Positions 1-64,000 of a stretch of 64,000 nt of DNA are shown here, in pieces. The position numbers and the translations under genes were made by a program. Each line of letters begins with the position of its first letter. Positions within the stretch are counted from its first letter, which is position 1. Below the pieces are notes generated by a model. That model had not been told where the DNA came from, ran no database searches, and saw only the letters and a list, made by a program, of their open reading frames with translations. Source of the DNA: Maricaulis maris (GTDB lineage Bacteria; Pseudomonadota; Alphaproteobacteria; Caulobacterales; Maricaulaceae); assembly GCF_003634045.1 (NCBI RefSeq), contig NZ_RBIM01000001.1:434001-498000 (forward strand), written 5' to 3'.

Positions 1-106
1 CCGGTCAGCTTGCGTTCATATCCGGAAAGATAAATCCGCCATTGCCATAGCTGTCATATAAATCGATATGATAGGCATCTAGTTGCGTCACCGAGAGGGA
101 TACACG

Positions 107-790
107 ATGAAACTCCGCCCAACCATTCTCCGCACGACCATTCTGACCGTCGCTGCGCTGTCCATGGCAGCCTGCACGACGACCGACCCCTATACCGGCG
201 AGACCCGGGCCAACAATACGGGGCGCGGCATTCTCCTGGGCGCAGCTGCCGGTGCGGCGCTGGGTTATCTCACCAACACCAATGACAGCGAAGAGGGCCG
301 GACCAACGCCCTGATCGGTGCCGGCATCGGCGCGCTCGCCGGTGGGGCCATCGGCAATTACATGGACCGCCAGGAAACGGCCATGCGCGAAGCCCTGTCC
401 GACACCGGCGTTGGTGTCCGCCGCGAGGGCAATGATCTGCGCCTGATCATGCCGGGCGATGTCACCTTCGCGACCAACTCCGCTGACATTCAGGGCCAGT
501 TCTATAGCATCCTCAGTGATGTCTCGACGGTGCTGAACCGTTACCCGGCCACCTATGTCGATGTTGTTGGTCATGCCGACTCGGTTGGCGCCGCGGACTA
601 CAACCAGCAGCTCTCCGAGCGTCGGGCCCTGTCGGTCGGCAATTATCTCATCGCCCAAGGCGTGTTGCGGGACCGTTTCTACATCGCCGGCATGGGCGAG
701 CGTTCACCGATCGCCTCGAATGACACGGCGGACGGGCGTCAGCGCAATCGTCGCGTTGAAATCCTGATCCGGCCGCACGCCGCCTCGTAG
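107..790 (+). CDS. OmpA-family outer membrane lipoprotein
   Basis: A 227-residue lipoprotein predicted to anchor in the outer membrane and bind peptidoglycan. The N-terminus is a lipoprotein signal peptide with a lipobox ending at Cys23 (SMAAC). Residues about 45-85 form a glycine-zipper segment rich in GAAAG and GAGIGALAGG motifs. Residues about 105-225 form an OmpA C-terminal-like domain, with the NxxLSxxRAxxVxxYL-type helix (NQQLSERRALSV) and the final NRRVEI strand. The layout resembles YiaD-type proteins. ATG at 107 is preferred over an upstream TTG at 83 because GAGAGGG lies 7-15 bases before it and the signal peptide begins there. It is monocistronic, followed by a hairpin terminator. 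The family assignment is firm; the specific role is not known. Confidence 0.88.
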   Translation: MKLRPTILRTTILTVAALSMAACTTTDPYTGETRANNTGRGILLGAAAGAALGYLTNTNDSEEGRTNALIGAGIGALAGGAIGNYMDRQETAMREALSDTGVGVRREGNDLRLIMPGDVTFATNSADIQGQFYSILSDVSTVLNRYPATYVDVVGHADSVGAADYNQQLSERRALSVGNYLIAQGVLRDRFYIAGMGERSPIASNDTADGRQRNRRVEILIRPHAAS

Positions 791-818
791 GCAAACTGAT
801 TCTCCACAGGAAACGACC

Positions 819-849
819 AGCGGCCCGCCTCCAAGGTGGGCCGCTTTAA
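819..849 (+). terminator. Rho-independent terminator after the OmpA-family gene
   Basis: A 12-bp stem (819-830 with 834-845, one G-T wobble) with a 3-base loop is followed by TTTAATTTAT. It lies 29 bases after the stop codon of the lipoprotein gene. Confidence 0.75.
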
Positions 850-912
850 TTTATGCATGTCATTATAGATCAATATGTTAGATGGTGAATACCCGATCAG
901 GGTTTACCTTCG

Positions 913-950
913 TTAACCAAACGACAACCCGCGCCAACACAGTTTAACCT
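913..950 (+). promoter_or_regulatory. Candidate CtrA half-sites upstream of the tipF-like gene
   Basis: TTAACCAA at 913-920 and TTAACCT at 944-950 match the TTAACC half of the CtrA consensus. They lie 40-77 bases before the ATG at 990. In Caulobacter tipF belongs to the flagellar and polarity programme, so CtrA control would fit. No full TTAA-N7-TTAA site is present, so this is an inference from half-sites. Confidence 0.4.
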
Positions 951-989
951 TCAAGCACACCTGACGTTTCGCTGATTCGAAGGCCCGAC

Positions 990-2237
990 ATGCCCCGCGC
1001 ATCCGACATTTTGATCCTGCTGACCTACATCACTATTGCGGCCGTTGCCGCGATCGGCTTCGAGTTCTTCGGTCTGATGCCGACGCTCAATGCCTGGATG
1101 ATGGGGGCGATCGTCTTCGTCGTGGCCGGCATGGCCCATTCGGCCGCCGCCCGTGGCCAGGAGCGTCGGGCGCTGGAATCCGAGATCCATGAACTCAAGG
1201 CGGCCAATCTGGCGCTTGCCGAGGAATTCGAGGCGGCCCAGTCGCGCATTGACGAGATCGCCGACGAATTGCGCGCGGAATCGGTCGAGCGCGACAATGC
1301 CTTGGTGCATGAAGTGAAAGTGCTCGAAGACCTGGTCCGCCGGGTTGGTCCGGCCGACGCGCAAGCGCGGGCCGACATGCCGACGGCTGCCGCATCCGCC
1401 TCGCGCACTGACATCGACACGGTTCGCGAAGCGCTCGCTGCCAACCGCGTCGATCTCTACCTGCAGCCGGTCGTCACCCTGCCGCAGCGCCGCACGGCCT
1501 TTTATGAAAGCTATACCCGCCTGCGCGATGCGACCGGCCGCATCCTCGCGCCGGGCGCCTTCATGGCCGCCGCCGAAGAGGCCGGGCTGATGACCGAGGT
1601 CGACAATCTCCTCTTGTTCCGTTGCGTCCAGATCGTGCGCCGCCTGACCGGTCAGGACCGCAAGGTCGCGATTTTCTGCAATGTCTCGCTCAACTCCTTG
1701 GCCGACGAGACCTTCTTCCCGGAATTCCTCGACTTTATCCGCCAGAACAAGGATCTGTCCGGGTCACTGATCTTCGAGATTTCGCAGCAGGCCTTTGAAG
1801 AGCGTGACGCCATTGCGGCCCGCAACATGGCCCGCATGGCCGATTTCGGCTTCCGCTTCTCGATTGACCAGATCCACCATGTCGAGCTTGACCTGACCGA
1901 GATGGAACGGGCCGGTGTCCGCTTCGCCAAGATCGGCGGCCGTCGCCTGCTCGATGCGATCGATAATTACGAGTCGATTGCCGGCTATGAGGCCGGTGCC
2001 ATCGCCACCGAAGACATGGCGGGCCTGTTCGGTCGCCACGGGATCGAACTCATCGTCGACAAGATCGAGGATGAGGCGACGGTGGTTGAAGTGCTGGAAA
2101 TGGACGTCGCCTATGGTCAGGGCCACCTGTTCGGCGAACCTCGCCCGGTTCGTGATGACGTGCTGGAGACTGCCCGCGACAGCGGCAAGGGCACGGGGCG
2201 CGACGCCGACAGCAATGTCATCCAGATGACGGCTTGA
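990..2237 (+). CDS. tipF: TipF-like membrane EAL-domain protein
   Basis: A 415-residue protein with two N-terminal membrane segments (about residues 6-28 and 36-56), a charged coiled coil (about 58-115) and an EAL domain (about 145-395). The EAL signature is degenerate: the ExLxR motif reads ESYTR, so c-di-GMP hydrolysis is unlikely and binding more plausible. This TM - coiled coil - degenerate EAL order is that of Caulobacter TipF, a c-di-GMP effector needed for flagellar assembly at the pole. As I recall, the gene after tipF in Caulobacter is also a class IIA HAD hydrolase, as here, which supports orthology. The cheZ/cheY genes nearby add motility context. The alternative is another inactive EAL receptor. 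Confidence 0.72.
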   Translation: MPRASDILILLTYITIAAVAAIGFEFFGLMPTLNAWMMGAIVFVVAGMAHSAAARGQERRALESEIHELKAANLALAEEFEAAQSRIDEIADELRAESVERDNALVHEVKVLEDLVRRVGPADAQARADMPTAAASASRTDIDTVREALAANRVDLYLQPVVTLPQRRTAFYESYTRLRDATGRILAPGAFMAAAEEAGLMTEVDNLLLFRCVQIVRRLTGQDRKVAIFCNVSLNSLADETFFPEFLDFIRQNKDLSGSLIFEISQQAFEERDAIAARNMARMADFGFRFSIDQIHHVELDLTEMERAGVRFAKIGGRRLLDAIDNYESIAGYEAGAIATEDMAGLFGRHGIELIVDKIEDEATVVEVLEMDVAYGQGHLFGEPRPVRDDVLETARDSGKGTGRDADSNVIQMTA

Positions 2238-2285
2238 CCAACGCGCCGCATTGACCGCTTGCCTTGCGCCTGCTTCAAGCGCGGC

Positions 2286-3137
2286 ATGTTACCTGAATTC
2301 GCCACACTCGGCCCGCTCCGCGACCGCTATGACACGCTCTATTGCGATGTCTGGGGTGTTATCCGTGATGGCAGTGATCTTCTCCCGCCGGCCGTTGATG
2401 CATTGATGCGTTTCAGGGCCAGCGGCGGTCGGGTCTGTCTGGTCTCGAACTCGCCGCGACGCAGTTCGTCGCTGGTGCATTTCCTCGCAGATATGGGCCT
2501 GCCGGATGCCGCAACCGATGCGGTCGTGACCTCCGGCGATGCGATCCATCGCCAGCTGGTCAAGCGGACGCCAGGCAAGGCCTTCAATATCGGACCGGAG
2601 CGGGATGGCAGCCTGTATGCCGGACTCGATCTGGAATTCACTGATATCGAGCAGGCAGACTTCATTTCCTGCACTGGCCCCGACGACTATTTCAACGGTC
2701 GTCCGGAGGATTACGACGCGGTGTTGCGACGGGCGCTGGAGCGTGGGCTGGACCTGGTCTGCGCCAATCCGGACATTGTCGTGCAATCGGGGAATCGCCT
2801 GGTCTTCTGCGCCGGTGCGATCGCCCGGTATTACCGCGAATTGGGCGGGGCCAGCATTGTCGCGGGCAAGCCGCACCGGCCGATCTACCGACTGGCGAAG
2901 CGGGCGCTGGAAGCAAAGGGTTTCGAGGTCGACCTGGATCGCGTGCTGGCGATTGGCGACGGTCCGGAGACCGATGTCGAAGGGGCCAGCCGGGCCGGGG
3001 TCGATTGCCTCTTCATCGCCGACGGAATTCTCGGCGAAACGCTGAACGGCGGCCGCCTCGATGTCGAGACAGCCGCCGCAGCGCTGAAGGATTATGGTGT
3101 GTCGTCCCGCTATGTCGCGGACCGTCTCACCTGGTAG
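2286..3137 (+). CDS. HAD superfamily class IIA hydrolase (TIGR01459 type)
   Basis: A 283-residue cytosolic phosphatase-fold protein. HAD motif I is CDVWGV near residue 20, with the first Asp as nucleophile. Motif II is LVSNSPR. Motif III/IV is the Lys of GKPHRPIY followed by GDGPETDVEGA, which supplies the Mg-binding acids. Class IIA members of this length include NagD-like sugar or nucleotide phosphatases; the substrate cannot be read from the sequence. ATG at 2286 is chosen because it gives the usual N-terminus just before the DxD strand; an in-frame TTG at 2259 is less likely. It follows the tipF-like gene by 48 bases and is probably cotranscribed. Confidence 0.82.
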   Translation: MLPEFATLGPLRDRYDTLYCDVWGVIRDGSDLLPPAVDALMRFRASGGRVCLVSNSPRRSSSLVHFLADMGLPDAATDAVVTSGDAIHRQLVKRTPGKAFNIGPERDGSLYAGLDLEFTDIEQADFISCTGPDDYFNGRPEDYDAVLRRALERGLDLVCANPDIVVQSGNRLVFCAGAIARYYRELGGASIVAGKPHRPIYRLAKRALEAKGFEVDLDRVLAIGDGPETDVEGASRAGVDCLFIADGILGETLNGGRLDVETAAAALKDYGVSSRYVADRLTW

Positions 3138-3149
3138 CTGTGTGGCCGG

Positions 3150-3839
3150 TCAATCGAACAGGGAGTCGATCGAACCTTGGTCGAGATCCGAGGCCGGGGC
3201 CGCGTCGGCGAACATCGCGTCGATGTCGTCCTGGCTGGTTTCCGGACCGCCGATGGCAGGGCCATTGAGCAATTGCTCACGGTTGCGCTTGTCTTCGGCG
3301 GTTTCCTCGACAACCTGGTCGGCATCGCGAACGCCCATGACTTCGGCAAAGCGGGACACGCGGTTTTCCACGTGGCGCAGCGATGTCACGACTTTGGACA
3401 CCCGTTGGCCGGCGAGATCCTGGAAGCTGCACGCCTCGATGATGGTCATCATGCGGGCTTCGACATTGGCGCGGTAGGCGTCATAGTCGGCTTCATCGTC
3501 ACAGAGCACGGCTTCCGCCTCGCTCATGATGGTCTCGGTCGCCCGTTCGGTATCCCCGACGACGGCCTCAAGTTCCTGACCGGCTGACGGGATACGCGAC
3601 GTCTTGATATCGTTCGGTCGCAGGGCAGCAATCTCGTCGCGAGTGCGTGAGATATAGTCCGCGATATAGTTGAATTCCTGGCAGATCGACTGGTCGAGGG
3701 AGCTGAAGAACAGCTTCATCGTATCCGTCAGCTGGTGCGCCAGCTTCAGGACTTCCATGATCTGGGCGTCCTGCAGATCACTCGCTTTCAAAGAAGCAAG
3801 AGACGTGCGGACTTGCGCGGCAACATTGGCGGCGGGCAT
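3150..3839 (-). CDS. cheZ: Protein phosphatase CheZ
   Basis: A 229-residue, mainly helical protein that should dephosphorylate CheY-P at the flagellar motor or chemoreceptor pole. The catalytic signature is FQDLAGQ, with Asp141 and Gln145 matching Asp143 and Gln147 of E. coli CheZ (FQDLTGQ). The long helices before it fit the CheZ four-helix bundle. The C-terminus carries two acidic amphipathic peptides, DDIDAMF and GSIDSLF, in tandem; either could be the CheY-binding tail, and they also resemble the FliM N-terminal CheY-binding peptide. The start at 3839 has an excellent AAGGAGG ribosome site five bases away. It lies 54 bases downstream of cheY in the same direction, so the pair forms an enteric-like cheY-cheZ unit. 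Confidence 0.87.
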   Translation of the reverse strand: MPAANVAAQVRTSLASLKASDLQDAQIMEVLKLAHQLTDTMKLFFSSLDQSICQEFNYIADYISRTRDEIAALRPNDIKTSRIPSAGQELEAVVGDTERATETIMSEAEAVLCDDEADYDAYRANVEARMMTIIEACSFQDLAGQRVSKVVTSLRHVENRVSRFAEVMGVRDADQVVEETAEDKRNREQLLNGPAIGGPETSQDDIDAMFADAAPASDLDQGSIDSLFD

Positions 3840-3893
3840 GGGGCCCTCCTTCCTTTGCAGACTCAAACGAGGGTGAGGCGGTTCATCAAGCGA

Positions 3894-4280
3894 CTAGAAG
3901 TCGCCGAGAACAGCCGACATCTTCGATTTGAGGGTTCCGGCGTTGAAGGGCTTCACGATGTAATTGTTTACACCAGCCCGCTTCGCCGCGACCACGTTTT
4001 CGGTCTTGGATTCTGCGGTTACCATGATGAAGGGCGTTGCCTTCATGCTTTCATCCGCACGAACTTTCTGCAGGAGCTCGTAGCCCGTCATGGGCTCCAT
4101 GTTCCAGTCTGAGATCACCAGACCGTACTTGTTTTCCTGCATTTTCGCGTAGGCTTCCTGGCCATCGGCGGCCTCGTCCACATTTTCGAACCCGATCTGC
4201 TTGAGCAGGTTGCGAATAATGCGGATCATGGTTTTGTAGTCATCCACGACCAGGATCGGCATCGTCATATCGACAGCCAT
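3894..4280 (-). CDS. cheY: Chemotaxis response regulator CheY (cheZ-linked)
   Basis: A 128-residue single-domain receiver. Acidic pocket Asp13/Asp14, phospho-acceptor Asp58 (SDWNM), Thr at MVTAE and Lys110 (VKPF) are all present. It is strikingly close to E. coli CheY in length and motifs, including RNLLKQIGF and ISDWNM. CheY-P should bind the flagellar switch. The start at 4280 (MAVDMTMPIL) has GGAG upstream; the longer reading is discarded. Pairing with cheZ downstream suggests these two co-evolve. It is distinct from the second cheY at 56845, which is embedded in the cheA operon. Confidence 0.93.
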   Translation of the reverse strand: MAVDMTMPILVVDDYKTMIRIIRNLLKQIGFENVDEAADGQEAYAKMQENKYGLVISDWNMEPMTGYELLQKVRADESMKATPFIMVTAESKTENVVAAKRAGVNNYIVKPFNAGTLKSKMSAVLGDF

Positions 4281-4401
4281 GCTTAGTCTCCATCCACTCG
4301 GCGCGTTTACACAAGGACAGCTTGTTCCGCTGTCTTCAGCGAGGACCCTAGACATTCGCGGATAAAAATCGGTTAAAGCGGATACAAAGATGGAGTCACA
4401 C

Positions 4402-4845
4402 ATGTCGGAAGTGCGCGGCATCGCCCTTGAAGAAATGGAAATTGGTCTTTCCGCAGAGGCAGTTAGAACTGTCACTGAAGATGATTTGGATATGTTCGCG
4501 AAGGTGTCCGGGGACTATAACCCGGTGCATATGGACGAGGAATTCGCCCGCAAGACGCCTTTTCGCGGCCGGATTGCACATGGCGCGCTGGTCGCATCCT
4601 ATATTTCCGGCGTGCTCGGAAATCAGCTGCCCGGACCGGGCGCCATCTTCCTTGGCCTCAACATGCGCTTCTTCCATCCGACCCGGATCGGCGACGAGGT
4701 GCGCACCCGTGTTGAAGTGAAATCGGTCGATCTCAAATCCCGCAAGGCGGTCATGGACTGTACCTGTTATGTCGGCGAGAAACTGACCATGCAGGCGGAG
4801 GCCGAGGTCATGGTTCGCAAGCAACGCCGTGCCTCGACAGACTGA
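4402..4845 (+). CDS. MaoC-like hot-dog dehydratase (R-specific enoyl-CoA hydratase type)
   Basis: A 147-residue hot-dog fold protein. The catalytic Asp and His of (R)-hydratases are visible in SGDYNPVHMDEEFA, followed by the typical FRGRIAHGALVASYISGVLG helix. This matches PhaJ-type enzymes that hydrate 2-enoyl-CoA to (R)-3-hydroxyacyl-CoA. The start at 4402 has GGAG six bases upstream; an alternative ATG lies at 4390. It is divergent from cheY and six bases before ribF, so it is probably cotranscribed with ribF. The exact acyl substrate is unknown. Confidence 0.85.
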   Translation: MSEVRGIALEEMEIGLSAEAVRTVTEDDLDMFAKVSGDYNPVHMDEEFARKTPFRGRIAHGALVASYISGVLGNQLPGPGAIFLGLNMRFFHPTRIGDEVRTRVEVKSVDLKSRKAVMDCTCYVGEKLTMQAEAEVMVRKQRRASTD

Positions 4846-4851
4846 TCGCGG

Positions 4852-5796
4852 ATGAGAATCCTGCGAGGTCATAATCAATTGCCGGGTGATAGTCGTGGCG
4901 CTGTCATTGCCCTGGGTAATTTTGACGGTGTCCATATGGGGCATCGTCACGTCATTGCGCTGGCGGGTGGTCTGGCCGGCTCATTGAAGGCGCCGCTCGG
5001 GGCCGCCCTGTTCGACCCGCATCCGCGTCGTTTCTTCGCGCCGGACGCGCCGACCTTCCGGCTGATGAGCGAAACCCGGCGTAACCGCATCCTGGAAAGC
5101 CTGGGCGTCGAACAATTGCACATCCTGCCTTTCTCCATGGATATGGCAAGGATGACTCCGGCCGAATTCGTCGGCGATGTGCTCGCCGACGGGCTGGGCA
5201 TTGCCGGTATTGTGACCGGTGAGGATTTCCGTTTCGGGGCCGGTCGGGCGGGCGCCACCGACGATCTCGCCCGCCTGTGCGCGGATCACGGCATCGCAAC
5301 GGCCTTTGCCGAACTGCACGGCAATGGCGCCGACAAGGTCTCCTCGACGCGTATCCGCAAGGCCATCCATGATGGCGACATGCGTGCCGCCGAGACGCTG
5401 TTGGGCACGCCCTGGGCCGTTGAGGGCATCGTTCAGCGCGGCGATCAGCGTGGCCGCACCATCGGCTTTCCGACCGCCAATCTGACGCTGGGCGACTATG
5501 TGCGCCCCGATTATGGCGTCTATGCCGTCCGGGTGGGTGTCGATGGTGACAGCCCGTCCATCGCTGCCGTTGCCAATATCGGCAAACGGCCGACGGTTGA
5601 TGGCGTCACGGAACTGCTCGAAATTCATTTGCTCGACTGGTCCGGTGACCTTTACGGTCGCAAGCTGGAGGTCGAGTTCTTCGATCATCTGCGCTCGGAA
5701 AAGCGGTTCGACGGGCTGGAGGCGCTGAAGGCCCAGATTGCCGAGGACGCCATCGCCGCCCGCAAGGTGCTGAGCGGCCTGTCTGGACCGGCCTGA
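4852..5796 (+). CDS. ribF: Bifunctional riboflavin kinase / FMN adenylyltransferase
   Basis: A 314-residue bifunctional enzyme that makes FMN and FAD from riboflavin. The N-terminal nucleotidyltransferase domain (about 1-185) has GNFDGVHMGHRH with the HxGH-type motif, FDPHPRRFF, and SSTRIRKAI. The C-terminal kinase domain (about 185-310) has GRTIGFPTANL with the conserved PTAN, then YGVYAV and the catalytic-strand Glu in LEIHLLDWSGDLYG. Length and domain order are normal for bacterial RibF. In many bacteria ribF sits just upstream of ileS and lspA, as it does here. Confidence 0.95.
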   Translation: MRILRGHNQLPGDSRGAVIALGNFDGVHMGHRHVIALAGGLAGSLKAPLGAALFDPHPRRFFAPDAPTFRLMSETRRNRILESLGVEQLHILPFSMDMARMTPAEFVGDVLADGLGIAGIVTGEDFRFGAGRAGATDDLARLCADHGIATAFAELHGNGADKVSSTRIRKAIHDGDMRAAETLLGTPWAVEGIVQRGDQRGRTIGFPTANLTLGDYVRPDYGVYAVRVGVDGDSPSIAAVANIGKRPTVDGVTELLEIHLLDWSGDLYGRKLEVEFFDHLRSEKRFDGLEALKAQIAEDAIAARKVLSGLSGPA

Positions 5797-5976
5797 GCGG
5801 CTCTGTTACACGCGAGGCATGGTCTCAATGTCCCTGTTCATCCGCCCGGCAGCGCCCGCTGCTGCCCTCGCCATCGGGCGAATTACCGGCCCGGGCCGCC
5901 GCATGTGATGTGGGCGGTTCCGGGACATGTCCTGCCTTGAACCCATGACCATAAAAGACCGCAAGGATCCGATCCG

Positions 5977-8958
5977 ATGACGGACACGCCCTCGACGACT
6001 GGCGCGACAGATACCGCCGCCACCTCCCGTGATTACAAAAACACGCTTTTCCTGCCGACCACGGAATTCCCGATGCGCGCCGGCTTGCCGCAGCGCGAGC
6101 CGGAATGGCTGGAACGCTGGGCCAAGCTTGACCTGTACAAGCGCCTGCGGGCCGAAAGCGCCGGCCGGCAGCGCTGGGTGCTGCATGACGGGCCGCCCTA
6201 TGCCAACGGCCATATCCATATCGGCACCGGCATGAACAAGATCCTCAAGGATATGGTCGTCCGCTCCAAGCAGATGGCCGGCTTTGATGCGCCCTACCGG
6301 CCGGGCTGGGACTGTCACGGCTTGCCGATCGAGTGGAAGGTCGAACAGAATTTTCGTGCCAAGGGGCGCAACAAGGACGATATCCCGGTCCAGGAATTTC
6401 GCGCCGAATGCCGGACCTATGCCAGCGAGTGGGTCGGCGTCCAGTCGTCGGAATTCCAGCGCCTGGGTGTCAGCGGTGAGTGGGATGATCCCTACACCAC
6501 CATGGCGTTCGAGGCCGAAGCCGCGATCGTGCGCGAATTCCTCAGCTTCGTCGATCAGGGCCTGGTCTATTGCGGTTCAGCCCCGGTGATGTGGTCGCCG
6601 GTCGAAAAGACCGCCCTGGCCGAAGCCGAGGTCGAGTATCAGGACAAGGTTTCCTCGACGATTTTCGTGCGTTTCCCCGTGCGCGGCGTGCGCAAGGACG
6701 GCAGCGCCATCCCGAAATCCTGCATCGGTGCGCATGTCGTCATCTGGACGACGACGCCCTGGACCATCCCGGGCAATCGCGCGATCTGCTATTCGCCCGA
6801 GATCAGCTATGGCCTCTACAAGGTGACCGGCGTTGATGGCGGCGATTTCACGCCCTGGGCCATGCCGGGCGACCTTCTGATCGCAGCCGATGCGCTGTGG
6901 GAAGAGACGGCCAAGGCCGCGATGATCGGCAATTGGGAACGCGTTGACTCCATCGATCCGACCGGCTTCGTGTGTTCGCACCCACTCTCCGAACTCGACC
7001 GTTTCTGGTCCTATCCGGTGCCGCTGCTGGCCGGCGATCATGTCACTGACGAGGCCGGCACCGGTTTTGTGCACACCGCGCCCAGCCATGGTGCCGAGGA
7101 CTATGTGGCCTGGATGTCGGCGCCGGAATGGCATGACAAGGACGCGCCGGTCCCGCACATGGTCGACGAGAACGGTGCCTATTATCCGCATGTGCCGGTC
7201 TTTGCCGGGCTGAACATCATCCGCCTTGACGGCAAGAAGCAGGGCCAGGACGGGCCGGCCAACAAGGCGGTGATGGACGAGCTGATCGTGCAGGGCAAAC
7301 TGCTCGCACGCGGCCGTCTCGAGCACTCCTATCCGCATTCCTGGCGTTCCAAGGCGCCGGTCATTTTCCGCAATACACCGCAATGGTTTGTCGCCATCGA
7401 TCGGCCGATGAAGTCCGGCGGCACGCTGCGCGAGAAGGCCCTGAAGGGCATCTCGGAGACCAGCTTCACGCCGAAGATCGCCGAGAACCGCATCCGCTCC
7501 ATGGTCGAGCAGCGGCCGGACTGGTTGATCTCGCGCCAGCGTGCCTGGGGCGTGCCGCTGACCATGTTCGTGGAAAAGGGCACCACCCGTGTGCTCAACG
7601 ACCCAAAGGTCAATGAACGCATCATCGATGCGGTTGTCGCCGATGGTGCTGACGCCTGGTTCGAGCGTCCGGCCGCCGACTTCCTTGGCAGCGAGTATGA
7701 CGCCGACGCCTATGAGAAGGTCACCGACATTCTCGATGTCTGGTTTGACAGTGGCTGTACCCACGCTTTCGCGCTGGAGCCGCGGGCCGATCAGAAATGG
7801 CCGGCCGACCTCTATCTGGAAGGGTCGGACCAGCATCGCGGCTGGTTCCAGTCCTCGCTGCTCGAAAGCGCCGGCACCCGCGGCCGGGCGCCTTATGACG
7901 CCGTTCTGACCCATGGTTTCGTGATGGCTGGCGATGGCCGGAAAATGTCGAAATCGCTGGGCAATACGCTGGCCCCGATCGAGATCGGCAAGAAATACGG
8001 CATCGAAATCCTGCGCCTGTGGGCCGCGGCCCAGGACTTCACCGATGATCTGCGCATCTCCGAGGAGATCCTGCAGACCTCGGTCGATGCCTATCGCAAG
8101 ATGCGCAACACGCTGCGCTACCTGTTGGGCGCGCTGCACGGGTTTGACGAAACCGTCGAGCACGTGCCGCATGACCGCATGCCGTCTCTCGAGCGCTTCA
8201 TGCTGCATCGCCTGCATGAGCTCGATGGTGTCGTGCGCGATGGCTATGCCGCCTATGACTTCAAGAAGGTCTATTCGGCGCTGTTCAATTTCTGTGTCGT
8301 CGATCTGTCGGCCTTCTATCTCGATATCCGCAAGGACAGCCTGTATTGTGACCGGCCCGATGATGATCGCCGCAAAGCCTGCCGCTCGGTGATGCACGAG
8401 ATTTTCATGCGCCTGACCGCCTGGCTGGCGCCGATCATGCCCTTCACCATGGAAGAAGCCTGGTTGTCGCGCTTCCCGTCCGAGGATGACAGCGTGCATC
8501 TGCGCACTTTCCCGAAGACGCCGGGCGACTGGCAGGATGGTAGCTTGGCGGAGAACTGGCGCACCATTCGCCGTTTGCGCCGCGTCGTGAATGGCGCCCT
8601 GGAAGTCGAGCGCCGCGAGAAGCGCATCGGGTCGAGCCTTGAGGCCGCGCCGCGCGTTCATGTGACCGATGCGGCCTATCGGGCTGCCCTGGCTGCCGAG
8701 ACCAACGGGGATGTCGATGACTTCCTGGCCGAGATCGGCATCACCAGCCAGGCTTATCTGGTTGATGGTGACGCGAGCGGCGAAGCCTTCCGCCTCGACG
8801 ATGTCGCGGACGTCGCTGTGGTGCCGGGCCGGGCCGAAGGCGCCAAATGCGCTCGCTCGTGGAAATATTCGACTGAGATCGGCGCCGACACACGCTATCC
8901 CGACCTGAGCCCGCGCGATGCGGATGCGGTCGCCTGGTGGGACGCCACCCATGCCTGA
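5977..8958 (+). CDS. ileS: Isoleucyl-tRNA synthetase
   Basis: A 993-residue class Ia synthetase that charges tRNA-Ile. The HIGH motif is HIHIGTG near residue 80, and the KMSKS loop is [10 protein letters not shown] near residue 655. The connecting editing domain contains [11 protein letters not shown]. The VWFDSG motif precedes the KMSKS region. The C-terminus keeps a CARSWKYS remnant where many bacterial IleS proteins carry two Cys pairs for zinc, but no second CxxC follows, so the zinc site looks reduced. The gene overlaps lspA by eight bases. The 180 bases upstream show no T-box or other leader I can recognise. Confidence 0.97.
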
Positions 8959-9550
8959 GTGGGCGATCGAGATCCGGCGGCGCTTTGCCGCGTCGCCGGT
9001 CCCGCGCCTGGGTCTGGGCATTGCCGCCGTGATCCTGGTGCTCGACCAGCTCTCGAAATGGTGGGTGTTGTCCGGCCTCAATTTCTCGCCGGCCGGTTGT
9101 CTGGACTATCAACGCGCCGAGGGGGCCGAGCGGCTCACCCTGGCCAATACCTGCGGTCATATCGAAGTGTCGCCGGTCTTCGACCTCACCATGGTGTGGA
9201 ACAAGGGTGTCAGTTTCGGCCTTCTGGGCGCCGACGGGCCGATCGGCCGGACCATATTGATCGCCTTTTCCGTGCTGGTCGCCGCCGGCCTGATCGCGGG
9301 ACTGCTCAATGCCGGGCCGATCCGGGCGACCCGCCGACTGCAAGGCATCGCTTTCGGGTTCATCATCGGCGGTGCGTTGGGCAATGCCATTGATCGCGGG
9401 CTTTATGGCGCTGTCGTCGATTTCCTCAACTTCTCAGATGTTTACTTTCCTTACGTCTTCAATATCGCTGATGTCGGCATCAATCTCGGCGTCGCTGCCA
9501 TCCTGCTCGACGTCTTCTTCAATGACCGCAAACCCGCATCCGACACCTAG
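8951..9550 (+). CDS. lspA: Lipoprotein signal peptidase (signal peptidase II)
   Basis: A 199-residue inner membrane aspartyl protease that cleaves prolipoproteins before the lipidated Cys. There are four hydrophobic segments. The first carries the conserved [10 protein letters not shown]. The two catalytic Asp motifs are GNAIDRG and FNIADVGI, separated by the VVDFLNF segment. An insertion of about 25 residues after the first membrane segment ([19 protein letters not shown]) is longer than in E. coli. The start at 8951 overlaps the ileS stop (ATGCCTGA), so translational coupling is likely. It is followed by the gene for a BamF lipoprotein, one of its substrates. Confidence 0.95.
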
Positions 9551-9625
9551 TGTGGAATGCGGGGTGGAGTGATGCCCCGGCTTTGGGTTAAGCTGCGGCA
9601 GACAAAAATTCGGAGTCTCACAGAG

Positions 9626-10168
9626 ATGCGTTTGCGTACTGCTATTTTCGCCGCGACCACCGCGGCCATCGCCCTTTCCGGCTGCAGCAATGTCTCGCGC
9701 GCGCTCGGCGCCGAGCGCTCGACACCGGATGAGTTCCGCACCGTGACCATCGCACCGCTGACGGTTCCGCCGGAATATAATCTGCGCCCGCCGCGTCCCG
9801 GTGAGCCTCGCCCGGACGAGATCTATCCCGACCAGCAGGCGCGTGCTGCCCTGCTCGGCTCGCAAGGTGAGTTTGAAGGCTCCGACGCCGAGGCCCTTTT
9901 GGTCGCGCGTGCCGGTGGCGGTGGTGCTGATCCCTTCATCCGCTCGATCATTGACGGCGAGATGGCCAGCGTTGTTCGCAAGAATCGCGGTTTTGCCGAC
10001 ATGGTCCTGTTCTGGCGCGATGGTGAATATCGTCCGCGTGGTGATGCCACCCCGCTCGACGCCGAAGCCGAAGCCCTGGCCCAGGAGCGCATCCAGAATG
10101 TCACCGGTGGTGGCGATGTGGAAATCGAGCGCGATCGCCGCCTGCTGCCCAAATTGCCGGGCCTTTGA
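9626..10168 (+). CDS. bamF: BamF / DUF3035 family lipoprotein
   Basis: A 180-residue lipoprotein with signal peptide and lipobox ALSGC. After the Cys come the family's conserved features: a TPDEFR motif, then a proline-rich strand (PLTVPPEYNLRPPRP). The rest is polar and low in hydrophobicity. DUF3035 proteins were described as BamF, an alphaproteobacterial lipoprotein subunit of the outer membrane BAM complex, and the gene commonly follows lspA in these bacteria. The start at 9626 begins the signal peptide; GGAG lies ten bases upstream. The family call is from memory of the conserved motif and synteny. Confidence 0.75.
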   Translation: MRLRTAIFAATTAAIALSGCSNVSRALGAERSTPDEFRTVTIAPLTVPPEYNLRPPRPGEPRPDEIYPDQQARAALLGSQGEFEGSDAEALLVARAGGGGADPFIRSIIDGEMASVVRKNRGFADMVLFWRDGEYRPRGDATPLDAEAEALAQERIQNVTGGGDVEIERDRRLLPKLPGL

Positions 10169-10214
10169 GGCCGTCCTGTCCATGAGGGCAGGCACACACA
10201 CTTGACCGACTCGG

Positions 10215-10234
10215 GGCCAGCCAAGAGGCTGGCC
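10215..10234 (+). promoter_or_regulatory. Hairpin covering the mutL ribosome-binding site
   Basis: A perfect 8-bp stem (GGCCAGCC with GGCTGGCC) with an AAGA tetraloop ends two bases before the ATG at 10237. The only Shine-Dalgarno-like AGAGG lies in its loop and 3' arm. There is no T-tract, so it is not a canonical terminator. Confidence 0.6.
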
Positions 10235-10236
10235 TC

Positions 10237-12138
10237 ATGTCTTTGGCCATGACCCAACCCATCATCCGACGCCTGCCACCGGAAACGGTGAACCGTATTG
10301 CTGCCGGCGAAGTCGTCGAGCGGCCGGCCTCTGTCGTCAAGGAACTGGCCGAAAACGCCCTCGATGCCGGCGCCCGGCGGATCGACATCACGGCCGAGGG
10401 CGGTGGTCTGGCCCGTTTGCTGATCGAGGATGACGGCAAGGGCATGAGCCCGGCCGAGCTGGAACTGTGCATCGAGCGCCATGCCACGTCCAAACTGCCG
10501 GTCGGTGATAACGGGCAGGATGACCTGCTCAATATTTCCACCATGGGGTTTCGCGGCGAGGCCTTGCCGTCGATCGGCTCCATCGCCCGCCTCTCGATCA
10601 CCAGCCAGGCCAAAGGCGCCGGTGACGCCTGGGCGATCCTGGTGGAAGGTGGCAAGACCAATGGCATCGCTCCCGCGGCTCCACTGGGACGCGGCGGTAC
10701 GCGGATCGAAGTGCGCGACCTTTTCTACGCCACGCCGGCGCGCCTGAAATTCCTCAAATCGGAACGCTCGGAAAATCTCGGCATCACCGATGTCGTCAAG
10801 CGCATGGCCATGTCACGGCCCGATGTCGGCTTTTTTCTGACCCTGGACGGTCGCAAACGCCTATCGGTCGCCGCCGAGCGCGGTGAGGGGGGTGAGGCGC
10901 GTATCGCCCGCATGTCAGCCATTCTCGGGGCCGATTTCGGCGAGAATGCCCTCGAGGTCGACCAGGCCCGCGATGAGGTGCGCATTTTCGGCTTTGCCAG
11001 CCTGCCAACCTATTCGCGCGGCAATGCGATGCACCAATATCTCTTCGTCAATGGTCGTCCCGTCCGCGACAAGCTGCTGGGCGGCGCTGTGCGCGGCGCC
11101 TACCAGGATTTCCTCGCCCGCGATCGCCATCCGGTCGTGGCGCTGAATGTCGAACTGCCGACCGGTTTGGTTGACGTCAATGTCCACCCGGCCAAGGCCG
11201 AGGTCCGCTTCCGCGATGCCGGGCTTGTGCGCGGCCTGATTGTCGGCTCCCTGCGCCATGCCCTGGCCGCGGCCGGTCACCGCGCCTCGACCACGGTCGC
11301 CGGCTATGCGCTGGGGCGGGTCCGTCCCGAGGGGTATCAGCCGCCGCAACCGCCGCCGGGTGGGTATCAGTCGCACACCGCCAGCCTGGCCGCCTGGGGC
11401 GCGCCGCGGCCGCCGTCGGAACCGGTCCAGGACCGGGTCTTTGATCCTGGCATGTCGGCGCGCGTTGAACCGGATCCATCAGGCTATGGCACCGGCATGG
11501 GCGAGGGGGCGCCGGAGGGTTTCGATACCGCCCAACAGCCTGCCAGCCCGCCGCCGGACTGGCCCCTGGGTGTCGCCCGGGCGCAATTGCACGAGACCTA
11601 TGTCGTCGCCCAGACCGGTGACGGCATCGTCATCGTCGACCAGCACGCCGCCCATGAACGCCTCGTCTATGAGCGCATGAAAAAGATGATCGCCGAGACC
11701 GGTGTCCAGCGTCAGCGTCTGCTGGTCCCGGAAATCGTCAACCTCGACGAAGCCGAAGCGCGTCGACTGCTCGAGCGGGCCGAGGAACTGGAAGAACTCG
11801 GCCTGGTCATCGAAGCCTTCGGCCAGGGCGCCATCGCCGTGCGCGAGACGCCCACGCTTCTGAAAAAACTCGACGTCCAGGGCTTGATCCGTGACCTCGC
11901 CGACGATCTCGCCGAGTACGACCAGGCGCTCTCCTTGAAGGAAAAGCTGGAAGACGTCGTCGGCACCATGGCCTGCCACGGCAGTGTCCGCTCAGGCCGC
12001 CGCCTCACCGGCGAAGAAATGAACGCCCTCCTGCGCGAAATGGAAGCCACGCCGCACTCAGGCCAGTGCAATCACGGTCGGCCGACCTATGTCGAGCTCA
12101 AGCTGAGCGATATCGAGCGGCTGTTCGGGCGGCGGTGA
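10237..12138 (+). CDS. mutL: DNA mismatch repair protein MutL
   Basis: A 633-residue GHKL ATPase that links MutS recognition to strand incision. The N-terminal ATPase motifs are [14 protein letters not shown] and [12 protein letters not shown], followed by [10 protein letters not shown] and the [11 protein letters not shown] end of the transducer domain (to about residue 335). Residues about 365-435 are a Pro/Gly-rich linker. The C-terminal domain has [12 protein letters not shown], which fits the DQHA(x)2E(x)4E endonuclease metal motif, plus CHGSVRSG and CNHGRP zinc elements. It should therefore nick DNA itself, as expected where MutH is absent. ATG at 10249 ([10 protein letters not shown]) is an alternative start, and the upstream hairpin makes the choice relevant. 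Confidence 0.96.
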
Positions 12139-12139
12139 C

Positions 12140-12300
12140 CCCTCACCCGGCCCTTCGGGCCACCTTTCGTCGTGTCAGACAGTCCACAGGACTGTCCTTT
12201 GGCTCCTCAACCCGCAAGGGGAGAGGGCGTTCTTGATGAAGGCCGGCTCATACGCCTTCTCCCCTCGCGGGAGAAGGTCCCCGCAGGGGGGATGAGGGGG
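12140..12300. repeat. Intergenic palindrome cluster between mutL and rsmD
   Basis: The gap between the convergent mutL and rsmD holds several hairpins: GGCCCTTCGGGCC, GACAGTCC-ACA-GGACTGTC (12178-12196), and CTTCTCCC-CTCGC-GGGAGAAG. The pattern of CCTCACCC, GGGGAGAGGG and GGATGAGGGG blocks is that of the common intergenic palindromic repeats of proteobacteria. It may end transcription from both sides, although T-tracts are lacking. No coding potential is convincing. Confidence 0.6.
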
Positions 12301-12301
12301 C

Positions 12302-12862
12302 CTAGCCCCGCGTCAGAAACAGCACTTTTGCGGCGCCATAGACCTTCTCCACCTGACACACCCACCCCGGCGTCGCTGGCTCTTCCTCGGCGCCGACTTC
12401 CAGCACGGCGACCGCATCCTCGCTGACCCAGTTTCCCTCGATCAGTTTTTCCAGCGTCTTGGTGCCGAGACCGAAACCATAGGGTGGGTCGAGGAAGATG
12501 AGGGTGAAGGGCTCACCCAGATTGGAGGGTTTTTCGCCCAGCGCGGTGGCGTCGCGGCGGTGGATGCGGGTGATGCCGAACAGTTGCAGCGCATCGATAT
12601 TGTCGCGGATGGCGCCACGGGCCTCGGCGGCCATCTCGATGAAAAGGCAAAAGGCGGCGCCGCGCGACAGGGCTTCCAGGCCGAGCGCGCCGGAGCCGGC
12701 ATAGATGTCGGCGACACGGGCGCCGTCGAGGGGCGGGCACCAGTCGGCATGCTCGATCACATTGAACATGTTCTCGCGCGCCCGGTCCGAGGTCGGCCGG
12801 GTCGATTTGCCCTTCGGTGCCACGAGGGCGCGATTGCGGAACTTTCCGCCGACGATGCGCAT
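12302..12862 (-). CDS. rsmD: 16S rRNA (guanine-N2)-methyltransferase RsmD
   Basis: A 186-residue Rossmann methyltransferase that methylates G966 of 16S rRNA in the 30S subunit. MRIVGGKFRNRAL at the N-terminus and TRPTSDRARENMFN are RsmD signatures. The SAM site is VADIYAGSGALGLEALSRGA, and the catalytic motif IV is DPPYGFG. The length is normal for the family. It lies six bases downstream of the rluB-like gene and is cotranscribed with it, making an rRNA modification pair. Confidence 0.95.
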   Translation of the reverse strand: MRIVGGKFRNRALVAPKGKSTRPTSDRARENMFNVIEHADWCPPLDGARVADIYAGSGALGLEALSRGAAFCLFIEMAAEARGAIRDNIDALQLFGITRIHRRDATALGEKPSNLGEPFTLIFLDPPYGFGLGTKTLEKLIEGNWVSEDAVAVLEVGAEEEPATPGWVCQVEKVYGAAKVLFLTRG

Positions 12863-12868
12863 GCCGGA

Positions 12869-13963
12869 CTAGCTCCGGCCGCCCGGCTTGCGCGGACCAC
12901 CCGGACGACCGCTGCCGCCGCGTGGACCGTCATTGCGGCTGCCTTTCGGGGCGCTGCCCTTGGGGCCGCTCGGACGCGGTGCCGGCTTGGCCGTCGGCTT
13001 GCCATCCTTGTCGCGGCGGGCGCGGGTGGACTTGGCGTCGAGCGGGCGACCTTTCTGGGTTGGCTCGAGCAGGCTGTCATCGATTTCGCGCTTGGGGCGA
13101 CCCGGCTGGCCCGGTCCGCCCATGGCACGCCCTGCAGGCCGTTGCCCCGGCTTCTGGCCGGGCTTGCGCGGCGGGCGGCTGGGCGCGCGCGGCTTGGCGA
13201 TGGCCTGTCCGGTCGGTGTCTCACCCATCTCGATCAGATGGCCGCACTGGTCGTGCAGCACGCGCGAGGGCACGGACTTGATCTCGCCCTTTTCCAGCTG
13301 GCCGAGCTGGAAGGGGCCATAGGCGATGCGGATCAAGCGGTTGACGCGCAGGCCGACCGCGTCGAGCGCCTTGCGGACTTCACGGTTCTTGCCTTCTCGA
13401 ATGCCGATTTCCAGCCAGATATTCGACCCGGTCTCACGCTCGACCTCGACTTCCATCGGGCCGTATTTGATCCCTTCCACCGTCACCCCGGCGCGCAGGA
13501 TTTTCAGCGCTGACTCGGAAATCGAACCAAAGGCACGGGCGCGATAGCGGCGCGTCCAGCCGGTCGAGGGCAGTTCCAGGGCGCGGGCGAGGGCGCCGTC
13601 ATTGGTCAAAAGCAGCAAGCCTTCCGACGTCAGGTCGAGACGGCCGATCGAGATCACCCGGCCGATATCCTTGGGGATGGCGTCGAACACGGTTTCGCGC
13701 CCTTCCGGGTCGGCATGGGTCGTCACCAGACCGTCCGGCTTGTGATAGCGCCACAACTTGGTCGCGGCTGGCGGCTCGACGCGTTTGCCGTCCACCTCGA
13801 TCATTTCCGTGCCGGTGACCTTGAAGGCCGGCGTGTCGAGCGTCTTGCCATCGACCTTGACGCGGCCGCCCTCGATCATGCGCTCGACCTCGCGGCGTGA
13901 GGCCACGCCGGCGCGGGCGAGGAATTTGGCAATACGTTCTGAGGTGTCGGCAGTTCCGGTCAC
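12869..13963 (-). CDS. rluB: 23S rRNA pseudouridine synthase, RluB/RsuA family
   Basis: A 364-residue enzyme. An S4 RNA-binding domain (about residues 8-65, ARAGVASRREVERMIEGGRV) precedes the RsuA-type catalytic domain, whose active-site Asp is in GRLDLTSEGLLLLTNDG. REGKNREVRKAL and VNRLIRIAYGPF are typical of the RluB branch, which modifies U2605 of 23S rRNA. Residues about 250-364 are a basic, disordered Arg/Lys/Gly/Pro tail, common in alphaproteobacterial RluB. It is divergent from tadA, with only 38 bases between the two starts. RluE or RsuA specificity cannot be fully excluded. Confidence 0.9.
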   Translation of the reverse strand: MTGTADTSERIAKFLARAGVASRREVERMIEGGRVKVDGKTLDTPAFKVTGTEMIEVDGKRVEPPAATKLWRYHKPDGLVTTHADPEGRETVFDAIPKDIGRVISIGRLDLTSEGLLLLTNDGALARALELPSTGWTRRYRARAFGSISESALKILRAGVTVEGIKYGPMEVEVERETGSNIWLEIGIREGKNREVRKALDAVGLRVNRLIRIAYGPFQLGQLEKGEIKSVPSRVLHDQCGHLIEMGETPTGQAIAKPRAPSRPPRKPGQKPGQRPAGRAMGGPGQPGRPKREIDDSLLEPTQKGRPLDAKSTRARRDKDGKPTAKPAPRPSGPKGSAPKGSRNDGPRGGSGRPGGPRKPGGRS

Positions 13964-14001
13964 GCTTGACCCTTTCGATGCGGCGCTCTATCGCGCGCAG
14001 T

Positions 14002-14496
14002 ATGACGAACCCGCGCGATACACGTTTTATGCAGGCGGCGCTACGCCTGGCGCAAGCGGCAGCTGAGGCTGGCGAGGCACCGATCGGTGCACTGATCGTC
14101 GATCCGGCCACGGACAGCATTGTCGCGCAGGCCCATAACCGTCCGATCGCCGGCCATGATCCGACCGCCCATGCCGAGATACTGGCCTTGCGCGCGGCGG
14201 CCGAGACGCTGGGCAATTACCGGCTCACCGGTCTGGAACTCTATGTCACGCTCGAGCCGTGCGCCATGTGTGCCGGCGCCATCAGCCATGCCCGCATCGG
14301 CCGGCTGGTGTTTGGTGCCAGCGACGAAAAGGGCGGGGCGGTGATCAGCGGCACGCGCTTTTTCGAACAGCCGACCTGCCACTGGCGTCCCGATGTCGTG
14401 TCCGGCATTCTCGCCGATGAAGGTGCGGCCCTGCTCAAGGATTTCTTCCGCGCCCGGCGCAAGGCGAAGGCAGTGGAGCGTCGCGATGGCTTATGA
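14002..14496 (+). CDS. tadA: tRNA-specific adenosine deaminase TadA
   Basis: A 164-residue zinc deaminase that converts wobble A34 to inosine in tRNA-Arg(ACG). The zinc and catalytic motifs are HAEILALR (His and proton-shuttling Glu) and LEPCAMCAGA (two Cys). ISHARIGRLVFGA and GGAVISG follow as in the family. The start at 14002 (MTNPRDTRFMQAALRLA) gives the normal N-terminus; the longer reading runs into the divergent rluB-like gene. It overlaps the next gene by 11 bases, so the two are probably coupled. Confidence 0.95.
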   Translation: MTNPRDTRFMQAALRLAQAAAEAGEAPIGALIVDPATDSIVAQAHNRPIAGHDPTAHAEILALRAAAETLGNYRLTGLELYVTLEPCAMCAGAISHARIGRLVFGASDEKGGAVISGTRFFEQPTCHWRPDVVSGILADEGAALLKDFFRARRKAKAVERRDGL

Positions 14497-14818
14497 TCCT
14501 GATCTTGTCGACCGCATGGAGGCCGCCCTGGTGGCACTGGGCCAACGCCCGGAACGTCGCCGCATGTTCGGTGGTATCGCCCTGATGATCGGTGGAAACA
14601 TGAGTTTCGGGACGTCCCGGGATGAGCTTCATGTCCGCGTCGGCCCTGACCAATATGTCGCCGCACTGGCCAAACCCGGTGCCCGCGAAATGGATCTGAC
14701 CGGCCGTGTCATGACGGGATGGGTGACGGTGGACGGGCCGTCCGACCTCGATGATGAGGCGCTGTCGGCCTGGGCGAAAATGACCACCGACTTCGTCACC
14801 ACCCTGCCCGTCAAGTAG
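14486..14818 (+). CDS. TfoX N-terminal domain protein
   Basis: A 110-residue protein containing only the TfoX N-terminal domain. Landmarks are RRMFGGIALMIGGNMSFGT near residues 26-45, then LHVRVGP and the MTGWVTVD strand. In gamma-proteobacteria the full TfoX/Sxy protein regulates competence, but stand-alone N-terminal domains are widespread and of unknown function, so no competence role is inferred. It starts 11 bases inside the end of tadA. Confidence 0.8.
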   Translation: MAYDPDLVDRMEAALVALGQRPERRRMFGGIALMIGGNMSFGTSRDELHVRVGPDQYVAALAKPGAREMDLTGRVMTGWVTVDGPSDLDDEALSAWAKMTTDFVTTLPVK

Positions 14819-14923
14819 TTACGTTATTTCGGCAATTCGCGTTAACGCCAACTTGTCATAAAACCTTGTCTTGAGTTGAATCGGTCGCCGGACGAAGAGG
14901 AGCCATCCAAGCGGAGCGCTCCG

Positions 14924-15388
14924 ATGCGTCGTGCACTGATCAAAACTTTCCTCGTTTCCGCCCTGGCGCTTGCCGGCTCTGGTGCCGCCATGGCCGAGGC
15001 CGCCATTTGCGCCGATGCGCCGATCCTGCTGCGCGATGTCACCATTATCGATGCGTCCGGGGAATGGGACGACCAGGATATCTTGATCGAGGCCGGCCGT
15101 ATCTCGGCCATCGGTTCGGAAATCGAGCTGGAAACCGGTCAGGCCATCATCGAACTCGGCCGGCCCGGCGCCATCGTCCGCCCCGGCGTGCAGCCGACGG
15201 CGAGCGCCGGCGCGATCTTCATTCGCACCTCGACCGCCGCCAGCCGTCGCACGGCAGCAGTCCTGTCAGCCGGATCGCCAGCCGACCTTCTCGTCTATGC
15301 CACGGACGAACATCTGGCCGGCCAGGTCGAGCTCGAAATTCGCGGTGGCCGTATCGCCGGTCTCACCGATAGCTGCGTCGCCGGCTAG
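14924..15388 (+). CDS. Exported amidohydrolase-shell protein lacking the catalytic barrel
   Basis: A 154-residue exported protein with a signal peptide (about 1-24, cleaved near AMAEA). Residues about 30-70 (ILLRDVTIIDASGEW then DILIEAGRISAIGSEIE) match the N-terminal beta-sandwich of metal-dependent amidohydrolases. Residues about 118-148 (AGSPADLLVYATDEH then VELEIRGGRIAGL) match the C-terminal half of that same sandwich. The roughly 300-residue TIM barrel that should join them, with the HxH metal motif, is replaced by about 45 residues. Catalysis is therefore not expected. A complete exported amidohydrolase lies at 18323-19621. Either an internal deletion made a remnant or the shell has a new binding role. 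The start has GGAG eight bases upstream. Its stop overlaps the convergent acetyltransferase by four bases. Confidence 0.7.
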   Translation: MRRALIKTFLVSALALAGSGAAMAEAAICADAPILLRDVTIIDASGEWDDQDILIEAGRISAIGSEIELETGQAIIELGRPGAIVRPGVQPTASAGAIFIRTSTAASRRTAAVLSAGSPADLLVYATDEHLAGQVELEIRGGRIAGLTDSCVAG

Positions 15389-15960
15389 GCCAGGCGCGCA
15401 TCCAGTCCGGCTTTGACCGTCGGCCATTCGTCTTTCAGCACCGAGAAGAACACCGTATCGCGCCATTCGCCTGTCCAGCACAGGAGATGGCGGCGCAGCG
15501 TGCCTTCGCGGGTTGCGCCCATCTTGGTCATGGCGGCTTGCGAGCGGGTATTGAGATGATGGGTCTTGAGCTCGACCCGTTCCGCCCCGGCCTCGAAGGC
15601 GCCGCCGAGCAGCAGGCGTTTGGCGGCCGGATTGATCTTGGTGCCGCGTGCCATGGCGCCATACCAGGTCCAGCCGATTTCGAGGCGTTTATGCTCGGGG
15701 GCGAGGGTCAGATAGGCCGAATGGCCCACCGCCACACCGTCCTCTTGCCGGCGGATGAGGTGGGAGATCTGCGTGCCGGCCTTGGTGCCCGACAGCATCA
15801 GGTCGAACCAGGCGTTGAAATGCTCGCCATCGCCGCGCAGCGAGGTCAGCGCCCAGAGCTCTGTCTCGGCGGCGAGCGGGCGGAGTTCCTCGCGATGATC
15901 GTCGGTGAGCGGTTCCAGGCGGACAATCGCATTCTCGCGAACCTGTGGCGTGATGATCAT
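15385..15960 (-). CDS. GNAT family N-acetyltransferase (RimJ/RimL-like)
   Basis: A 191-residue acetyltransferase. LEPLTDDHREELRPLA at the N-terminus, the LEIGWTWYGAMARGTKINPAAKRLLL segment in the acetyl-CoA region, and RVELKTHHLNTRSQAAMTKMGATREGTLRRH are typical of the RimJ/RimL-like GNAT group (Acetyltransf_3). The acceptor is unknown. The start at 15960 overlaps the stop of the upstream TauE/SafE gene (ATGA), so the two are translationally coupled. Confidence 0.85.
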   Translation of the reverse strand: MIITPQVRENAIVRLEPLTDDHREELRPLAAETELWALTSLRGDGEHFNAWFDLMLSGTKAGTQISHLIRRQEDGVAVGHSAYLTLAPEHKRLEIGWTWYGAMARGTKINPAAKRLLLGGAFEAGAERVELKTHHLNTRSQAAMTKMGATREGTLRRHLLCWTGEWRDTVFFSVLKDEWPTVKAGLDARLA

Positions 15961-16700
15961 GCCGATCCTCCGATGAGCAACAGGGCGCCGCGCAGCACAT
16001 AGATTGCGCCGATGACCGAGACGATCCATTTCGTCCATTTGCGGAATTGCACATCACTCATCAGCGCCAGGAAGCGTGCGCCGGCGGTCGTGCCGAGAAT
16101 GGCGAGCGGGGCGGCGACCAGCAGCCATTGCGCCTGTGGCAGGCTGGCAGCGGTGAGCGCAGGCAGGATGTAATAGGCGATCTTGACGCCATGGCTGACG
16201 ACCTGGGTCGCCGCCTTGGTTGCCACGATGCTGCGCCGGTCGCTCTGCGTGTCGGCGAAGAAGACGTCCAGCAGCGGGCCGGACACGCCGGCGACGACAT
16301 TCAACCCGGTCACCACAAAGCCGCAGGCCACCGCGTGGTGCGGCTTGGCCGCATCGAGATGCAGGATGTGTTTGGGCAGCCAGATCACCGCTGGCACCAG
16401 TCCCAGGATGATGAACAGCCAGGGCTTGGACAGCTCGAAACTGGCAAAGGCGAGCAGGCCGGCGGCGCCGGCCGAGCCGGCGAGATAGATCGCCAGTATG
16501 CGCCAGTCGATCCATTTGAGGTGCAATATGGCCCGCCAGCCATTGGACACGCTCTGGATCACGCCGTGCACGACCATGGCCGAGGCCACCGGCAGGACCA
16601 GCGCCAGCGCGCCCATCAGGATCAACCCGCCCGCCATGCCGAACACACCGGAAATAAAGGCGGTGATGAAGGTCGCGAGAAGGATGAAGGCAGCGATCAT
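15957..16700 (-). CDS. TauE/SafE family membrane permease
   Basis: A 247-residue inner membrane protein with about seven or eight hydrophobic segments. The first repeat opens with FISGVFGMAGGLILMGAL and the second half with GLNVVAGVSGPLLDVFF, the paired G-rich motifs of the TauE/SafE family of sulfite, sulfonate or small organic anion exporters. The substrate is not indicated. It is first in a two-gene unit with the GNAT gene. Confidence 0.85.
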   Translation of the reverse strand: MIAAFILLATFITAFISGVFGMAGGLILMGALALVLPVASAMVVHGVIQSVSNGWRAILHLKWIDWRILAIYLAGSAGAAGLLAFASFELSKPWLFIILGLVPAVIWLPKHILHLDAAKPHHAVACGFVVTGLNVVAGVSGPLLDVFFADTQSDRRSIVATKAATQVVSHGVKIAYYILPALTAASLPQAQWLLVAAPLAILGTTAGARFLALMSDVQFRKWTKWIVSVIGAIYVLRGALLLIGGSA

Positions 16701-16760
16701 CGGGCGACTATATCGCGGGCTGAGGCGAGGGCGAGTGCCGGGTGCAGGCGGGTGTATGGC

Positions 16761-16789
16761 TTGTGGAACATAACCAGAACTTGTATAAT
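16761..16789 (+). promoter_or_regulatory. Candidate sigma-70-type promoter for the small membrane gene pair
   Basis: TTGTGG at 16761-16766 and a perfect TATAAT at 16784-16789 are separated by exactly 17 bases. They lie in the gap between the divergent TauE/SafE gene and the two small membrane genes. If it is active, transcription starts near 16796 and the long GTG reading from 16742 cannot be the start. Confidence 0.5.
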
Positions 16790-16837
16790 GGGGTCTTGCT
16801 TGGATGGATTGGAAAGTTGCGGCTCATATTGAGCGTG

Positions 16838-17065
16838 ATGCTGGCCAGGCTGGCCCGATGGCAACCGGCGGGTTTGACCGCCAATCAGGCGCTGTGGCGT
16901 AGCTGGGAACAGTCCAGTCGTGCGGTCGGGTTGGGGTTGCTCGGATTGTCGCTGTTTACCGGTGACGGAGTTGTCCGGCCCGGTAGTTTTGCTGCCGGTG
17001 CCGCCTTGGTTGTGATAAGCTGGATTTGTGCGTTCTACTTGGGCCGATTGGAGAGCCGGTCATGA
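16838..17065 (+). CDS. Small two-TM membrane protein of unknown function
   Basis: A 75-residue protein from ATG 16838, with two hydrophobic segments (about residues 29-45 and 51-70), a basic N-terminal amphipathic stretch and an Arg/Glu tail. I do not recognise a family. A TTG at 16829 is another possible start. The next small ORF begins inside its stop codon (TCATGA), so the two form a coupled pair. Size and paired layout recall holin-like or other small membrane modules, but nothing proves this. Base composition is slightly less GC-rich than its neighbours. Confidence 0.5.
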   Translation: MLARLARWQPAGLTANQALWRSWEQSSRAVGLGLLGLSLFTGDGVVRPGSFAAGAALVVISWICAFYLGRLESRS

Positions 17066-17190
17066 TCGGTGAAATAGAAATTGCGCTCTGGCCTGCATGG
17101 GCCTTTTTGGGTTTGATGGTTTTTGTCGTGACCCTCGCGGCGACGGCAGAGGAAGCGCGTCGCAAACGGGACCGAGAGCGTAACGATTGA
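17062..17190 (+). CDS. 42-residue single-TM protein
   Basis: A small ORF of 42 codons from ATG 17062 to TGA 17190, translated by me. It has a short acidic start (MIGEIEIALW), one clear membrane helix (about residues 9-27) and a highly charged tail (EEARRKRDRERND). The positive-inside pattern would put the C-terminus in the cytosol. It overlaps the previous gene by four bases (ATGA), which supports real, coupled translation. No family is recognised. Confidence 0.5.
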   Translation: MIGEIEIALWPAWAFLGLMVFVVTLAATAEEARRKRDRERND

Positions 17191-17258
17191 GTGCTTTCGG
17201 GGCGTGTTCATCCAACCGCCCGGCGCTCCCTGCACCAGCAGATAGTTTCCCTGCCCCC

Positions 17259-18323
17259 TCAAGCCCCCGCCTGTTTCGCGAACCCCCACGCCGCCTCGGC
17301 CATTGGTTCGACAGCCGCGCCCATCTGTGACGCGGTGGCGTTGGACGCATTGCCCTGCAGGGAGCGGGCATAGACGCCCTGTATGATCGAGGTCAGGCGG
17401 AAAATGTTGTAGGCGAAGTAGAAATCCAGCGCCGGGATGCCCGAGCGGTTGGTGCGCTCGCAATAGGCCTGGGTGTATTGCTCGATCGTCGGGATGCCGA
17501 GCGCGGTGATGTCGACGCCCAGGAGGCCGTTGCGGATCTCCGGCGGCATGACCCAGCCCATCAGCTGATAGGTGAAGTCGGCCAGCGGGTCGCCAAGCGT
17601 TGAGAGTTCCCAGTCCAGGACAGCGATGACGCGCGGCTCGGTGGGATGGAAGACCATGTTGTCGAGGCGATAATCGCCATGCACGACGCTGGTGCGCTCC
17701 TGTTCGGGCGCGGCGGTCGGCAGCCAGTCGATCAGCCGGCCCATCGCGGGAACGGTCGTGGTCTCGGCGGCGCGGTATTGCTTGGTCCAGCGGCCGATCT
17801 GGCGCTCGAAATAATTGCCCGGCTTGCCGTAGTCACCCAGCCCTGCGGCCTCGACATCAATGCCGTGCAGATGGGCCAGCGTGGCGTTCGAGGCATCGTA
17901 AATGGCGCCGCGTTCGGATGTGTCGAGATCGGGCAGGAGCGGATCCCAGAAAATCCGGCCCTCGACGAAATCCATGATGTAGAATTCGGTGCCGACGACC
18001 TCCCGATCCATGCACAGCCCGTGCATGACCGGGGCCGGAAACCCCTGGCCGCCCAGCGCCTTCATCACGCGGAATTCGCGGTCGACGGCATGGGCCGATG
18101 GCAACAGCTTGCCCGGCGGCTTGCGGCGCAGGACATAGGCCTTGCCCGGCGTCACCAGCTTGTAGGTCGGGTTGGACTGGCCGCCCTTGAACTGGCTCAC
18201 CGTCAGCGGACCCTCAAAGCCGCTGACATGGCGCGTCATCCACGCCGCCAGCGCGGCCTCGTCAAAGGCCAGCGCGTCCACAACCGGCTTGGTGCCGGAA
18301 AAACTGTCGTCGATCTCGCTCAT
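17259..18323 (-). CDS. Phosphotransferase family protein (APH fold)
   Basis: A 354-residue kinase-fold protein. The catalytic loop is VVHGDYRLDNMVFHP and the Mg motif is VLDWELSTLGDPLAD, both typical of the aminoglycoside phosphotransferase superfamily. The N-terminal lobe contains QFKGGQSNPTYKL and YVLRRKPPGKLLPSAHAVDRE, the pattern of the ACAD10/ACAD11-like branch that accompanies acyl-CoA dehydrogenases and phosphorylates hydroxyacyl compounds. Antibiotic resistance is not implied. It is coupled to the upstream amidohydrolase, with stop and start sharing one base. Confidence 0.85.
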   Translation of the reverse strand: MSEIDDSFSGTKPVVDALAFDEAALAAWMTRHVSGFEGPLTVSQFKGGQSNPTYKLVTPGKAYVLRRKPPGKLLPSAHAVDREFRVMKALGGQGFPAPVMHGLCMDREVVGTEFYIMDFVEGRIFWDPLLPDLDTSERGAIYDASNATLAHLHGIDVEAAGLGDYGKPGNYFERQIGRWTKQYRAAETTTVPAMGRLIDWLPTAAPEQERTSVVHGDYRLDNMVFHPTEPRVIAVLDWELSTLGDPLADFTYQLMGWVMPPEIRNGLLGVDITALGIPTIEQYTQAYCERTNRSGIPALDFYFAYNIFRLTSIIQGVYARSLQGNASNATASQMGAAVEPMAEAAWGFAKQAGA

Positions 18324-19621
18324 CAGTCCCGGTAAACCTCGCCGCCCTTCATCACGAAACCCATCTCGCGGAGTTCGGAAATGTTCTCCAGCGGATTGCC
18401 GTCGACGGCGATGATGTCGGCGAAACGACCCGCCTGGATGGTGCCGATATCCTGGTCCATCTGCAGATGGCGCGAGGCGTTGATGGTGGCGGTGACAATG
18501 GCTTCCATCGGGGTCAGGCCAGCTTCGACGAGGAGCTCGAATTCGCGGGCATTGAGACCGTGGCGGGAGACGCCGCTATCGGTGCCGAAGGCGATCGTGA
18601 CGCCGCCCTCATGGGCCCGGCGGGCCATCTCCAGCATGACCGGACCGACCTCGCGCGACTTGGCGCGCTGATTGTCGGTCATGAAATCCGCTGTCTCGGC
18701 CAGTTCGGCGACGGTGATACCGGCCAGCACGGTCGGCACCAGATAAGCGCCATTGCGGCGCATCAGGCGGATGCTTTCGCGGTCGAGATAGGTGCCGTGT
18801 TCGATCGAGTTGCCGCCCGCTTCGAGAAAGGAATTGATGCCGGTCACGCCGTGGGCGTGAGCGGTGACGCGGCGGCCCATCATGTGGGCGGCCTCGACAA
18901 TGGCAGCGAGTTCGTCATCGAAGAATTGTTGCTCGACGCCGGCCGCGGTGTCGGACAACACGCCGCCGGTCGCGGTGATCTTGATCACGTCGGCGCCGCC
19001 ACGGATCAGCGTGCGCACCGCTTCGCGGCATTGCGCCACGCCATTGCAGGCGCTCTCGCTGGCGAACATGTGCAGCACGTCGAGCGAGAAGCCGTTGATA
19101 TCGGCATGGCCGCCGGTCGGTGTGACGGCCGAGCCAGCCACGCGCATGCGCGGGCCGGGAACATCACCGGCCGCGATGGCGTCGCGCAGGGCCAGAGACG
19201 CTTCAAAATTGCCGCCCACATCCTGCACGGTGGTGAAGCCGGCCATCAGTGTGGTGCGGGCATTGACCGCCCCGTCAAAGGCGAGATCGGGGGCCGACAT
19301 TGTGAAGGCGTTGAAGCGACGGCCCGGGCCGAGTTCCGATTGCAGATGGACATGGCTGTCGATGAAGCCGGGCATCACATACTCATCGGAGAGATCAATG
19401 ATGGTGGCCCCGTCCGGCGTGACATAGCCGGCTTCAATCCCTTCAATCCGCTCGCCGCGGATCAGGATGGATTGCTCCATCGCCGGGTCTTCGCCCGGCA
19501 CCGCCAGCAGCCAGCCGGCATGGATGACGGTCAGTGCATCATTGCTGTCCTGGGCCATTGCGGCCGGGACGAAGGTGGTCGTGGCGATCAGCGCGATCGC
19601 TGTGAGGGTTGTCTTGAGCAT
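18323..19621 (-). CDS. Exported metal-dependent amidohydrolase (imidazolonepropionase-like)
   Basis: A 432-residue periplasmic hydrolase with a signal peptide (about 1-23, AMAQD). It has the complete fold: N-terminal sandwich, metal motif GFIDSHVHLQ, the candidate carboxylated Lys in VIKITATGGVL, the metal His residues in TAHAHG and EHGTYLD, and the catalytic Asp in FGTDSGV. The C-terminus (AGRFADIIAVDGNPLENI) closes the sandwich. Exported members of this group act on cyclic amides or peptides such as Xaa-Pro dipeptides. It is translationally coupled to the phosphotransferase downstream. Confidence 0.88.
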   Translation of the reverse strand: MLKTTLTAIALIATTTFVPAAMAQDSNDALTVIHAGWLLAVPGEDPAMEQSILIRGERIEGIEAGYVTPDGATIIDLSDEYVMPGFIDSHVHLQSELGPGRRFNAFTMSAPDLAFDGAVNARTTLMAGFTTVQDVGGNFEASLALRDAIAAGDVPGPRMRVAGSAVTPTGGHADINGFSLDVLHMFASESACNGVAQCREAVRTLIRGGADVIKITATGGVLSDTAAGVEQQFFDDELAAIVEAAHMMGRRVTAHAHGVTGINSFLEAGGNSIEHGTYLDRESIRLMRRNGAYLVPTVLAGITVAELAETADFMTDNQRAKSREVGPVMLEMARRAHEGGVTIAFGTDSGVSRHGLNAREFELLVEAGLTPMEAIVTATINASRHLQMDQDIGTIQAGRFADIIAVDGNPLENISELREMGFVMKGGEVYRD

Positions 19622-19704
19622 CAGGTCTGCCTCCCCGCAAACATGTGTTTGCGCAAGAAGATGACGACCCGGCCCGTGATGTCAAACCATGGTCGCGGTT
19701 GGCA

Positions 19705-20982
19705 CTAATGCGTCTTGAGCGCCCGCCAGGCGATGTCGCGGCGGCAGAAGCCTTCCGGCCAGTCGATCTCGTCGATGGCGGCATAGGCCCGGTCGACAGC
19801 ATAGTGGAGGGTTTCGCCCGAGGCCGTGACATTGAGCACGCGGCCGCCATTGGCGGTGCGTTCGCCGTCGGCATTGCGGGCCGTACCGGCTTCGAAGACG
19901 ACCACGCCTTCCATCTTGTTGGCGTCATCGACCCCGCCGATCACGCTGCCCTTCTCATAGGCCTCCGGATAACCATTGGCGGCCATGACGACGGTGATCG
20001 CCGGCTCGGCCGTCCAGCGCAGCGGTGGCATGCCGGCGAGGCCGCCGGTCGCGGTGGCTTCCAGATAGGGCAGGATGTCATCCTCGATCCGCATCATCAG
20101 GACCTGGCATTCCGGGTCGCCGAAGCGGATGTTGAACTCGACGACCTTGGGACCCTCGGGGGTCACCATCAGCCCGGCAAACAGCACGCCCTGGAAAGGC
20201 GAACCTTCAGCCGCAAGGCCATTGGCGACCGGTTCGATGATGGTCTTCATCGCGGTTTCGATCAGCTCCGGCTTGGCAATCGGAGCGGGGGAATAGGCGC
20301 CCATGCCGCCGGTATTCGGTCCGGTGTCGCCTTCGCCGACGCGTTTGTGATCCTGGGCGGCGCCGCAATAAAGCACGGTCTCGCCGTCACACAGGGCGAA
20401 GATCGAAACTTCCTCGCCGGCCATGAATTCCTCGATCACCAGCGTCTTGGACGCCTCGCCGAACTTGCCCGACAGGAAGGCATCAATCTCGTCTTCGGCT
20501 TCGCCGCGGTCGGACACAATGACCACACCCTTGCCGGCGGCCAGACCGTCGGCCTTGAGCACATAGGGCGGTTCGAACTGGTCCAGGAAGGCCTTGGCCT
20601 CACCGGCATTGGAGAAGGTGCCATAACGCGCCGAGGGCACATTGTGGCGGGCGTAGAAATCCTTGGCGAAGGCCTTGGAGGCTTCCAGGCGCGAGGCCAG
20701 TTTTGACGGGCCGAACGTATTGATCCCGGCCTGGCGTAGCTGGTCGGCCAAACCGTCGCAGAGCGGGTTTTCCGGCCCGATGACGACCAGATCGACGGCT
20801 TCAGCGCGGGCCAGGTCAACCAGGCCATCCAGGTCGGACACCGGAATATCGTGGCAGGTGGCGAGTTCGCTGATGGCGGCGCTGCCAGGGGCTGCGAGAA
20901 TCGCGGAGATCACCGGGCTTTGCGCTATTTTCCACACCAGGGCGTGCTCGCGCCCGCCTGATCCGACAACCAGAACCTTCAT
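19705..20982 (-). CDS. purD: Phosphoribosylamine-glycine ligase
   Basis: A 425-residue ATP-grasp enzyme that joins glycine to 5-phosphoribosylamine in purine synthesis. The N-terminus MKVLVVGSGGREHALVWKI and the ATP-grasp elements KADGLAAGKGVVI and the conserved GVLFAGLM and EFNIRFGDPECQ motifs are diagnostic. Length is normal. It is transcribed away from xseA, with 128 bases between the two starts. Confidence 0.97.
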   Translation of the reverse strand: MKVLVVGSGGREHALVWKIAQSPVISAILAAPGSAAISELATCHDIPVSDLDGLVDLARAEAVDLVVIGPENPLCDGLADQLRQAGINTFGPSKLASRLEASKAFAKDFYARHNVPSARYGTFSNAGEAKAFLDQFEPPYVLKADGLAAGKGVVIVSDRGEAEDEIDAFLSGKFGEASKTLVIEEFMAGEEVSIFALCDGETVLYCGAAQDHKRVGEGDTGPNTGGMGAYSPAPIAKPELIETAMKTIIEPVANGLAAEGSPFQGVLFAGLMVTPEGPKVVEFNIRFGDPECQVLMMRIEDDILPYLEATATGGLAGMPPLRWTAEPAITVVMAANGYPEAYEKGSVIGGVDDANKMEGVVVFEAGTARNADGERTANGGRVLNVTASGETLHYAVDRAYAAIDEIDWPEGFCRRDIAWRALKTH

Positions 20983-21110
20983 CTGACCCTCAATGCGTCT
21001 GTGGCAACTCTTTCCGCGCCCTGCCTAGCGCAATCGCCGGACAATCGCGAGTCCGCCCGACGGTATCCGGGGCGTTGCGATGGCCGACAATCCAATTTAC
21101 CAGATGAAGC

Positions 21111-22568
21111 ATGAATACGCCCACGGGAAACATCCACGAGTTCACGGTGTCCGAGCTTGCCGGCTCGCTCAAGCGCACGGTCGAGGATGCCTTTGGCCAT
21201 GTCCGCGTGCGCGGTGAGCTGGGCCGGGTTGTCGTGGCCAAGTCCGGCCATGTCTATTTCGACGTCAAGGATGACAAGGCGGTCATTGCCTCGATCGCCT
21301 GGAAGGGGACGGCCCAGCGTTTCCGCTTCCGTCCGGAAGAGGGGCTGGAAGTGGTCATCGAAGGCCGGCTCTCGACCTATCCCGGCCGGTCGCAATACCA
21401 GCTGATTGTTGAAAGCATGGAACCGGCCGGTGCCGGGGCGCTGATGGCGCTGTTGGAGGAGCGCAAGAAAAAGCTCGCGGCGGAAGGCCTGTTCGACACA
21501 GGCCGCAAAAGGCTCATCCCCTTCCTGCCGACCACGATCGGGGTCGTCACCTCGCCCACCGGCGCCGTTATCCGCGATATCCTGCACCGGCTGCAGGACC
21601 GCTTTCCGCGACATGTCCTGTTATGGCCGGTCCTGGTTCAGGGCGACGCGGCCGCCGCCCAGATTGCCGATGCAATCCGCGGCTTCAACGCCCTGCCCGT
21701 CGGCGGAGTCGTGCCGCGTCCGGACGTGCTGATCGTCGCGCGGGGCGGTGGCTCGATCGAGGATTTGTGGGCCTTCAACGAAGAGGTGGTGGTCCGCGCT
21801 GCTGCCGAGAGCGAGATCCCGTTGATCTCCGCCGTCGGCCACGAGACCGACACGACGCTGATTGATTTCGCCTCTGACCGTCGCGCCCCGACCCCAACCG
21901 GGGCCGCCGAGATGGCGGTGCCGGTGCGGGCCGAGCTGAAGGCCGATATCCACCAACTCGGCGGACGCCTGGTGGCGGCCCTGTCGCGCCATATCGAGCG
22001 TCGTCGGACTGAATTGAGATCGGCGGCCCGCGCCATGCCGCGGCCAGCGGCGCTAATGGCGCTGAAACGCCAGCGTTTTGACATGGTCGCCGACAAGCTC
22101 GACCCGGCCCTGCTGAACCACGCCGCTGAGAAACGCGGCCGGCTCCTCGTCCTCGCAGCCGGCCTGAAACCGGCCGCGCTCAGCCGTGACCTGCGCCAGA
22201 AACGTGATTTGCTGGCCGAGCGCTCGGCGCGGTTGATGCCGGCGGCCGACCGGGTACGTCGCGACCGCAAGCGTGATCTCGCCAATTGGGCCGCGCGATT
22301 GGAGGCCCTGTCACACCAATCCGTGCTCAAACGCGGCTTCGTGCTGGTGCGCGACCGGGCCGGCAAGCTGGTCCGCTCGGGTGCGTCCCTGATCGAAGGC
22401 GCAGGGGTTGATCTTGTTTTTGCTGATGGCGACCGTGCTGCCCGGATCGAGGGTGGCCGGAAGGCGCCGAAACGAGCACCGGAAACGCCGCAGCCTGTCC
22501 GCAAGGCCAAGCCCAAAGCCAAGCCGCGCGGCAAGCCGGAAGCGGACGGCCAGGGCAAGCTTTTCTGA
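21111..22568 (+). CDS. xseA: Exodeoxyribonuclease VII large subunit
   Basis: A 485-residue subunit of ExoVII, which degrades single-stranded DNA. The N-terminal OB fold begins [20 protein letters not shown] with VRVRGELG. The catalytic domain contains [33 protein letters not shown] and [17 protein letters not shown], including the conserved metal acids. A long basic coiled region follows, ending in a Lys/Pro/Arg-rich tail. xseB is not in the window. Confidence 0.96.
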
Positions 22569-22617
22569 TGCGGCACAGCCCTCCCGCTCGCCCGCAAACC
22601 CTGCTAGAGACAGTTCC

Positions 22618-22848
22618 ATGAGTGATTTCAGTTTCGACAAAGACTTCCAGGGCGAAGCCATTCTCGAGTTTGGCGACAGCGACTTCATCATCCTGAAGGC
22701 GGGCAGTTTCGTGCGTTGCGCCGTGACCGGTGACCCGATCCAGCTCGACCAGCTGCGCTATTGGAATGTTGATGAGCAGGAAGCCTATCGCGATGTACTG
22801 ATCGCCAAGCAGCGCTGGATCGAGCTGAACACGGAGCCGGGCAAATGA
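22618..22848 (+). CDS. DUF2093 family protein
   Basis: A 76-residue protein. The core FIILKAGSFVRCAVTGDPI followed by LRYWNVDEQEAYRD is the signature of DUF2093, found next to xseA in many alphaproteobacteria. The CAVTG motif resembles a single zinc-ribbon half. Function is unknown. ATG at 22618 is 49 bases after xseA, and the stop overlaps the next start (ATGA). Confidence 0.85.
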   Translation: MSDFSFDKDFQGEAILEFGDSDFIILKAGSFVRCAVTGDPIQLDQLRYWNVDEQEAYRDVLIAKQRWIELNTEPGK

Positions 22849-23756
22849 TCGCTCTCGCCGTCGCCCTTGCCCTGCAATCCACGACGGCCTTCGTCGATGG
22901 CCAGTTCGATCCCATTGCCGAGCTGATTGCCCAGAACGCACCGGAGGCGCGGGAAGCCTCCGCGCCTGCGCCCACGGGCTGTCGTGGACAGTATGAGCAG
23001 GGCGCTCTGATCATCTGCCGGTTCGAACCGGGCACGCGACTGGATCTGGGTGAGAGTGTGGCCGTCGCTGACGCGCAGGGCTTCGCGGTACTCGGAATTC
23101 CGCGCAATGCGCCTGAGGAAATGCTTTTCGAGATGTCGACGGTCAATGTCGTCAACAGTACCAACCAGATCGACGAGACCCAGATCTTGTTCATCGCCCA
23201 GCGCGAATACAATCTCCAGCATGTTGACGGCGTGCCGCAGACGACCGTGACGCCGGCCCCGTCCACCCTGCCGCGGCGCCAGCGCGAATACGCGCAGAAA
23301 CAAGCCGCCTTCAACTCGGTCTGGGACGGGCAGGGCTTTTTGGACGGTTTCATCAGTCCCGCCGAGGGTATCACCACTGGCGTCTATGGTTCGGCGCGGG
23401 TCTACAATAACGGCCATGAGGGCAGCCCGCATTGGGGGCTGGACTGGGCCAATGAGGTCGGTACCCCGGTTTACGCGCCCGCTGGCGGCTTGGTCACCCT
23501 GGCCGAGCCGGACATGTATTACGAAGGCGGACTGATCTTCATCGATCACGGCCAGGGCCTGGTCTCGGCCTTCTTGCACCTGTCCGGTGTCGAAGTCTCC
23601 GAGGGCGATATCGTCGAACAGGGCCAGCTGATCGGCGCCATGGGTGCCGGCGGACGGGCCACCGGCTCACACCTCGATTGGCGGGTGAAGCTGCGCAACC
23701 AGTTTTATGTCGACCCGCAGAGCCTGCTGGATCTCGACCTGAGCGAACTGCGTTAG
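22845..23756 (+). CDS. M23 family metallopeptidase
   Basis: A 303-residue predicted periplasmic peptidoglycan hydrolase. A short hydrophobic start (MIALAVALALQS) acts as signal or anchor. The M23 domain (about residues 170-295) has HWGLDWANEVGTPVYAPAGG with the zinc His and Asp, and FLHLS followed by GSHLDWRVKL with the later histidines, so the metal site looks complete. The region from about 60 to 150 is unassigned beta-rich sequence. The start overlaps the DUF2093 gene. A palindromic element follows the stop. Confidence 0.87.
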   Translation: MIALAVALALQSTTAFVDGQFDPIAELIAQNAPEAREASAPAPTGCRGQYEQGALIICRFEPGTRLDLGESVAVADAQGFAVLGIPRNAPEEMLFEMSTVNVVNSTNQIDETQILFIAQREYNLQHVDGVPQTTVTPAPSTLPRRQREYAQKQAAFNSVWDGQGFLDGFISPAEGITTGVYGSARVYNNGHEGSPHWGLDWANEVGTPVYAPAGGLVTLAEPDMYYEGGLIFIDHGQGLVSAFLHLSGVEVSEGDIVEQGQLIGAMGAGGRATGSHLDWRVKLRNQFYVDPQSLLDLDLSELR

Positions 23757-23869
23757 GCTGGCGGCTTAGCGCCTGTTTTCCGTTTTCTGGGGAAGATTCC
23801 GAATTTCCCATTCGATGTGCCGGCCTCCGGTTGAACTCGTCGCGAACTGAGCGCCGCGCGCGCAATGAG

Positions 23870-23999
23870 CCATAAACCGCTTGTCAGCCAGCAGGCCGTA
23901 TCCGTTTCTTCAGCTCAAGGGTGAAACCGCGCAGCGGCCGCCCTGCGGCCCTTGACCTGAAGAAACGGATACGGCGGTCTCTCGGCAAGCGGTCTATGG
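23870..23999. repeat. Nested double-stem element, copy A
   Basis: An outer 14-bp stem (23870-23883 with 23986-23999, one mismatch), 10-11 unpaired bases on each side, an inner 27-bp stem (23895-23921 with 23949-23975, a single C-C mismatch) and a 27-base loop. GC-rich pairing extends further out (23851-23864 with 24007-24020). The same architecture recurs at 47406-47538 and 50770-50900 with different stem sequences. It lies in the 407-base gap after the M23 gene; no protein gene fits here. Confidence 0.85.
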
Positions 24000-24163
24000 G
24001 TGGGTATGCGCCGGCGGCGCTGACGCTTTGGGGTACCATTGTGTCTGCTGCGGGTTTTCAGCGCCGTAAAACGGTGTGTGTCCCTATCAACTGGATCGGG
24101 AAACGGATGGACTCCCGCCCACACCCTGTGGACAATCCTGTCAGCGCCTCGGGAGACAGAGTG

Positions 24164-24820
24164 ATGATGTTGCAATGGACACGACGCTTGCTGGCGGCAC
24201 TGGCGATGGCCGGCTTGACGACCTCGGTCAGTCTCGCCCAATCGCCCGAGGCCGGTGACGCTCTGCTTGCTGCAGACCGGATACCGCAACCCGCATCCAG
24301 CTGGTCCGCCGTCAGGCTTGATGCCGATGGCCATTCCCGTCCTGCGCGGGGGCTGGCGGACGGCACGCTGTCCCTTGGTGCAGACGAACACGGTGTGGAG
24401 GCGCTTTACCGGCCCGCCGATGGGCACGTCTATGAGCGCGATCTGGGGAACCCGGATTATGCCGTCATGGAACCGGCGCCGCGCCGCCCGATCTATCTGG
24501 ACCGCGAGCACCTGCGTTATCTGGACGTTCACGTCACGGCCGTCTCAGCGGACAGGTGGCAGGGTGAAGCGGTCGAGCGCCTGCAATTGGAAAGCCGGCA
24601 TTCGATGACGCCGGAGGCCTTGTCGGGCGAGGTGGTGGTTACCGGCGACGGAATCATCGTCGCCGCGGACTTGAGTGGGACCTATGCGCCGGAAGGCCAG
24701 GATGATTGGCACGGATGGCGGGGCTCCTACCGGCTGGCCGACTTGGAGCGCGGTGTCGATCACGACCCTTACCTGTTCGACTGGCCCGAAACCGTCGCCC
24801 ACCTCAACGCGCCGGGTTAG
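24164..24820 (+). CDS. Exported protein of unknown function
   Basis: A 218-residue protein with a signal peptide (about 1-24, cleaved near SLAQS). The mature part is acidic, with many Asp, Glu and Trp residues, and no domain I recognise. ATG at 24164 is preferred because GGGAG lies eight bases upstream and the signal peptide starts there; the open frame continues upstream to 23921 but crosses the palindromic element. It is convergent with the acyltransferase gene. Confidence 0.6.
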   Translation: MMLQWTRRLLAALAMAGLTTSVSLAQSPEAGDALLAADRIPQPASSWSAVRLDADGHSRPARGLADGTLSLGADEHGVEALYRPADGHVYERDLGNPDYAVMEPAPRRPIYLDREHLRYLDVHVTAVSADRWQGEAVERLQLESRHSMTPEALSGEVVVTGDGIIVAADLSGTYAPEGQDDWHGWRGSYRLADLERGVDHDPYLFDWPETVAHLNAPG

Positions 24821-24879
24821 GAAAGGGCTTTGATCTTGGCCGGTGGTGCCGTTGCCGCCCGCGGTAAGTAGCGCCGTTT

Positions 24880-25803
24880 TTAGTCTGACTTGTAGACCGA
24901 CTTGGCCCAGCGGCGATGGACCCAGAACCATTGCTCGGGGGCCTGACGGATTTCGCTTTCCACCCATTGATTGATCCGCGTCACCGTCTCGATGATGGCG
25001 GCGGACTTGTCTGGATTGGTGGAGATTTCGATCGGGTCGTGGACTTCCACCCGGAAGCGGGCGCCGCCCATGCGCCGAATTGAAAGGGGCAGGATCGGGC
25101 AGCCATGGCGCATGGCCAGACGGGTCGGTCCCGGTGCGGTCATCGAGGGCTGGCCGAAGAAAGGCGCTTCGACGCCGTCATTCATCTTCTGGTCGTTCAT
25201 CAGCGCCACCGACTCGCCAGCCTTCAACGCCTGCATCAGCGCCTTGGCACCGTCGCCGCCCTTGGCGGTCAAGGTCTTGACGCCATAGCCGACGCGCATG
25301 TCGGTGATACGGCGGTCGATCAGCGGGTTGTTGGCGGGGCGGTAGGTGATGTGACAGGGCAGGCCGGTCTGGCTGATGGCTGCGGCCCCGATCTCCCAGT
25401 TCGAGTGGTGCATCGAGATGATGACCGCCGGCTTGCCGGCATCACGCAGTTTTTCGAACTTCTCGCGGCCGATGAACTCGACCCGCTCATTGAATTCCGG
25501 CCCGGCGAACACGCCCAGATGCGGCATCTCGCCGGCCAAGCGTCCGAAATTTTCCCACATGCCGCCGAGCAGTCGTTCGATTTCCGGCGCGGCGGCTTCG
25601 GGGAAGCAGCGCTGCATGTTGATGCGGGCGACCTTGTGCACGGGCATCAACGGGCCAAGCTTGCGCAGAAGCTCGCCGGCCGCGTCAGAGGCCTTGTCGA
25701 TGCCCTTGATCTTGTACCAGCCGGCATAGGCATCCCAAGCAGCGGCTTCGAACCGCCAGCCGATCCGTGTCAGCGTCGAGGCATTGCGTTGGGCATCTAT
25801 CAT
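24880..25803 (-). CDS. Lipid A biosynthesis acyltransferase (LpxL/HtrB family)
   Basis: A 307-residue inner membrane acyltransferase adding a secondary acyl chain to Kdo-lipid A or its precursor. The HxxxxE catalytic motif is MHHSNWEIG near residue 130. RINMQRCFPEA and LMNDQKMNDGVEAPFFGQPSMT are family signatures, and WFWVHRRWA near the C-terminus is typical. It is the last gene of the unit DUF374 acyltransferase - waaA - lpxK - this gene. Confidence 0.9.
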   Translation of the reverse strand: MIDAQRNASTLTRIGWRFEAAAWDAYAGWYKIKGIDKASDAAGELLRKLGPLMPVHKVARINMQRCFPEAAAPEIERLLGGMWENFGRLAGEMPHLGVFAGPEFNERVEFIGREKFEKLRDAGKPAVIISMHHSNWEIGAAAISQTGLPCHITYRPANNPLIDRRITDMRVGYGVKTLTAKGGDGAKALMQALKAGESVALMNDQKMNDGVEAPFFGQPSMTAPGPTRLAMRHGCPILPLSIRRMGGARFRVEVHDPIEISTNPDKSAAIIETVTRINQWVESEIRQAPEQWFWVHRRWAKSVYKSD

Positions 25804-25812
25804 TGTTCGGAT

Positions 25813-26826
25813 TTAACCAGCGTTGGCGGCGCCGTCCACGATGTCGCGCAACAGGCCGTCCAGGGCGCCGGGATTGGCGAAGACCGCTCGCACCGGCCAA
25901 GCGGTCACCCGCGCGCGGATATCCGGTGGCAGGCGGACCCAATCTTTCTCGGTCGTCACCAGCTGCGCGTCATGGGCGGAGGCGAGGGCATCAAGATGGC
26001 GTATATCGCCCGCCGTGAAGCTGTGATGGTCACCATAGACGGCAACCTCACCCAGATCGCCGCCGGCCGCTTGCAGGGCGTCGAAGAATTTTTGCGGACG
26101 GCCGATGCCGGCAAAGGCGACGAGCTTGCCCGGTGGTGGCGGCGCGACCGGTTCCAGCCAAGCGTGGAAGGCGGGAATTTCCAGGTCGGCGAGGCCGAGG
26201 CCTGCCCAGTCGGGTTGGCTGTCTTCATCCGGCATCATCACGATCACCGCATCGGCGCGGGCCAACCCCGCCTTGACCGGTTCGCGCAGCGGGCCTGCCG
26301 GGAAGATCGTGCCCGGGCCCCAGCCGGTCACGCCGTCGACGACGATGATCGAGCAATCCTTGGCGAGGTCGGGGTTCTGGTGACCATCATCCATCAGCAC
26401 AAGGTCGATACCGCCCGCCGCATCAATGGCCTGGCCGCCGGCAGCCCGGTCGCGGGCAATCCAGGCCTGGCCCGAACTGGCGAGGAGCAGGGGTTCATCA
26501 CCGACATCGGCGGCGGCGTGTTGATCGGGATCGACCTGCAGCGGACCCGCCTCGGCCCCGCCATAGCCGCGCGAGAGCGAGACAGTGGTGATGTCCATGG
26601 CAGCGAGGCGTTGCATCAGGGTCTGGGTGACCGGCGTCTTGCCCGTGCCACCGACAGTGAGATTGCCGATACAGACCACTTTCGGCCTAATGCGGACCGG
26701 TGTCGCCCGGCGGATGCGACGAGCGACGGCCCAAGCATAAAGCCAGCCCAGCGGTGACAGCAGGGCACGCGCCAAGGCGCCCGAGCCGCGTCCCCCGTCG
26801 GTGCGCCAGAAAGCCGGTTCCTTCAT
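25813..26826 (-). CDS. lpxK: Tetraacyldisaccharide 4'-kinase
   Basis: A 337-residue inner membrane kinase that phosphorylates the 4' position of the lipid A disaccharide. The P-loop is GNLTVGGTGKTPVT, followed by SRGYGG and VLMDDGHQNP, the expected LpxK motifs. An N-terminal hydrophobic helix (GWLYAWAVARRIR) anchors it. Start and stop overlap those of waaA by four bases. Confidence 0.95.
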   Translation of the reverse strand: MKEPAFWRTDGGRGSGALARALLSPLGWLYAWAVARRIRRATPVRIRPKVVCIGNLTVGGTGKTPVTQTLMQRLAAMDITTVSLSRGYGGAEAGPLQVDPDQHAAADVGDEPLLLASSGQAWIARDRAAGGQAIDAAGGIDLVLMDDGHQNPDLAKDCSIIVVDGVTGWGPGTIFPAGPLREPVKAGLARADAVIVMMPDEDSQPDWAGLGLADLEIPAFHAWLEPVAPPPPGKLVAFAGIGRPQKFFDALQAAGGDLGEVAVYGDHHSFTAGDIRHLDALASAHDAQLVTTEKDWVRLPPDIRARVTAWPVRAVFANPGALDGLLRDIVDGAANAG

Positions 26827-28118
26827 GCGCTTGCCCCTGCCTTGTCGGCCCGGTTCAGCAGGCGGTTGATCGCCGCCAGGCTGGTCTCAAGCGCACCACC
26901 CGAGATATCGGCGATGGCGCGCTCAGCGCTGGCCCGACCCGGCCCGTTTGCCTGCCAGACCTGTTCAACGGCTTGTGCCAAGCTCGGTGCGTCGTCAACT
27001 TCCAGTACAGCGTCGTGGCGGCGATAGGCGGCGTACACGTCATCGAAACTCGCAACATGCGGCCCGGTGATCACGCTGGCCCCTGCCTGGCTGGCTTCGA
27101 TCGGATTGTGCCCGCCAATATCCGGCAGCAGGCTGCCGGCGATCAAAGCGGCCGGGGCGAGGGCGAACCAGAGCGGCATTTCGCCCAGCGTATCGGCCAG
27201 CCAGACCGTGTCCCGAGGCTCGGGGACCTCGCCGCGCGAACGCCGGGCCATCGCAAAGCCGTGTTGCTTGATCAGTGCCTCCAGCGCACCGCCGCGTTCC
27301 GGGTGGCGCGGGGCGAGGATGAGCAGGGCGCCGGGATGGGTCTTGTGCAGCACGGCGTGGGCCGACAGGACAATGTCGTCCTCGCCGTCATGCGTCGAGG
27401 CGGCAAGCCAGACCGGGCGACCGGCGAGACCCGATTTGAGGCTTGCTAGCTCGTCGGGATCCGGCGCCAGCGGCTGGGCTTCCAGTTTGAGATTGCCGGC
27501 CAGCACGATCTCGCGACCGGTCAGGTCTTCCAGACCGTCGCGGGTGCGGGTGTCGGCGGCGCCGATCCAGTCGAAGCCCTCCAGTAGCCGCCGGAGGGCG
27601 TCACCGCGCTTGCGCCAACGCTGCAGCGAGCCCGCATTCATGCGGGCATTGACGAGCGCCATCGGGATGTCGCGGAGGCGTGCCTCGATCAACAGGTTCG
27701 GCCACAGCTCGGATTCTGCGATCACACCCGCATCCGGTCGCCAATGGTCAAGGAAGCGCCGGACTGCGCCGGGCGTGTCGACCGGCACATATTGATGCTT
27801 GGCCTGGGGCGGCAGGCGTTTGGCCATCAGCGTGGCCGAGGTCACCGTGCCGGTGGTGACCAGGAATTCGAGGTCGGGGTCTTGCTGGGCCAGCTCGTCG
27901 ACCAGGGTGGCCAGGACCAGGCTCTCGCCGACGCTCGCGCCATGCAGCCAGAGGAGCTTGCCGCCGGGGCGGCGGATATCGGGACGGCCCAGGCGTTCGT
28001 GCCGACGGGCCGCGTCTTCCTTTCCGGCCCGCGCCCGGCGCGACAGGATGGCGGGCAGGAGCGGTGACGCGAGCCCGGTGAGCGCGCGATAGAGTTGGAG
28101 CGAGACCGGCAGGCTCAC
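26823..28118 (-). CDS. waaA: 3-deoxy-D-manno-octulosonic acid transferase
   Basis: A 431-residue GT30 glycosyltransferase that adds Kdo to lipid A at the inner membrane. Landmarks are LLWLHGASVGE with the catalytic Glu, GVIAESELWPNLL, and the C-terminal sugar-nucleotide site GGHNPIEASQAGASVITGPH. An N-terminal hydrophobic segment anchors it. It overlaps both neighbours by four bases, so the whole LPS unit is coupled. Confidence 0.95.
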   Translation of the reverse strand: MSLPVSLQLYRALTGLASPLLPAILSRRARAGKEDAARRHERLGRPDIRRPGGKLLWLHGASVGESLVLATLVDELAQQDPDLEFLVTTGTVTSATLMAKRLPPQAKHQYVPVDTPGAVRRFLDHWRPDAGVIAESELWPNLLIEARLRDIPMALVNARMNAGSLQRWRKRGDALRRLLEGFDWIGAADTRTRDGLEDLTGREIVLAGNLKLEAQPLAPDPDELASLKSGLAGRPVWLAASTHDGEDDIVLSAHAVLHKTHPGALLILAPRHPERGGALEALIKQHGFAMARRSRGEVPEPRDTVWLADTLGEMPLWFALAPAALIAGSLLPDIGGHNPIEASQAGASVITGPHVASFDDVYAAYRRHDAVLEVDDAPSLAQAVEQVWQANGPGRASAERAIADISGGALETSLAAINRLLNRADKAGASA

Positions 28119-28927
28119 GCCGGCGCCTCGGAGGGTTCGGAGGCGCTGCCATTCTTGGGGGTGTTGCCCCGGCGTTTGCCGGACCGTTCGCCGGTACCGG
28201 GACGAAGCTTGCTGTCGGGCTCGACAATGTCGCCGCCCACCGCTTCGTCGGCCTCACGCGTGATCGCGTTGAGCGTGGTTTCCAACGCCAGTCGGGCCGC
28301 TTCCAGCTCTTCCGGTCCGGCATTCTTGGCGACATGGATCGGTTCGCCCCAGATGATGATGCCACGGGTGAAGAAATGCGGCAGGCAATGATGGTCCCAG
28401 GCGTTGCGGAGAACGGTCTTGCGGCGCGTTGACCAGGTGAAGGGCAGGATCGGAACGCCGGTATCGCGGGCCATGCGGACAGCGCCATAGCCGGCCCGCA
28501 TGCGCGGGCCGCGCGGCCCGTCCGGTGTCACCGCACCACAGCCGCCGGCATTGAGATGGTTGACCATGGCGCGATAGGCGGCTTCACCGCCCTTGGTCGC
28601 ACCTGGCTTGTCGGGATTGCGGGACGAGCCGCGCACCACGCCGACCTTGTACCAGCGGGTCAGTCGCGAGCCGATTTCGCCTTCGCGCGAACGCGAAGCG
28701 AGGGCGACCATGCGGTCCTTCTGGCGCGCCCAGCCATGCAGGGCCATCAGGATCCGGCCATGCCAGACGCAGCCGAGAATGGGTTTGCGCTCGTCCCAGA
28801 CCGATTGCACGAAGTCGGCATTGCGATGTTCCCAGCGTATCGAGCGCCGGACCAGCTCGAGATAGAGCAGGATGAGGAAGGCGAGGGCTTCCTGGGCCCA
28901 GGGGCGGGAGAGCAGGCGTTTTGACAT
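28115..28927 (-). CDS. DUF374 lysophospholipid acyltransferase-like protein
   Basis: A 270-residue protein of the DUF374 family usually found beside waaA. A membrane helix lies near residues 11-24. CVWHGRILM takes the place of the HxxxxD motif, and VTPDGPRGPRMRAGYGAVRMA is the diagnostic family block. The C-terminal 40 residues are basic and Pro/Gly rich. A start at 28969 is possible. It leads the lipid A operon and is divergent from the phosphatase gene, with 103 bases between starts. Confidence 0.85.
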   Translation of the reverse strand: MSKRLLSRPWAQEALAFLILLYLELVRRSIRWEHRNADFVQSVWDERKPILGCVWHGRILMALHGWARQKDRMVALASRSREGEIGSRLTRWYKVGVVRGSSRNPDKPGATKGGEAAYRAMVNHLNAGGCGAVTPDGPRGPRMRAGYGAVRMARDTGVPILPFTWSTRRKTVLRNAWDHHCLPHFFTRGIIIWGEPIHVAKNAGPEELEAARLALETTLNAITREADEAVGGDIVEPDSKLRPGTGERSGKRRGNTPKNGSASEPSEAPA

Positions 28928-29030
28928 GTCAGGCCCTAGCTCACCTCCGTGACGCAAAAGGTCAAGCATGGCGCGCGGTTGCGTCGGCGCCGAGACCAGC
29001 CTAAATGCGCTGCCAGACGAAAGGCCCAGC

Positions 29031-29693
29031 ATGCCCTATGACCTGAACGACCCGAAGGACCGCGAGCGCGCCTGGCAGGATTATCTGTGGAAGGATCATG
29101 GCATCCTGCGGCAGAAATTCCACAACATGCACGAGGTCGGCGGCGGCATGTGGCGCGCCAACCAGCCCTCGCCCGAGCGCCTGGAACAGCTGGCGGCAGT
29201 CGGGTTCAAGACCATTCTCAACATCCGCGGCACCCAGCCGGGCGTGTGTTATTATGATCTCGAGAAGGAGGCCTGCGAACGCTTTGGCCTCGAGATGATC
29301 GACATGCCCTTCGGCTCACGCGAGGCGCCGTATGTCGATCGCATGCAGCGGGCTGTGAAAATATTCGACAGCATCGAATATCCGGCCCTGATCCATTGCA
29401 AGTCAGGCGCCGACCGGGCCGGCATCATCTCGGTCCTCTACGCGCTGACCAAGCTGAAACTGCCCTATGACGAGGCGATCACGCACCTGTCGCTGAAATA
29501 CCTGCATGTGAAAGCCGGCAAGACTGGCGTGCTGGATTATTTCTTCGAGTGCTACCGCGCCTATAATGAAGCCACGCCGATCGATTTCATGGACTGGGTC
29601 GAAAATGTCTATGACCGCGAGACTGTGCAGGCGGGCTTCATGTCGAGTTGGTGGGGCAATTTCCTGACAGACAAGCTGCTGCGCCGCGAATAG
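29031..29693 (+). CDS. Tyrosine / dual-specificity phosphatase family protein
   Basis: A 220-residue cytosolic protein with the Cys-phosphatase signature HCKSGADRAG (Cx5R) near residue 125. An Asp upstream (IDMPFGSREAP region) could be the general acid. FKTILNIRG and the closing WWGNFLTDKLLRRE are similar to bacterial DSP-like phosphatases of the cyclin-dependent-inhibitor type. Location beside the lipid A operon suggests, but does not prove, a lipid or sugar phosphate substrate. Confidence 0.85.
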   Translation: MPYDLNDPKDRERAWQDYLWKDHGILRQKFHNMHEVGGGMWRANQPSPERLEQLAAVGFKTILNIRGTQPGVCYYDLEKEACERFGLEMIDMPFGSREAPYVDRMQRAVKIFDSIEYPALIHCKSGADRAGIISVLYALTKLKLPYDEAITHLSLKYLHVKAGKTGVLDYFFECYRAYNEATPIDFMDWVENVYDRETVQAGFMSSWWGNFLTDKLLRRE

Positions 29694-29736
29694 ACGCCGC
29701 CCATTTTTTATAACCAGTGAATTCATCAGATATGAC

Positions 29737-29779
29737 GACTCTTTCCACAGGATTGAGTCACATTAATGCTCGTTAACCA
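29737..29779 (+). promoter_or_regulatory. GANTC and TTAACC sites upstream of the histidine kinase
   Basis: GACTC (29737-29741) and GAGTC (29755-29759) are CcrM-type methylation sites, and TTAACCAC begins at 29773 as a CtrA-like half-site. All lie within 90 bases of the kinase start at 29823. This is a cell-cycle-type promoter by motif only. Confidence 0.35.
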
Positions 29780-29822
29780 CGTTCAGCGTCCCGGCTTGCC
29801 GGGGGGCGAGGGGGAGGGGCTG

Positions 29823-31430
29823 ATGCCGGATCTGGCCATACGTTCAGACTATACGCAGGAACGGTTGAACCGTCTGAATTTCCTGTTGTCGCGCGAATGT
29901 GGCCCGGCCTTTCTTGAGGCTTTCGTCAAGCAGACCGCCGAAGTTTTCGCCGCTGACCGCCTCTTTATCGCCCGCATCGACGCCACCCATTCACGCCTGC
30001 GCACCCTCAAGGTCGCCTGCGGCAGCGCCCTCGTCGGCAATTATTGCTACGAACTGAAGGGTACGCCCTGCGCCGATGTGATGGAGGCTGGCGCTGATAT
30101 CTTCGAGGACAATGTGGCGGCGCGCTATCCGCGCGACTTCATGCTCGAGGAAATGGGCATGCGGGCCTATGTCGGCATGCCGTTGTATAATGGCGCCCAG
30201 TCGGTCGGCATTGTCGTGGCCATGTTCAAGCGGCCGGTTGAACTCGCCGACGAACTGCTCGCCGTGTTCAACCATTATCGTCGCCGCCTGACCGGTGAAA
30301 TCCTGGCCGCTGAGTCCGGTGACCGCGCCGAACTGGCGATGAGGGGCACGTCGGACGGCATTGTCGACATGTGCCTGGAAACAGACCAGGTCTACATCTC
30401 GGCCCGCGGTCGCGAATTGCTGGGCTATCAGCCCCGCGAGTTCACGGCCGCGACCGACAGCTTCACAACGCTCGTCCACGGCGATGACCGGTCGCGCTTC
30501 CAGTCGGCCCTGAACGCCCATTTTCGCGCCGGTCGCCCGTTTGACCTGACGATCCGTTTGAAAGTTGTCGGCGGGCTTCATCGCTGGTTTCGCATGCGCG
30601 GTGAGGCGGTGCGCACGCCGGACGGCGATCCGGTTCGCCTTGTCGGTGCCCTGACCGATATTCACGACCTTGTCGAAGCGCGCCAGCAGGCGACCGAGGC
30701 GAGCCGCGCCAAATCACGCTTCCTGGCGACGATGAGCCACGAAATCCGCACGCCGATGAATGGTGTGTTGGGCATGTCAGCGCTGCTGGCGAGCACAGAC
30801 CTTGAACCGTCCCAGCGCGAGATGGTCAGTCTGATCGAGGCCTCCGGCCAGTCGCTGTTGACCATTCTCAATGACATTCTCGACCTGGCCAATATCGAGT
30901 CCGGTCGTTTCGAAGTCGAGCAGGCCAGTTTCAATCCGGCCGAGCTTGTCCGCACGGTTGCCGGCCCCTATCGCATGAAGGCGATGGAGAAGGGGTTGAA
31001 CCTGCATCTGGAAATCGATCCGGTTGCCGAGCGCGAGGTCGTCGGAGACCCGGCCCGGGTCCGCCAGATTTTGTCCAACCTCCTGTCCAACGCCGTGAAA
31101 TTCACCGATCGCGGCGAGGTACGGGTGCGCTGCCTGATGAGCCAGACCGAAGACCGGTCGCACGATGTGAGATTCGAGGTCGGCGATACCGGCATCGGCA
31201 TGGACAACGATCTGATGGCCCGCATCTTCATGCCGTTCAGCCAGGGCGAGGCGGTCATGCAGCGCAAGAATGGCGGGACCGGCCTGGGTCTCGCCATCGC
31301 CAAGAAACTGGCCGAGCTGATGGGCGGCGACATCATTGTTGAAAGCGCGCCGGGCGCCGGCTCGAAATTTGCCGTGACATTGCCTGAGAGCGGGCGTCGC
31401 AGCGAGATACTTCAGGCCCAGCACGCCTGA
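29823..31430 (+). CDS. GAF-PAS sensor histidine kinase
   Basis: A 535-residue soluble kinase. A GAF-like domain occupies about residues 15-155, a PAS/PAC domain about 165-285 (ELLGYQPREF then GEAVRTPDGDPVRLVG), HisKA about 300-365 with the phospho-acceptor His in FLATMSHEIRTPMNG, and HATPase_c about 410-525 with NLLSNAVKFTDRGEV, DTGIGMD and GGTGLGLAIAKKL. No membrane helix and no receiver domain are present; the partner regulator is not adjacent. The start at 29823 has a strong GGAGGGG; an ATG at 29766 is an alternative. The signal is unknown. Confidence 0.9.
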   Translation: MPDLAIRSDYTQERLNRLNFLLSRECGPAFLEAFVKQTAEVFAADRLFIARIDATHSRLRTLKVACGSALVGNYCYELKGTPCADVMEAGADIFEDNVAARYPRDFMLEEMGMRAYVGMPLYNGAQSVGIVVAMFKRPVELADELLAVFNHYRRRLTGEILAAESGDRAELAMRGTSDGIVDMCLETDQVYISARGRELLGYQPREFTAATDSFTTLVHGDDRSRFQSALNAHFRAGRPFDLTIRLKVVGGLHRWFRMRGEAVRTPDGDPVRLVGALTDIHDLVEARQQATEASRAKSRFLATMSHEIRTPMNGVLGMSALLASTDLEPSQREMVSLIEASGQSLLTILNDILDLANIESGRFEVEQASFNPAELVRTVAGPYRMKAMEKGLNLHLEIDPVAEREVVGDPARVRQILSNLLSNAVKFTDRGEVRVRCLMSQTEDRSHDVRFEVGDTGIGMDNDLMARIFMPFSQGEAVMQRKNGGTGLGLAIAKKLAELMGGDIIVESAPGAGSKFAVTLPESGRRSEILQAQHA

Positions 31431-31457
31431 TCCGGTCGTCCGGGGTTTTTGCTGGCG

Positions 31458-33209
31458 CTATTCGCCGAATTGCATCCGGCACAGGCGGGCATAGAGACCG
31501 TCGCGGGCGACCAGCTCGTCATGTCGGCCCTGTTCCGCGATCCGCCCCTGTTCCATCACATAGATCCAGTCGGCATGACGCACGGTCGACAGCCGGTGGG
31601 CGATGACCAGGCTGGTCCGGCCCTGCGACAGGCGTTCCAGCGCGGCTTGAACCCGTTGTTCCGACTCGGTGTCGAGCGCGCTCGTCGCTTCATCGAGCAA
31701 CAGGATGGGGGCGTCCTTCAGGATCGCCCGGGCGATCGACAGGCGCTGGCGTTGACCACCCGACAGATTGCCGCCGCGCGGCCCGACCGGGCTGTCATAG
31801 CCATCCGGCAGCGCCATGATGAAATCATGCGCATCGGCGGCCTTGGCGGCGGCGATGATGGCGTCTTCGTCGGCGTGCAAGTCACCGAAGCCGATATTGG
31901 CGCGCACCGTATCGTCAAACAGGGTCACATCCTGGCTGACCAGCGCCATGCTCTGTCGCAGCGATCCCAATGAGACGGTGCGGGTGTCGGTGCCGTCAAT
32001 CGTGATCATGCCGTTCTGGGCGTCATGGAGGCGCGGCAACAGGTTGAGGATGGTCGACTTGCCGGAGCCGGACGGTCCGACCAGCGCGATGGTCTGGCCC
32101 GGCTCGGCCTTGAGCGAGATGTCTGACAAGGCCACCGATCCGTCCGGATAGGCAAAGCCGATCCCGTCAAAGCGGACGGCGCCATCGGTGACGGCGAGGG
32201 CTGGCGCATCGAGGGCGGTGGTCACGGTCTCGTCGGTGTCGAGCACAATGAAGATCCGGTCGAGGACAGCAAAGCCCTCCTGCACGACGGCATTGAGCGT
32301 GCCCAGGGCCCGGATCGCCGGTGCGATCACCGTAATCCCGGTCAGCACACCGATGATATTGCCCAGCGAGGTCTCGCCATTGAGCATGCGCCATCCTGCA
32401 AAGGCCACCAGACCGGCAAAGGCCAGCCCGCCGACGACTTCAAGGATCGGATCGATGCGGGCCTTGTTCTCGGTGATTTTCAGGAGGAAGCGCAGCCGGT
32501 CGAAGAAGGATTTGCGGGCGCGTTCGCTTTCATAATCCTCCAGCCCATAGGTCTTGACCATGCGGGCGCCGGAGAAACTCTCTTCCAGCTGGCTGGTCAC
32601 CTCGCCCATTTGCGACTGGGCCTGGGAGGAGGTCTTGCGCAGGCGCTGGCCGATCCGGATCACCGGCCAGGCCGCGATCGGGTAGACGACCAGGATCAAC
32701 AGCGACAGCATCCAGTCGAGGCTCAGCATGACGCCGATCGTGATCACCACGGTCAACACGTCGCGCATCAGATTGTTGGAGAGGCGGACAATCGTCTCGC
32801 GCAGAAGCGTGATGTCATTGGTGAACCGCGACACCAGCGAGCCGGTGCCTTCGGCCTGCAGACGCGCGAAATCAGCCCGCACCAGCTTGCCGAACATGGC
32901 GTTCTGCAGGTCCTGCATCACGTTCAGCGCCAGCCGATTGGTCTGCACGGTCTGCAGATAGAGGCTGACCCCGCGCAGGGTGGCGAGGCCGATCACGGCC
33001 AGCGGGGCGAGCGGGAAAAAGTCCGCCGCACCATTGTTCAGCTTGTCGAAGGTCCAGGCGATGACGCCGGCATAGGAGGCGGCGGCTCCGGCCGTGATCG
33101 CCGACAGGACCAGCGCCAGACCGACCAGGCCGGGGCGCCGCCAAAGCCAGTCGCGCCACAGGCGTTTGCCCAGCGTGGCTGTTGAGGAGGGTGGGGTCTC
33201 GCCTGTCAC
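31458..33209 (-). CDS. MsbA-like ABC exporter (fused TM and ATPase)
   Basis: A 583-residue half-transporter. Six membrane helices fill about residues 20-320. The ATPase has Walker A VGPSGSGKSTILNL, signature LSGGQRQRLSIARAIL and Walker B ILLLDEATSALD, with the switch His in IAHRLSTVRHADWIY. Position between pmbA/DUF4170 and the lipid A genes suggests lipid A or a related lipid as substrate, the job of MsbA. Multidrug export is the alternative. Confidence 0.88.
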   Translation of the reverse strand: MTGETPPSSTATLGKRLWRDWLWRRPGLVGLALVLSAITAGAAASYAGVIAWTFDKLNNGAADFFPLAPLAVIGLATLRGVSLYLQTVQTNRLALNVMQDLQNAMFGKLVRADFARLQAEGTGSLVSRFTNDITLLRETIVRLSNNLMRDVLTVVITIGVMLSLDWMLSLLILVVYPIAAWPVIRIGQRLRKTSSQAQSQMGEVTSQLEESFSGARMVKTYGLEDYESERARKSFFDRLRFLLKITENKARIDPILEVVGGLAFAGLVAFAGWRMLNGETSLGNIIGVLTGITVIAPAIRALGTLNAVVQEGFAVLDRIFIVLDTDETVTTALDAPALAVTDGAVRFDGIGFAYPDGSVALSDISLKAEPGQTIALVGPSGSGKSTILNLLPRLHDAQNGMITIDGTDTRTVSLGSLRQSMALVSQDVTLFDDTVRANIGFGDLHADEDAIIAAAKAADAHDFIMALPDGYDSPVGPRGGNLSGGQRQRLSIARAILKDAPILLLDEATSALDTESEQRVQAALERLSQGRTSLVIAHRLSTVRHADWIYVMEQGRIAEQGRHDELVARDGLYARLCRMQFGE

Positions 33210-33224
33210 GCCGTGGATCGGAAC

Positions 33225-33479
33225 CTAGCCGTCCTTCTTCTCGGTCGAGGGATCGAGAAGCTTGTGGGCGTGGATGATGAAATAGCGCATGTGGGCATTG
33301 TCGACGGTGCGCTGGGCGGCGCCCTTCCAGGCGGCGCGGGCTTCGGCATAGCTGCCGAACGCGCCGACGAAATCGACCTCATCGAGATCCTTGAACTCGC
33401 AATTGGTGGGGTCGACACAGGCCAGCTCGCCGCCGATGACGAGGTGGAGAAGCTGGTTGTTGATCTTGGTTTCAGTCAT
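33225..33479 (-). CDS. DUF4170 family protein
   Basis: An 84-residue protein of the alphaproteobacterial DUF4170 family. LHLVIGGEL, VDFVGAFGSYAEARAAWKGAAQRTVD and MRYFIIHAHKLL are the conserved blocks. Function is unknown. It lies between pmbA and the ABC exporter in the same direction, a gene order I recall from other alphaproteobacteria next to LPS genes. Confidence 0.85.
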   Translation of the reverse strand: MTETKINNQLLHLVIGGELACVDPTNCEFKDLDEVDFVGAFGSYAEARAAWKGAAQRTVDNAHMRYFIIHAHKLLDPSTEKKDG

Positions 33480-33514
33480 GACGGGCTCCTAAAATGATCC
33501 TGTCCGTCCGGCGC

Positions 33515-34876
33515 CTAGAGACCGCCGATGGACATGGCGTCCACGAATACGCTGGGGGCGTTAACAGAACCCCGAAATTCCAGGTCACTGGCCGGAATGA
33601 GGCGGGCATAGATGTCGACGAGATTGCCGGCCACGGTGATCTCGCTGACCGGGTGATCGATCTGGCCATTGGCGATGCGATAGCCGGACACGCCGACCGA
33701 CCAGTCGCCGGTATTGGCGTTCAGCGACGGGCCGAACATTTCCATGATCAGGACGCCGTCCTTGATGCCGCTGATCAGGGCGTCGCGGCTGGCCTCGCCG
33801 GCTTCCATGTGGAAATTCGTCGGACCGGCACCGGGCGAACCGCCCATATTGCGCCGGGCATGGCCGGTCGGGCTCATGTCGAGCTGGCGGGCTGCGGCCG
33901 AGTTGAGGAACCAGGTGGTCAGCCGCCCGTCCTCGATAATGGCGCTGCGCCGATTGACCGTGCCTTCGCCGTCAAAGGGTGCCGAGGCATGGCCCCAGGG
34001 CCGGTGCGGGTCGTCGATGACGGTGACGCCCGGCGCAAAGATCATCTCGCCCAGCTTGTCGCGCAGGAAAGAGACACCGCGGGCCACGGCCGGGCCGGAT
34101 ATGGCGCCGGCGAGTGAACCGAGGAAGGTCGTGGCGACACGGCGATCAAACACCACCGGCATGACGCCGGAGGGGAGCTTCTTCGGGCCCAATCGGCGGG
34201 CTGCGCGTTCCCCGGCCTCCCGTCCGATCTCGACACGGTCACGCAGGTCGGCACGGCGCCGGGCCGATGTGGCGGCATAGTCGCGTTCCATCGCCTCGTC
34301 GCTGCCGGCGATCACGCTGGCACCATAGCCGAACACGCTCTTTTTCCAGCCGGCATTGAAGCCGGTCGATGTGGCATAGGCGGCTGCGCCCTGACCGGAC
34401 GACGCGAAGGCGGCGTCGGTCTTGGTAACGCCGTCAACGGCGCGGGCAGCGGACTCGATGGCCAGCGCCGTTTCTTCGAGTTCTTCCGGCGTCCACTCGC
34501 CGGCCTCGAACTGCTCGATCGACGGTGGTGCCTTGCACAGGCGCTCCGGGTCGGCGAGGGCAGAATAGGGATCTTCCGGTGCCGCCTTGGCCATGGTCAC
34601 GGCGCGGCCGATGGTGAAGTCGCGGCCTTTCTCCGACAGGTCGGAAAAGGCGACGCCGGCCTGGCGCTTGCCGACAAAGACCCGCAGGCCCGCATCCAGC
34701 GTTTCCGAGCGGCCAATGTCTTCCAGCTTGCCATCGCGGACGGAGAGCTCGGTTTCGCGCGACTCGGCGACCGAGGCCTCGGCGCTGTCGGCACCGGCTT
34801 TCAGGGCCCGGGCGACAAGGTCGGCGGCAATGTCCTGCAGGGCGGCGGGGTCGGGGGCTTTGAAGGTCTGTGTCAT
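33515..34876 (-). CDS. pmbA: TldD/PmbA family metalloprotease
   Basis: A 453-residue protein of the TldD/PmbA family. The N-terminal half carries ELSVRDGKLEDIGRSETLDAGLRVFVG. The C-terminal half carries GPAVARGVSFLRDKLGEMIF and the closing GEITVAGNL-type strand (HPVSEITVAGNLVDIY). The HExxxH zinc motif of TldD is absent, as in PmbA, the partner that lacks the metal site. TldD-PmbA complexes process modified peptides and the CcdA antitoxin in E. coli. The start at 34876 gives the usual N-terminus. Confidence 0.85.
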   Translation of the reverse strand: MTQTFKAPDPAALQDIAADLVARALKAGADSAEASVAESRETELSVRDGKLEDIGRSETLDAGLRVFVGKRQAGVAFSDLSEKGRDFTIGRAVTMAKAAPEDPYSALADPERLCKAPPSIEQFEAGEWTPEELEETALAIESAARAVDGVTKTDAAFASSGQGAAAYATSTGFNAGWKKSVFGYGASVIAGSDEAMERDYAATSARRRADLRDRVEIGREAGERAARRLGPKKLPSGVMPVVFDRRVATTFLGSLAGAISGPAVARGVSFLRDKLGEMIFAPGVTVIDDPHRPWGHASAPFDGEGTVNRRSAIIEDGRLTTWFLNSAAARQLDMSPTGHARRNMGGSPGAGPTNFHMEAGEASRDALISGIKDGVLIMEMFGPSLNANTGDWSVGVSGYRIANGQIDHPVSEITVAGNLVDIYARLIPASDLEFRGSVNAPSVFVDAMSIGGL

Positions 34877-34916
34877 GTGAGCGCTATAGCCCCGCGAGGC
34901 CCCGCCGGGCAATGGC

Positions 34917-35309
34917 TCAACTGACGGCCGTCCAGATCAGCCAGCCCGATCCGACCGCGACGCTGATCCAGGTGAACAGCGTGCCGACGACCCGGCCCAT
35001 GGACGTGCCGGCCGAACTCGACAGGCCCCAGGCGTGCAGGATGCGGCCCAGGGTCAGGCAGATGCCGAGGGCATGGATCACCAGGGCAGAGACACTGCTC
35101 AGTGCGAGACCGGCCAGGATGACCAGGGCAATCGGGACATATTCAACCGCATTGCCATGCACACGGCAGGCCCGTTCCAGCGCCGCATCCGTGCCGGAGC
35201 CGAGGCCGATCTTCGAGCGCTGGCGATGGCGAACCACATTGTAGGCAAGACCGACGAGCAAGAGCCCGTTGAGGCCGGTATAAAGGGCAAAAGCCTGGAT
35301 GGCGGTCAT
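34917..35309 (-). CDS. MAPEG family membrane protein
   Basis: A 130-residue protein with four hydrophobic helices. ERACRVHGNAVEYVPIALVILAG is the MAPEG signature, and GRILHAWGLSS follows. MAPEG members include microsomal glutathione transferases and leukotriene synthases; bacterial ones are mostly uncharacterised. The start at 35309 has GGGAGAG upstream. A short palindrome (GCCCGC-TTGAA-GCGGGC) lies between it and the upstream FrnE-like gene. A second MAPEG-like protein is at 38712. Confidence 0.85.
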   Translation of the reverse strand: MTAIQAFALYTGLNGLLLVGLAYNVVRHRQRSKIGLGSGTDAALERACRVHGNAVEYVPIALVILAGLALSSVSALVIHALGICLTLGRILHAWGLSSSAGTSMGRVVGTLFTWISVAVGSGWLIWTAVS

Positions 35310-35346
35310 GATCTCTCCCCGTCTGACCTGCCCGCTTGAAGCGGGC

Positions 35347-36009
35347 CTATTCCGTTTCGGCCGGTTCCTTGACCGCCTGGCGGATTGCATCGGCCAGAAC
35401 GGCCGCTTCCTGGGCACCGGACACGGCAAAGCGTCCGTTGAAAATATAGGTCGGCACGCCGGAGACGCCGAGCTTGCGGTAGAACAGCTCTTCCTCCCAG
35501 ACCGCTTTTTCGTCGCGATCGGTGGCCAGGAGGTCGGCCGTCACCGCGGCATCAAGGCCCGCCTGACCGGCGAGCTCGGCCAGCACGGCCGTGTCACCGA
35601 TATCGCGTCCCTGGTTGAAGAAGGCCGCGAACAGGGCTTCGGCCATTTCCGGCGTCTCGCCCTGACCGCCGGCCCAGCGCATCAGCCGGTGGGCGTTGAG
35701 CGTGTTGGGTCGCATGGTGATGTCGTCGAAACGGAACTCGATCCCGGCGGCCGGCCCGGCCTGTTCGAGATGGTCGCGCATGGCCTTCCAGCGGCCGGAC
35801 GCTTCGGCGCCGGAGAATTTCTCGCGCATATAGTCCTTGTAGGGGCGCCCTTCGCGAGCCAGCGTCGGGTCGAGCTGGAAGGGGCGCCAGACGGTCTCGA
35901 CCTCGATTTCCGCGGTCAGTTTGCGGGCTTCATCCCAATGGCGCTTGCCGAGCCAGCACCAGGGGCAGACGAGGTCGGAGACGATGTCAACGGTCACGGA
36001 TTGGGTCAT
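35347..36009 (-). CDS. DsbA-family oxidoreductase (FrnE-like)
   Basis: A 220-residue cytosolic thioredoxin-fold protein. The active-site motif CPWCWLGKRHWDEA lies near residue 15, and the cis-Pro loop is GVSGVPTYIFNGRFAVSGAQ. The long helical insert between them (residues about 60-150, with NTLNAHRLM) is typical of FrnE and 2-hydroxychromene-2-carboxylate isomerase relatives. No signal peptide is present. It should be a dithiol oxidoreductase or isomerase; the substrate is unknown. Confidence 0.88.
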   Translation of the reverse strand: MTQSVTVDIVSDLVCPWCWLGKRHWDEARKLTAEIEVETVWRPFQLDPTLAREGRPYKDYMREKFSGAEASGRWKAMRDHLEQAGPAAGIEFRFDDITMRPNTLNAHRLMRWAGGQGETPEMAEALFAAFFNQGRDIGDTAVLAELAGQAGLDAAVTADLLATDRDEKAVWEEELFYRKLGVSGVPTYIFNGRFAVSGAQEAAVLADAIRQAVKEPAETE

Positions 36010-36088
36010 GCCGGTGATTTAGGCGAGTTCGCAGGAAAATGCGAGGCTTGGAGGGAGCGATGGGCGGGAGAGATGCGGGTGGCGGGCT

Positions 36089-36147
36089 CGTCATCCCCCC
36101 GTGCTTGGACACCAGGCCATCGCGGACCTGTGAACGAGGGGATGACG
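36089..36147. repeat. Palindromic intergenic repeat (CGTCATCCCC family)
   Basis: A 10-bp inverted repeat, CGTCATCCCC at 36089-36098 and GGGGATGACG at 36138-36147, encloses 39 bases. This looks like the widespread GTCATCCCC palindromic repeats of proteobacteria. It occupies the 169-base gap after the FrnE-like gene. A diverged half is present near 49878. Confidence 0.6.
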
Positions 36148-36178
36148 CCCACCGGCCACCCACCGACCGGAAGTCGGG

Positions 36179-36397
36179 CTAGACTGTGATGTCCAGCAAT
36201 GTGTCAGTCAGCTCTGCCGCTGTTCGCGCCATCACGGCGGACGCTGAATGGGCCGCCTCGGCCTTTTTCAGCGCCACCGCCGCCTGGATGATGTCTTCGC
36301 CCTTGGCCGCATTGTTGACGGCTTGGCGGGCGGCCTCGCCGGCATGGGACTGGGCGGACATCATGCCGGCAACGGCGGTATTGAAAGCGACGTTCAT
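36179..36397 (-). CDS. Mini flagellar rod/hook-like helical protein
   Basis: A 72-residue protein that reads like the two terminal coiled-coil segments of flagellar axial proteins joined together. The N-terminus NVAFNTAVAGMMSAQ resembles the start of FlgB/C/F/G proteins, and the C-terminus (KKAEAAHSASAVMARTAAEL then DTLLDI) resembles their C-terminal helix that ends in a leucine-rich LLDI. The central domain is missing. Similar short proteins exist in other alphaproteobacteria, but I do not know their function. It is isolated from flagellar genes here and has no strong ribosome site. Confidence 0.55.
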   Translation of the reverse strand: MNVAFNTAVAGMMSAQSHAGEAARQAVNNAAKGEDIIQAAVALKKAEAAHSASAVMARTAAELTDTLLDITV

Positions 36398-36602
36398 GGC
36401 GGCACAATAGGCCTGCCATCACGAAGCCGGGAGCGGAGATTGGAGTCATGGTTAAGCCTTGGTGTCCGGCAGGCCGATCGGCGGATCGGCACCGTGTCGC
36501 GTCCCCCGGGATGCAATCGGTTGTGTTCCCGCTATTGGCGCGACGGCCGGTATGGGACAAGCTCTCCATCAATCAACGGCCACAGGAAGGTGCCACACTG
36601 TC

Positions 36603-37175
36603 ATGACCAATTCGTCCACCCCGACCCTCAAGGTTGAGTTCGAACTCTCTGAATCCGATCTCGCCTTCTTCCGGGACCGTCTCGACAAGGCGCGTGAGGA
36701 TCGTGCCGATCTGGATGAAGGCCGGATCACGGCTGGTGTGGCCGACATGATCACCAAGGCACTGGCCGCCAATCCGCCGGAATTCGTCAAGACGCGCCTG
36801 CGCCAGCTCGGCCCGCTTGTCGGCATGCTGGACGATGCCGAGTGGAAGCTGGAAGGCGAGGACCGCGAGCGGGTGCTCAATGCGTTGGCCTATTTCGTTG
36901 ATCCGGACGATCTCATCCCTGATTCAACGCCGGGCATTGGCTATATCGATGATGCCATCATGATCGAGCTGGTCGCGGCTGGTCTGGCGCCGGAGCTGGA
37001 GGCCTATGCCGAGTTCGTGGCGCACCGCGAGGATCTCAAGGCACCCGACAGCGCGCCCAAGCCGCCGCTGGAGGAAGTTCGCAAGGTCATGCAGGACCGC
37101 ATGCGTCGTCGTCGCGGCCGGGCCAAGGCTGGTGGCCTGTGGGCACATTCGACGGTGATCCGTCACTATTTCTAG
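36603..37175 (+). CDS. DUF1232 (YkvA-like) protein
   Basis: A 190-residue protein with the DUF1232 core near residues 95-130: NALAYFVDPDDLIPDSTPGIGYIDDAIMI. In many members this is a membrane-proximal hairpin; here the surrounding helices are polar and no clear TM segment exists. The C-terminus is basic (RMRRRRGRAKAGGLWAHS). ATG at 36603 is preferred over a frame running upstream. Function is unknown. Confidence 0.8.
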   Translation: MTNSSTPTLKVEFELSESDLAFFRDRLDKAREDRADLDEGRITAGVADMITKALAANPPEFVKTRLRQLGPLVGMLDDAEWKLEGEDRERVLNALAYFVDPDDLIPDSTPGIGYIDDAIMIELVAAGLAPELEAYAEFVAHREDLKAPDSAPKPPLEEVRKVMQDRMRRRRGRAKAGGLWAHSTVIRHYF

Positions 37176-37233
37176 GCAATAGGCAGATTGCCGGTCCGGC
37201 ATCCTCCCTCAACCGGACTGGCCTGCACAGGTG

Positions 37234-37258
37234 ATCCGGGCGGTCAGACCGCCCGGAT
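37234..37258. terminator. Hairpin at the end of two convergent genes
   Basis: ATCCGGGCGGTC (37234-37245) and its exact complement (37247-37258) form a GC-rich stem. The stop codon of the minus-strand aminotransferase lies at the turn. It could end transcription from both directions, but it lacks a T-tract, so the role is uncertain. Confidence 0.45.
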
Positions 37259-38452
37259 TGCTGGCTGTCTGGACTTGAGGAAGTCGGCAACACCGCGTGC
37301 CGCCTGCCGGATACGTTGCTCATTCTCGACCAGCGCCAGGCGGACATAGCCCTCACCATGCTCGCCAAAGCCGATGCCGGGCGCGACGGCGACGCCGGCC
37401 TCTTCCATCAATTGCTTGGAAAATTCCAGCGAACCCATCTCCTCGCAGCCGCGCGGCAGCGGTGCCCAGGCGAACATCGAGGCTTCCGGAGACGGAATGG
37501 CCCAGCCGGCCCGGCCGAAGCTTTCCACCAACACATCACGGCGATGCTTGTAGATGGCGCGGACCTCGTCGACACAGTCCTGTGGACCATCCAGAGCGGC
37601 ACAGGCCGCGACCTGGACCGGCGTGTAGGCGCCATAGTCGAGATAGGATTTGACCCGGGCCAAGGCCCCGACCAGCCGCGGTGAACCGGCCGCAAAGCCG
37701 ACCCGGAAGCCGGCCATGGAATAGGTCTTCGACATCGAGGTGAACTCGATAGTGCGCTCCTTGGCTCCCTCGACCTGCAACATGGACGGGGTCGGCTCAC
37801 CACCGAAATAGATCTCCGAATAGGCAAGATCGGAGAGAATGAGGAGATCGTGCTTGGTCGCGAACTTCACGACCTCCTTGTAGAAATCCAGCGAGGCGGT
37901 TTGTGCCGTGGGGTTGGAGGGAAAACAAACCACGACGGCGATCGGACTCGGGACCGTATGCCTCGCTGCATGCTCGAGTCCGCGCAGATAATCTTCCGGC
38001 GACGGCGCGTGGACATGCCGTATCGTGCCGCCGGCAATAAGAAAGCCGAATGTATGGATCGGATAGGAGGGTGACGGCGCCAAAATGACATCGCCCGGCG
38101 CGGTGATCGCCTGGGCGAGATTGGCAAAGCCTTCCTTGGAGCCCAGCGTGACAATGACCTCGCTGTCCGGGTCGAGATCAACATCGAAGCGGCGCTTGTA
38201 ATAACGCGCCTGGGCTTTGCGCAGCCCGGGAATTCCGCGCGAGGCGGAATAGCCATTGGTGCGCGGCTTCTCTGTCGTCTCGCGCAGCTTGGCGAGGATA
38301 TGCGGCGGGGTTGGCAGATCCGGATTGCCCATGCCGAAATCGATGATGTCGGCGCCATTGGCCCGCAATTTGGCCTTCAGGCGATTGACTTCTTCGAAAA
38401 CGTAAGGCGGCAGACGCTTGGTGCGGTGAAATTCCATCGTTGAATCCGGCAT
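37244..38452 (-). CDS. Class I/II aminotransferase (AlaC / LL-DAP aminotransferase-like)
   Basis: A 402-residue PLP enzyme. The N-terminus FHRTKRLPPYVFEEVNRLK and FGMGNPDLPTP are typical of the AlaC/YfbQ group. The PLP Lys is in SMSKTYSMAGFRVGF, with FPSNPTAQ and LSDLAYSEIYF supplying cofactor contacts. The likely reaction is transfer between glutamate and pyruvate or a branched keto acid. LL-diaminopimelate aminotransferase annotation is common for this family but less likely to be the function. Starts at 38470 and 38437 are also possible. Confidence 0.88.
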   Translation of the reverse strand: MPDSTMEFHRTKRLPPYVFEEVNRLKAKLRANGADIIDFGMGNPDLPTPPHILAKLRETTEKPRTNGYSASRGIPGLRKAQARYYKRRFDVDLDPDSEVIVTLGSKEGFANLAQAITAPGDVILAPSPSYPIHTFGFLIAGGTIRHVHAPSPEDYLRGLEHAARHTVPSPIAVVVCFPSNPTAQTASLDFYKEVVKFATKHDLLILSDLAYSEIYFGGEPTPSMLQVEGAKERTIEFTSMSKTYSMAGFRVGFAAGSPRLVGALARVKSYLDYGAYTPVQVAACAALDGPQDCVDEVRAIYKHRRDVLVESFGRAGWAIPSPEASMFAWAPLPRGCEEMGSLEFSKQLMEEAGVAVAPGIGFGEHGEGYVRLALVENEQRIRQAARGVADFLKSRQPAIRAV

Positions 38453-38570
38453 ACTCGAATTTTTTCCCATAGAACGCGTTCTGGTGCTGTCCTGCAAGAG
38501 GCTAGACCCAGTGAAAGGCGGGAATTGGCAGGGATCGCGGCGGCAATGCGGCGGGTTGATCGGTATCAAG

Positions 38571-38614
38571 GTCCCGGACTTGTGCCCGGCCTGCGCCGGG
38601 CGTCCATCCGGGAC
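38571..38614. repeat. Palindromic intergenic repeat (GTCCCGGA family)
   Basis: GTCCCGGA at 38571-38578 pairs with TCCGGGAC at 38607-38614 and encloses a second hairpin, CCCGGCCTGCGCCGGG. It resembles common alphaproteobacterial intergenic repeats. It lies between the divergent aminotransferase and MAPEG genes. Confidence 0.55.
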
Positions 38615-38711
38615 GACCAACCGGATGGTCTGCAGGGCGAAAAACCGCCCTCTCGCCAAATCAACCAAACTCGGACTAACCTCCGGCAAAATGGCCGGGG
38701 AGGGCTGAGCT

Positions 38712-39131
38712 ATGTTTCAATCAATGATGACGCCGATATTGGCGCTGGTTTGCTGGACGCTGATCATGTGGGTGTGGATGTATGCCACCCGCATTCCGGC
38801 CATGCGCAAGGCCGGGATCGACCCGGCGACGGTGAAAGACAAGTCCGTGATGGACCGCCTGCCCATCGAGGTGCGGCGTATCGCGGATAATTACAATCAC
38901 CTGCACGAACAGCCGGTGATCTTCTATGCGCTGGTGCTTTACTCCCACCTGGTCGGCGTGTCGGACGAATTCAACATCATGCTGGCCTGGGCCTATGTGC
39001 TGATCCGGGTGGTCCACTCGCTGATCCAGTGCCTGTGGAACTTCATCCCGATACGCTTTCTGGTCTTCACCCTCGGCTCGATCGTGTTGATCATCATGGC
39101 GGTGCGCAATGTGATGGCGGTACTGGCCTGA
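38712..39131 (+). CDS. MAPEG-like membrane protein
   Basis: A 139-residue protein with four predicted helices (about residues 5-28, 60-85, 88-105, 112-135). The segment IADNYNHLHEQPVIFYALVLYSHL corresponds to the MAPEG signature with the conserved polar helix (NxxExP-like, here NHLHEQP). It is the second MAPEG-type protein of the window and differs in sequence from the one at 34917. Function is unknown. Confidence 0.75.
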   Translation: MFQSMMTPILALVCWTLIMWVWMYATRIPAMRKAGIDPATVKDKSVMDRLPIEVRRIADNYNHLHEQPVIFYALVLYSHLVGVSDEFNIMLAWAYVLIRVVHSLIQCLWNFIPIRFLVFTLGSIVLIIMAVRNVMAVLA

Positions 39132-39191
39132 CGGGTGTCCCGACAGCGGCGCAGGATTTTCATCGCTCGCGCGAGGTGCTAACGGAGCGTC

Positions 39192-40265
39192 ATGCACGCA
39201 CCTGAAGCCAGACTCGCCCAAGTCATCGACCGGTTCGACCAGGTGGAAGCCCGCCTGGGCGCCGCCGCCGACCCGGATGAAATCGTCAAGCTCTCCAAGG
39301 AGCATGCCGAGCTCAAGCCCGTGGCCGAAAAGGCCAATGCGCTGAAGTCGGCCCGCGCCGAACTCGCCGAGCTCGCCGAGATGATGGAGGGCGAGGATGC
39401 GGAAATGGCCGACATGGCGCGTGAGGAATATTACGCGCTGAAGGAACGCCTGCCCGAGCTCGAGCATGCGATGAGCCTGATGCTGTTACCACGAGACAAG
39501 GATGACAGCGCCAATGCCATGATCGAGATACGGGCCGGCACAGGCGGCGATGAAGCGGCCCTGTTTGCGGGCAATCTCTATGGCATGTACCAGCGCTATG
39601 CCCAGCTGCGCGGCTGGAGCTGGGAGCTGGTTTCAGCGTCTGATGGCGAGCATGGCGGCTTCAAGGAAGTCGTGGCGGCGATCTCCGGCAATGGCGTGTT
39701 CGGGCGTCTGAAATTCGAGAGCGGCGTGCATCGGGTGCAGCGTGTCCCGGCGACGGAAAGCCAGGGCCGTATCCACACCTCGGCCGCGACGGTGGCGATC
39801 ATGCCGCAGCCGGAAGACATTGATATCGAACTCGATATGGGGGATGTGCGGGTCGACACGATGCGGGCCTCCGGCGCCGGCGGCCAGCACGTCAACAAGA
39901 CCGATTCAGCCGTGCGCATGACCCATATCCCGACCGGGATTGTCGTTGTCTGCCAGGAAAAATCTCAGCACCAGAACCGGGCCCGGGCGCAGGAAATCCT
40001 CAAGGCAAAGCTCTACGACATGCAGCGCGAGGCCGCCGCCGCCGAACGGGCCGCCGACCGCAAGGGCCAGATCGGGTCCGGCGACCGTTCCGAGCGCATC
40101 CGCACCTATAATTATCCCCAGGGCCGGGTCTCCGATCACCGCATCAATCTGACCCTCTACAAGCTGGACGACATTGTCGCTGGTGACGGGTTGGACGAGG
40201 TCATCACCGCCCTGATCGCCGAGGACCAGGCGGCGCGCCTGGCCGCCCTCGAAGACAATTCGTAA
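39192..40265 (+). CDS. prfA: Peptide chain release factor 1
   Basis: A 357-residue class I release factor that reads UAA and UAG. The RF1-type stop-codon recognition tripeptide PAT is in [14 protein letters not shown]. The GGQ motif is [15 protein letters not shown], whose Gln is the methylation target of PrmC, encoded five bases downstream. The N-terminal coiled domain has normal length. prfA-prmC is a conserved pair. Confidence 0.97.
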
Positions 40266-40270
40266 GCGCC

Positions 40271-41218
40271 ATGGCGCGCGGGCCTTTCGACGCGCTGGTT
40301 GAGGCGGCCCGGTCCGGCTTTGACGTGGCGGACCATAAACCGCTGCTTGAGGCCTGGCAGGCGCTGTCTCTCGCTGATATCCGCAGCGATCTCGCCGCGC
40401 GCCTGATCGCGGCCGGGGTTGATGAGGGCGGAGACGAGGCGCGTTTCCTGCTCAATCATGTCCTGGCTCCCGCCAGTCTCGCCCAGGCCCTGGCCGATCC
40501 CGCCCTGTTTTCCTGGCAACAGGCCGAACGGCTCGCCGCCCTGAGCTGGCGCCGTCTGCAGCGCGTGCCCTTGTCGCAGGTTTTGGGCAGTCAGCCTTTC
40601 TGGACGCTGGATCTTGCTGTCACGGCGGATGTGCTGACGCCGCGGGCAGACACCGAATCCCTCGTCGAAGCCGTGTTGTCGGAGGCCGGGACCGACGCTG
40701 CGCGGTTGGTCGATCTGGGCACCGGTTCCGGCGCCATCCTGCTCGCCCTGTTGTCGGAACGGCCGGGCTGGAACGGTCTCGGCGTCGACTTGTCCGACGC
40801 GGCCCTGATCGTCGCGAGCGGCAATGCCGAACGTTGCGGCCTGGCGAATCGCGCTCGCTTTCTGCAGGGGCGCTGGGGGGCGGGGCTGGCTGATGCCTCG
40901 GCGGATATCCTGGTGTCCAACCCGCCCTATATTGTCACTGACGTGTTGGCCGGGCTGGCGCCTGAAGTGCGCGACCATGAACCGGCCCTGGCGCTGGATG
41001 GCGGCGCCGACGGGCTCGACGCCTATCGCGAAATCATTCGCGACCTGCCGCGCCTGCTGGTGCCGGGCGGGCTGTTTGCGCTTGAGATCGGCTTTGACCA
41101 AGGCGCTGCGGTGAGCGATCTGGCACGGTCGTCCGGCCTTGTCAGTATTGCCGTGAAAGCGGACCTTGCCGGCCATGACCGCGTCGTCATCGGGCGGCGA
41201 TCCGGGGGTGACCGCTAA
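40271..41218 (+). CDS. prmC: Release factor glutamine methyltransferase PrmC
   Basis: A 315-residue SAM-dependent methyltransferase (HemK) that N5-methylates the GGQ glutamine of release factors. An N-terminal helical domain (about 1-95) precedes the Rossmann domain. The SAM motif is VDLGTGSGAILLALL, and the catalytic NPPY is in DILVSNPPYIVTDV. TPRADTESLVEAVL is the expected linker. The N-terminus is about 25 residues longer than in E. coli. It lies five bases after prfA. Confidence 0.95.
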   Translation: MARGPFDALVEAARSGFDVADHKPLLEAWQALSLADIRSDLAARLIAAGVDEGGDEARFLLNHVLAPASLAQALADPALFSWQQAERLAALSWRRLQRVPLSQVLGSQPFWTLDLAVTADVLTPRADTESLVEAVLSEAGTDAARLVDLGTGSGAILLALLSERPGWNGLGVDLSDAALIVASGNAERCGLANRARFLQGRWGAGLADASADILVSNPPYIVTDVLAGLAPEVRDHEPALALDGGADGLDAYREIIRDLPRLLVPGGLFALEIGFDQGAAVSDLARSSGLVSIAVKADLAGHDRVVIGRRSGGDR

Positions 41219-41431
41219 AAGGGCTTGGAATGCCCGCCATCGCGGTCTAGGGTCCGGACCAAGGCAGGTGGATCGCGCCAGTACGGGGGTCTCGCGCGGC
41301 CGGATGAGCCACCTGCCATTATCCGGTCAATTATTTGGATCCCCAACGTATCAGCGCACAGGCTTGCACCTGCGAATGCACCGCCAAGCCAGAAGTTAGA
41401 TATGCATCGCTGTTGAACAGGATAACGCGAT

Positions 41432-42208
41432 ATGAAGCGTCAACGTGGTCGAGGACGTAAGCCCGGCAATTCCGCGAACCGTAGCTATGAGAGCAATGGT
41501 CCCGAGGTGAAGATCCGCGGCAACGCGTCCCAGATCTATGACAAATACATGCAGCTGGCGCGCGACGCGTCGTCGGCGGGTGACCGGGTGCGGGCGGAAA
41601 ATCTCTTCCAGCACGCCGAACACTATCTGCGCATCGTCCAGCTGAACCAGCCCAAGCGTGATCCCAACCAGGATGACGACAATGGCGACAACATGGATGA
41701 TGACGACGACGGCAATCAGTCCCAGGGCAATTACAACGGCAATGGCCAGGGCCAGGGCCAGAACCAGAACCGGAATGACCGCCATGATCGTCAGGACCGG
41801 GGCGACCGCCAGGATCGCGGTGACCGTCAGGACCGGGGTGACCGTCAGCCGCGCGAGCGCCGTGACCGGGATCAGGACGAGAATCGTGACCAGCGCGAAC
41901 CGCGCCGCGGCCGCAATAATCGCGGTCGCAATGGTCGCGACACGGAGCGTGACACCCAGGACGACCCGCTTGGCGTGGTGACCCCCGAGGGTGATGCGCC
42001 GTCGCCGGAGACGACGTCCGACGCGCCGAAAGATGCCGGCAATGAGGCTGAAGAGCCGCGTCGCCGCACCCGTCGTCCGCGCCGCACCAAGGCGGAAATG
42101 GAAGCGGCCCGCGCTGCCGAGGCCGCCCTCAAATCCGCGTCGGAAACCGCCGATGAAGGCAGTTCCGACAAGACCGGCGGTGACGGTCCGGAGACCCAGG
42201 CCGCTTAG
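41432..42208 (+). CDS. DUF4167 family RNA-binding-like protein
   Basis: A 258-residue protein of the alphaproteobacterial DUF4167 family. The conserved N-terminal domain (about 1-75) begins with RQRGRGRKPGN and contains VKIRGNASQIYDKYMQLARDA and ENLFQHAEHYLRIV. The rest is disordered: an Asp/Asn-rich stretch, Asn-Gly-Gln runs, Asp-Arg-Gln-Asp-Arg-Gly repeats, and an Arg-rich then acidic tail. The basic RG/RGG-type sequence suggests nucleic-acid binding; function is not established. The 213 bases before it hold no recognisable gene. Confidence 0.85.
   Translation: MKRQRGRGRKPGNSANRSYESNGPEVKIRGNASQIYDKYMQLARDASSAGDRVRAENLFQHAEHYLRIVQLNQPKRDPNQDDDNGDNMDDDDDGNQSQGNYNGNGQGQGQNQNRNDRHDRQDRGDRQDRGDRQDRGDRQPRERRDRDQDENRDQREPRRGRNNRGRNGRDTERDTQDDPLGVVTPEGDAPSPETTSDAPKDAGNEAEEPRRRTRRPRRTKAEMEAARAAEAALKSASETADEGSSDKTGGDGPETQAA
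41786..41848 (+). repeat. 18-bp in-frame tandem repeat in the DUF4167 gene
   Basis: Three and a half tandem copies of an 18-bp unit (starting 41786, 41804, 41822 and 41840) encode repeated DRQDRG. Units differ at a few wobble bases. It lies in the disordered tail, where copy number could vary by slippage without breaking the frame. Confidence 0.8.
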
Positions 42209-42563
42209 GCGAGGTTTTTCGCGACAGTTTGAAATAAGGGACGGCAGGGCAAACCCGCAATTTCAGGCGTTAATCGTCGAGTGTGCGGCTGAACTCTTAG
42301 AGCTGTCGCTCGTCGCCCACTCCTTATAAACTTGTGGAAAAGTCAACCTTTGGTCGCGCGAAGTTGATGTGTGTTCCCGGTGCGCGGCTTTCCAAGTTGC
42401 CGCGCGGCAAGCCTTTTTTTGCCCCAGCTCGTGCCAAAGGTAGCACATATAGGGTTGGCGTTGTGGTATGGTACTATATTTGGGCGCTGGTAGTATTTGT
42501 CGGCGCCTCGTCTGATTCGGATGCCAGTATCATTTGGGGCCGTCTCGAAATGAAGAGGCCTCC

Positions 42564-42836
42564 ATGACCGACTACAAAGATTTTCAAGATGCGTTGGCAA
42601 AGCAAGACTATGATGCGCTCGCATCAGCGATTGCTACGATATCCGATTTGGACGCGATGGATAGTTTCGGATGGACTCCGTTGATTTATGCCACGCTCCG
42701 AGATGACGTTAAGGCAATTGAGATGCTACTCGCGAGTGGGTGTAGCTTGGGCGCCTGCGACCTAGGGGGGTTGACAGCGTTTGACCATGCCGACCTAAAT
42801 GGTAACCAAGAAGTTAGAAGCCGTCTTTCGGGATGA
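42564..42836 (+). CDS. Small ankyrin-repeat protein
   Basis: A 90-residue protein. Residues about 32-88 contain two ankyrin-type units: DAMDSFGWTPLIYATLRDDVKAIEMLLASG followed by CDLGGLTAFDHADLNGNQEVRSRL. Such short ankyrin proteins act as protein-binding modules, and in some systems as immunity proteins for toxins. The start at 42564 has GAGG upstream. It is the first of three AT-rich genes and lies 22 bases before the next. Confidence 0.75.
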   Translation: MTDYKDFQDALAKQDYDALASAIATISDLDAMDSFGWTPLIYATLRDDVKAIEMLLASGCSLGACDLGGLTAFDHADLNGNQEVRSRLSG

Positions 42837-42858
42837 TGCGACCGACAGGAATTCTTGA

Positions 42859-43251
42859 ATGCCAACTTATTCTCTTCGAAACGGAAATTCACAAAATTTT
42901 CGAAACCATCCCCTTGTAGTGCATGTTGTAGGTAAAGGGCGTCGACCTCGCTACTACTCGGCAAGGCAATGCGCGGAGATCGCCGAATTTTGTCGTTCAG
43001 CAAACGCGCCTGACGATCGGATGCATGAAGAGGAATTTTGGTCTGATTTGGTTCAAGGTGACTGTTCTTTGCGTACTGGTTTCCATCTCCACGCGGTCCG
43101 GGTGCGTTCTGAGCACTCCAGTAAGCCAAAATACCAAATCACAGGCGGTGCAGCCGAGTCCTACTTCTGTGGCGGTGGCTGCCCGAAAGCTATGAGCTGT
43201 GTTGGAAAAGCCGGCATTGGTGGTCGTTTGAACTGTAGTTGTCGGCGTTAA
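42859..43251 (+). CDS. Cys-rich protein of unknown function
   Basis: A 130-residue protein with a basic N-terminal half (VVGKGRRPRYYSARQCAEI) and a C-terminal cluster of Cys residues (YFCGGGCPKAMSC then LNCSCRR), which could bind zinc or form disulfides. No family is recognised and there is no signal peptide. Spacing of 22 bases from the ankyrin gene and eight bases to the next start suggests one operon. The composition is AT-rich relative to the chromosome. Confidence 0.5.
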   Translation: MPTYSLRNGNSQNFRNHPLVVHVVGKGRRPRYYSARQCAEIAEFCRSANAPDDRMHEEEFWSDLVQGDCSLRTGFHLHAVRVRSEHSSKPKYQITGGAAESYFCGGGCPKAMSCVGKAGIGGRLNCSCRR

Positions 43252-43259
43252 GGTCGTTC

Positions 43260-43823
43260 ATGATTGATCTTAAATCGCTATTAGTAATGTCCAAATCGGA
43301 TTGGGACTCCCTTAGTATTGATGAACAAAAAGGGCGCATCGATAGTCTGCAGCGCAGATTGATAGATTCTTTAAGTTTATTTAACAGTGCGGCAGACGAT
43401 TTCGTTGCTGCTCATGATTATGCCTCAAAAGGCAAGGTTATTAGCCGAATAGTTAGAGTTCTTTTGTATCTTATCACTGTTTCGCTTGCCGCTTATGGGA
43501 CTTACGAGCCGTCTCATCTTGTTTCTTCAGGATTGATATTTTTTACGGCGATTTCGGGTTCAGCTGTAGTGTTTGAGAGGAATGTTTTTGGAGCTCAGTC
43601 ATTGAACCGACTGGGAAGTGGTTTTCACCGAATTGTCCAAATACGAAATCAAGCATACGATGCCTACAATGTTTGCTATGTTGAGGGAAAAGTGGAGTAT
43701 GAGAACTATATTCGCGGCGTTGATGTGTTGACTGCGCTCAGAGATGTTGACCTAAATCTGTCCGAGACGACAAGTCAGGACGATTGGCCAGATCTTCCTA
43801 GTGTGGTGCAGCAATCGGGTTGA
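43260..43823 (+). CDS. Two-TM protein, SLATT-like
   Basis: A 187-residue protein. A helical N-terminal region (about 1-60) precedes two adjacent membrane helices (about 62-80 and 88-105, joined by TYEPSHLVSS) and a helical tail (about 115-165). This layout resembles the SLATT class of two-TM proteins, which are predicted pore-forming effectors in nucleotide-linked conflict systems. The resemblance is by architecture, not by a firm motif. The start has AAGG six bases upstream. Its last eight codons run into GC-rich DNA that is the antisense of the MOSC gene end, so the C-terminus was probably fixed by the insertion point. Confidence 0.55.
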   Translation: MIDLKSLLVMSKSDWDSLSIDEQKGRIDSLQRRLIDSLSLFNSAADDFVAAHDYASKGKVISRIVRVLLYLITVSLAAYGTYEPSHLVSSGLIFFTAISGSAVVFERNVFGAQSLNRLGSGFHRIVQIRNQAYDAYNVCYVEGKVEYENYIRGVDVLTALRDVDLNLSETTSQDDWPDLPSVVQQSG

Positions 43824-44565
43824 GCCGCTCACCCAGCGCGATCTCGCCATCCTCAAGAACCGTCAGATACAGACCGCAATCCATGTGCCCGTAGTGCTCG
43901 AACAGCGCTGCGGGCACATCGATATCGCGCTCACCCTTGCCGGGATGCACGCTGGTCGCGGCGCAGCGGCGGATGCGGCTCTCAACCCGGCATTTGACGC
44001 CGCCGATCCTGACCTCCTGCCCCACCAGCTCGAACTCCTCCCAGGGCGAAAGCCCGTCGACCAACAAATTGCCGCGAAAGCGGACCGGGTCGAGCGACTG
44101 GCCGACCTTGGTGGACAAGTCCCGCACCGAGGCGGCGTTGATCAGGGATATCTGCGGCTGGGGAATATCGGTCATGGCTTGGTCAGGGGCGTGAACGAGG
44201 CGCAGCGGTCCCCGGATGGCATCGCCGACCAGCTCTTGCAGGCAGTCAAACAGCGGTTGGTGGGTATCGGCATCGTCCAGCGTCACCGCGATTGATGTGC
44301 TGCCGTCGAGGCTGACCGTGTAGCGCCCGTCGAACTCGGTGTAGCGGCAAATCAGCCGCGCCAACTCGGCCTGGCCGGCGAGCATCAGGAAATGTTTCTT
44401 TTTTACGTGACCCGGCGCGGCGGCATCGAATGGCGAGGGGCCGTTCTCGATGGCGAAGGCGCGATCCATCGGCAGGGTGTGGTTGGCACGCAGCGGCACC
44501 GTGGTCAGCGGGTCGGGGCCAAGTCCTTTGACCGGAAAGCGTGTGATGGCTGTAAGCTGGGGCAT
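43798..44565 (-). CDS. MOSC domain protein
   Basis: A 255-residue protein. The N-terminal beta-barrel domain begins TAITRFPVKGLGPDPL with LPMDRAFAIENG. The C-terminal MOSC domain contains PVRFRGNLLVDGLSPWEEFELVG and RIRRCAATSVHPGKGERDIDVP with the conserved Cys. MOSC proteins such as YcbX and mARC bind molybdenum cofactor and reduce N-hydroxylated compounds. The 2Fe-2S domain of YcbX is missing. Its 3' end overlaps the convergent SLATT-like ORF by 26 bases, at the edge of the AT-rich patch. Confidence 0.85.
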   Translation of the reverse strand: MPQLTAITRFPVKGLGPDPLTTVPLRANHTLPMDRAFAIENGPSPFDAAAPGHVKKKHFLMLAGQAELARLICRYTEFDGRYTVSLDGSTSIAVTLDDADTHQPLFDCLQELVGDAIRGPLRLVHAPDQAMTDIPQPQISLINAASVRDLSTKVGQSLDPVRFRGNLLVDGLSPWEEFELVGQEVRIGGVKCRVESRIRRCAATSVHPGKGERDIDVPAALFEHYGHMDCGLYLTVLEDGEIALGERLNPIAAPH

Positions 44566-44680
44566 GGTCCGAGTCGCTCCGCTGCGTCCGGGTGAAACCG
44601 TGGTCAGAATGTCGCAGATCAGCCCCTTGTGTGGTGCATATGCAACACCTACATGCGGTCTGAAACGCGAGTTTGCCGTG

Positions 44681-44709
44681 CTTGATCAAGGCGGCGAACT
44701 GCAACCTAT
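44681..44709 (+). promoter_or_regulatory. Candidate heat-shock (sigma-32) promoter of clpB
   Basis: CTTGATC at 44681-44687 and CAACCTAT at 44702-44709 are spaced by 14 bases, close to the sigma-32 pattern of CTTGAAA and CCCCATNT. The -10 match is weak. It would give a leader of roughly 17 bases before the clpB start at 44733. Confidence 0.4.
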
Positions 44710-44732
44710 CTCGCCTTATCCGGGGGATCGAC

Positions 44733-47339
44733 ATGGAATTCGAGAACTATACAGACCGCGCGCGGTCGATCATCCAGGCCGCTCAAGGGCTGGCCCTGAA
44801 ATCAAGCCACCAGCAATTCACGCCCGTGCATGTGCTCAAGGCGCTGATGGACGACAATGCCGGTCTGGCCGGCAATCTGATCAAGGCCGCAGGCGGCCGT
44901 GTCCGTCAGGTGCAGGACGGGGTCGATCAGGCCCTGGCCGCCCTGCCGCGCGTCGACGGGGCGGAGGCCAAACTCTATCTTGCGCCGGAGACGGCCAAGC
45001 TGTTTGGCGCTGCCGAGGAGGCGTCCAAAAAGGCCGGCGACCAGTTCGTCACGGCCGAGCGCATCCTGCTGGCAACGGCGCTGGCGAGCGGCACCAAGGG
45101 TGCCGACATCCTCAAGGCCGCCAGTGTGACACCGCAGGCCCTCAACACCGCGATCAATGATCTGCGCCAGGGCAAGACGGCCGACAGCCAGTCGGCCGAA
45201 GACGGCTATGAGGCGCTCAAGAAATATGCCCGCGACCTGACTGAAGTCGCCCGCGACGGCAAGCTTGACCCGGTCATCGGCCGGGACGAGGAAATCCGCC
45301 GCGCCATCCAGGTCCTGTCGCGCCGGACCAAGAATAATCCCGTCCTGATCGGTGAGCCGGGCGTTGGCAAGACCGCCATCGCCGAAGGCCTGGCCCTGCG
45401 CATCGTCAATGGCGATGTGCCGGAAAGCCTGAAGGAAAAGCGCCTTCTCGCGCTGGACATGGGCGCCCTGATCGCCGGTGCGAAATATCGCGGCGAGTTC
45501 GAGGAGCGGCTCAAGGCGGTGCTGTCCGAGGTCGAGAATGCCAACGGCCAGATCATCCTCTTCATCGACGAGATGCACACGCTCGTCGGCGCCGGCAAGA
45601 CCGATGGCGCCATGGATGCGTCCAACCTGTTGAAGCCCGCCCTGGCGCGCGGTGCGCTGCATTGTGTCGGAGCCACGACGCTGGACGAATATCGCAAGCA
45701 TGTCGAAAAGGATGCCGCCCTGGCACGGCGCTTCCAGCCGGTGATGATCGAGGAGCCGACGGTGCAGGACACGGTCTCCATCCTGCGGGGCCTGAAGGAG
45801 AAATACGAGGTTCACCACGGCGTGCGCATAGCCGACAGCGCCATCGTATCCGCCGCCAACCTCTCCAACCGCTACATCACCGACCGTTTCCTGCCCGACA
45901 AGGCGATCGATCTGATGGACGAGGCTTCGGCCCGCCTGCGCATGCAGATCGATAGCAAGCCGGAAGAGCTCGACGAGATCGACCGCCGCGCCATCCAGCT
46001 CAAGATCGAGGCGGAGGCGCTCAAGAAGGAGGCGGATGACGCCTCGAAGGAACGCCTGGCAACAATCTCCAAGGAGATCGCCGAGCTGGAATCCCGCTCC
46101 GCCGAACTGACCGCCACCTGGCGCGCCGAAAAGGACAAGCTGGCCTCGGCCACCACCTTCAAGGAAGCCATCGATCGGGCCCGTTCCGAACTCGCCGACG
46201 CCGAACGGCGCGGTGATCTCGGCCGGGCGTCGGAGATCAAATACGGCCAACTGCCCGACCTTGAACGCAAGCTCGCCGCCGCCGAGGCCGAGGGCGATGA
46301 CGGGACCACGATGCAGGAAGTCGTCGATGACGAGCAGATCGCCCAGATCGTCTCGCGCTGGACCGGTGTGCCCGTCGACAAGATGCTCGAAGGCGAGCGT
46401 GACAAGCTGCTGCGCATGGAAGACGCGCTGCGCGGCCGGGTGATCGGCCAGGACCCGGCCCTGGAAGCGGTGTCCGACGCCGTGCGCCGGGCCCGCGCTG
46501 GTCTGAAGGATCCGGCCCGTCCGATCGGCTCCTTCCTCTTCCTCGGCCCGACCGGTGTCGGCAAGACCGAGCTGACCAAGGCGCTGGCTGAATTCCTGTT
46601 CGACGACGAGACCGCCGTCTCGCGCCTCGACATGTCGGAATACATGGAGAAACACTCGGTCTCGCGCATGATCGGCGCCCCGCCGGGCTATGTCGGCTAT
46701 GAGGAGGGCGGTGCCCTGACCGAAGCTGTGCGCCGGCGTCCCTACCAGGTCGTCCTGCTCGACGAGATCGAGAAGGCGCACCCGGATGTCTTCAACGTGC
46801 TGCTGCAAGTCCTTGATGATGGCCGGCTGACAGACGGGCAGGGCCGCACGGTCGATTTCCGCAATACGATCATCATCATGACCTCCAATCTGGGGTCGGA
46901 GCATCTGCAACTGGTCGATGATGTCGAGGAGGCGCGGGACAGTGTGATGGCGGTCGTGCGCGGTCATTTCCGGCCGGAATTCCTCAACCGGATCGACGAG
47001 GTCATCCTGTTCCGCAAGCTGGCCGAAGCGCATATGGGCGCCATCGTCGACATCCAGCTCGGTTATCTCCAGCGCCTGCTGGAAGACCGCCGCATGGTGA
47101 TCGAAATCGACGCCGGCGCCCGCGCCTGGCTGGCCGCCAAGGGCTATGACCCGGCCTATGGCGCGCGCCCGCTGAAGCGCGTCATCCAGAAAGAGCTCCA
47201 GGACCCGCTCGCCCGTCTCCTGCTGGAAGGCAAGATCAAGGATGGCGACACCATCCAGGTCTCCAGCGAGGCCGGTGTGCTGACGGTGAATGGGGTTGCC
47301 GTGGGTGTGAAAGTGCCGAGGCCGGACGCGGTGAATTGA
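44733..47339 (+). CDS. clpB: ATP-dependent disaggregase ClpB
   Basis: An 868-residue hexameric chaperone that works with DnaK to extract proteins from aggregates. The Clp N domain (about 1-145) starts with [17 protein letters not shown]. The first AAA module has Walker [16 protein letters not shown]. The coiled-coil middle domain (about 410-530) marks it as ClpB rather than ClpA or ClpC. The second AAA module has [16 protein letters not shown] and ends with [18 protein letters not shown]. The start at 44733 has GGGGGA upstream. Confidence 0.97.
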
Positions 47340-47405
47340 TGTTTGGGGCGGTCGTGATGGCCGCCCCATTCTCGTTCGAAAACGGGCAGCCCGCCTGCCC
47401 AAGCA

Positions 47406-47538
47406 TCCATTGTTGGCTTGCCGAGATCAGGCCCAGGCAGGTTCAGCGCGTCAAGGGCCAAGGGCCGCTTCGCGGCGGCAAAGCCGCCCTTGACGCGCTG
47501 AACCTGCCTGGGCAAACGGCTGACAAGCCAAGAATGAA
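47406..47538. repeat. Nested double-stem element, copy C
   Basis: An outer 15-bp stem (47406-47420 with 47524-47538, two mismatches), ten unpaired bases on each side (CCGAGATCAG and AAACGGCTGA), a perfect 28-bp inner stem (47431-47458 with 47486-47513) and a 27-base loop with its own GCCGC-TTC-GCGGC hairpin. It lies between the convergent clpB and arsenite permease genes. The architecture matches copies A and B, but the stem sequences differ. Confidence 0.87.
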
Positions 47539-47592
47539 TATCTCTCCGCGAGGCGCGGACGTTTCCGATGGCGATTCCGGTTCGCCCGCCCC

Positions 47593-48666
47593 CTACCGCC
47601 CCGCAAACCAGCCCTGCGTCCGGTTGGCAAAGGCCACCAGGGACAGCATCACCGGCACTTCCACCAGCACCCCGACCACGGTCGCCAGCGCGGCGCCGGA
47701 ATTCAGGCCGAACAGGCTGATGGCGACCGCGACGGCCAGCTCGAAGAAGTTCGAGGTGCCGATCATGGCGCAGGGGGCGGCGATGTTGAACGGGGTCTTC
47801 CACAGCCAGGCGGCGCCATAGGCAATGGCGAAAATGCCGTAGGACTGGATCAGGAGCGGCACCGCGATGATGGCGATGGTGATGGGCTGGGTCAGGATGG
47901 TCTCGCCCTGGAAGCCGAACAGGATGATCACCGTGCCGATCAGGCCGATGATCGAGGCCGGTTTGATCAGCGCCGTGAAATCACCGACGGCCTTGTCGGC
48001 ACCCGCGGCGGACTTGCCGCGCGACAATGCCTTGCGGGTCAGCCAGCCGGCGATCAGCGGGATGACGACATACAAGCCGACCGACAGCAGGAGCGTGTCC
48101 CACGGGACGGTGATATCGGTCACGCCGAGCAGCAGGGCGACGATCGGGGCAAAGGCGACGACCATGATGAGGTCATTCGCGGCGACCTGGACCAGGGTGT
48201 AATTGGCGTCGCCCTTGGTCAGCTGCGACCACACGAAAACCATGGCCGTGCACGGTGCGGCGCCGAGGATGATGACGCCGGCCAGGTATTGCTGGGCGTC
48301 CTCGGGCTGCAGCCAGGGGGCGAAGACATGCTCGAAGAACAACACGCCCAGAAGCGCCATCGAGAAGGGCTTGACCAGCCAGTTGACGACCAGGGTGATG
48401 ATCAGCCCCTTGGGCCGTTCGCCAACATGGGTCAGCGAGCCGAAATCGATCTGGATCATCATCGGCCAGACCATGGCCCAGATCAGCACTGCAATGGCGA
48501 GATTGACCGAGGCGTATTCAAGCCCGGCGAGCCAGGCAAAGGCGCCGGGCATGATCACGCCGAGGGCGATACCCGCCGCCATGCCCATGCCGACCCAGAC
48601 CGACAGCCATTTTTCGAAAAAGCCGATCCCGCCCGGGGCGGCGTCCTGTACGGTGGTGTCGGTCAT
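47593..48666 (-). CDS. ACR3 family arsenite efflux permease
   Basis: A 357-residue inner membrane protein with about ten helices that exports arsenite. The conserved Cys used for As(III) transport is in [34 protein letters not shown] and [18 protein letters not shown] are ACR3 family blocks, distinguishing it from the unrelated ArsB. It overlaps arsC by four bases (ATGA), forming an arsenate-detoxification pair. Confidence 0.93.
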
Positions 48667-49154
48667 GCGGGTGTGTCCTGTCGGGCGGCGAGAGTATCAA
48701 AAGCGCGTTTGAGCGCGTCGCGATCATCGCCGTCAAGTGCGGCCATCAAGGCGGTGATGCGGGCGTCCAGCGTGTTGAACGTGTCATGGAAGGCTTTTCG
48801 GGCGGCCTCGGCATCGGCAATGGCAGCCGGGTCGGGCAGGCCCCAATGGGTCTTGACCGGGGCACCGGGCCAGACCGGGCAGACTTCCGCCGCGGCGCTG
48901 TCGCAGACCGTGATGACGGCATCGAGGACCGGCGCGTCCGCCGCGGAAAACACGTCCCAGCTTTTCGAGCTATAGCCGGTGGCGGGCAGGCCGTGGGCGG
49001 CGAGGGTCTCAAGGGCGAGGGGATTGGGTGTGCCGGTCGGTGCCGAGCCGGCGGAGTATCCCGCCACCCGGCCTTGGCCACGGGCATTGATCAGGGCTTC
49101 GCCCAGGATGGAGCGCGCGGAATTGCCCGTGCACAGAACCAGGATGTTGAGCAT
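48663..49154 (-). CDS. arsC: Arsenate reductase (low-molecular-weight phosphatase type)
   Basis: A 163-residue reductase of the LMW protein tyrosine phosphatase fold. The P-loop is [10 protein letters not shown] with the nucleophilic Cys near residue 8. [18 protein letters not shown] supplies the second Cys region and GLPDPAAI the catalytic Asp-Pro. It reduces arsenate to arsenite for export by ACR3, encoded downstream in the same unit. No ArsR repressor gene is seen next to the pair. Confidence 0.92.
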
Positions 49155-49235
49155 GCGACCCCGCCCGTCTCATTGAGTACAGGCGGGGTCGTAGAGGTTG
49201 ACGCGTTCGGGATCAACGCTGTTTTGTTTCGCAGA

Positions 49236-49676
49236 TTATCGAAGCGACAATTGCAGGTGCGGCGTGCCGTCCGAGGTATGCGCGACCGAGCGGCCATCGC
49301 GACCGATCGTGCCATTGATGCGTTGGCGAAACGCCGAGAAACTGTCGAACTTTACTACATCGACGGCTTCGTCGAGGGCCAGCGAAACCCGCCAGCCACC
49401 GGCACCACCGGCAATCGATTGCAGGCCGATAATGTCGGCCTGGAATGCCTGGCCAAGATAATGTCCGGAGACACGCCCGCCAACGGCGAGCGGCGTGTCC
49501 GGCCGGTTGCCGGCAGCGGCACTGAGTGTGTTCCAGTCGCGATAGCCCATCTGGCGGGCAAGGAGTTCAAGGGCCTCGCTGTGCGAGACAAAATTGCCTT
49601 CGGCTTCCAGCGCTTTTCGCAAACGCTTGGCCTGGGCTTTCAGCGCATCGCGCGAAAGCGGTTGGGATGAGGTCAT
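49236..49676 (-). CDS. Small protein of the glyoxalase-superfamily-annotated type
   Basis: A 146-residue protein. The N-terminal block LKAQAKRLRKALEAEGNFVSHSEALELLARQMGYRDWNTLSAAAG is typical of proteins annotated as glyoxalase superfamily in proteobacteria. The second half (GHYLGQAFQADIIGLQSI) is a small beta domain. No metal triad typical of real glyoxalases is evident, so enzyme activity is doubtful. The start at 49676 has AAGGG upstream. It lies upstream of arsC in the same direction, 81 bases away. Confidence 0.7.
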   Translation of the reverse strand: MTSSQPLSRDALKAQAKRLRKALEAEGNFVSHSEALELLARQMGYRDWNTLSAAAGNRPDTPLAVGGRVSGHYLGQAFQADIIGLQSIAGGAGGWRVSLALDEAVDVVKFDSFSAFRQRINGTIGRDGRSVAHTSDGTPHLQLSLR

Positions 49677-50004
49677 GACATGCCCTTTTCTTCTGGCATG
49701 CGGTTCAAGTGATGGGGCTCGCCTTGCCATCCCGCCGCATGTCGAAAAGACGTGAGGGAAATGTCGTGTTCAAGGGAGATTTCACCAAGGCCAAAAACCT
49801 GCGAGCGGCGGGCATCTCCATGCCTAGGGTGCTAGATAGGCGCGGCGAGGACGGGGGTCAATGGGCGTCGATGTCGGTCGTCATCCCCGACGGACGCCCC
49901 GCGAAGACCGGCGGAGATCAGATAAATGAACTGCGTCGCCGTTTTGTCGAGGTTGGCCCGTCAAGGAAGCAGGTGAAACCACCGTGCCGCTCTGGCTAGT
50001 CGCG
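49677..50004. other. Intergenic stretch without a supported gene
   Basis: This 328-base gap holds a diverged CGTCATCCCC-type palindromic repeat half (near 49878-49915) and an open frame of 96 codons with no ribosome site and no protein-like pattern. I see nothing else in it. Confidence 0.5.
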
Positions 50005-50535
50005 CTACCGGCGTCGGGTGTATCCGACAAAGAGGGGGGCCCAATCAGACGTATCGTCCGGGCGGACCCAGAATTCTTGTCGGACGCTACCGTCCTCCTG
50101 CGGTGCCCAAACGCCACGGACCTGCATTTCGCTGCCGTCCGCATTGCTGTGCAACCGGCCTTCCAGGACCATCGCGCCCGTTGCGTCGAGTCCGCCTGAA
50201 TAGTCGATGTGAAAGCGCGGGCTCATCCAGACCTGCCGCCAATGCCCGGTGGCCGGGTCGACAAACGTCATTCCTGTGCCTGTGCCGCCATCGAAGGTCG
50301 ACCAGTCTTCAACCACCAGACAACCAGCCTCCCGCCGGGTATAGGTCTGGGTGCCGATCTGTTGCCCGTCGGCGGTAAAGAAGTCCCACTCGCCGATCAC
50401 GAAATCGAAATCCGAATATGGTGCGACGTCCTGACCGCAAACAGGCGGGGCGGCTTGTTGGGCAGATGCCGTCCCTGCATAACCGAACAAGCCCATTCCG
50501 ATGAGAAGGCAAGCGGATTTGAAACTTTGCATCAT
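50005..50535 (-). CDS. Exported DUF1579-like protein
   Basis: A 176-residue exported protein with a signal peptide (about 1-25, TASAQQ). The mature part has the lipocalin-like pattern of DUF1579-type proteins: DFDFVIGEWDFFTADG, a run of alternating beta strands (GCLVVEDWSTFDGGTGTGMTF), TGHWRQVWMSP and a final FVRPDDTSDW-like strand. Function is unknown. Two cysteines (in PPVCGQ and EAGCLV) could form a disulfide in the periplasm. The gap downstream of it on the + strand side holds copy B of the nested stem element. Confidence 0.65.
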   Translation of the reverse strand: MMQSFKSACLLIGMGLFGYAGTASAQQAAPPVCGQDVAPYSDFDFVIGEWDFFTADGQQIGTQTYTRREAGCLVVEDWSTFDGGTGTGMTFVDPATGHWRQVWMSPRFHIDYSGGLDATGAMVLEGRLHSNADGSEMQVRGVWAPQEDGSVRQEFWVRPDDTSDWAPLFVGYTRRR

Positions 50536-50769
50536 GCGTATTTCCTAGTTTCGACGCGTCTCGGATCAGCGAATGGCTAACAAGCCGGACGGCTTGGCAA
50601 TAGCGAGATCAGACGCGTCGCAATCCCGCTTGGCGTCCATGACGGGCGGCGATCGCGGCCGGCTCGGGACAGATACCGTTGTCCCGGTGCACTGACCATT
50701 CGCCTCCCGAGGCGGGGCTGGCTTGGGGAGGAAACAGGTGACGTTACCGCGCCCGCGGCGCACGCTCGG

Positions 50770-50900
50770 CCATAAATCACTTGCCGAGAGAAAGCCGTAA
50801 CCGGTTCTTGAGCTCAAGGGGCATGCCCGCGGAGCGGCGCCTGCGGCGCCCTTGACCTCAAGAACCGGTTACGGCCCGATGGCTGCCAAGTGATCTATGG
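50770..50900. repeat. Nested double-stem element, copy B
   Basis: An outer 14-bp stem (50770-50783 with 50887-50900, one mismatch), 10-11 unpaired bases on each side, an inner 27-bp stem (50794-50820 with 50849-50875, one C-C mismatch) and a 28-base loop. Compared with copy A, the inner stem differs at three left-arm positions, and each has the matching change on the right arm. It lies in the 505-base gap between the DUF1579-like and M23 genes; the rest of that gap holds smaller hairpins only. Confidence 0.87.
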
Positions 50901-50977
50901 ACGACCGCGCGCGTGGCGCGCGAAAATGAAGGCCTGTCACCGCTTGTTTGCACTGACAGCCGATCACCCACTCCGTC

Positions 50978-51017
50978 TCGCCCTGCGGGCGATCCACCTC
51001 GCCCATCAAGGGCGAGG
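50978..51017. repeat. Short palindromic repeats downstream of the M23 gene
   Basis: TCGCCC-TGC-GGGCGA (50978-50992) and CCTCGCCC-ATCAA-GGGCGAGG (50997-51017) are two perfect hairpins between copy B and the stop codon of the minus-strand M23 gene. They may act as its terminator or be ordinary intergenic repeats. Confidence 0.55.
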
Positions 51018-51040
51018 ACCTGCGGTCTTCGCCCCAGATA

Positions 51041-52498
51041 CTACTGCGCCCCGTTCCCCGCATCGGCGACGATCGGCGTGTCGGTGTCAGCCGCCGGGCG
51101 GGCCGCGTTGCGGATGGCGATGATGCGGTCGCGTTCGGCTTCAAACAGCGGGATCTCGTCTTCCGACAGCTGGCGGCCGGTCGGCAGGTCCAGCGTCATC
51201 GGGTTGCGCGGCGTGCCATTGTGGTGGACTTCATAGTGCAGGTGCGGACCGGTCGAGCGACCGGTCGTGCCGACATAGGCGATGACCTGGCCCTGGGTGA
51301 CACGGCTGCCGGCGCGGATGCCGCGGGCGAAGCCGTTCAGGTGGGCATAGGCGGTCTGGTAGCCATTGGCGTGCCGGATGCGAACATAATTGCCGAAACT
51401 GCCATAGCGGTCGGCGCGTTCGACGACGCCATTGCCGGCGGCCATCACCGGGGTGCCGGTCGGGGCCGCGAAATCGGTGCCGTTATGGCGGCGCGTATAG
51501 CCCAGGATCGGGTGACGGCGCGCTCTCGAGAAGGATGAGGACAGGCGGGCGCCATTGACCGGAGTCAGCATCAAAAGGCGCTGGGCGCTGGCGCCCTCGG
51601 GGCTGTAATAGCCGACAATCCCGTCTTCGGTCTCGTAACGGAAGAATTCCTTGGCATCGCCGCGACCGTCATACATCGCATAGAGAATGTCACCGGTGCG
51701 GGCGGTATGGCCCTCCTCATCGACGAACCGCTCAAACAGGATGTCGAATTCATCGCCGGGCTGGATCGAGCGCTGGAAGTCAATGGCGTAGGCGAGGACG
51801 CTGGCCAGTTCGTTGACGACCCGGTCGGTGGCGCCGGCGGCAAGGGCGTCGACATAGAGCGAGGCGGTGATGGAACCGGAGGCTCGCACCATTTCGCGAT
51901 CAAACTCGGCGATCGTCTCGCGGGCGCGGAATGTGTCGTCAAACGTGCGGGCAACGGTGATCGAACGCTCGATATCGGGGCGGAAGGACAGGCCTTCAAA
52001 CCGTGTCGCGGCCTCACCGCCATCGGCGGCCGCATCGGCGCCGAAATACAGATTGATCCGTTCGCCGATATTCAGGTAGCGCAGGTCGAAAACCGTTCCC
52101 AGTGCGGCGATGGCCCGAGCGGCTTCGACGCGATCAACACCGGCATCATCCAGCAAGCCGGCCATGGTCCCGCCACGCGGCACGATCCGCTCGATCTGGA
52201 TCCGGGTGGCGCAGGTCCGGCATTCGGTGAAGGCGGCATCATTGACGCGTGCCAGATCGGCGGCGCTGAGCACGCGCGGCGCGGCTTCGACGTCCACGTC
52301 CTGAACCGGGACGATGTTGGCCGGATCGGTCGGTGCGGCCATCGCCAGGCTCATGGCTTCGGTGCTGGCGGCTTCGCTGCGCGGTTCACCGCCCAGCATC
52401 AGCGCGGCCAAGAGGCCGGCGGAAAGCGCCAGGCTGGCGAAAGCTACCAAGCCGCGCGTGCGACGGGTATCGGCGCGGGTGACGTCGAACTCTGACAC
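51041..52498 (-). CDS. Membrane-anchored M23 metallopeptidase
   Basis: A 485-residue cell-wall hydrolase. A single N-terminal membrane helix lies at about residues 15-37. The middle region (about 95-300, GGTMAGLLDDAGVDR, QPGDEFDILFERFVDEEGH) is the OapA/LysM-like and beta-rich portion typical of MepM/YebA-type peptidases. The M23 domain (about 330-455) has RRHNGTDFAAPTGTPVMAAG with zinc His and Asp and GPHLHYEVHHNGTP with the later histidines, so it should be active. It is divergent from chpT, with 234 bases between starts. Confidence 0.9.
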   Translation of the reverse strand: MSEFDVTRADTRRTRGLVAFASLALSAGLLAALMLGGEPRSEAASTEAMSLAMAAPTDPANIVPVQDVDVEAAPRVLSAADLARVNDAAFTECRTCATRIQIERIVPRGGTMAGLLDDAGVDRVEAARAIAALGTVFDLRYLNIGERINLYFGADAAADGGEAATRFEGLSFRPDIERSITVARTFDDTFRARETIAEFDREMVRASGSITASLYVDALAAGATDRVVNELASVLAYAIDFQRSIQPGDEFDILFERFVDEEGHTARTGDILYAMYDGRGDAKEFFRYETEDGIVGYYSPEGASAQRLLMLTPVNGARLSSSFSRARRHPILGYTRRHNGTDFAAPTGTPVMAAGNGVVERADRYGSFGNYVRIRHANGYQTAYAHLNGFARGIRAGSRVTQGQVIAYVGTTGRSTGPHLHYEVHHNGTPRNPMTLDLPTGRQLSEDEIPLFEAERDRIIAIRNAARPAADTDTPIVADAGNGAQ

Positions 52499-52732
52499 TT
52501 GCCCAAAACTCCGGTCTGCTCAAACGACACGCCTGTCCGTAGCGGATCAGGCCTGTCTGGTCCATCAAGCAAGTCTCGCACCGGTTTGTGGCTTGTCCCC
52601 AAACGCAACGCAAAACCTGTCCCCACAGCCGGGGACGAATCATGTCTTGGACTGATCCGGTTGCCAAGACCTTTCCGCGACCGTGATTGCAGTCACGGTG
52701 CGAAAACCGTCACCGATCCTCAAGAATCGTGT

Positions 52733-53416
52733 ATGGAAATTCGCATGCAAGATGCTCTTCCCGCCGAAATCCCGGCCGACCAACTCGCCGCCCTGCTCTG
52801 TGCACGGCTCTGTCATGACCTCGTCAGCCCGGTTTCGGCGCTCAGCGCTGCGCTGAGCGTATTCGACGATCCGGACTCGACGGACATGCATGACGACGCC
52901 ATGGAGCTGGTCCGCGAAAGCTCGCGCCAGGCCCAGGCCAAGCTGGAATTCTGCCGCCTCGCTTTCGGGGCTGGCGGGTCAGCACCGGGCATTCTCGACA
53001 GCCGCGAGCTGCAACGCCTGACCGAAGCCATGTTCTCGGCGGTCAAGCCGCAGATTGTCTGGAAGGTTGAAGCCACCGGGCTGGAGAAGCAGGCCGCGCG
53101 CCTGTTGCTGAACATGTGCCTGCTGGGCGTCGATGCGGCCCCGCGCGGCGGCACGGTGACGGTGGAAGCGGCGGCCGCTGCCGGCGGTGCGCGCCTGCGC
53201 GTGATCTCGGACGGTCCGCGGGCGCGTTTGGAGGAAGGTACGGCGAAGGCCCTGGAGGCGATTGCTCCGGAGAACGGCTATGATGGTCGCTCGATCCAGC
53301 CGTATTATACGGGACTGATTGCCCGCACCAATGGTGGCCGCGTCAGCGCCCAGGCCGGTGAGAACCGGGTCGAGTTCATCGCCTTGGTCAAGCCGCCGGA
53401 AGGCATGATCGGCTAG
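52733..53416 (+). CDS. chpT: Histidine phosphotransferase ChpT
   Basis: A 227-residue cytosolic phosphotransferase that passes phosphate from CckA to CtrA and CpdR. The phospho-His lies in LCARLCHDLVSPVSAL (His28), the conserved ChpT helix. After the dimerisation hairpin, the C-terminal part (QTVWK-like IVWKVE, LLLNMCLLGVDAAPRGGTV) is a degenerate GHKL fold without ATP-binding motifs, as in ChpT. ATG at 52745 is an alternative start; neither has a strong ribosome site. The gene precedes the cheA operon by 130 bases in the same direction, and the target gene ctrA is about 10 kb away. Confidence 0.9.
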   Translation: MEIRMQDALPAEIPADQLAALLCARLCHDLVSPVSALSAALSVFDDPDSTDMHDDAMELVRESSRQAQAKLEFCRLAFGAGGSAPGILDSRELQRLTEAMFSAVKPQIVWKVEATGLEKQAARLLLNMCLLGVDAAPRGGTVTVEAAAAAGGARLRVISDGPRARLEEGTAKALEAIAPENGYDGRSIQPYYTGLIARTNGGRVSAQAGENRVEFIALVKPPEGMIG

Positions 53417-53494
53417 CCGGACAAAGAACGCCCGGGCGGTCTCATATCCTATGAGCGATTTGGCTGTCTCGCAGACGTCCCGGCCAATAGTCCG

Positions 53495-53502
53495 TTAACC
53501 AA
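53495..53502 (+). promoter_or_regulatory. Candidate CtrA half-site upstream of cheA
   Basis: TTAACCAA lies 45 bases before the cheA start, in the only sizeable gap of the chpT-che cluster. It matches the TTAACC half of the CtrA consensus. Only a half-site is present. Confidence 0.35.
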
Positions 53503-53546
53503 GCCCTGTCAGGTTGCTGTGGAATCAGAACCGTACGGGGCCTGCC

Positions 53547-56348
53547 ATGGATGATCTCATCAGTGAATTCTTGACCGAAACGGGCGAAAGCCTGGACGTC
53601 ATCGATTCTGAACTGGTGCGCTTCGAGAACAACCCGGAAGACCGGGCGATCCTCGATAATATTTTCCGCCTGCTGCACACCATCAAGGGAACTTGCGGTT
53701 TCCTTGGATTGCCGCGACTTGAAGCCGTGGCGCATGCCGGCGAAACCCTGCTGGGCAAGTTCCGTGACGGCGAGCTGAGTGTCAGCCCGCCAATGGTGAC
53801 GCTGGTCCTGCAGGCGATCGACCAGATCAAGGTCGTGCTTGAATCCCTCGAAAACAGCGGTGTCGAGCCGGCCGGCGACGATGCCGAGCTGATCGGACGC
53901 CTGGAAGACGCCGCCATGGGCCGTCTGCCGGAACAGGCTGCGGAGGAAGTCCAGCAAGAGCCTGAAAACTGGGACGCCGATCTGGGCCGCGAACTGCGCC
54001 CCGGCGAAGTCTCGCTCGCCGACCTGGAAGCCGCTTTCAACAGTGCCGCCCCGGAAGTCGATGTGCCCGCCGTCCCGACGGCTGAGGCCGCACCTGCCGA
54101 GGCCGCACCCGTTGAGGCCGCACCGGTCGAGCATCTCGGTGTTGGCGATTTTGATCCCGATCTGGGCCGTGAACTGCGTCCGGGCGAAGTCTCTGCCGCC
54201 GAGCTTGAAGCCGCTTTTGCCAGCGCCGAGCCAGAAGTCAGCGTCGCGCCGACGGCCGAACTGATCTCCAAGGATATGAGCCGCGAAGAGGCCCTGCAGA
54301 CGGCGATGGCCGAACTCAAGGGCAGCGATGAACATGTCATGGGCGAGGGCGGTGTGAAGGTCATGGCGACCGTCCGCGTCGGCGTCGATGTGCTGGAAGC
54401 GCTGATGACCACGGTGTCGGAACTCGTCCTGACCCGGAACCAGCTGATGCAGACCGTGCGCGGCCTTGAAGATGATGACCTCAAAGGTCCGCTGCAGCGC
54501 CTGTCTGCCGTGACCGGCGAGCTGCAGGACGGCGTCATGAAGACCCGCATGCAGCCGATCGGTGATGCCTGGCGCAAGCTGCCGCGTATCATCCGCGACG
54601 TCTCCACCGATCTCGGCAAGAAGATCGAACTGGTGATGGACGGCAATGATACCGAGCTCGATCGCCAGGTCCTCGAACTGATCAAGGACCCGCTGACCCA
54701 CATGGTCCGCAACTCGGCAGACCATGGCCTGGAAATGCCGGCCGATCGCGTCAAGGCGGGCAAGTCCGAAAAGGGCACGATCAAGCTTTCCGCCTATCAT
54801 GAGGGCGGCCATATCATCATCGCGATCTCTGATGATGGCATGGGCCTCAACACCAAGCGTATCGGCGAGAAGGCCCTGGAGAAGGGCCTGACCACGCATG
54901 AAGAGCTGGAGCGGATGACGGATCAGCAGATCCACCGCTTCATTTTCGCGCCGGGTTTCTCAACCGCGGAAAAGGTCACCAACCTGTCCGGCCGCGGCGT
55001 CGGCATGGACGTGGTGCGCACCAATATTGAACAAATCGGCGGTGTCATTGATGTCACCTCGACGGCCGGCAAGGGATCGAATTTCTCGATCAAGATCCCG
55101 CTCACCCTGGCCATCGTGTCAGCGCTCATCATCGGATGTGACGAGCAGCGCTTCGCCATCCCGCAGCTCGCCGTGCGCGAGCTGGTGCGGGTCGGTGCCG
55201 GGTCGGATCACACGGTTGAAAACCTCAACGGTGCCCGCGTCATGCGGTTGCGTGACCGGCTCATGCCATTGGTCGACCTGCACGATGTGCTCGGTGTCGG
55301 CGAAGCCTATAACGGCGCGTCTGACGAAACCGGCTTTGTGGTCGTCCTTGACGCCGGTGGTCGCAATGTCGGCCTCGTCGTCGACAATGTCCTTGATACC
55401 GAGGAAATCGTCGTCAAGCCGCTGTCGGACTCGCTGCGCGGCGTCCACGCTTATTCCGGCGCCACCATTCTCGGCGACGGTTCGGTCATCATGATCCTCG
55501 ACCCGAACGGCTTGGCCGGTGAAATCGTCACCGCCATGGATGATGAGGCGACGATCGATGCGGGTGCTTCGAAGGCGGCGGAAATGGCCAATACCCAGCG
55601 ACTTCTCCTGGTCCGCGCCGGTGGTTCCGAGCCGAAAGCCGTGCCGCTGGCCCTGGTCACGCGTCTGGAAGAGTTCGAGCCGCAGGCGATCGAGAGCACC
55701 AATGGTCGCCTCGTGGTCCAGTATCGCGGCCGCCTGATGCCGATCGTGCCGATCGGGTCGGAAATCCGCACCGTCGAGGGCCAGCGTCAGCCGGTGCTCG
55801 TCTTTGCCGAGAACCACACCTCGATCGGTCTCGCGGTTGACGAGATTGTCGATGTCGTCGAGGAACGCGTTGATCTGCAGATGTCGTCCGACAAGCCGGG
55901 CGTTATCGGATCCGCGATCATCAAGGGCAAGGCGACCGATGTCGTCGACATTGCCTGGTATCTCGACCAGTCGCGCGCTGGAAACATCCAGCGTCGTTCG
56001 AGCAATCGCCGCCGCCGTATCCTGCTGGTCGATGCCGACGCCTTCGCGCGCCGCATGATCGCACCGCTGCTGGCCGCTGCCGGTTATGACGTCACGCCCA
56101 CGGGCGGCATGCATGAGGTGCACGCCATTGCCGAGGCGGGCGAGAAATTTGATGCCATGGTGGGTGATCCCAGCGCGCTCTCGCGCATTCGCCAGGAGGG
56201 CCTGTGGCCGAACCTGCCGACGCTGGCCGTCACCGATTGGCCGGAAGACACCCAGGCTGAGGGCCTGACGGCTGTGCTGCCGAGATCGGATCGTGGCGCC
56301 CTGATCGCCGCCCTCGACTCGGTGTCTCAAGAGGAGAAGGTGGCATGA
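53547..56348 (+). CDS. cheA: Chemotaxis histidine kinase CheA with two CheW-like domains and a pseudo-receiver
   Basis: A 933-residue kinase. The HPt domain has the phospho-His44 in LLHTIKGTCGFLGL. A linker (about 135-235) carries two copies of a segment of about 27 residues containing DLGRELRPGEVS and LEAAF, each following an acidic Pro/Ala stretch. P3 dimerisation (from about 272) and the P4 ATPase (about 340-510, MVRNSADHGLE, DDGMGLN, GRGVGMDVV) follow. Two CheW-like domains lie at about 511-640 and 680-815. The tail (about 820-933) is receiver-like (RRRILLVDADAF, FDAMVGDPS) but lacks the conserved Lys and Thr switch residues, so it probably does not work as a normal receiver. The stop overlaps cheW. 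Confidence 0.93.
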   Translation: MDDLISEFLTETGESLDVIDSELVRFENNPEDRAILDNIFRLLHTIKGTCGFLGLPRLEAVAHAGETLLGKFRDGELSVSPPMVTLVLQAIDQIKVVLESLENSGVEPAGDDAELIGRLEDAAMGRLPEQAAEEVQQEPENWDADLGRELRPGEVSLADLEAAFNSAAPEVDVPAVPTAEAAPAEAAPVEAAPVEHLGVGDFDPDLGRELRPGEVSAAELEAAFASAEPEVSVAPTAELISKDMSREEALQTAMAELKGSDEHVMGEGGVKVMATVRVGVDVLEALMTTVSELVLTRNQLMQTVRGLEDDDLKGPLQRLSAVTGELQDGVMKTRMQPIGDAWRKLPRIIRDVSTDLGKKIELVMDGNDTELDRQVLELIKDPLTHMVRNSADHGLEMPADRVKAGKSEKGTIKLSAYHEGGHIIIAISDDGMGLNTKRIGEKALEKGLTTHEELERMTDQQIHRFIFAPGFSTAEKVTNLSGRGVGMDVVRTNIEQIGGVIDVTSTAGKGSNFSIKIPLTLAIVSALIIGCDEQRFAIPQLAVRELVRVGAGSDHTVENLNGARVMRLRDRLMPLVDLHDVLGVGEAYNGASDETGFVVVLDAGGRNVGLVVDNVLDTEEIVVKPLSDSLRGVHAYSGATILGDGSVIMILDPNGLAGEIVTAMDDEATIDAGASKAAEMANTQRLLLVRAGGSEPKAVPLALVTRLEEFEPQAIESTNGRLVVQYRGRLMPIVPIGSEIRTVEGQRQPVLVFAENHTSIGLAVDEIVDVVEERVDLQMSSDKPGVIGSAIIKGKATDVVDIAWYLDQSRAGNIQRRSSNRRRRILLVDADAFARRMIAPLLAAAGYDVTPTGGMHEVHAIAEAGEKFDAMVGDPSALSRIRQEGLWPNLPTLAVTDWPEDTQAEGLTAVLPRSDRGALIAALDSVSQEEKVA

Positions 56349-56830
56349 CCACGCATCACGGTGACAACGCTGAACTCAGCGCCGAGTCGATGAATGAATA
56401 TGTCTCGGTCCGTATCGGTGACCAGCTCTTCGGGGCTCCGGTCGATGCGATCCGCGAAGTGTTCGCCCCGCAATCGGTGACGTCCGTGCCGCTCGCCCCG
56501 AGCGAAGTGGCCGGCCTGCTCAACCTGCGCGGCCGGATCGTGACCGCGATCGACGCCCGCCGCCGCCTCGGTCTGCCGCCGCGCGACGCCAATGATGCCG
56601 GAATGGCATTGGGTGTTGAGCGTGGTAGCGAAATTTTTGGACTTATCGTGGACAGTGTCGGTGAAGTGCTTCGTCGTCCGAGGGCGGAGCTGGAGCCGGT
56701 GCCGGCCCATGTCGACCCGACCTGGCGGTCCATGGTCAAGGGTGTGCACAGGCTGGAAAAAGAATTGCTCGCTGTACTCGATGTCTCGGCCGTAATCGGA
56801 TCGGCCGGTGCCAAGGCAGAGGCAGCTTAG
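56345..56830 (+). CDS. cheW: Chemotaxis coupling protein CheW
   Basis: A 161-residue adaptor that couples CheA to chemoreceptors. NEYVSVRIGDQLFGAPVDAIREVF, SEVAGLLNLRGRIVTAIDARRRLGL and FGLIVDSVGEVL are the CheW landmarks. The start overlaps the cheA stop (ATGA). The receptor-binding groove residues look conserved. No receptor gene lies in the window. Confidence 0.95.
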   Translation: MTTHHGDNAELSAESMNEYVSVRIGDQLFGAPVDAIREVFAPQSVTSVPLAPSEVAGLLNLRGRIVTAIDARRRLGLPPRDANDAGMALGVERGSEIFGLIVDSVGEVLRRPRAELEPVPAHVDPTWRSMVKGVHRLEKELLAVLDVSAVIGSAGAKAEAA

Positions 56831-56844
56831 CGGAGGGTGTTGGG

Positions 56845-57219
56845 ATGAAAACATGTTTGGTCGTTGACGACTCCCGGGTGATCCGGAAAGTCGCACGCAA
56901 AATTCTCGAAGAGCTTGATTTTGAATGCCATGAGGCGGGTGACGGGGCTGAAGCCCTGGAAGCCTGTCGCAAGCAGATGCCGGATGCGATCCTGCTGGAC
57001 TGGAACATGCCGGTCATGAATGGACTCGACTTCGTCAAAGCCTTGCGCCGCGAAGAAACCGGTGATCGTCCGATCGTGGTTTTCTGCACGACCGAGAACG
57101 ACATGGCGCACATCACCGAAGCTCTGCGGGCCGGCGCTGACGAGTATGTCATGAAGCCTTTCGACGGCGACATCATCGAGTCCAAGTTCCAGCAGACGGG
57201 TTTGCTGCGCGCGTCCTGA
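56845..57219 (+). CDS. cheY: Chemotaxis response regulator CheY (operon copy)
   Basis: A 124-residue receiver. Acidic pocket Asp8/Asp9 (VVDDSRVIRK), phospho-acceptor Asp52 (LLDWNMPVMNG), Thr in FCTTEN and Lys in VMKPFDGDII are all present. It is shorter and more divergent than the cheZ-linked CheY at 3894. It may signal to the motor or serve as a phosphate sink or a pole effector. It lies 14 bases after cheW. Confidence 0.93.
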   Translation: MKTCLVVDDSRVIRKVARKILEELDFECHEAGDGAEALEACRKQMPDAILLDWNMPVMNGLDFVKALRREETGDRPIVVFCTTENDMAHITEALRAGADEYVMKPFDGDIIESKFQQTGLLRAS

Positions 57220-57230
57220 GGGAGTTTCCA

Positions 57231-58424
57231 ATGACGGAACTCGCCCCCAAGGCGTCTCCCGCCCATTCCATTGCCAGGGTCCTCGTTGTCGACGACTCGG
57301 CTGTTGCCCGCGGTCTCATGACCCGTTGGGTCGAAGAGGACCCGGATCTCACACTCGTCGGCTCTGCCGTCGACGGTGAGCAGGGTCTTCGCAAGGCGAC
57401 CGAACTCAAGCCCGACCTCATCGTTCTCGATGTTGAAATGCCGAAAATGGACGGGCTCGCTGCCTTGCCATTGCTGCTGAAGGCTGTGCCGGGCTGCAGG
57501 GTTGTGATGGCGTCGACATTGACCCGCCGCGGCGGTGAAGTGACGATCCGGGCCCTGTCGATGGGCGCTGCCGATTATGCGTCCAAGCCTCAGGCCGGCC
57601 GCTTGGCGGGCGCCGAGGAATTCCGCCGCGACCTGCTCTCCAAGCTGAAAGCGCTGGCACCGCGGCCAATTCCGCCAGTGCCGACCCAGCGCGATGTCCT
57701 GCCGTCAACGACACCGCCGGCACCGGCAACGCCGACAGCGCGCACAACGACCGCGCCGCCGTCCGCCGCCGCCCCGGCCAAAAAAATGCATGCACCGGTG
57801 GCCCAGCCGCCGATGAATCGCGGTGGAACGCCGCGCCATACCGGGCGTCCGGAAATCATTGCAATCGGGTCCTCGACCGGTGGTCCGCAGGCCCTGCGTG
57901 ATGTGATCGGTGCCTTTCCGGCCGATGTGCGATCGCCAATCGTGATCGCCCAGCACATGCCGGCCCTGTTCACCAAGATCCTCGCCGAACATCTGACCAA
58001 GGCCGGCAAGCTGGTGTGCAAGGAAGCGGAAGACAATGAGCGCCTGAAGCCGGGCTGCGTCTATATCGCGCCGGGTGATTTCCACATGACCATCCGCAAG
58101 GACGCGGCCGGTTACTATGCGGTGCTCGACCAGACACCGCCGATCAATTTCTGCCGTCCGGCGGTTGATCCCCTGTTCCAGTCCGTCGCCGAGGTTACCC
58201 GCGGCGCGGCGCTGGGGATCGTGCTGACGGGCATGGGCCATGACGGCCGCGAAGGCGCGCGCATGCTGCGCAATGCCGGCGGCACGATCCTGGCCCAGGA
58301 TGAGGCGACGAGTGTCGTCTGGGGAATGCCGGGAGCCGTTGCCGAGGCGGGTCTGGCTGATGAAATTCTGTCCCTCGCGGACATGGGCCCGGGCATTGTC
58401 CGGCGCGCGAAAGGTGGGCTGTAA
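57231..58424 (+). CDS. cheB: Chemotaxis methylesterase CheB
   Basis: A 397-residue receptor methylesterase. The receiver domain has Asp67 in LIVLDVEMPKMDG. A Pro/Ala/Thr-rich linker of about 60 residues (about 143-205) is longer than in enteric CheB. The esterase domain has catalytic Ser215 in AIGSSTGGPQ, His in IAQHMP and Asp in TGMGHDGREGA. It is 11 bases after cheY and one base before cheR. Confidence 0.95.
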   Translation: MTELAPKASPAHSIARVLVVDDSAVARGLMTRWVEEDPDLTLVGSAVDGEQGLRKATELKPDLIVLDVEMPKMDGLAALPLLLKAVPGCRVVMASTLTRRGGEVTIRALSMGAADYASKPQAGRLAGAEEFRRDLLSKLKALAPRPIPPVPTQRDVLPSTTPPAPATPTARTTTAPPSAAAPAKKMHAPVAQPPMNRGGTPRHTGRPEIIAIGSSTGGPQALRDVIGAFPADVRSPIVIAQHMPALFTKILAEHLTKAGKLVCKEAEDNERLKPGCVYIAPGDFHMTIRKDAAGYYAVLDQTPPINFCRPAVDPLFQSVAEVTRGAALGIVLTGMGHDGREGARMLRNAGGTILAQDEATSVVWGMPGAVAEAGLADEILSLADMGPGIVRRAKGGL

Positions 58425-58425
58425 A

Positions 58426-59262
58426 ATGATAAAACACGACGACATCCTTTTCGTTGCCGCAGAGGCGTTCAAGCGCTCCGGCCTGGTTCTGTCCGCTGAC
58501 AAGGGTTACCTGCTGGAAAGCCGCCTGGCGCCGCTGGCGCGGGCCGAGGGCTATCCCTCGATCGAAGCCCTGATCACGGCAGCCCGGCGCGATGCCGGCG
58601 GTCGCCTCCTGTGGGCGATCACCGAGGCCCTGGCGACGCACGAGACCTTTTTCTTCCGCGACAACACGCCGTTTGACCTGTTCAAGCAGGACGTGCTGCC
58701 GGTCCTGGCCCGAGCCCGCGGCAATAATGGATCGATCCGGATCTGGTGTGCCGCCTGTTCGTCAGGCCAGGAACCCTATTCGCTGGCCATGCTGCTTGAG
58801 GAAGAGCGCGCGCGTCTTGGCAATCTGCGTGTCGAGATCATTGCCACCGACATGGCGCCGCGTGTGCTGGAGAAGGCCAAGGCCGGCATCTATTCCCAGT
58901 TCGAGGTCCAGCGCGGCCTCGCCGTGCAACGCCTGGTGCAGCATTTCGAACAGCAGGGCGAACAGTGGCGCGTCAAGCCAAACATTCGCTCGATGGTGAC
59001 CTTCCAGAAGCAGAACCTGCTGGAAAACTTCTCGGCGATGGGCACGTTTGATCTGGTCCTGTGCCGCAATGTGCTGATCTATTTTGATGCCGACACCAAG
59101 AAGAAGGTGCTGGCGCGTATCGCGACGCAGACGGCCCAGGACGGCTATCTGATCATGGGCGCCGCCGAAACCGTGGTCGGTCTTTCCAGCGATTTCTCGC
59201 CGGTCGAGGGGCGTCGTGGCCTCTATGGCCGCCAGGCTGTCGCCAAATCAGCTGCGGCCTGA
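58426..59262 (+). CDS. cheR: Chemotaxis methyltransferase CheR
   Basis: A 278-residue SAM-dependent receptor glutamate methyltransferase. The N-terminal helical domain contains ATHETFFFRDNTPFDLF. The SAM site is IRIWCAACSSGQEPYSLAM, and FDLVLCRNVLIYFD is the catalytic-domain block. It starts one base after the cheB stop with GGTGGG upstream. It is the last gene of the chemotaxis operon; a strong terminator follows. Confidence 0.95.
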   Translation: MIKHDDILFVAAEAFKRSGLVLSADKGYLLESRLAPLARAEGYPSIEALITAARRDAGGRLLWAITEALATHETFFFRDNTPFDLFKQDVLPVLARARGNNGSIRIWCAACSSGQEPYSLAMLLEEERARLGNLRVEIIATDMAPRVLEKAKAGIYSQFEVQRGLAVQRLVQHFEQQGEQWRVKPNIRSMVTFQKQNLLENFSAMGTFDLVLCRNVLIYFDADTKKKVLARIATQTAQDGYLIMGAAETVVGLSSDFSPVEGRRGLYGRQAVAKSAAA

Positions 59263-59290
59263 TCCTGTCCGGTCAGGACGCGAATTGAGA

Positions 59291-59324
59291 AACCCCGCAG
59301 TGGCGACTGCGGGGTTTTCTTTTG
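59291..59324 (+). terminator. Rho-independent terminator of the che operon
   Basis: CCCCGCAG (59293-59300), a 6-base loop and CTGCGGGG (59307-59314) are followed by TTTTCTTTTG. It lies 30 bases after the cheR stop. Confidence 0.9.
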
Positions 59325-59469
59325 TTTGGGGCGACGGATCGTCCCCGACGGCCTTTCCTCAAGGACCGGCCCGAGCGGGCCGGTCGTCAGCGGCCCGGGC
59401 AAAACTGACTTTCCGTTATCTTCAAGCGTGCCGATGGCCAGGCGCACGAGTCAAGCGACGGGATGAATC

Positions 59470-59815
59470 ATGACAGCCAGCACTCTTGCCGTCGTCGCGA
59501 TGGTGATCACCGAGGCGGGCTGCGCCACCCCCCCCGCCATCTCGGCCAATTGACAGGGCAACGCGCTGCCGGGCCGCGGTGGATCCGTTGTCCATCTCAA
59601 GGCCAATCTCGGGGATGCGCCGGTCGCCTCTGTCGCCGGTCGTCATAGTCCATGTCGCACCGATCGCGTATGGGGCGTCGCTTTTCCCCTGTTTCGGCTT
59701 GCCGGTGCGGCCAGCTGCCCTGCCAGTCAGGGCCTCCTCGCCTTCATGACCGAGGCAATGGAGGGGGCGGCAACCAGGATTGACCTTGTTGGTACCGAAA
59801 CCGAAGGTGGACATG
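59470..59815 (+). pseudogene. Possible decayed lipoprotein gene
   Basis: An ATG at 59470 starts a short hydrophobic peptide with a lipobox-like AGC (TEAGCATPP), stopped by TGA at 59551-59553. The same frame then stays open to the AraC gene and reads like protein (GGSVVHLKANLGDAPVAS, RTDRVWGVAFPLFRLAGAA, EAMEGAATRIDLVGTETE). A run of C at 59528-59535 lies just before the break. An in-frame nonsense mutation in a small lipoprotein gene explains this best, but the reading is weak and no family is recognised. The rest of the 550-base gap holds only hairpins. Confidence 0.3.
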
Positions 59816-61084
59816 ATGGATTGGGCTTCAAATTTGTCGGATTACCCATTGGAACAACTCAAATTGGCGTTGCTAACCGCCGGGTTCTCGCAGTCGCTGC
59901 TCGTGGCCGTGATGCTGATTGCCTATGCGCGCAGCAAGGCGGAGCCCCGCTTCTATCTGGGCGTCTTCGTCGGTCTCTACGGTTTGACATTCCTGGCCGA
60001 AATCACGTCCATGACAGGCGTCCTGACCGTGGCGCCCGGCCTCGCCGTGCCGCTTATAGCCGCGCCGATGTTTCTGGGGCCGCTTCTCTACCTGTACATC
60101 ACCAAGGTCGTGAACCGTGAAGGTGAGCTTTCGGCTCCGGTCAACCGACAACACTTCATTGCGCCAGCTATTGGGGCGGTGTTCACGTCGGGACTGCTTT
60201 TTGTGCCAACCGACGCGTTTGGCGGCTTCATCACTCAGGACGTCGACCCGGCCACTCCGGTAGACTTTCTTATCGTGTTGATGCTGGCCGTTGTCTTGCT
60301 GGTCACCTTCGTCATCACCCTGATCTACATCATCAAGGGCTATGCACTTCTGAACAGGAACTCGGCCAGCATTCGTGACGAGTTCTCCAATCTGGACCGC
60401 AAGCGGCTGAGATGGCTGAAAGTATCGCTGATCAACATCTCGCTCCTGTGGGTGGTGACGATGGCGGCTGACTGGACCGACTGGTCGGAGGCGTCGGCCG
60501 GCTTTATCGCGCTGAGTGTTTGGGAATTGCTGAGCTTTTATGTGATGGCGATCCTTGGACTGCGACAGGGCGTCATCTTCGGACCACAATCCCCGCCGCC
60601 GGCGCCCGTCGCGCCTGTGCCGCCGGGCAGTGCCCGGGACGATCCCGATGCGGGTCCGGGCCCGTCCGAAGGTCGGCAAGAGGCGGAGCAGAAATATTCC
60701 AAATCCGGCCTGACCCAGCGGGACATGGACCGTATCGCCGCAAAGATCCGGCAGGCTGTCCATGCCGACGGGATCTATCGCAACAGTGACCTGTCACTGA
60801 CCCAGCTGTCGAAATGTATCGGTGTTCAGGCGCCCTACGTGTCCCAGACACTGACACAGGAGATCGGCAGTACGTTCTACGATTTTATCGCCCAGGCCCG
60901 TGTTCGGGCGGCGATGGAGATGTTGGCCGACCCCGACAGTTCGGAGTCGGTCCTGTCGGTCGCCCTCACGGTTGGGTTCAACACCAAATCGACTTTCAAT
61001 GCCGCGTTCAAACGCGTGAGTGGTACGACCCCAACCGAATGGCGGCGAAGCTGCGGTGGGCACCGCAACTCCGCCGCCGGCTGA
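59813..61084 (+). CDS. Membrane-bound AraC-family regulator
   Basis: A 423-residue protein. Residues about 10-260 hold seven predicted membrane helices. A Pro-rich linker (about 260-285, PPPAPVAPVPPG) leads to an AraC-type DNA-binding domain (about 310-415) with two helix-turn-helix units: LSLTQLSKCIGVQAPYVSQTL and LSVALTVGFNTKSTFNAAFKRVSGTTPTEWR. Such proteins sense a signal in or at the membrane and bind DNA at the cytosolic face. Target and ligand are unknown; the beta-barrel gene downstream is convergent. The start at 59813 has AAGGTGG upstream; ATG at 59816 is equivalent. Confidence 0.85.
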   Translation: MMDWASNLSDYPLEQLKLALLTAGFSQSLLVAVMLIAYARSKAEPRFYLGVFVGLYGLTFLAEITSMTGVLTVAPGLAVPLIAAPMFLGPLLYLYITKVVNREGELSAPVNRQHFIAPAIGAVFTSGLLFVPTDAFGGFITQDVDPATPVDFLIVLMLAVVLLVTFVITLIYIIKGYALLNRNSASIRDEFSNLDRKRLRWLKVSLINISLLWVVTMAADWTDWSEASAGFIALSVWELLSFYVMAILGLRQGVIFGPQSPPPAPVAPVPPGSARDDPDAGPGPSEGRQEAEQKYSKSGLTQRDMDRIAAKIRQAVHADGIYRNSDLSLTQLSKCIGVQAPYVSQTLTQEIGSTFYDFIAQARVRAAMEMLADPDSSESVLSVALTVGFNTKSTFNAAFKRVSGTTPTEWRRSCGGHRNSAAG

Positions 61085-61132
61085 CGTCCGATCGCCACAG
61101 GGGGGCAGGCGATGGCGTACAGACCCTGCCTG

Positions 61133-61660
61133 CTAGAAGCGGCGCACGTAGGAAATACCCCAGCTCGACGCATCGTCTCGATCGTCAAAATCAGTCCGTG
61201 AGTATTCCAGCCGGACGCCATGGGCATCGTTGAAGAAGAAATCGGCGCCGGCGCCGAACGCCAAGCCGGAGTCGTCGCCGGACGGCCCGGCGGTGGCCTT
61301 GAAGTTGGCGATGTCATAGCCGATGCGGGCAAACATGGAGAGGTGTTCGGATACCGGATACTCGCCGGCGACTGACACGCCATATCCGTAGCGGAAGCGG
61401 GCTCGTGGCTCTATGGACGAGCAATCTGTGCCAACCGGGCAATCAATCCCCGAGGAGCCGCTCAGACCCGACACCGCATTGGCCTCGACACGGATGAAGT
61501 CCGTGAGGTTGTAGCCCAGCCGGCTATTGAGCGAGTGGGCGTTGAATTCGTCAAATTGTTGGTAGGCGTAGCCCTCGGAGAGGGTGAAGCGCGAGTCTTG
61601 CGCATGGGCAGTTGCTGAGAAAGCGGCGACCAGAGCCGTTGTCAGGATCAGATGTTTCAT
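61133..61660 (-). CDS. Outer membrane beta-barrel protein (OmpA-like barrel)
   Basis: A 175-residue outer membrane protein with a signal peptide (about 1-21, AHAQD). The mature chain is a series of alternating beta strands (FTLSEGYAYQQF, LNSRLGYNLTDFIRVEANA, LSMFARIGYDIANFKA, HGVRLEYSRTDFDD) and ends in an aromatic residue (SYVRRF), the usual signal for BAM-mediated insertion. Eight strands fit the small OmpX/OmpA-type barrel family. There are two cysteines in an extracellular loop (DCPVGTDC). No peptidoglycan-binding domain is present. Confidence 0.85.
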   Translation of the reverse strand: MKHLILTTALVAAFSATAHAQDSRFTLSEGYAYQQFDEFNAHSLNSRLGYNLTDFIRVEANAVSGLSGSSGIDCPVGTDCSSIEPRARFRYGYGVSVAGEYPVSEHLSMFARIGYDIANFKATAGPSGDDSGLAFGAGADFFFNDAHGVRLEYSRTDFDDRDDASSWGISYVRRF

Positions 61661-61969
61661 TGTTTTTCTCGAAACTGGATTTGAACACGGATTGGAATAC
61701 CGGCGGCCTTGGGCACGGCGCAGTTTTGCTTGAGCGCCTTGACGCCCGGGGGGCGGCCACCGTTTGGACATCCAGCCGGATTCAAGTGGGATGATCCCGT
61801 TGCTCAGACCCGGCTGATGCGTCTTGGTAGCGGTGTCGGTCGGTCATGACGTCCGAGCCATCCGGGGCGGTCTGCCGGAGCTGCCAGCGAGGGCCGTGCC
61901 GTTTGGCTCGGACGCCGCATTTCGCCTGGGGCGACTAAGGTCCGGTTACGATCAAAACCGGAGCCCCGC
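61661..61969. other. Intergenic stretch with a 9-bp inverted repeat
   Basis: This 309-base gap between divergent genes holds GTCCGAGCC (61851-61859) and its complement (61905-61913) around 45 bases. No gene is supported. The gap must contain the promoters of both neighbours, but no clear -35/-10 pair stands out. Confidence 0.45.
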
Positions 61970-62278
61970 ATGACCTCACACATCAAGTCAATCATCCGCC
62001 CGACCAGGATTTGGCTGGCCGTTCTCACGATCGGACTCTTCGTGAGCGGCTGCACGACATCCGAGCCGCTCACCTCACCGGACGGCCTTCCGGGCTTCTC
62101 GATCGATTGTTCGAGCGGTCGCTGGAGTGACTGTTATGAAGAGGCAAGCCGCTTGTGCCCGCAGGGCTATATCGTGATCGATCGCGTTGGAGATACGGAC
62201 ACGCATGTCTCAGAAATGGATGGCGACTTGAGCTTCCAGACCATGGTCAGCCGTGAACTGATGATCGAATGCCGGTAG
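61970..62278 (+). CDS. Small lipoprotein of unknown function
   Basis: A 102-residue lipoprotein. A basic N-terminus, a hydrophobic helix (WLAVLTIGLFVSGC) and the lipobox VSGC put the acylated Cys at about residue 28. The mature part has four more Cys residues (DCSSGRWSDCYEEASRLC and IECR), probably disulfide-linked in the periplasm. The segment EEASRLCPQGYIVID resembles small proteobacterial lipoproteins of unknown role. It is monocistronic. Confidence 0.65.
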   Translation: MTSHIKSIIRPTRIWLAVLTIGLFVSGCTTSEPLTSPDGLPGFSIDCSSGRWSDCYEEASRLCPQGYIVIDRVGDTDTHVSEMDGDLSFQTMVSRELMIECR

Positions 62279-62578
62279 TCGAGACCGCTGCCGATCACTA
62301 CCGCACGAAAACGCGACCGTGGTCAAAATCATGGACAGGTCTCACCGCCATTGTGGCGCTGTGGTCAACCATGCAGGGGGCGGCTGTGGCTGACCATGAC
62401 GCCTGACCATCCGGGCCGGCGTCATGGTGTCGCATGGATCGGCGAATGCCTGCCCGGCCCCTGAACAGGGGAGGACAATTTGTCGGAGCGTCGCCGGGCA
62501 ATACTTCAGCTTCGCGGCTGAACGGAACCAAAGCCCGTTCCAGGCATTTCATGGACATAGCCGAACCAGGAGATGATC
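62279..62578. other. Intergenic stretch upstream of the DUF1328 gene
   Basis: These 300 bases hold short palindromes (CCCCTGAACAGGGG and GGAAC-CAAAGCCC-GTTCC) and no supported gene. GGAAC resembles the -35 of EcfG-type stress promoters, but no matching -10 is found at the right distance. Confidence 0.4.
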
Positions 62579-62755
62579 ATGTTAAATCTTGCTCTCGCCT
62601 TTTTCATTATTGCCGTGATTGCCGCCGTACTGGGTTTTGGCGGTATCGCAGCGGGCGCCGCGTCGATCGCGAAGATCGTGTTCGTCCTGTTTCTCTTTCT
62701 GTTCGCGCTCTCGGTTGTGGTAGGTCTGTTGCGCGGACGTAATCCGCGGATCTGA
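62579..62755 (+). CDS. DUF1328 (YtjA-like) small membrane protein
   Basis: A 58-residue protein with two membrane helices. [23 protein letters not shown] and [22 protein letters not shown] are characteristic of DUF1328. These proteins are abundant stress-associated inner membrane peptides of unknown mechanism. AGGAG lies seven bases before ATG 62579; ATG at 62573 is too close to it. The next gene follows after 47 bases. Confidence 0.85.
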
Positions 62756-62802
62756 CACGCAGACAATCCAGAATTCCTGAAGTCACACAGAAAGGAAATC
62801 CC

Positions 62803-62997
62803 ATGTTGCGCAAATACATTCCGCTTGCCTTTACGGTCTCCGCCCTGGCCTTGGCCGGCTGCACCGACGGTGATGCCGAAAATGCCGGCGAAGAGGTCGA
62901 CGCCGCGATTGAGGACGTCACCGGTGAAGACAGCGATACGTTCGAAGAAGCCGGCGAGGAAATCGATGACACGACGGACGAGCCGTCGCGCGATTGA
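62803..62997 (+). CDS. Small acidic lipoprotein
   Basis: A 64-residue lipoprotein. The signal peptide ends in a lipobox, LALAGC, with Cys at about residue 19. The mature 45 residues are almost entirely Asp, Glu, Ala, Thr and Gly and should be disordered and strongly negative. I do not recognise a family; such peptides often accompany DUF1328-type stress genes. AAAGGAA lies before the start. A strong bidirectional terminator follows. Confidence 0.65.
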   Translation: MLRKYIPLAFTVSALALAGCTDGDAENAGEEVDAAIEDVTGEDSDTFEEAGEEIDDTTDEPSRD

Positions 62998-63015
62998 TAC
63001 CGGACACCGGACATG

Positions 63016-63050
63016 AAAAAGGCCCGGGCGGGCAGCCCGGGCCTTTTTAT
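63016..63050. terminator. Bidirectional rho-independent terminator
   Basis: AAAAAGGCCCGGGC and GCCCGGGCCTTTTT form a GC-rich stem flanked by A- and T-tracts on both sides. It separates the small lipoprotein gene (+) from ctrA (-) and can serve both. Confidence 0.92.
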
Positions 63051-63068
63051 CACGCTGAGACCGGTGGA

Positions 63069-63764
63069 TCAGGCTGACGCCTTCTCCTCGACCGGGTCGC
63101 GCAGCACATAGCCGCGGCCCCAGACCGTCTCGATATAGTGTTCGCCATTGGTGGCCGCTGCGAGCTTCTTGCGGAGCTTGCAGATGAAGACGTCGATGAT
63201 CTTCAGTTCCGGCTCGTCCATGCCGCCATAAAGATGGTTCAGGAACATTTCCTTGGTGAGCGTCGTTCCCTTGCGCAGGGAAAGCAGCTCGAGCATCTGG
63301 TATTCCTTGCCCGTCAGGTGGACGCGCTGTCCTTCGACCTCGACCGTCTTGGCGTCGAGATTCACGCCGATCGAGCCGGTCTTGATGATGGACTGGGAAT
63401 GGCCCTTCGAGCGGCGCACGATCGCATGGATGCGGGCGACCATCTCGTCCTTGTGGAAGGGCTTGGTCATATAGTCGTCGGCGCCACAGCCCAGGCCGCG
63501 CACCTTGTTGTCGATGTCCGCATTGCCGGTGAGGATCAGGATCGGGGTGTCGACCTTGGCCACGCGCAGCGTCTTGAGGACGTCGAAGCCCGGCATGTCC
63601 GGCAGGTTCAGGTCAAGCAGGATGATGTCGTAATCATACAGCTTGCCCAGATCCACGCCCTCTTCGCCGAGATCGGTGGTGTAGATGTTGAAACCCTCGG
63701 ATTTCAGCATCAATTCGATGGACTGGGACGTTGCCCGATCGTCCTCAATAAGAAGAACCCGCAT
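63069..63764 (-). CDS. ctrA: Cell cycle master regulator CtrA
   Basis: A 231-residue OmpR-type response regulator. The receiver has the acidic pair in [22 protein letters not shown] and phospho-acceptor Asp51 in [14 protein letters not shown], with Lys in MTKPFHKDE. The winged-helix DNA-binding domain has the CtrA-specific [46 protein letters not shown] block, which is nearly invariant in alphaproteobacteria. CtrA activates motility and division genes and, in Caulobacter, blocks replication initiation. Phosphate arrives from ChpT (gene at 52733). The C-terminus ends in small hydrophobic residues (SA), compatible with ClpXP-dependent turnover. Confidence 0.97.
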
Positions 63765-63794
63765 ATGGTTCGCCTCCGGTTTTGCTACCCGGGC

Positions 63795-63962
63795 GAATCA
63801 GTGCGCGCCCGGTCTCATCTGGTGATTAACCTTATTTGGACGCTATGCGGAAACCCTTAACGAAAGTTAACTGCGTCTTGACCCAGTTTTGGAATCGCAG
63901 ATTTCCGAAATTTCCCCGGAAAAGCTTGATTCGGATTTCGCGTTAACCATTCAAGGGTTAAC
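63795..63962 (-). promoter_or_regulatory. ctrA control region with GANTC and TTAACC sites
   Basis: Three GANTC sites (GAATC 63795-63799, GAATC 63892-63896, GATTC 63928-63932) and several CtrA-like sites lie upstream of ctrA: TTAACC at 63826, TTAA-N6-TTAA at 63857-63870, TTAACCAT at 63943-63950 and TTAAC at 63958. In Caulobacter, ctrA has a CcrM-sensitive promoter and a CtrA-autoregulated promoter. The pattern here fits the same logic; which sites are used cannot be told. Confidence 0.65.
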
Positions 63963-64000
63963 GGGGGTACCAGGGCCATCATCGCGGTGAAATTGTGCGG

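Follow-up and report, generated by a model that had tools for sequence, protein, structure and literature searches.

Covariation between the arms of a stem is usually counted as strong evidence for a selected RNA structure, and the question raised by this locus is whether that reading holds for three nested hairpins in a 64-kb window, the whole stretch of Maricaulis DNA that was analysed, or whether the matching of their arms is a DNA effect. We consider it likely that the hairpins are copies of a dispersed, non-coding intergenic DNA element of the MITE or REP kind, whose arms are kept matched by template switching, and that they are not an RNA gene. Three nested double-stem structures had been reported in a preliminary description of the window, and a reading of the letters together with an inverted-repeat scan confirms them at 23870-23999 (copy A), 47406-47538 (copy B) and 50770-50900 (copy C). 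Their parts are as follows:

23851..23863, no strand assigned: GC mini-hairpin on the low-coordinate side of copy A, read from the letters
23870..23999, minus strand (assigned from the CCGAGA gap): body of copy A with outer stem, gaps, inner stem (23895-23921 / 23949-23975), tip and loop, from the covariance-model match C1:457871-457999:- and the inverted-repeat scan
24008..24020, no strand assigned: GC mini-hairpin on the high-coordinate side of copy A, read from the letters
47384..47400, no strand assigned: left GC mini-hairpin of copy B, read from the letters
47406..47538, plus strand: body of copy B with a perfect inner stem of 28 bp (47431-47458 / 47486-47513), from a covariance-model match and the inverted-repeat scan
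47547..47559, no strand assigned: right GC mini-hairpin of copy B, read from the letters
50749..50761, no strand assigned: left GC mini-hairpin of copy C, read from the letters
50770..50900, plus strand: body of copy C with inner stem (50794-50820 / 50849-50875), from a covariance-model match, folding and the inverted-repeat scan
50907..50921, no strand assigned: right GC mini-hairpin of copy C, read from the letters

The inner stems of the three copies rank first to third in the inverted-repeat list for the whole window, with 27-28 bp, 96-100% complementarity and 27-28 nt between the arms; the next-ranked inverted repeat has 19 nt and is 89% complementary. Each inner stem is composed of 19 bp, one junction position and the tip TCAAGGG/CCCTTGA, whose two heptamers are 27-29 nt apart, and unpaired gaps of about 10-11 nt separate it from outer arms that are paired at 13 of 15 positions in every copy. 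Copy C, the only one that was folded, lies 8.1 s.d. below shuffled sequences with RNA parameters and 7.8 s.d. below them with DNA parameters. Three compensated differences in the inner stem, which had been placed between copies A and B, do exist but lie between A (23870) and C (50770), and the largely different, perfectly paired stem that had been attributed to C is in fact that of copy B (47406). The latter differs from copy A at 10 of 19 stem pairs, all of which are Watson-Crick, and is unlike all other compared rows from outside its site. At the junction next to the tip there is an unpaired G-G in A (read from the CCGAGA side), an unpaired C-C in C and a G-C pair in B.

These three copies are part of a large family. 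In the window's own genome (G000; the other G-numbers denote compared genomes), a tip pattern found 21 places, and a first alignment and covariance model was made from 22 of the 24 copies in fetched loci, two N-holding copies being left out. The covariance-model search of G000 then gave at least 55 places, scoring 90-155 bits when the better orientation is taken, together with two short hairpin-deleted forms, a count that is a lower bound because 150 of 3701 candidates were scored. Across the genus, 17 of 19 genomes have matches (15 of 16 among good assemblies), with none to about 55 copies per genome; a lack of further copies, which the preliminary description had itself listed among its refutations, is thereby excluded. 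No match was obtained in G004 (rated 100% complete, about 30 contigs) or in G022 (65% complete). A strict pattern matched 17 stretches in named genome records, all of them from Maricaulis, and the single-contig genomes G021 and G010 hold 42 full-length and 3 short places and 25 and 2 places, respectively. The comparisons below use a set of 109 rows (53 of the 55 G000 places, 29 of the 42 full-length G021 places and 27 from other loci of relatives, with one row repeating a G021 copy) and an alignment of 103 rows, which represents 97 places, six of them read on both strands.

The repeat unit is longer than the nested stems themselves. In 78 aligned copies, conservation extends from about 45 nt before to about 45 nt after the inner hairpin and then drops to the background level, giving a unit of about 175 bp with a GC mini-hairpin outside each outer arm. 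A mini-hairpin of at least 4 bp is found in 88% (left) and 83% (right) of these copies; in shuffles the figures are 37% and 42%, and in the farther flank they are 29% and 33%. These windows were set after the consensus had been read, the first windows having been placed too far out and having given no excess.

How the stems change in place can be read from orthologous sites. At 17 orthologous pairs of G000 and G021, comprising 323 stem pairs, 291 pairs are the same, 21 carry double Watson-Crick changes, nine are changed in a single arm and two differ otherwise. The gaps at the same sites differ at 7.8% of positions, and by our own arithmetic, arms changing independently at that rate would be expected to show fewer than one double change and about 46 single changes. 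One of the pairs (C7:96867 / G021:992579) may represent different insertions; it contributes 8 double and 3 single changes, and without it the totals fall to 13 and 6. Some orthologous copies are halves or have mismatched stems and have decayed without any repair of pairing.

The alternative to which we give the most weight, unlikely as we judge it, is that selection maintains the DNA hairpin or cruciform as a protein binding or recombination site, by analogy with attC sites and the ends of IS200/IS605 elements. In its favour, gap motifs and a recurrent tip accompany freely variable stems, the inner stem is poor in wobble pairs (see below), and the tip, along with the nested plan in two cases (f3 and f4), recurs in other families of the order. 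However, selection acting on independent point mutations should leave many single-arm intermediates, and there are 9 against 21 double changes; moreover, a range from none to about 55 copies within one genus argues against a fixed host role, and some of the copies are broken. Against our own reading, the gaps are hardly more conserved between copies than the stems, with a mean pairwise difference of 0.314 in the left gap and 0.210 in the right gap and of 0.319 and 0.316 in the inner arms (107 rows, the two N-holding rows of the 109 being dropped), and the very low difference in the tip is built in, as the search pattern required the tip. It is the motif cores of the gaps and the tip, and only these, that argue for a conserved target in the hairpin repeats, and selection on them is possible.

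A different route to joint change would be the existence of repeat subfamilies with conversion between copies, in which whole hairpins are replaced and both arms change without any copying from arm to arm. At several of the double-change sites the stem is indeed identical (0 mismatches) to that of another copy in the same genome, and conversion between copies could give the double changes at such sites with common stems. As a general account we find it rather improbable, since two sites, C2:99064 and site B (C1:481451), have private stems, to which no compared copy comes nearer than seven mismatches (the donor search covered the compared rows and not every G021 or G010 copy), and these sites nevertheless show one and five compensated changes, respectively, and zero single-arm changes. 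Site B, with its private stem, also has opposite tips in two species. In addition, the 107 rows contain 58 different left arms, and 86 of these rows pair without a mismatch; they include 20 of the 23 whose arm departs from the consensus at 8 or more of the 19 positions.

Template switching between arms, the reading that we favour, also predicts changes in the tip. Among the rows, the junction is C-C in 48 and G-C in 25 of those with F tips and G-G in 28 and G-C in five of those with R tips, so that the junction bases track tip orientation without exception in 106 decided rows (3 of the 109 are undecided), which indicates that the tip inverts as one block of about 43 nt. Opposite tips are present at the same site in different species: at site A, G026 differs from G000, G010, G021 and G023, and at site B, G010 differs from G021. 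Flips are claimed for sites A and B only, as three scripted flips in the 17 pairs were dropped (two for undecided rows and one for a different loop). The inner hairpin can also be lost altogether; it is missing from one G000 element and one G021 element with the same breakpoint at CCG repeats and from another G000 element with a different breakpoint, and half-elements also occur.

The genomic setting bears on the possibility of an RNA. All 79 classified copies are intergenic, and one more lies at the edge of a fetched stretch; genes were called with our own codon-score script, which left some gene gaps of more than 1 kb and thus missed genes. Counting orthologous sites of both G000 and G021, 27 of the 79 copies have convergent neighbours compared with 43 of 247 G021 intergenic regions of at least 180 bp (p 0.003), and 13 of 79 have divergent neighbours compared with 78 of the 247 (p 0.009). 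Relative to tandem genes, 23 copies have the same and 16 the opposite orientation (p 0.34).

Pairing in the inner stem is nearly complete. In the 19-bp stem, the 109 rows give 2034 Watson-Crick, 7 G-T, 8 A-C and 21 other pairs out of 2070, and without the doubled element (108 rows) the Watson-Crick pairs number 2015 and the other classes are again 7, 8 and 21. For 24 tRNAs of the same DNA (511 pairs), the corresponding figures are 486 Watson-Crick and 25 G-T pairs and no A-C pair, this last zero possibly reflecting the pairing rules by which the program draws tRNAs. Under selection for RNA pairing, G-U should build up over A-C, and the lack of a wobble excess in the inner stem therefore points to a DNA effect. 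The outer stem, whose arms lie farther apart than the inner ones, is less well matched, with 1254 Watson-Crick pairs out of 1484 compared with 2034 out of 2070; it has 55 A-C and 34 G-T pairs among the 1484 (two-sided p 0.03; best-fitting offset, 106 of 109 rows), and as A-C corresponds to G-U on the opposite strand, this excess is a weak hint that could be used for the RNA view.

The covariation is nonetheless strong. Pairing reaches 99.1% in helix 2 of the alignment with 103 rows; 489 of 4009 cells are double changes, and the covariation score of 0.364 (0.094 in shuffles) was equalled in none of 500 shuffles. The proposal of selection on structure, whether as RNA or as a DNA cruciform, had been built on covarying stems together with conserved unpaired sequence; the covariation itself stands well beyond shuffles and a DNA cruciform is compatible with it, but selection does not follow from it alone. 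Conversion between the arms of an inverted repeat, which the preliminary description had itself named as the alternative, fits better, given the absence of an inner wobble excess, the joint changes, the tip inversion and the decay without repair. We therefore read the covariation as a DNA effect on the basis of the wobble counts, the joint changes that occur in place, the turning tip block, the poorer matching of the outer stem and the loss of inner hairpins.

A structured RNA kept by base-pairing selection, be it a small RNA, an mRNA stabiliser or a terminator, is accordingly hard to uphold, and we give it a low probability. It would account for the very strong pairing and covariation, for the recurrence of gap motifs and tip, for the outer-stem A-C pairs and for the preference for convergent regions, as might be expected of a terminator or a 3'-end RNA element. 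What it leaves unexplained are 7 G-T against 8 A-C pairs in the inner stem, compared with 25 G-T among 511 tRNA pairs, the lack of a clear orientation relative to tandem genes, a tip that occurs in both orientations and the half or mismatched orthologous copies; Rfam, furthermore, matched nothing in the window at gathering score, nor anything around copy C when E values up to 1 were allowed.

For the preferred explanation, we propose that the repeat DNA would extrude as a nested hairpin and that a DNA polymerase may then switch template inside the extruded hairpin, copying one arm from the other. An intramolecular switch would homogenise the arms, while an intermolecular switch may also invert the tip and loop. 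The copies may have spread as mobile or formerly mobile DNA, possibly with the help of a putative trans-acting enzyme that recognises the tip or the gap motifs, two steps that we put forward with less confidence. Published work attributes to template switching between inverted-repeat arms both the homogenisation of the arms and the inversion of the spacer (PMC8604942), and such switching has been held responsible for multibase compensatory changes in RNA genes and for inverted loops there (PMC8794818). Since arm homogenisation and spacer inversion are its published signs, and the Maricaulis repeats show both of them in place, we read them as a template-switch footprint. The cases described there are single loci in yeast genes or RNA-gene hairpins, whereas the Maricaulis repeats exist in more than 100 copies, form sets of orthologues in several species and combine a 27-bp stem with an inverting tip of about 43 nt. 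With many copies in several species and with both shared and private stems, the family provides a replicated data set on which bacterial template switching can be measured, and it could help to calibrate covariation tests as a natural counter-example in which abundant covariation goes together with tip inversions and no inner wobble excess.

Known repeat families share some of these features. REPINs are short extragenic palindromic repeats that form inverted pairs, are predicted to fold into a hairpin and have many copies (PMC3116915), and REP sequences have a palindrome tagged at one end with GTAG or CGTC (PMC3733652). The Maricaulis repeats are likewise short, extragenic, palindromic, abundant and hairpin-forming, but their long and variable inner stem stays perfectly paired, and a GTAG/CGTC tag at a fixed place is absent from their consensus; among the 109 rows, GTAG lies within 30 nt of the foot of the outer stem in 2 on the left side and 1 on the right side, and CGTC does so in 18 and 17, counts that are given without a chance level. 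Mobilisation by a RAYT, as for REP sequences, was considered and rejected, as the distribution of Y1 transposase matches across the genus does not follow copy number: PF01797 matches are found in five of 19 genus genomes (G012, G010, G003, G005 and G009, with two in G010) and are absent from the copy-rich genomes G000, G021, G023, G026 and G006. Like MITEs, the Maricaulis repeats are small, non-coding, intergenic and variable in copy number. They have an outer stem and a mini-hairpin at each end, and no clean empty site was read. A scan for half-elements, which covered 1.275 Mb of G021 together with the stretches of G000 that had been fetched, gave orphan halves and hairpin-deleted forms only and revealed no parent transposon whose ends match those of the repeats. 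A search of plasmids with copy C and a search of viral contigs with the strict Maricaulis-specific pattern gave no match. In what was accessible of the literature on Maricaulis repeats, CIR, REPIN and quasipalindromes, which included few subscription papers, we found no earlier account of the family, though one may exist. Among intergenic palindromic repeats, the Maricaulis family is unusual in its nested plan and in the clarity with which it appears to record template switching.

Mobility is suggested by the copy number and by sites that are occupied in some genomes and unoccupied in others, rather than by clean insertions. Site B is filled in G000, G021 and G010 and absent in G026 and G023, and site C is absent in G023 along with about 1.1 kb around it and is represented by a half in G010. 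The sites compared with G021 and other genomes were found filled, occupied by a half, decayed or rearranged, and none was a clean empty site showing a target duplication. Many of the repeat sites are common to several species, so that they do not document recent movement.

Some observations on the flanks may be added. A palindrome of the GGGACA...TGTCCC type is present in the empty site B of G026 and G023, and motifs of this type are found in 26 of 160 element flanks (100 nt) compared with 66 of 979 element-free intergenic tiles (p 0.0002). At sites A and B, the sequence adjoining the element varies among species (G021, G010, G026, G023 and G006), which had prompted the idea, since set aside, of a cassette. 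In G006, clpB is followed by what we would guess from reading to be a small toxin-antitoxin pair, and an element-like flank is present where the contig ends.

Weaker relatives of the repeat are probably present elsewhere in the order, to which Caulobacter also belongs. Of 200 genomes sampled from the order, 42, in 11 of 41 genera, were matched by a second model (103 rows); 11 of the 42 lie inside and 31 outside the genus, and the best outside score is 72 bits (E 9.6e-14); as matches near 40 bits may represent any long hairpin, we rely on the relatives whose letters were read. A TCAAGG...CCTTGA tip was read in four other families (f2-f5) and in another genus of the same family, its constancy being partly built in because model and pattern favour it, and the stems of these relatives are unrelated in sequence and matched at 15-20 of 20 positions. 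The nested plan is present in f3 and f4, with both C-C and G-G junctions in f3, and in f2, f5 and one f1 relative (G134) a second hairpin is often found beside the first. Kinship with the Maricaulis repeats is likely for the f3 and f4 relatives and possible for the others (f2, f5 and the other genus). In a survey with the tip pattern, G000 had 50 matches compared with 0 for the backward pattern, and 384 other genomes had 0-3 matches, but 10, 8, 5 and 5 in four of them; as four of the 384 belong to the order, we make no claim for a spread beyond it.

We are doubtful, though not dismissive, of a bolder extension, in which these would be order-wide mobile DNA hairpins of a hitherto undescribed class, with a TCAAGG tip read by a putative enzyme and a second arm synthesised from the first in each round of movement. 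Such resynthesis would keep the stems perfect while their sequence drifts and their tips flip and flop, a logic comparable to that of parvovirus ends, which undergo hairpin transfer and exist in flip and flop forms. If it were true that the tip is the target of an enzyme, the order would harbour a dispersed hairpin element of a new kind.

CIR (Caulobacter CcrM-associated intergenic) repeats, described as alphaproteobacterial intergenic sequences of about 110 bp with two inverted repeats joined by a linker (PMC2229807, PMC10969869), resemble the Maricaulis repeats in being intergenic, alphaproteobacterial and built of inverted repeats, and hairpins lying side by side are seen in several of the f2 and f5 relatives, but a descent of the family as a branch of the CIR repeats of Caulobacter, Brucella and other alphaproteobacteria is improbable, because GANTC, the methylation site that defines CIR repeats and lies at the loop of one of their hairpins, is found in 9 of 109 Maricaulis bodies (absent from 100) and in 0 tips, and the hairpins are nested and not joined by a linker, a distinction drawn from the published description of CIR.

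The copies are unevenly spread within genomes. Several G000 copies are separated by 0.2-4 kb and frequently share their orientation (for example, C7:213246, 215281 and 215489), an observation made without a chance comparison, and 28 of the 42 full-length G021 places are located at 0.48-1.37 Mb and 13 of the 25 in G010 at 1.7-2.1 Mb. A role as a terminus element was rejected, as the GC skew of G021 flips near 1.58 Mb, outside the stretch that holds those 28 places. In the window itself, the neighbours of copy B are an ACR3 gene for arsenite efflux and an ORF with a weaker likeness to arsenate reductase (47593-49154).
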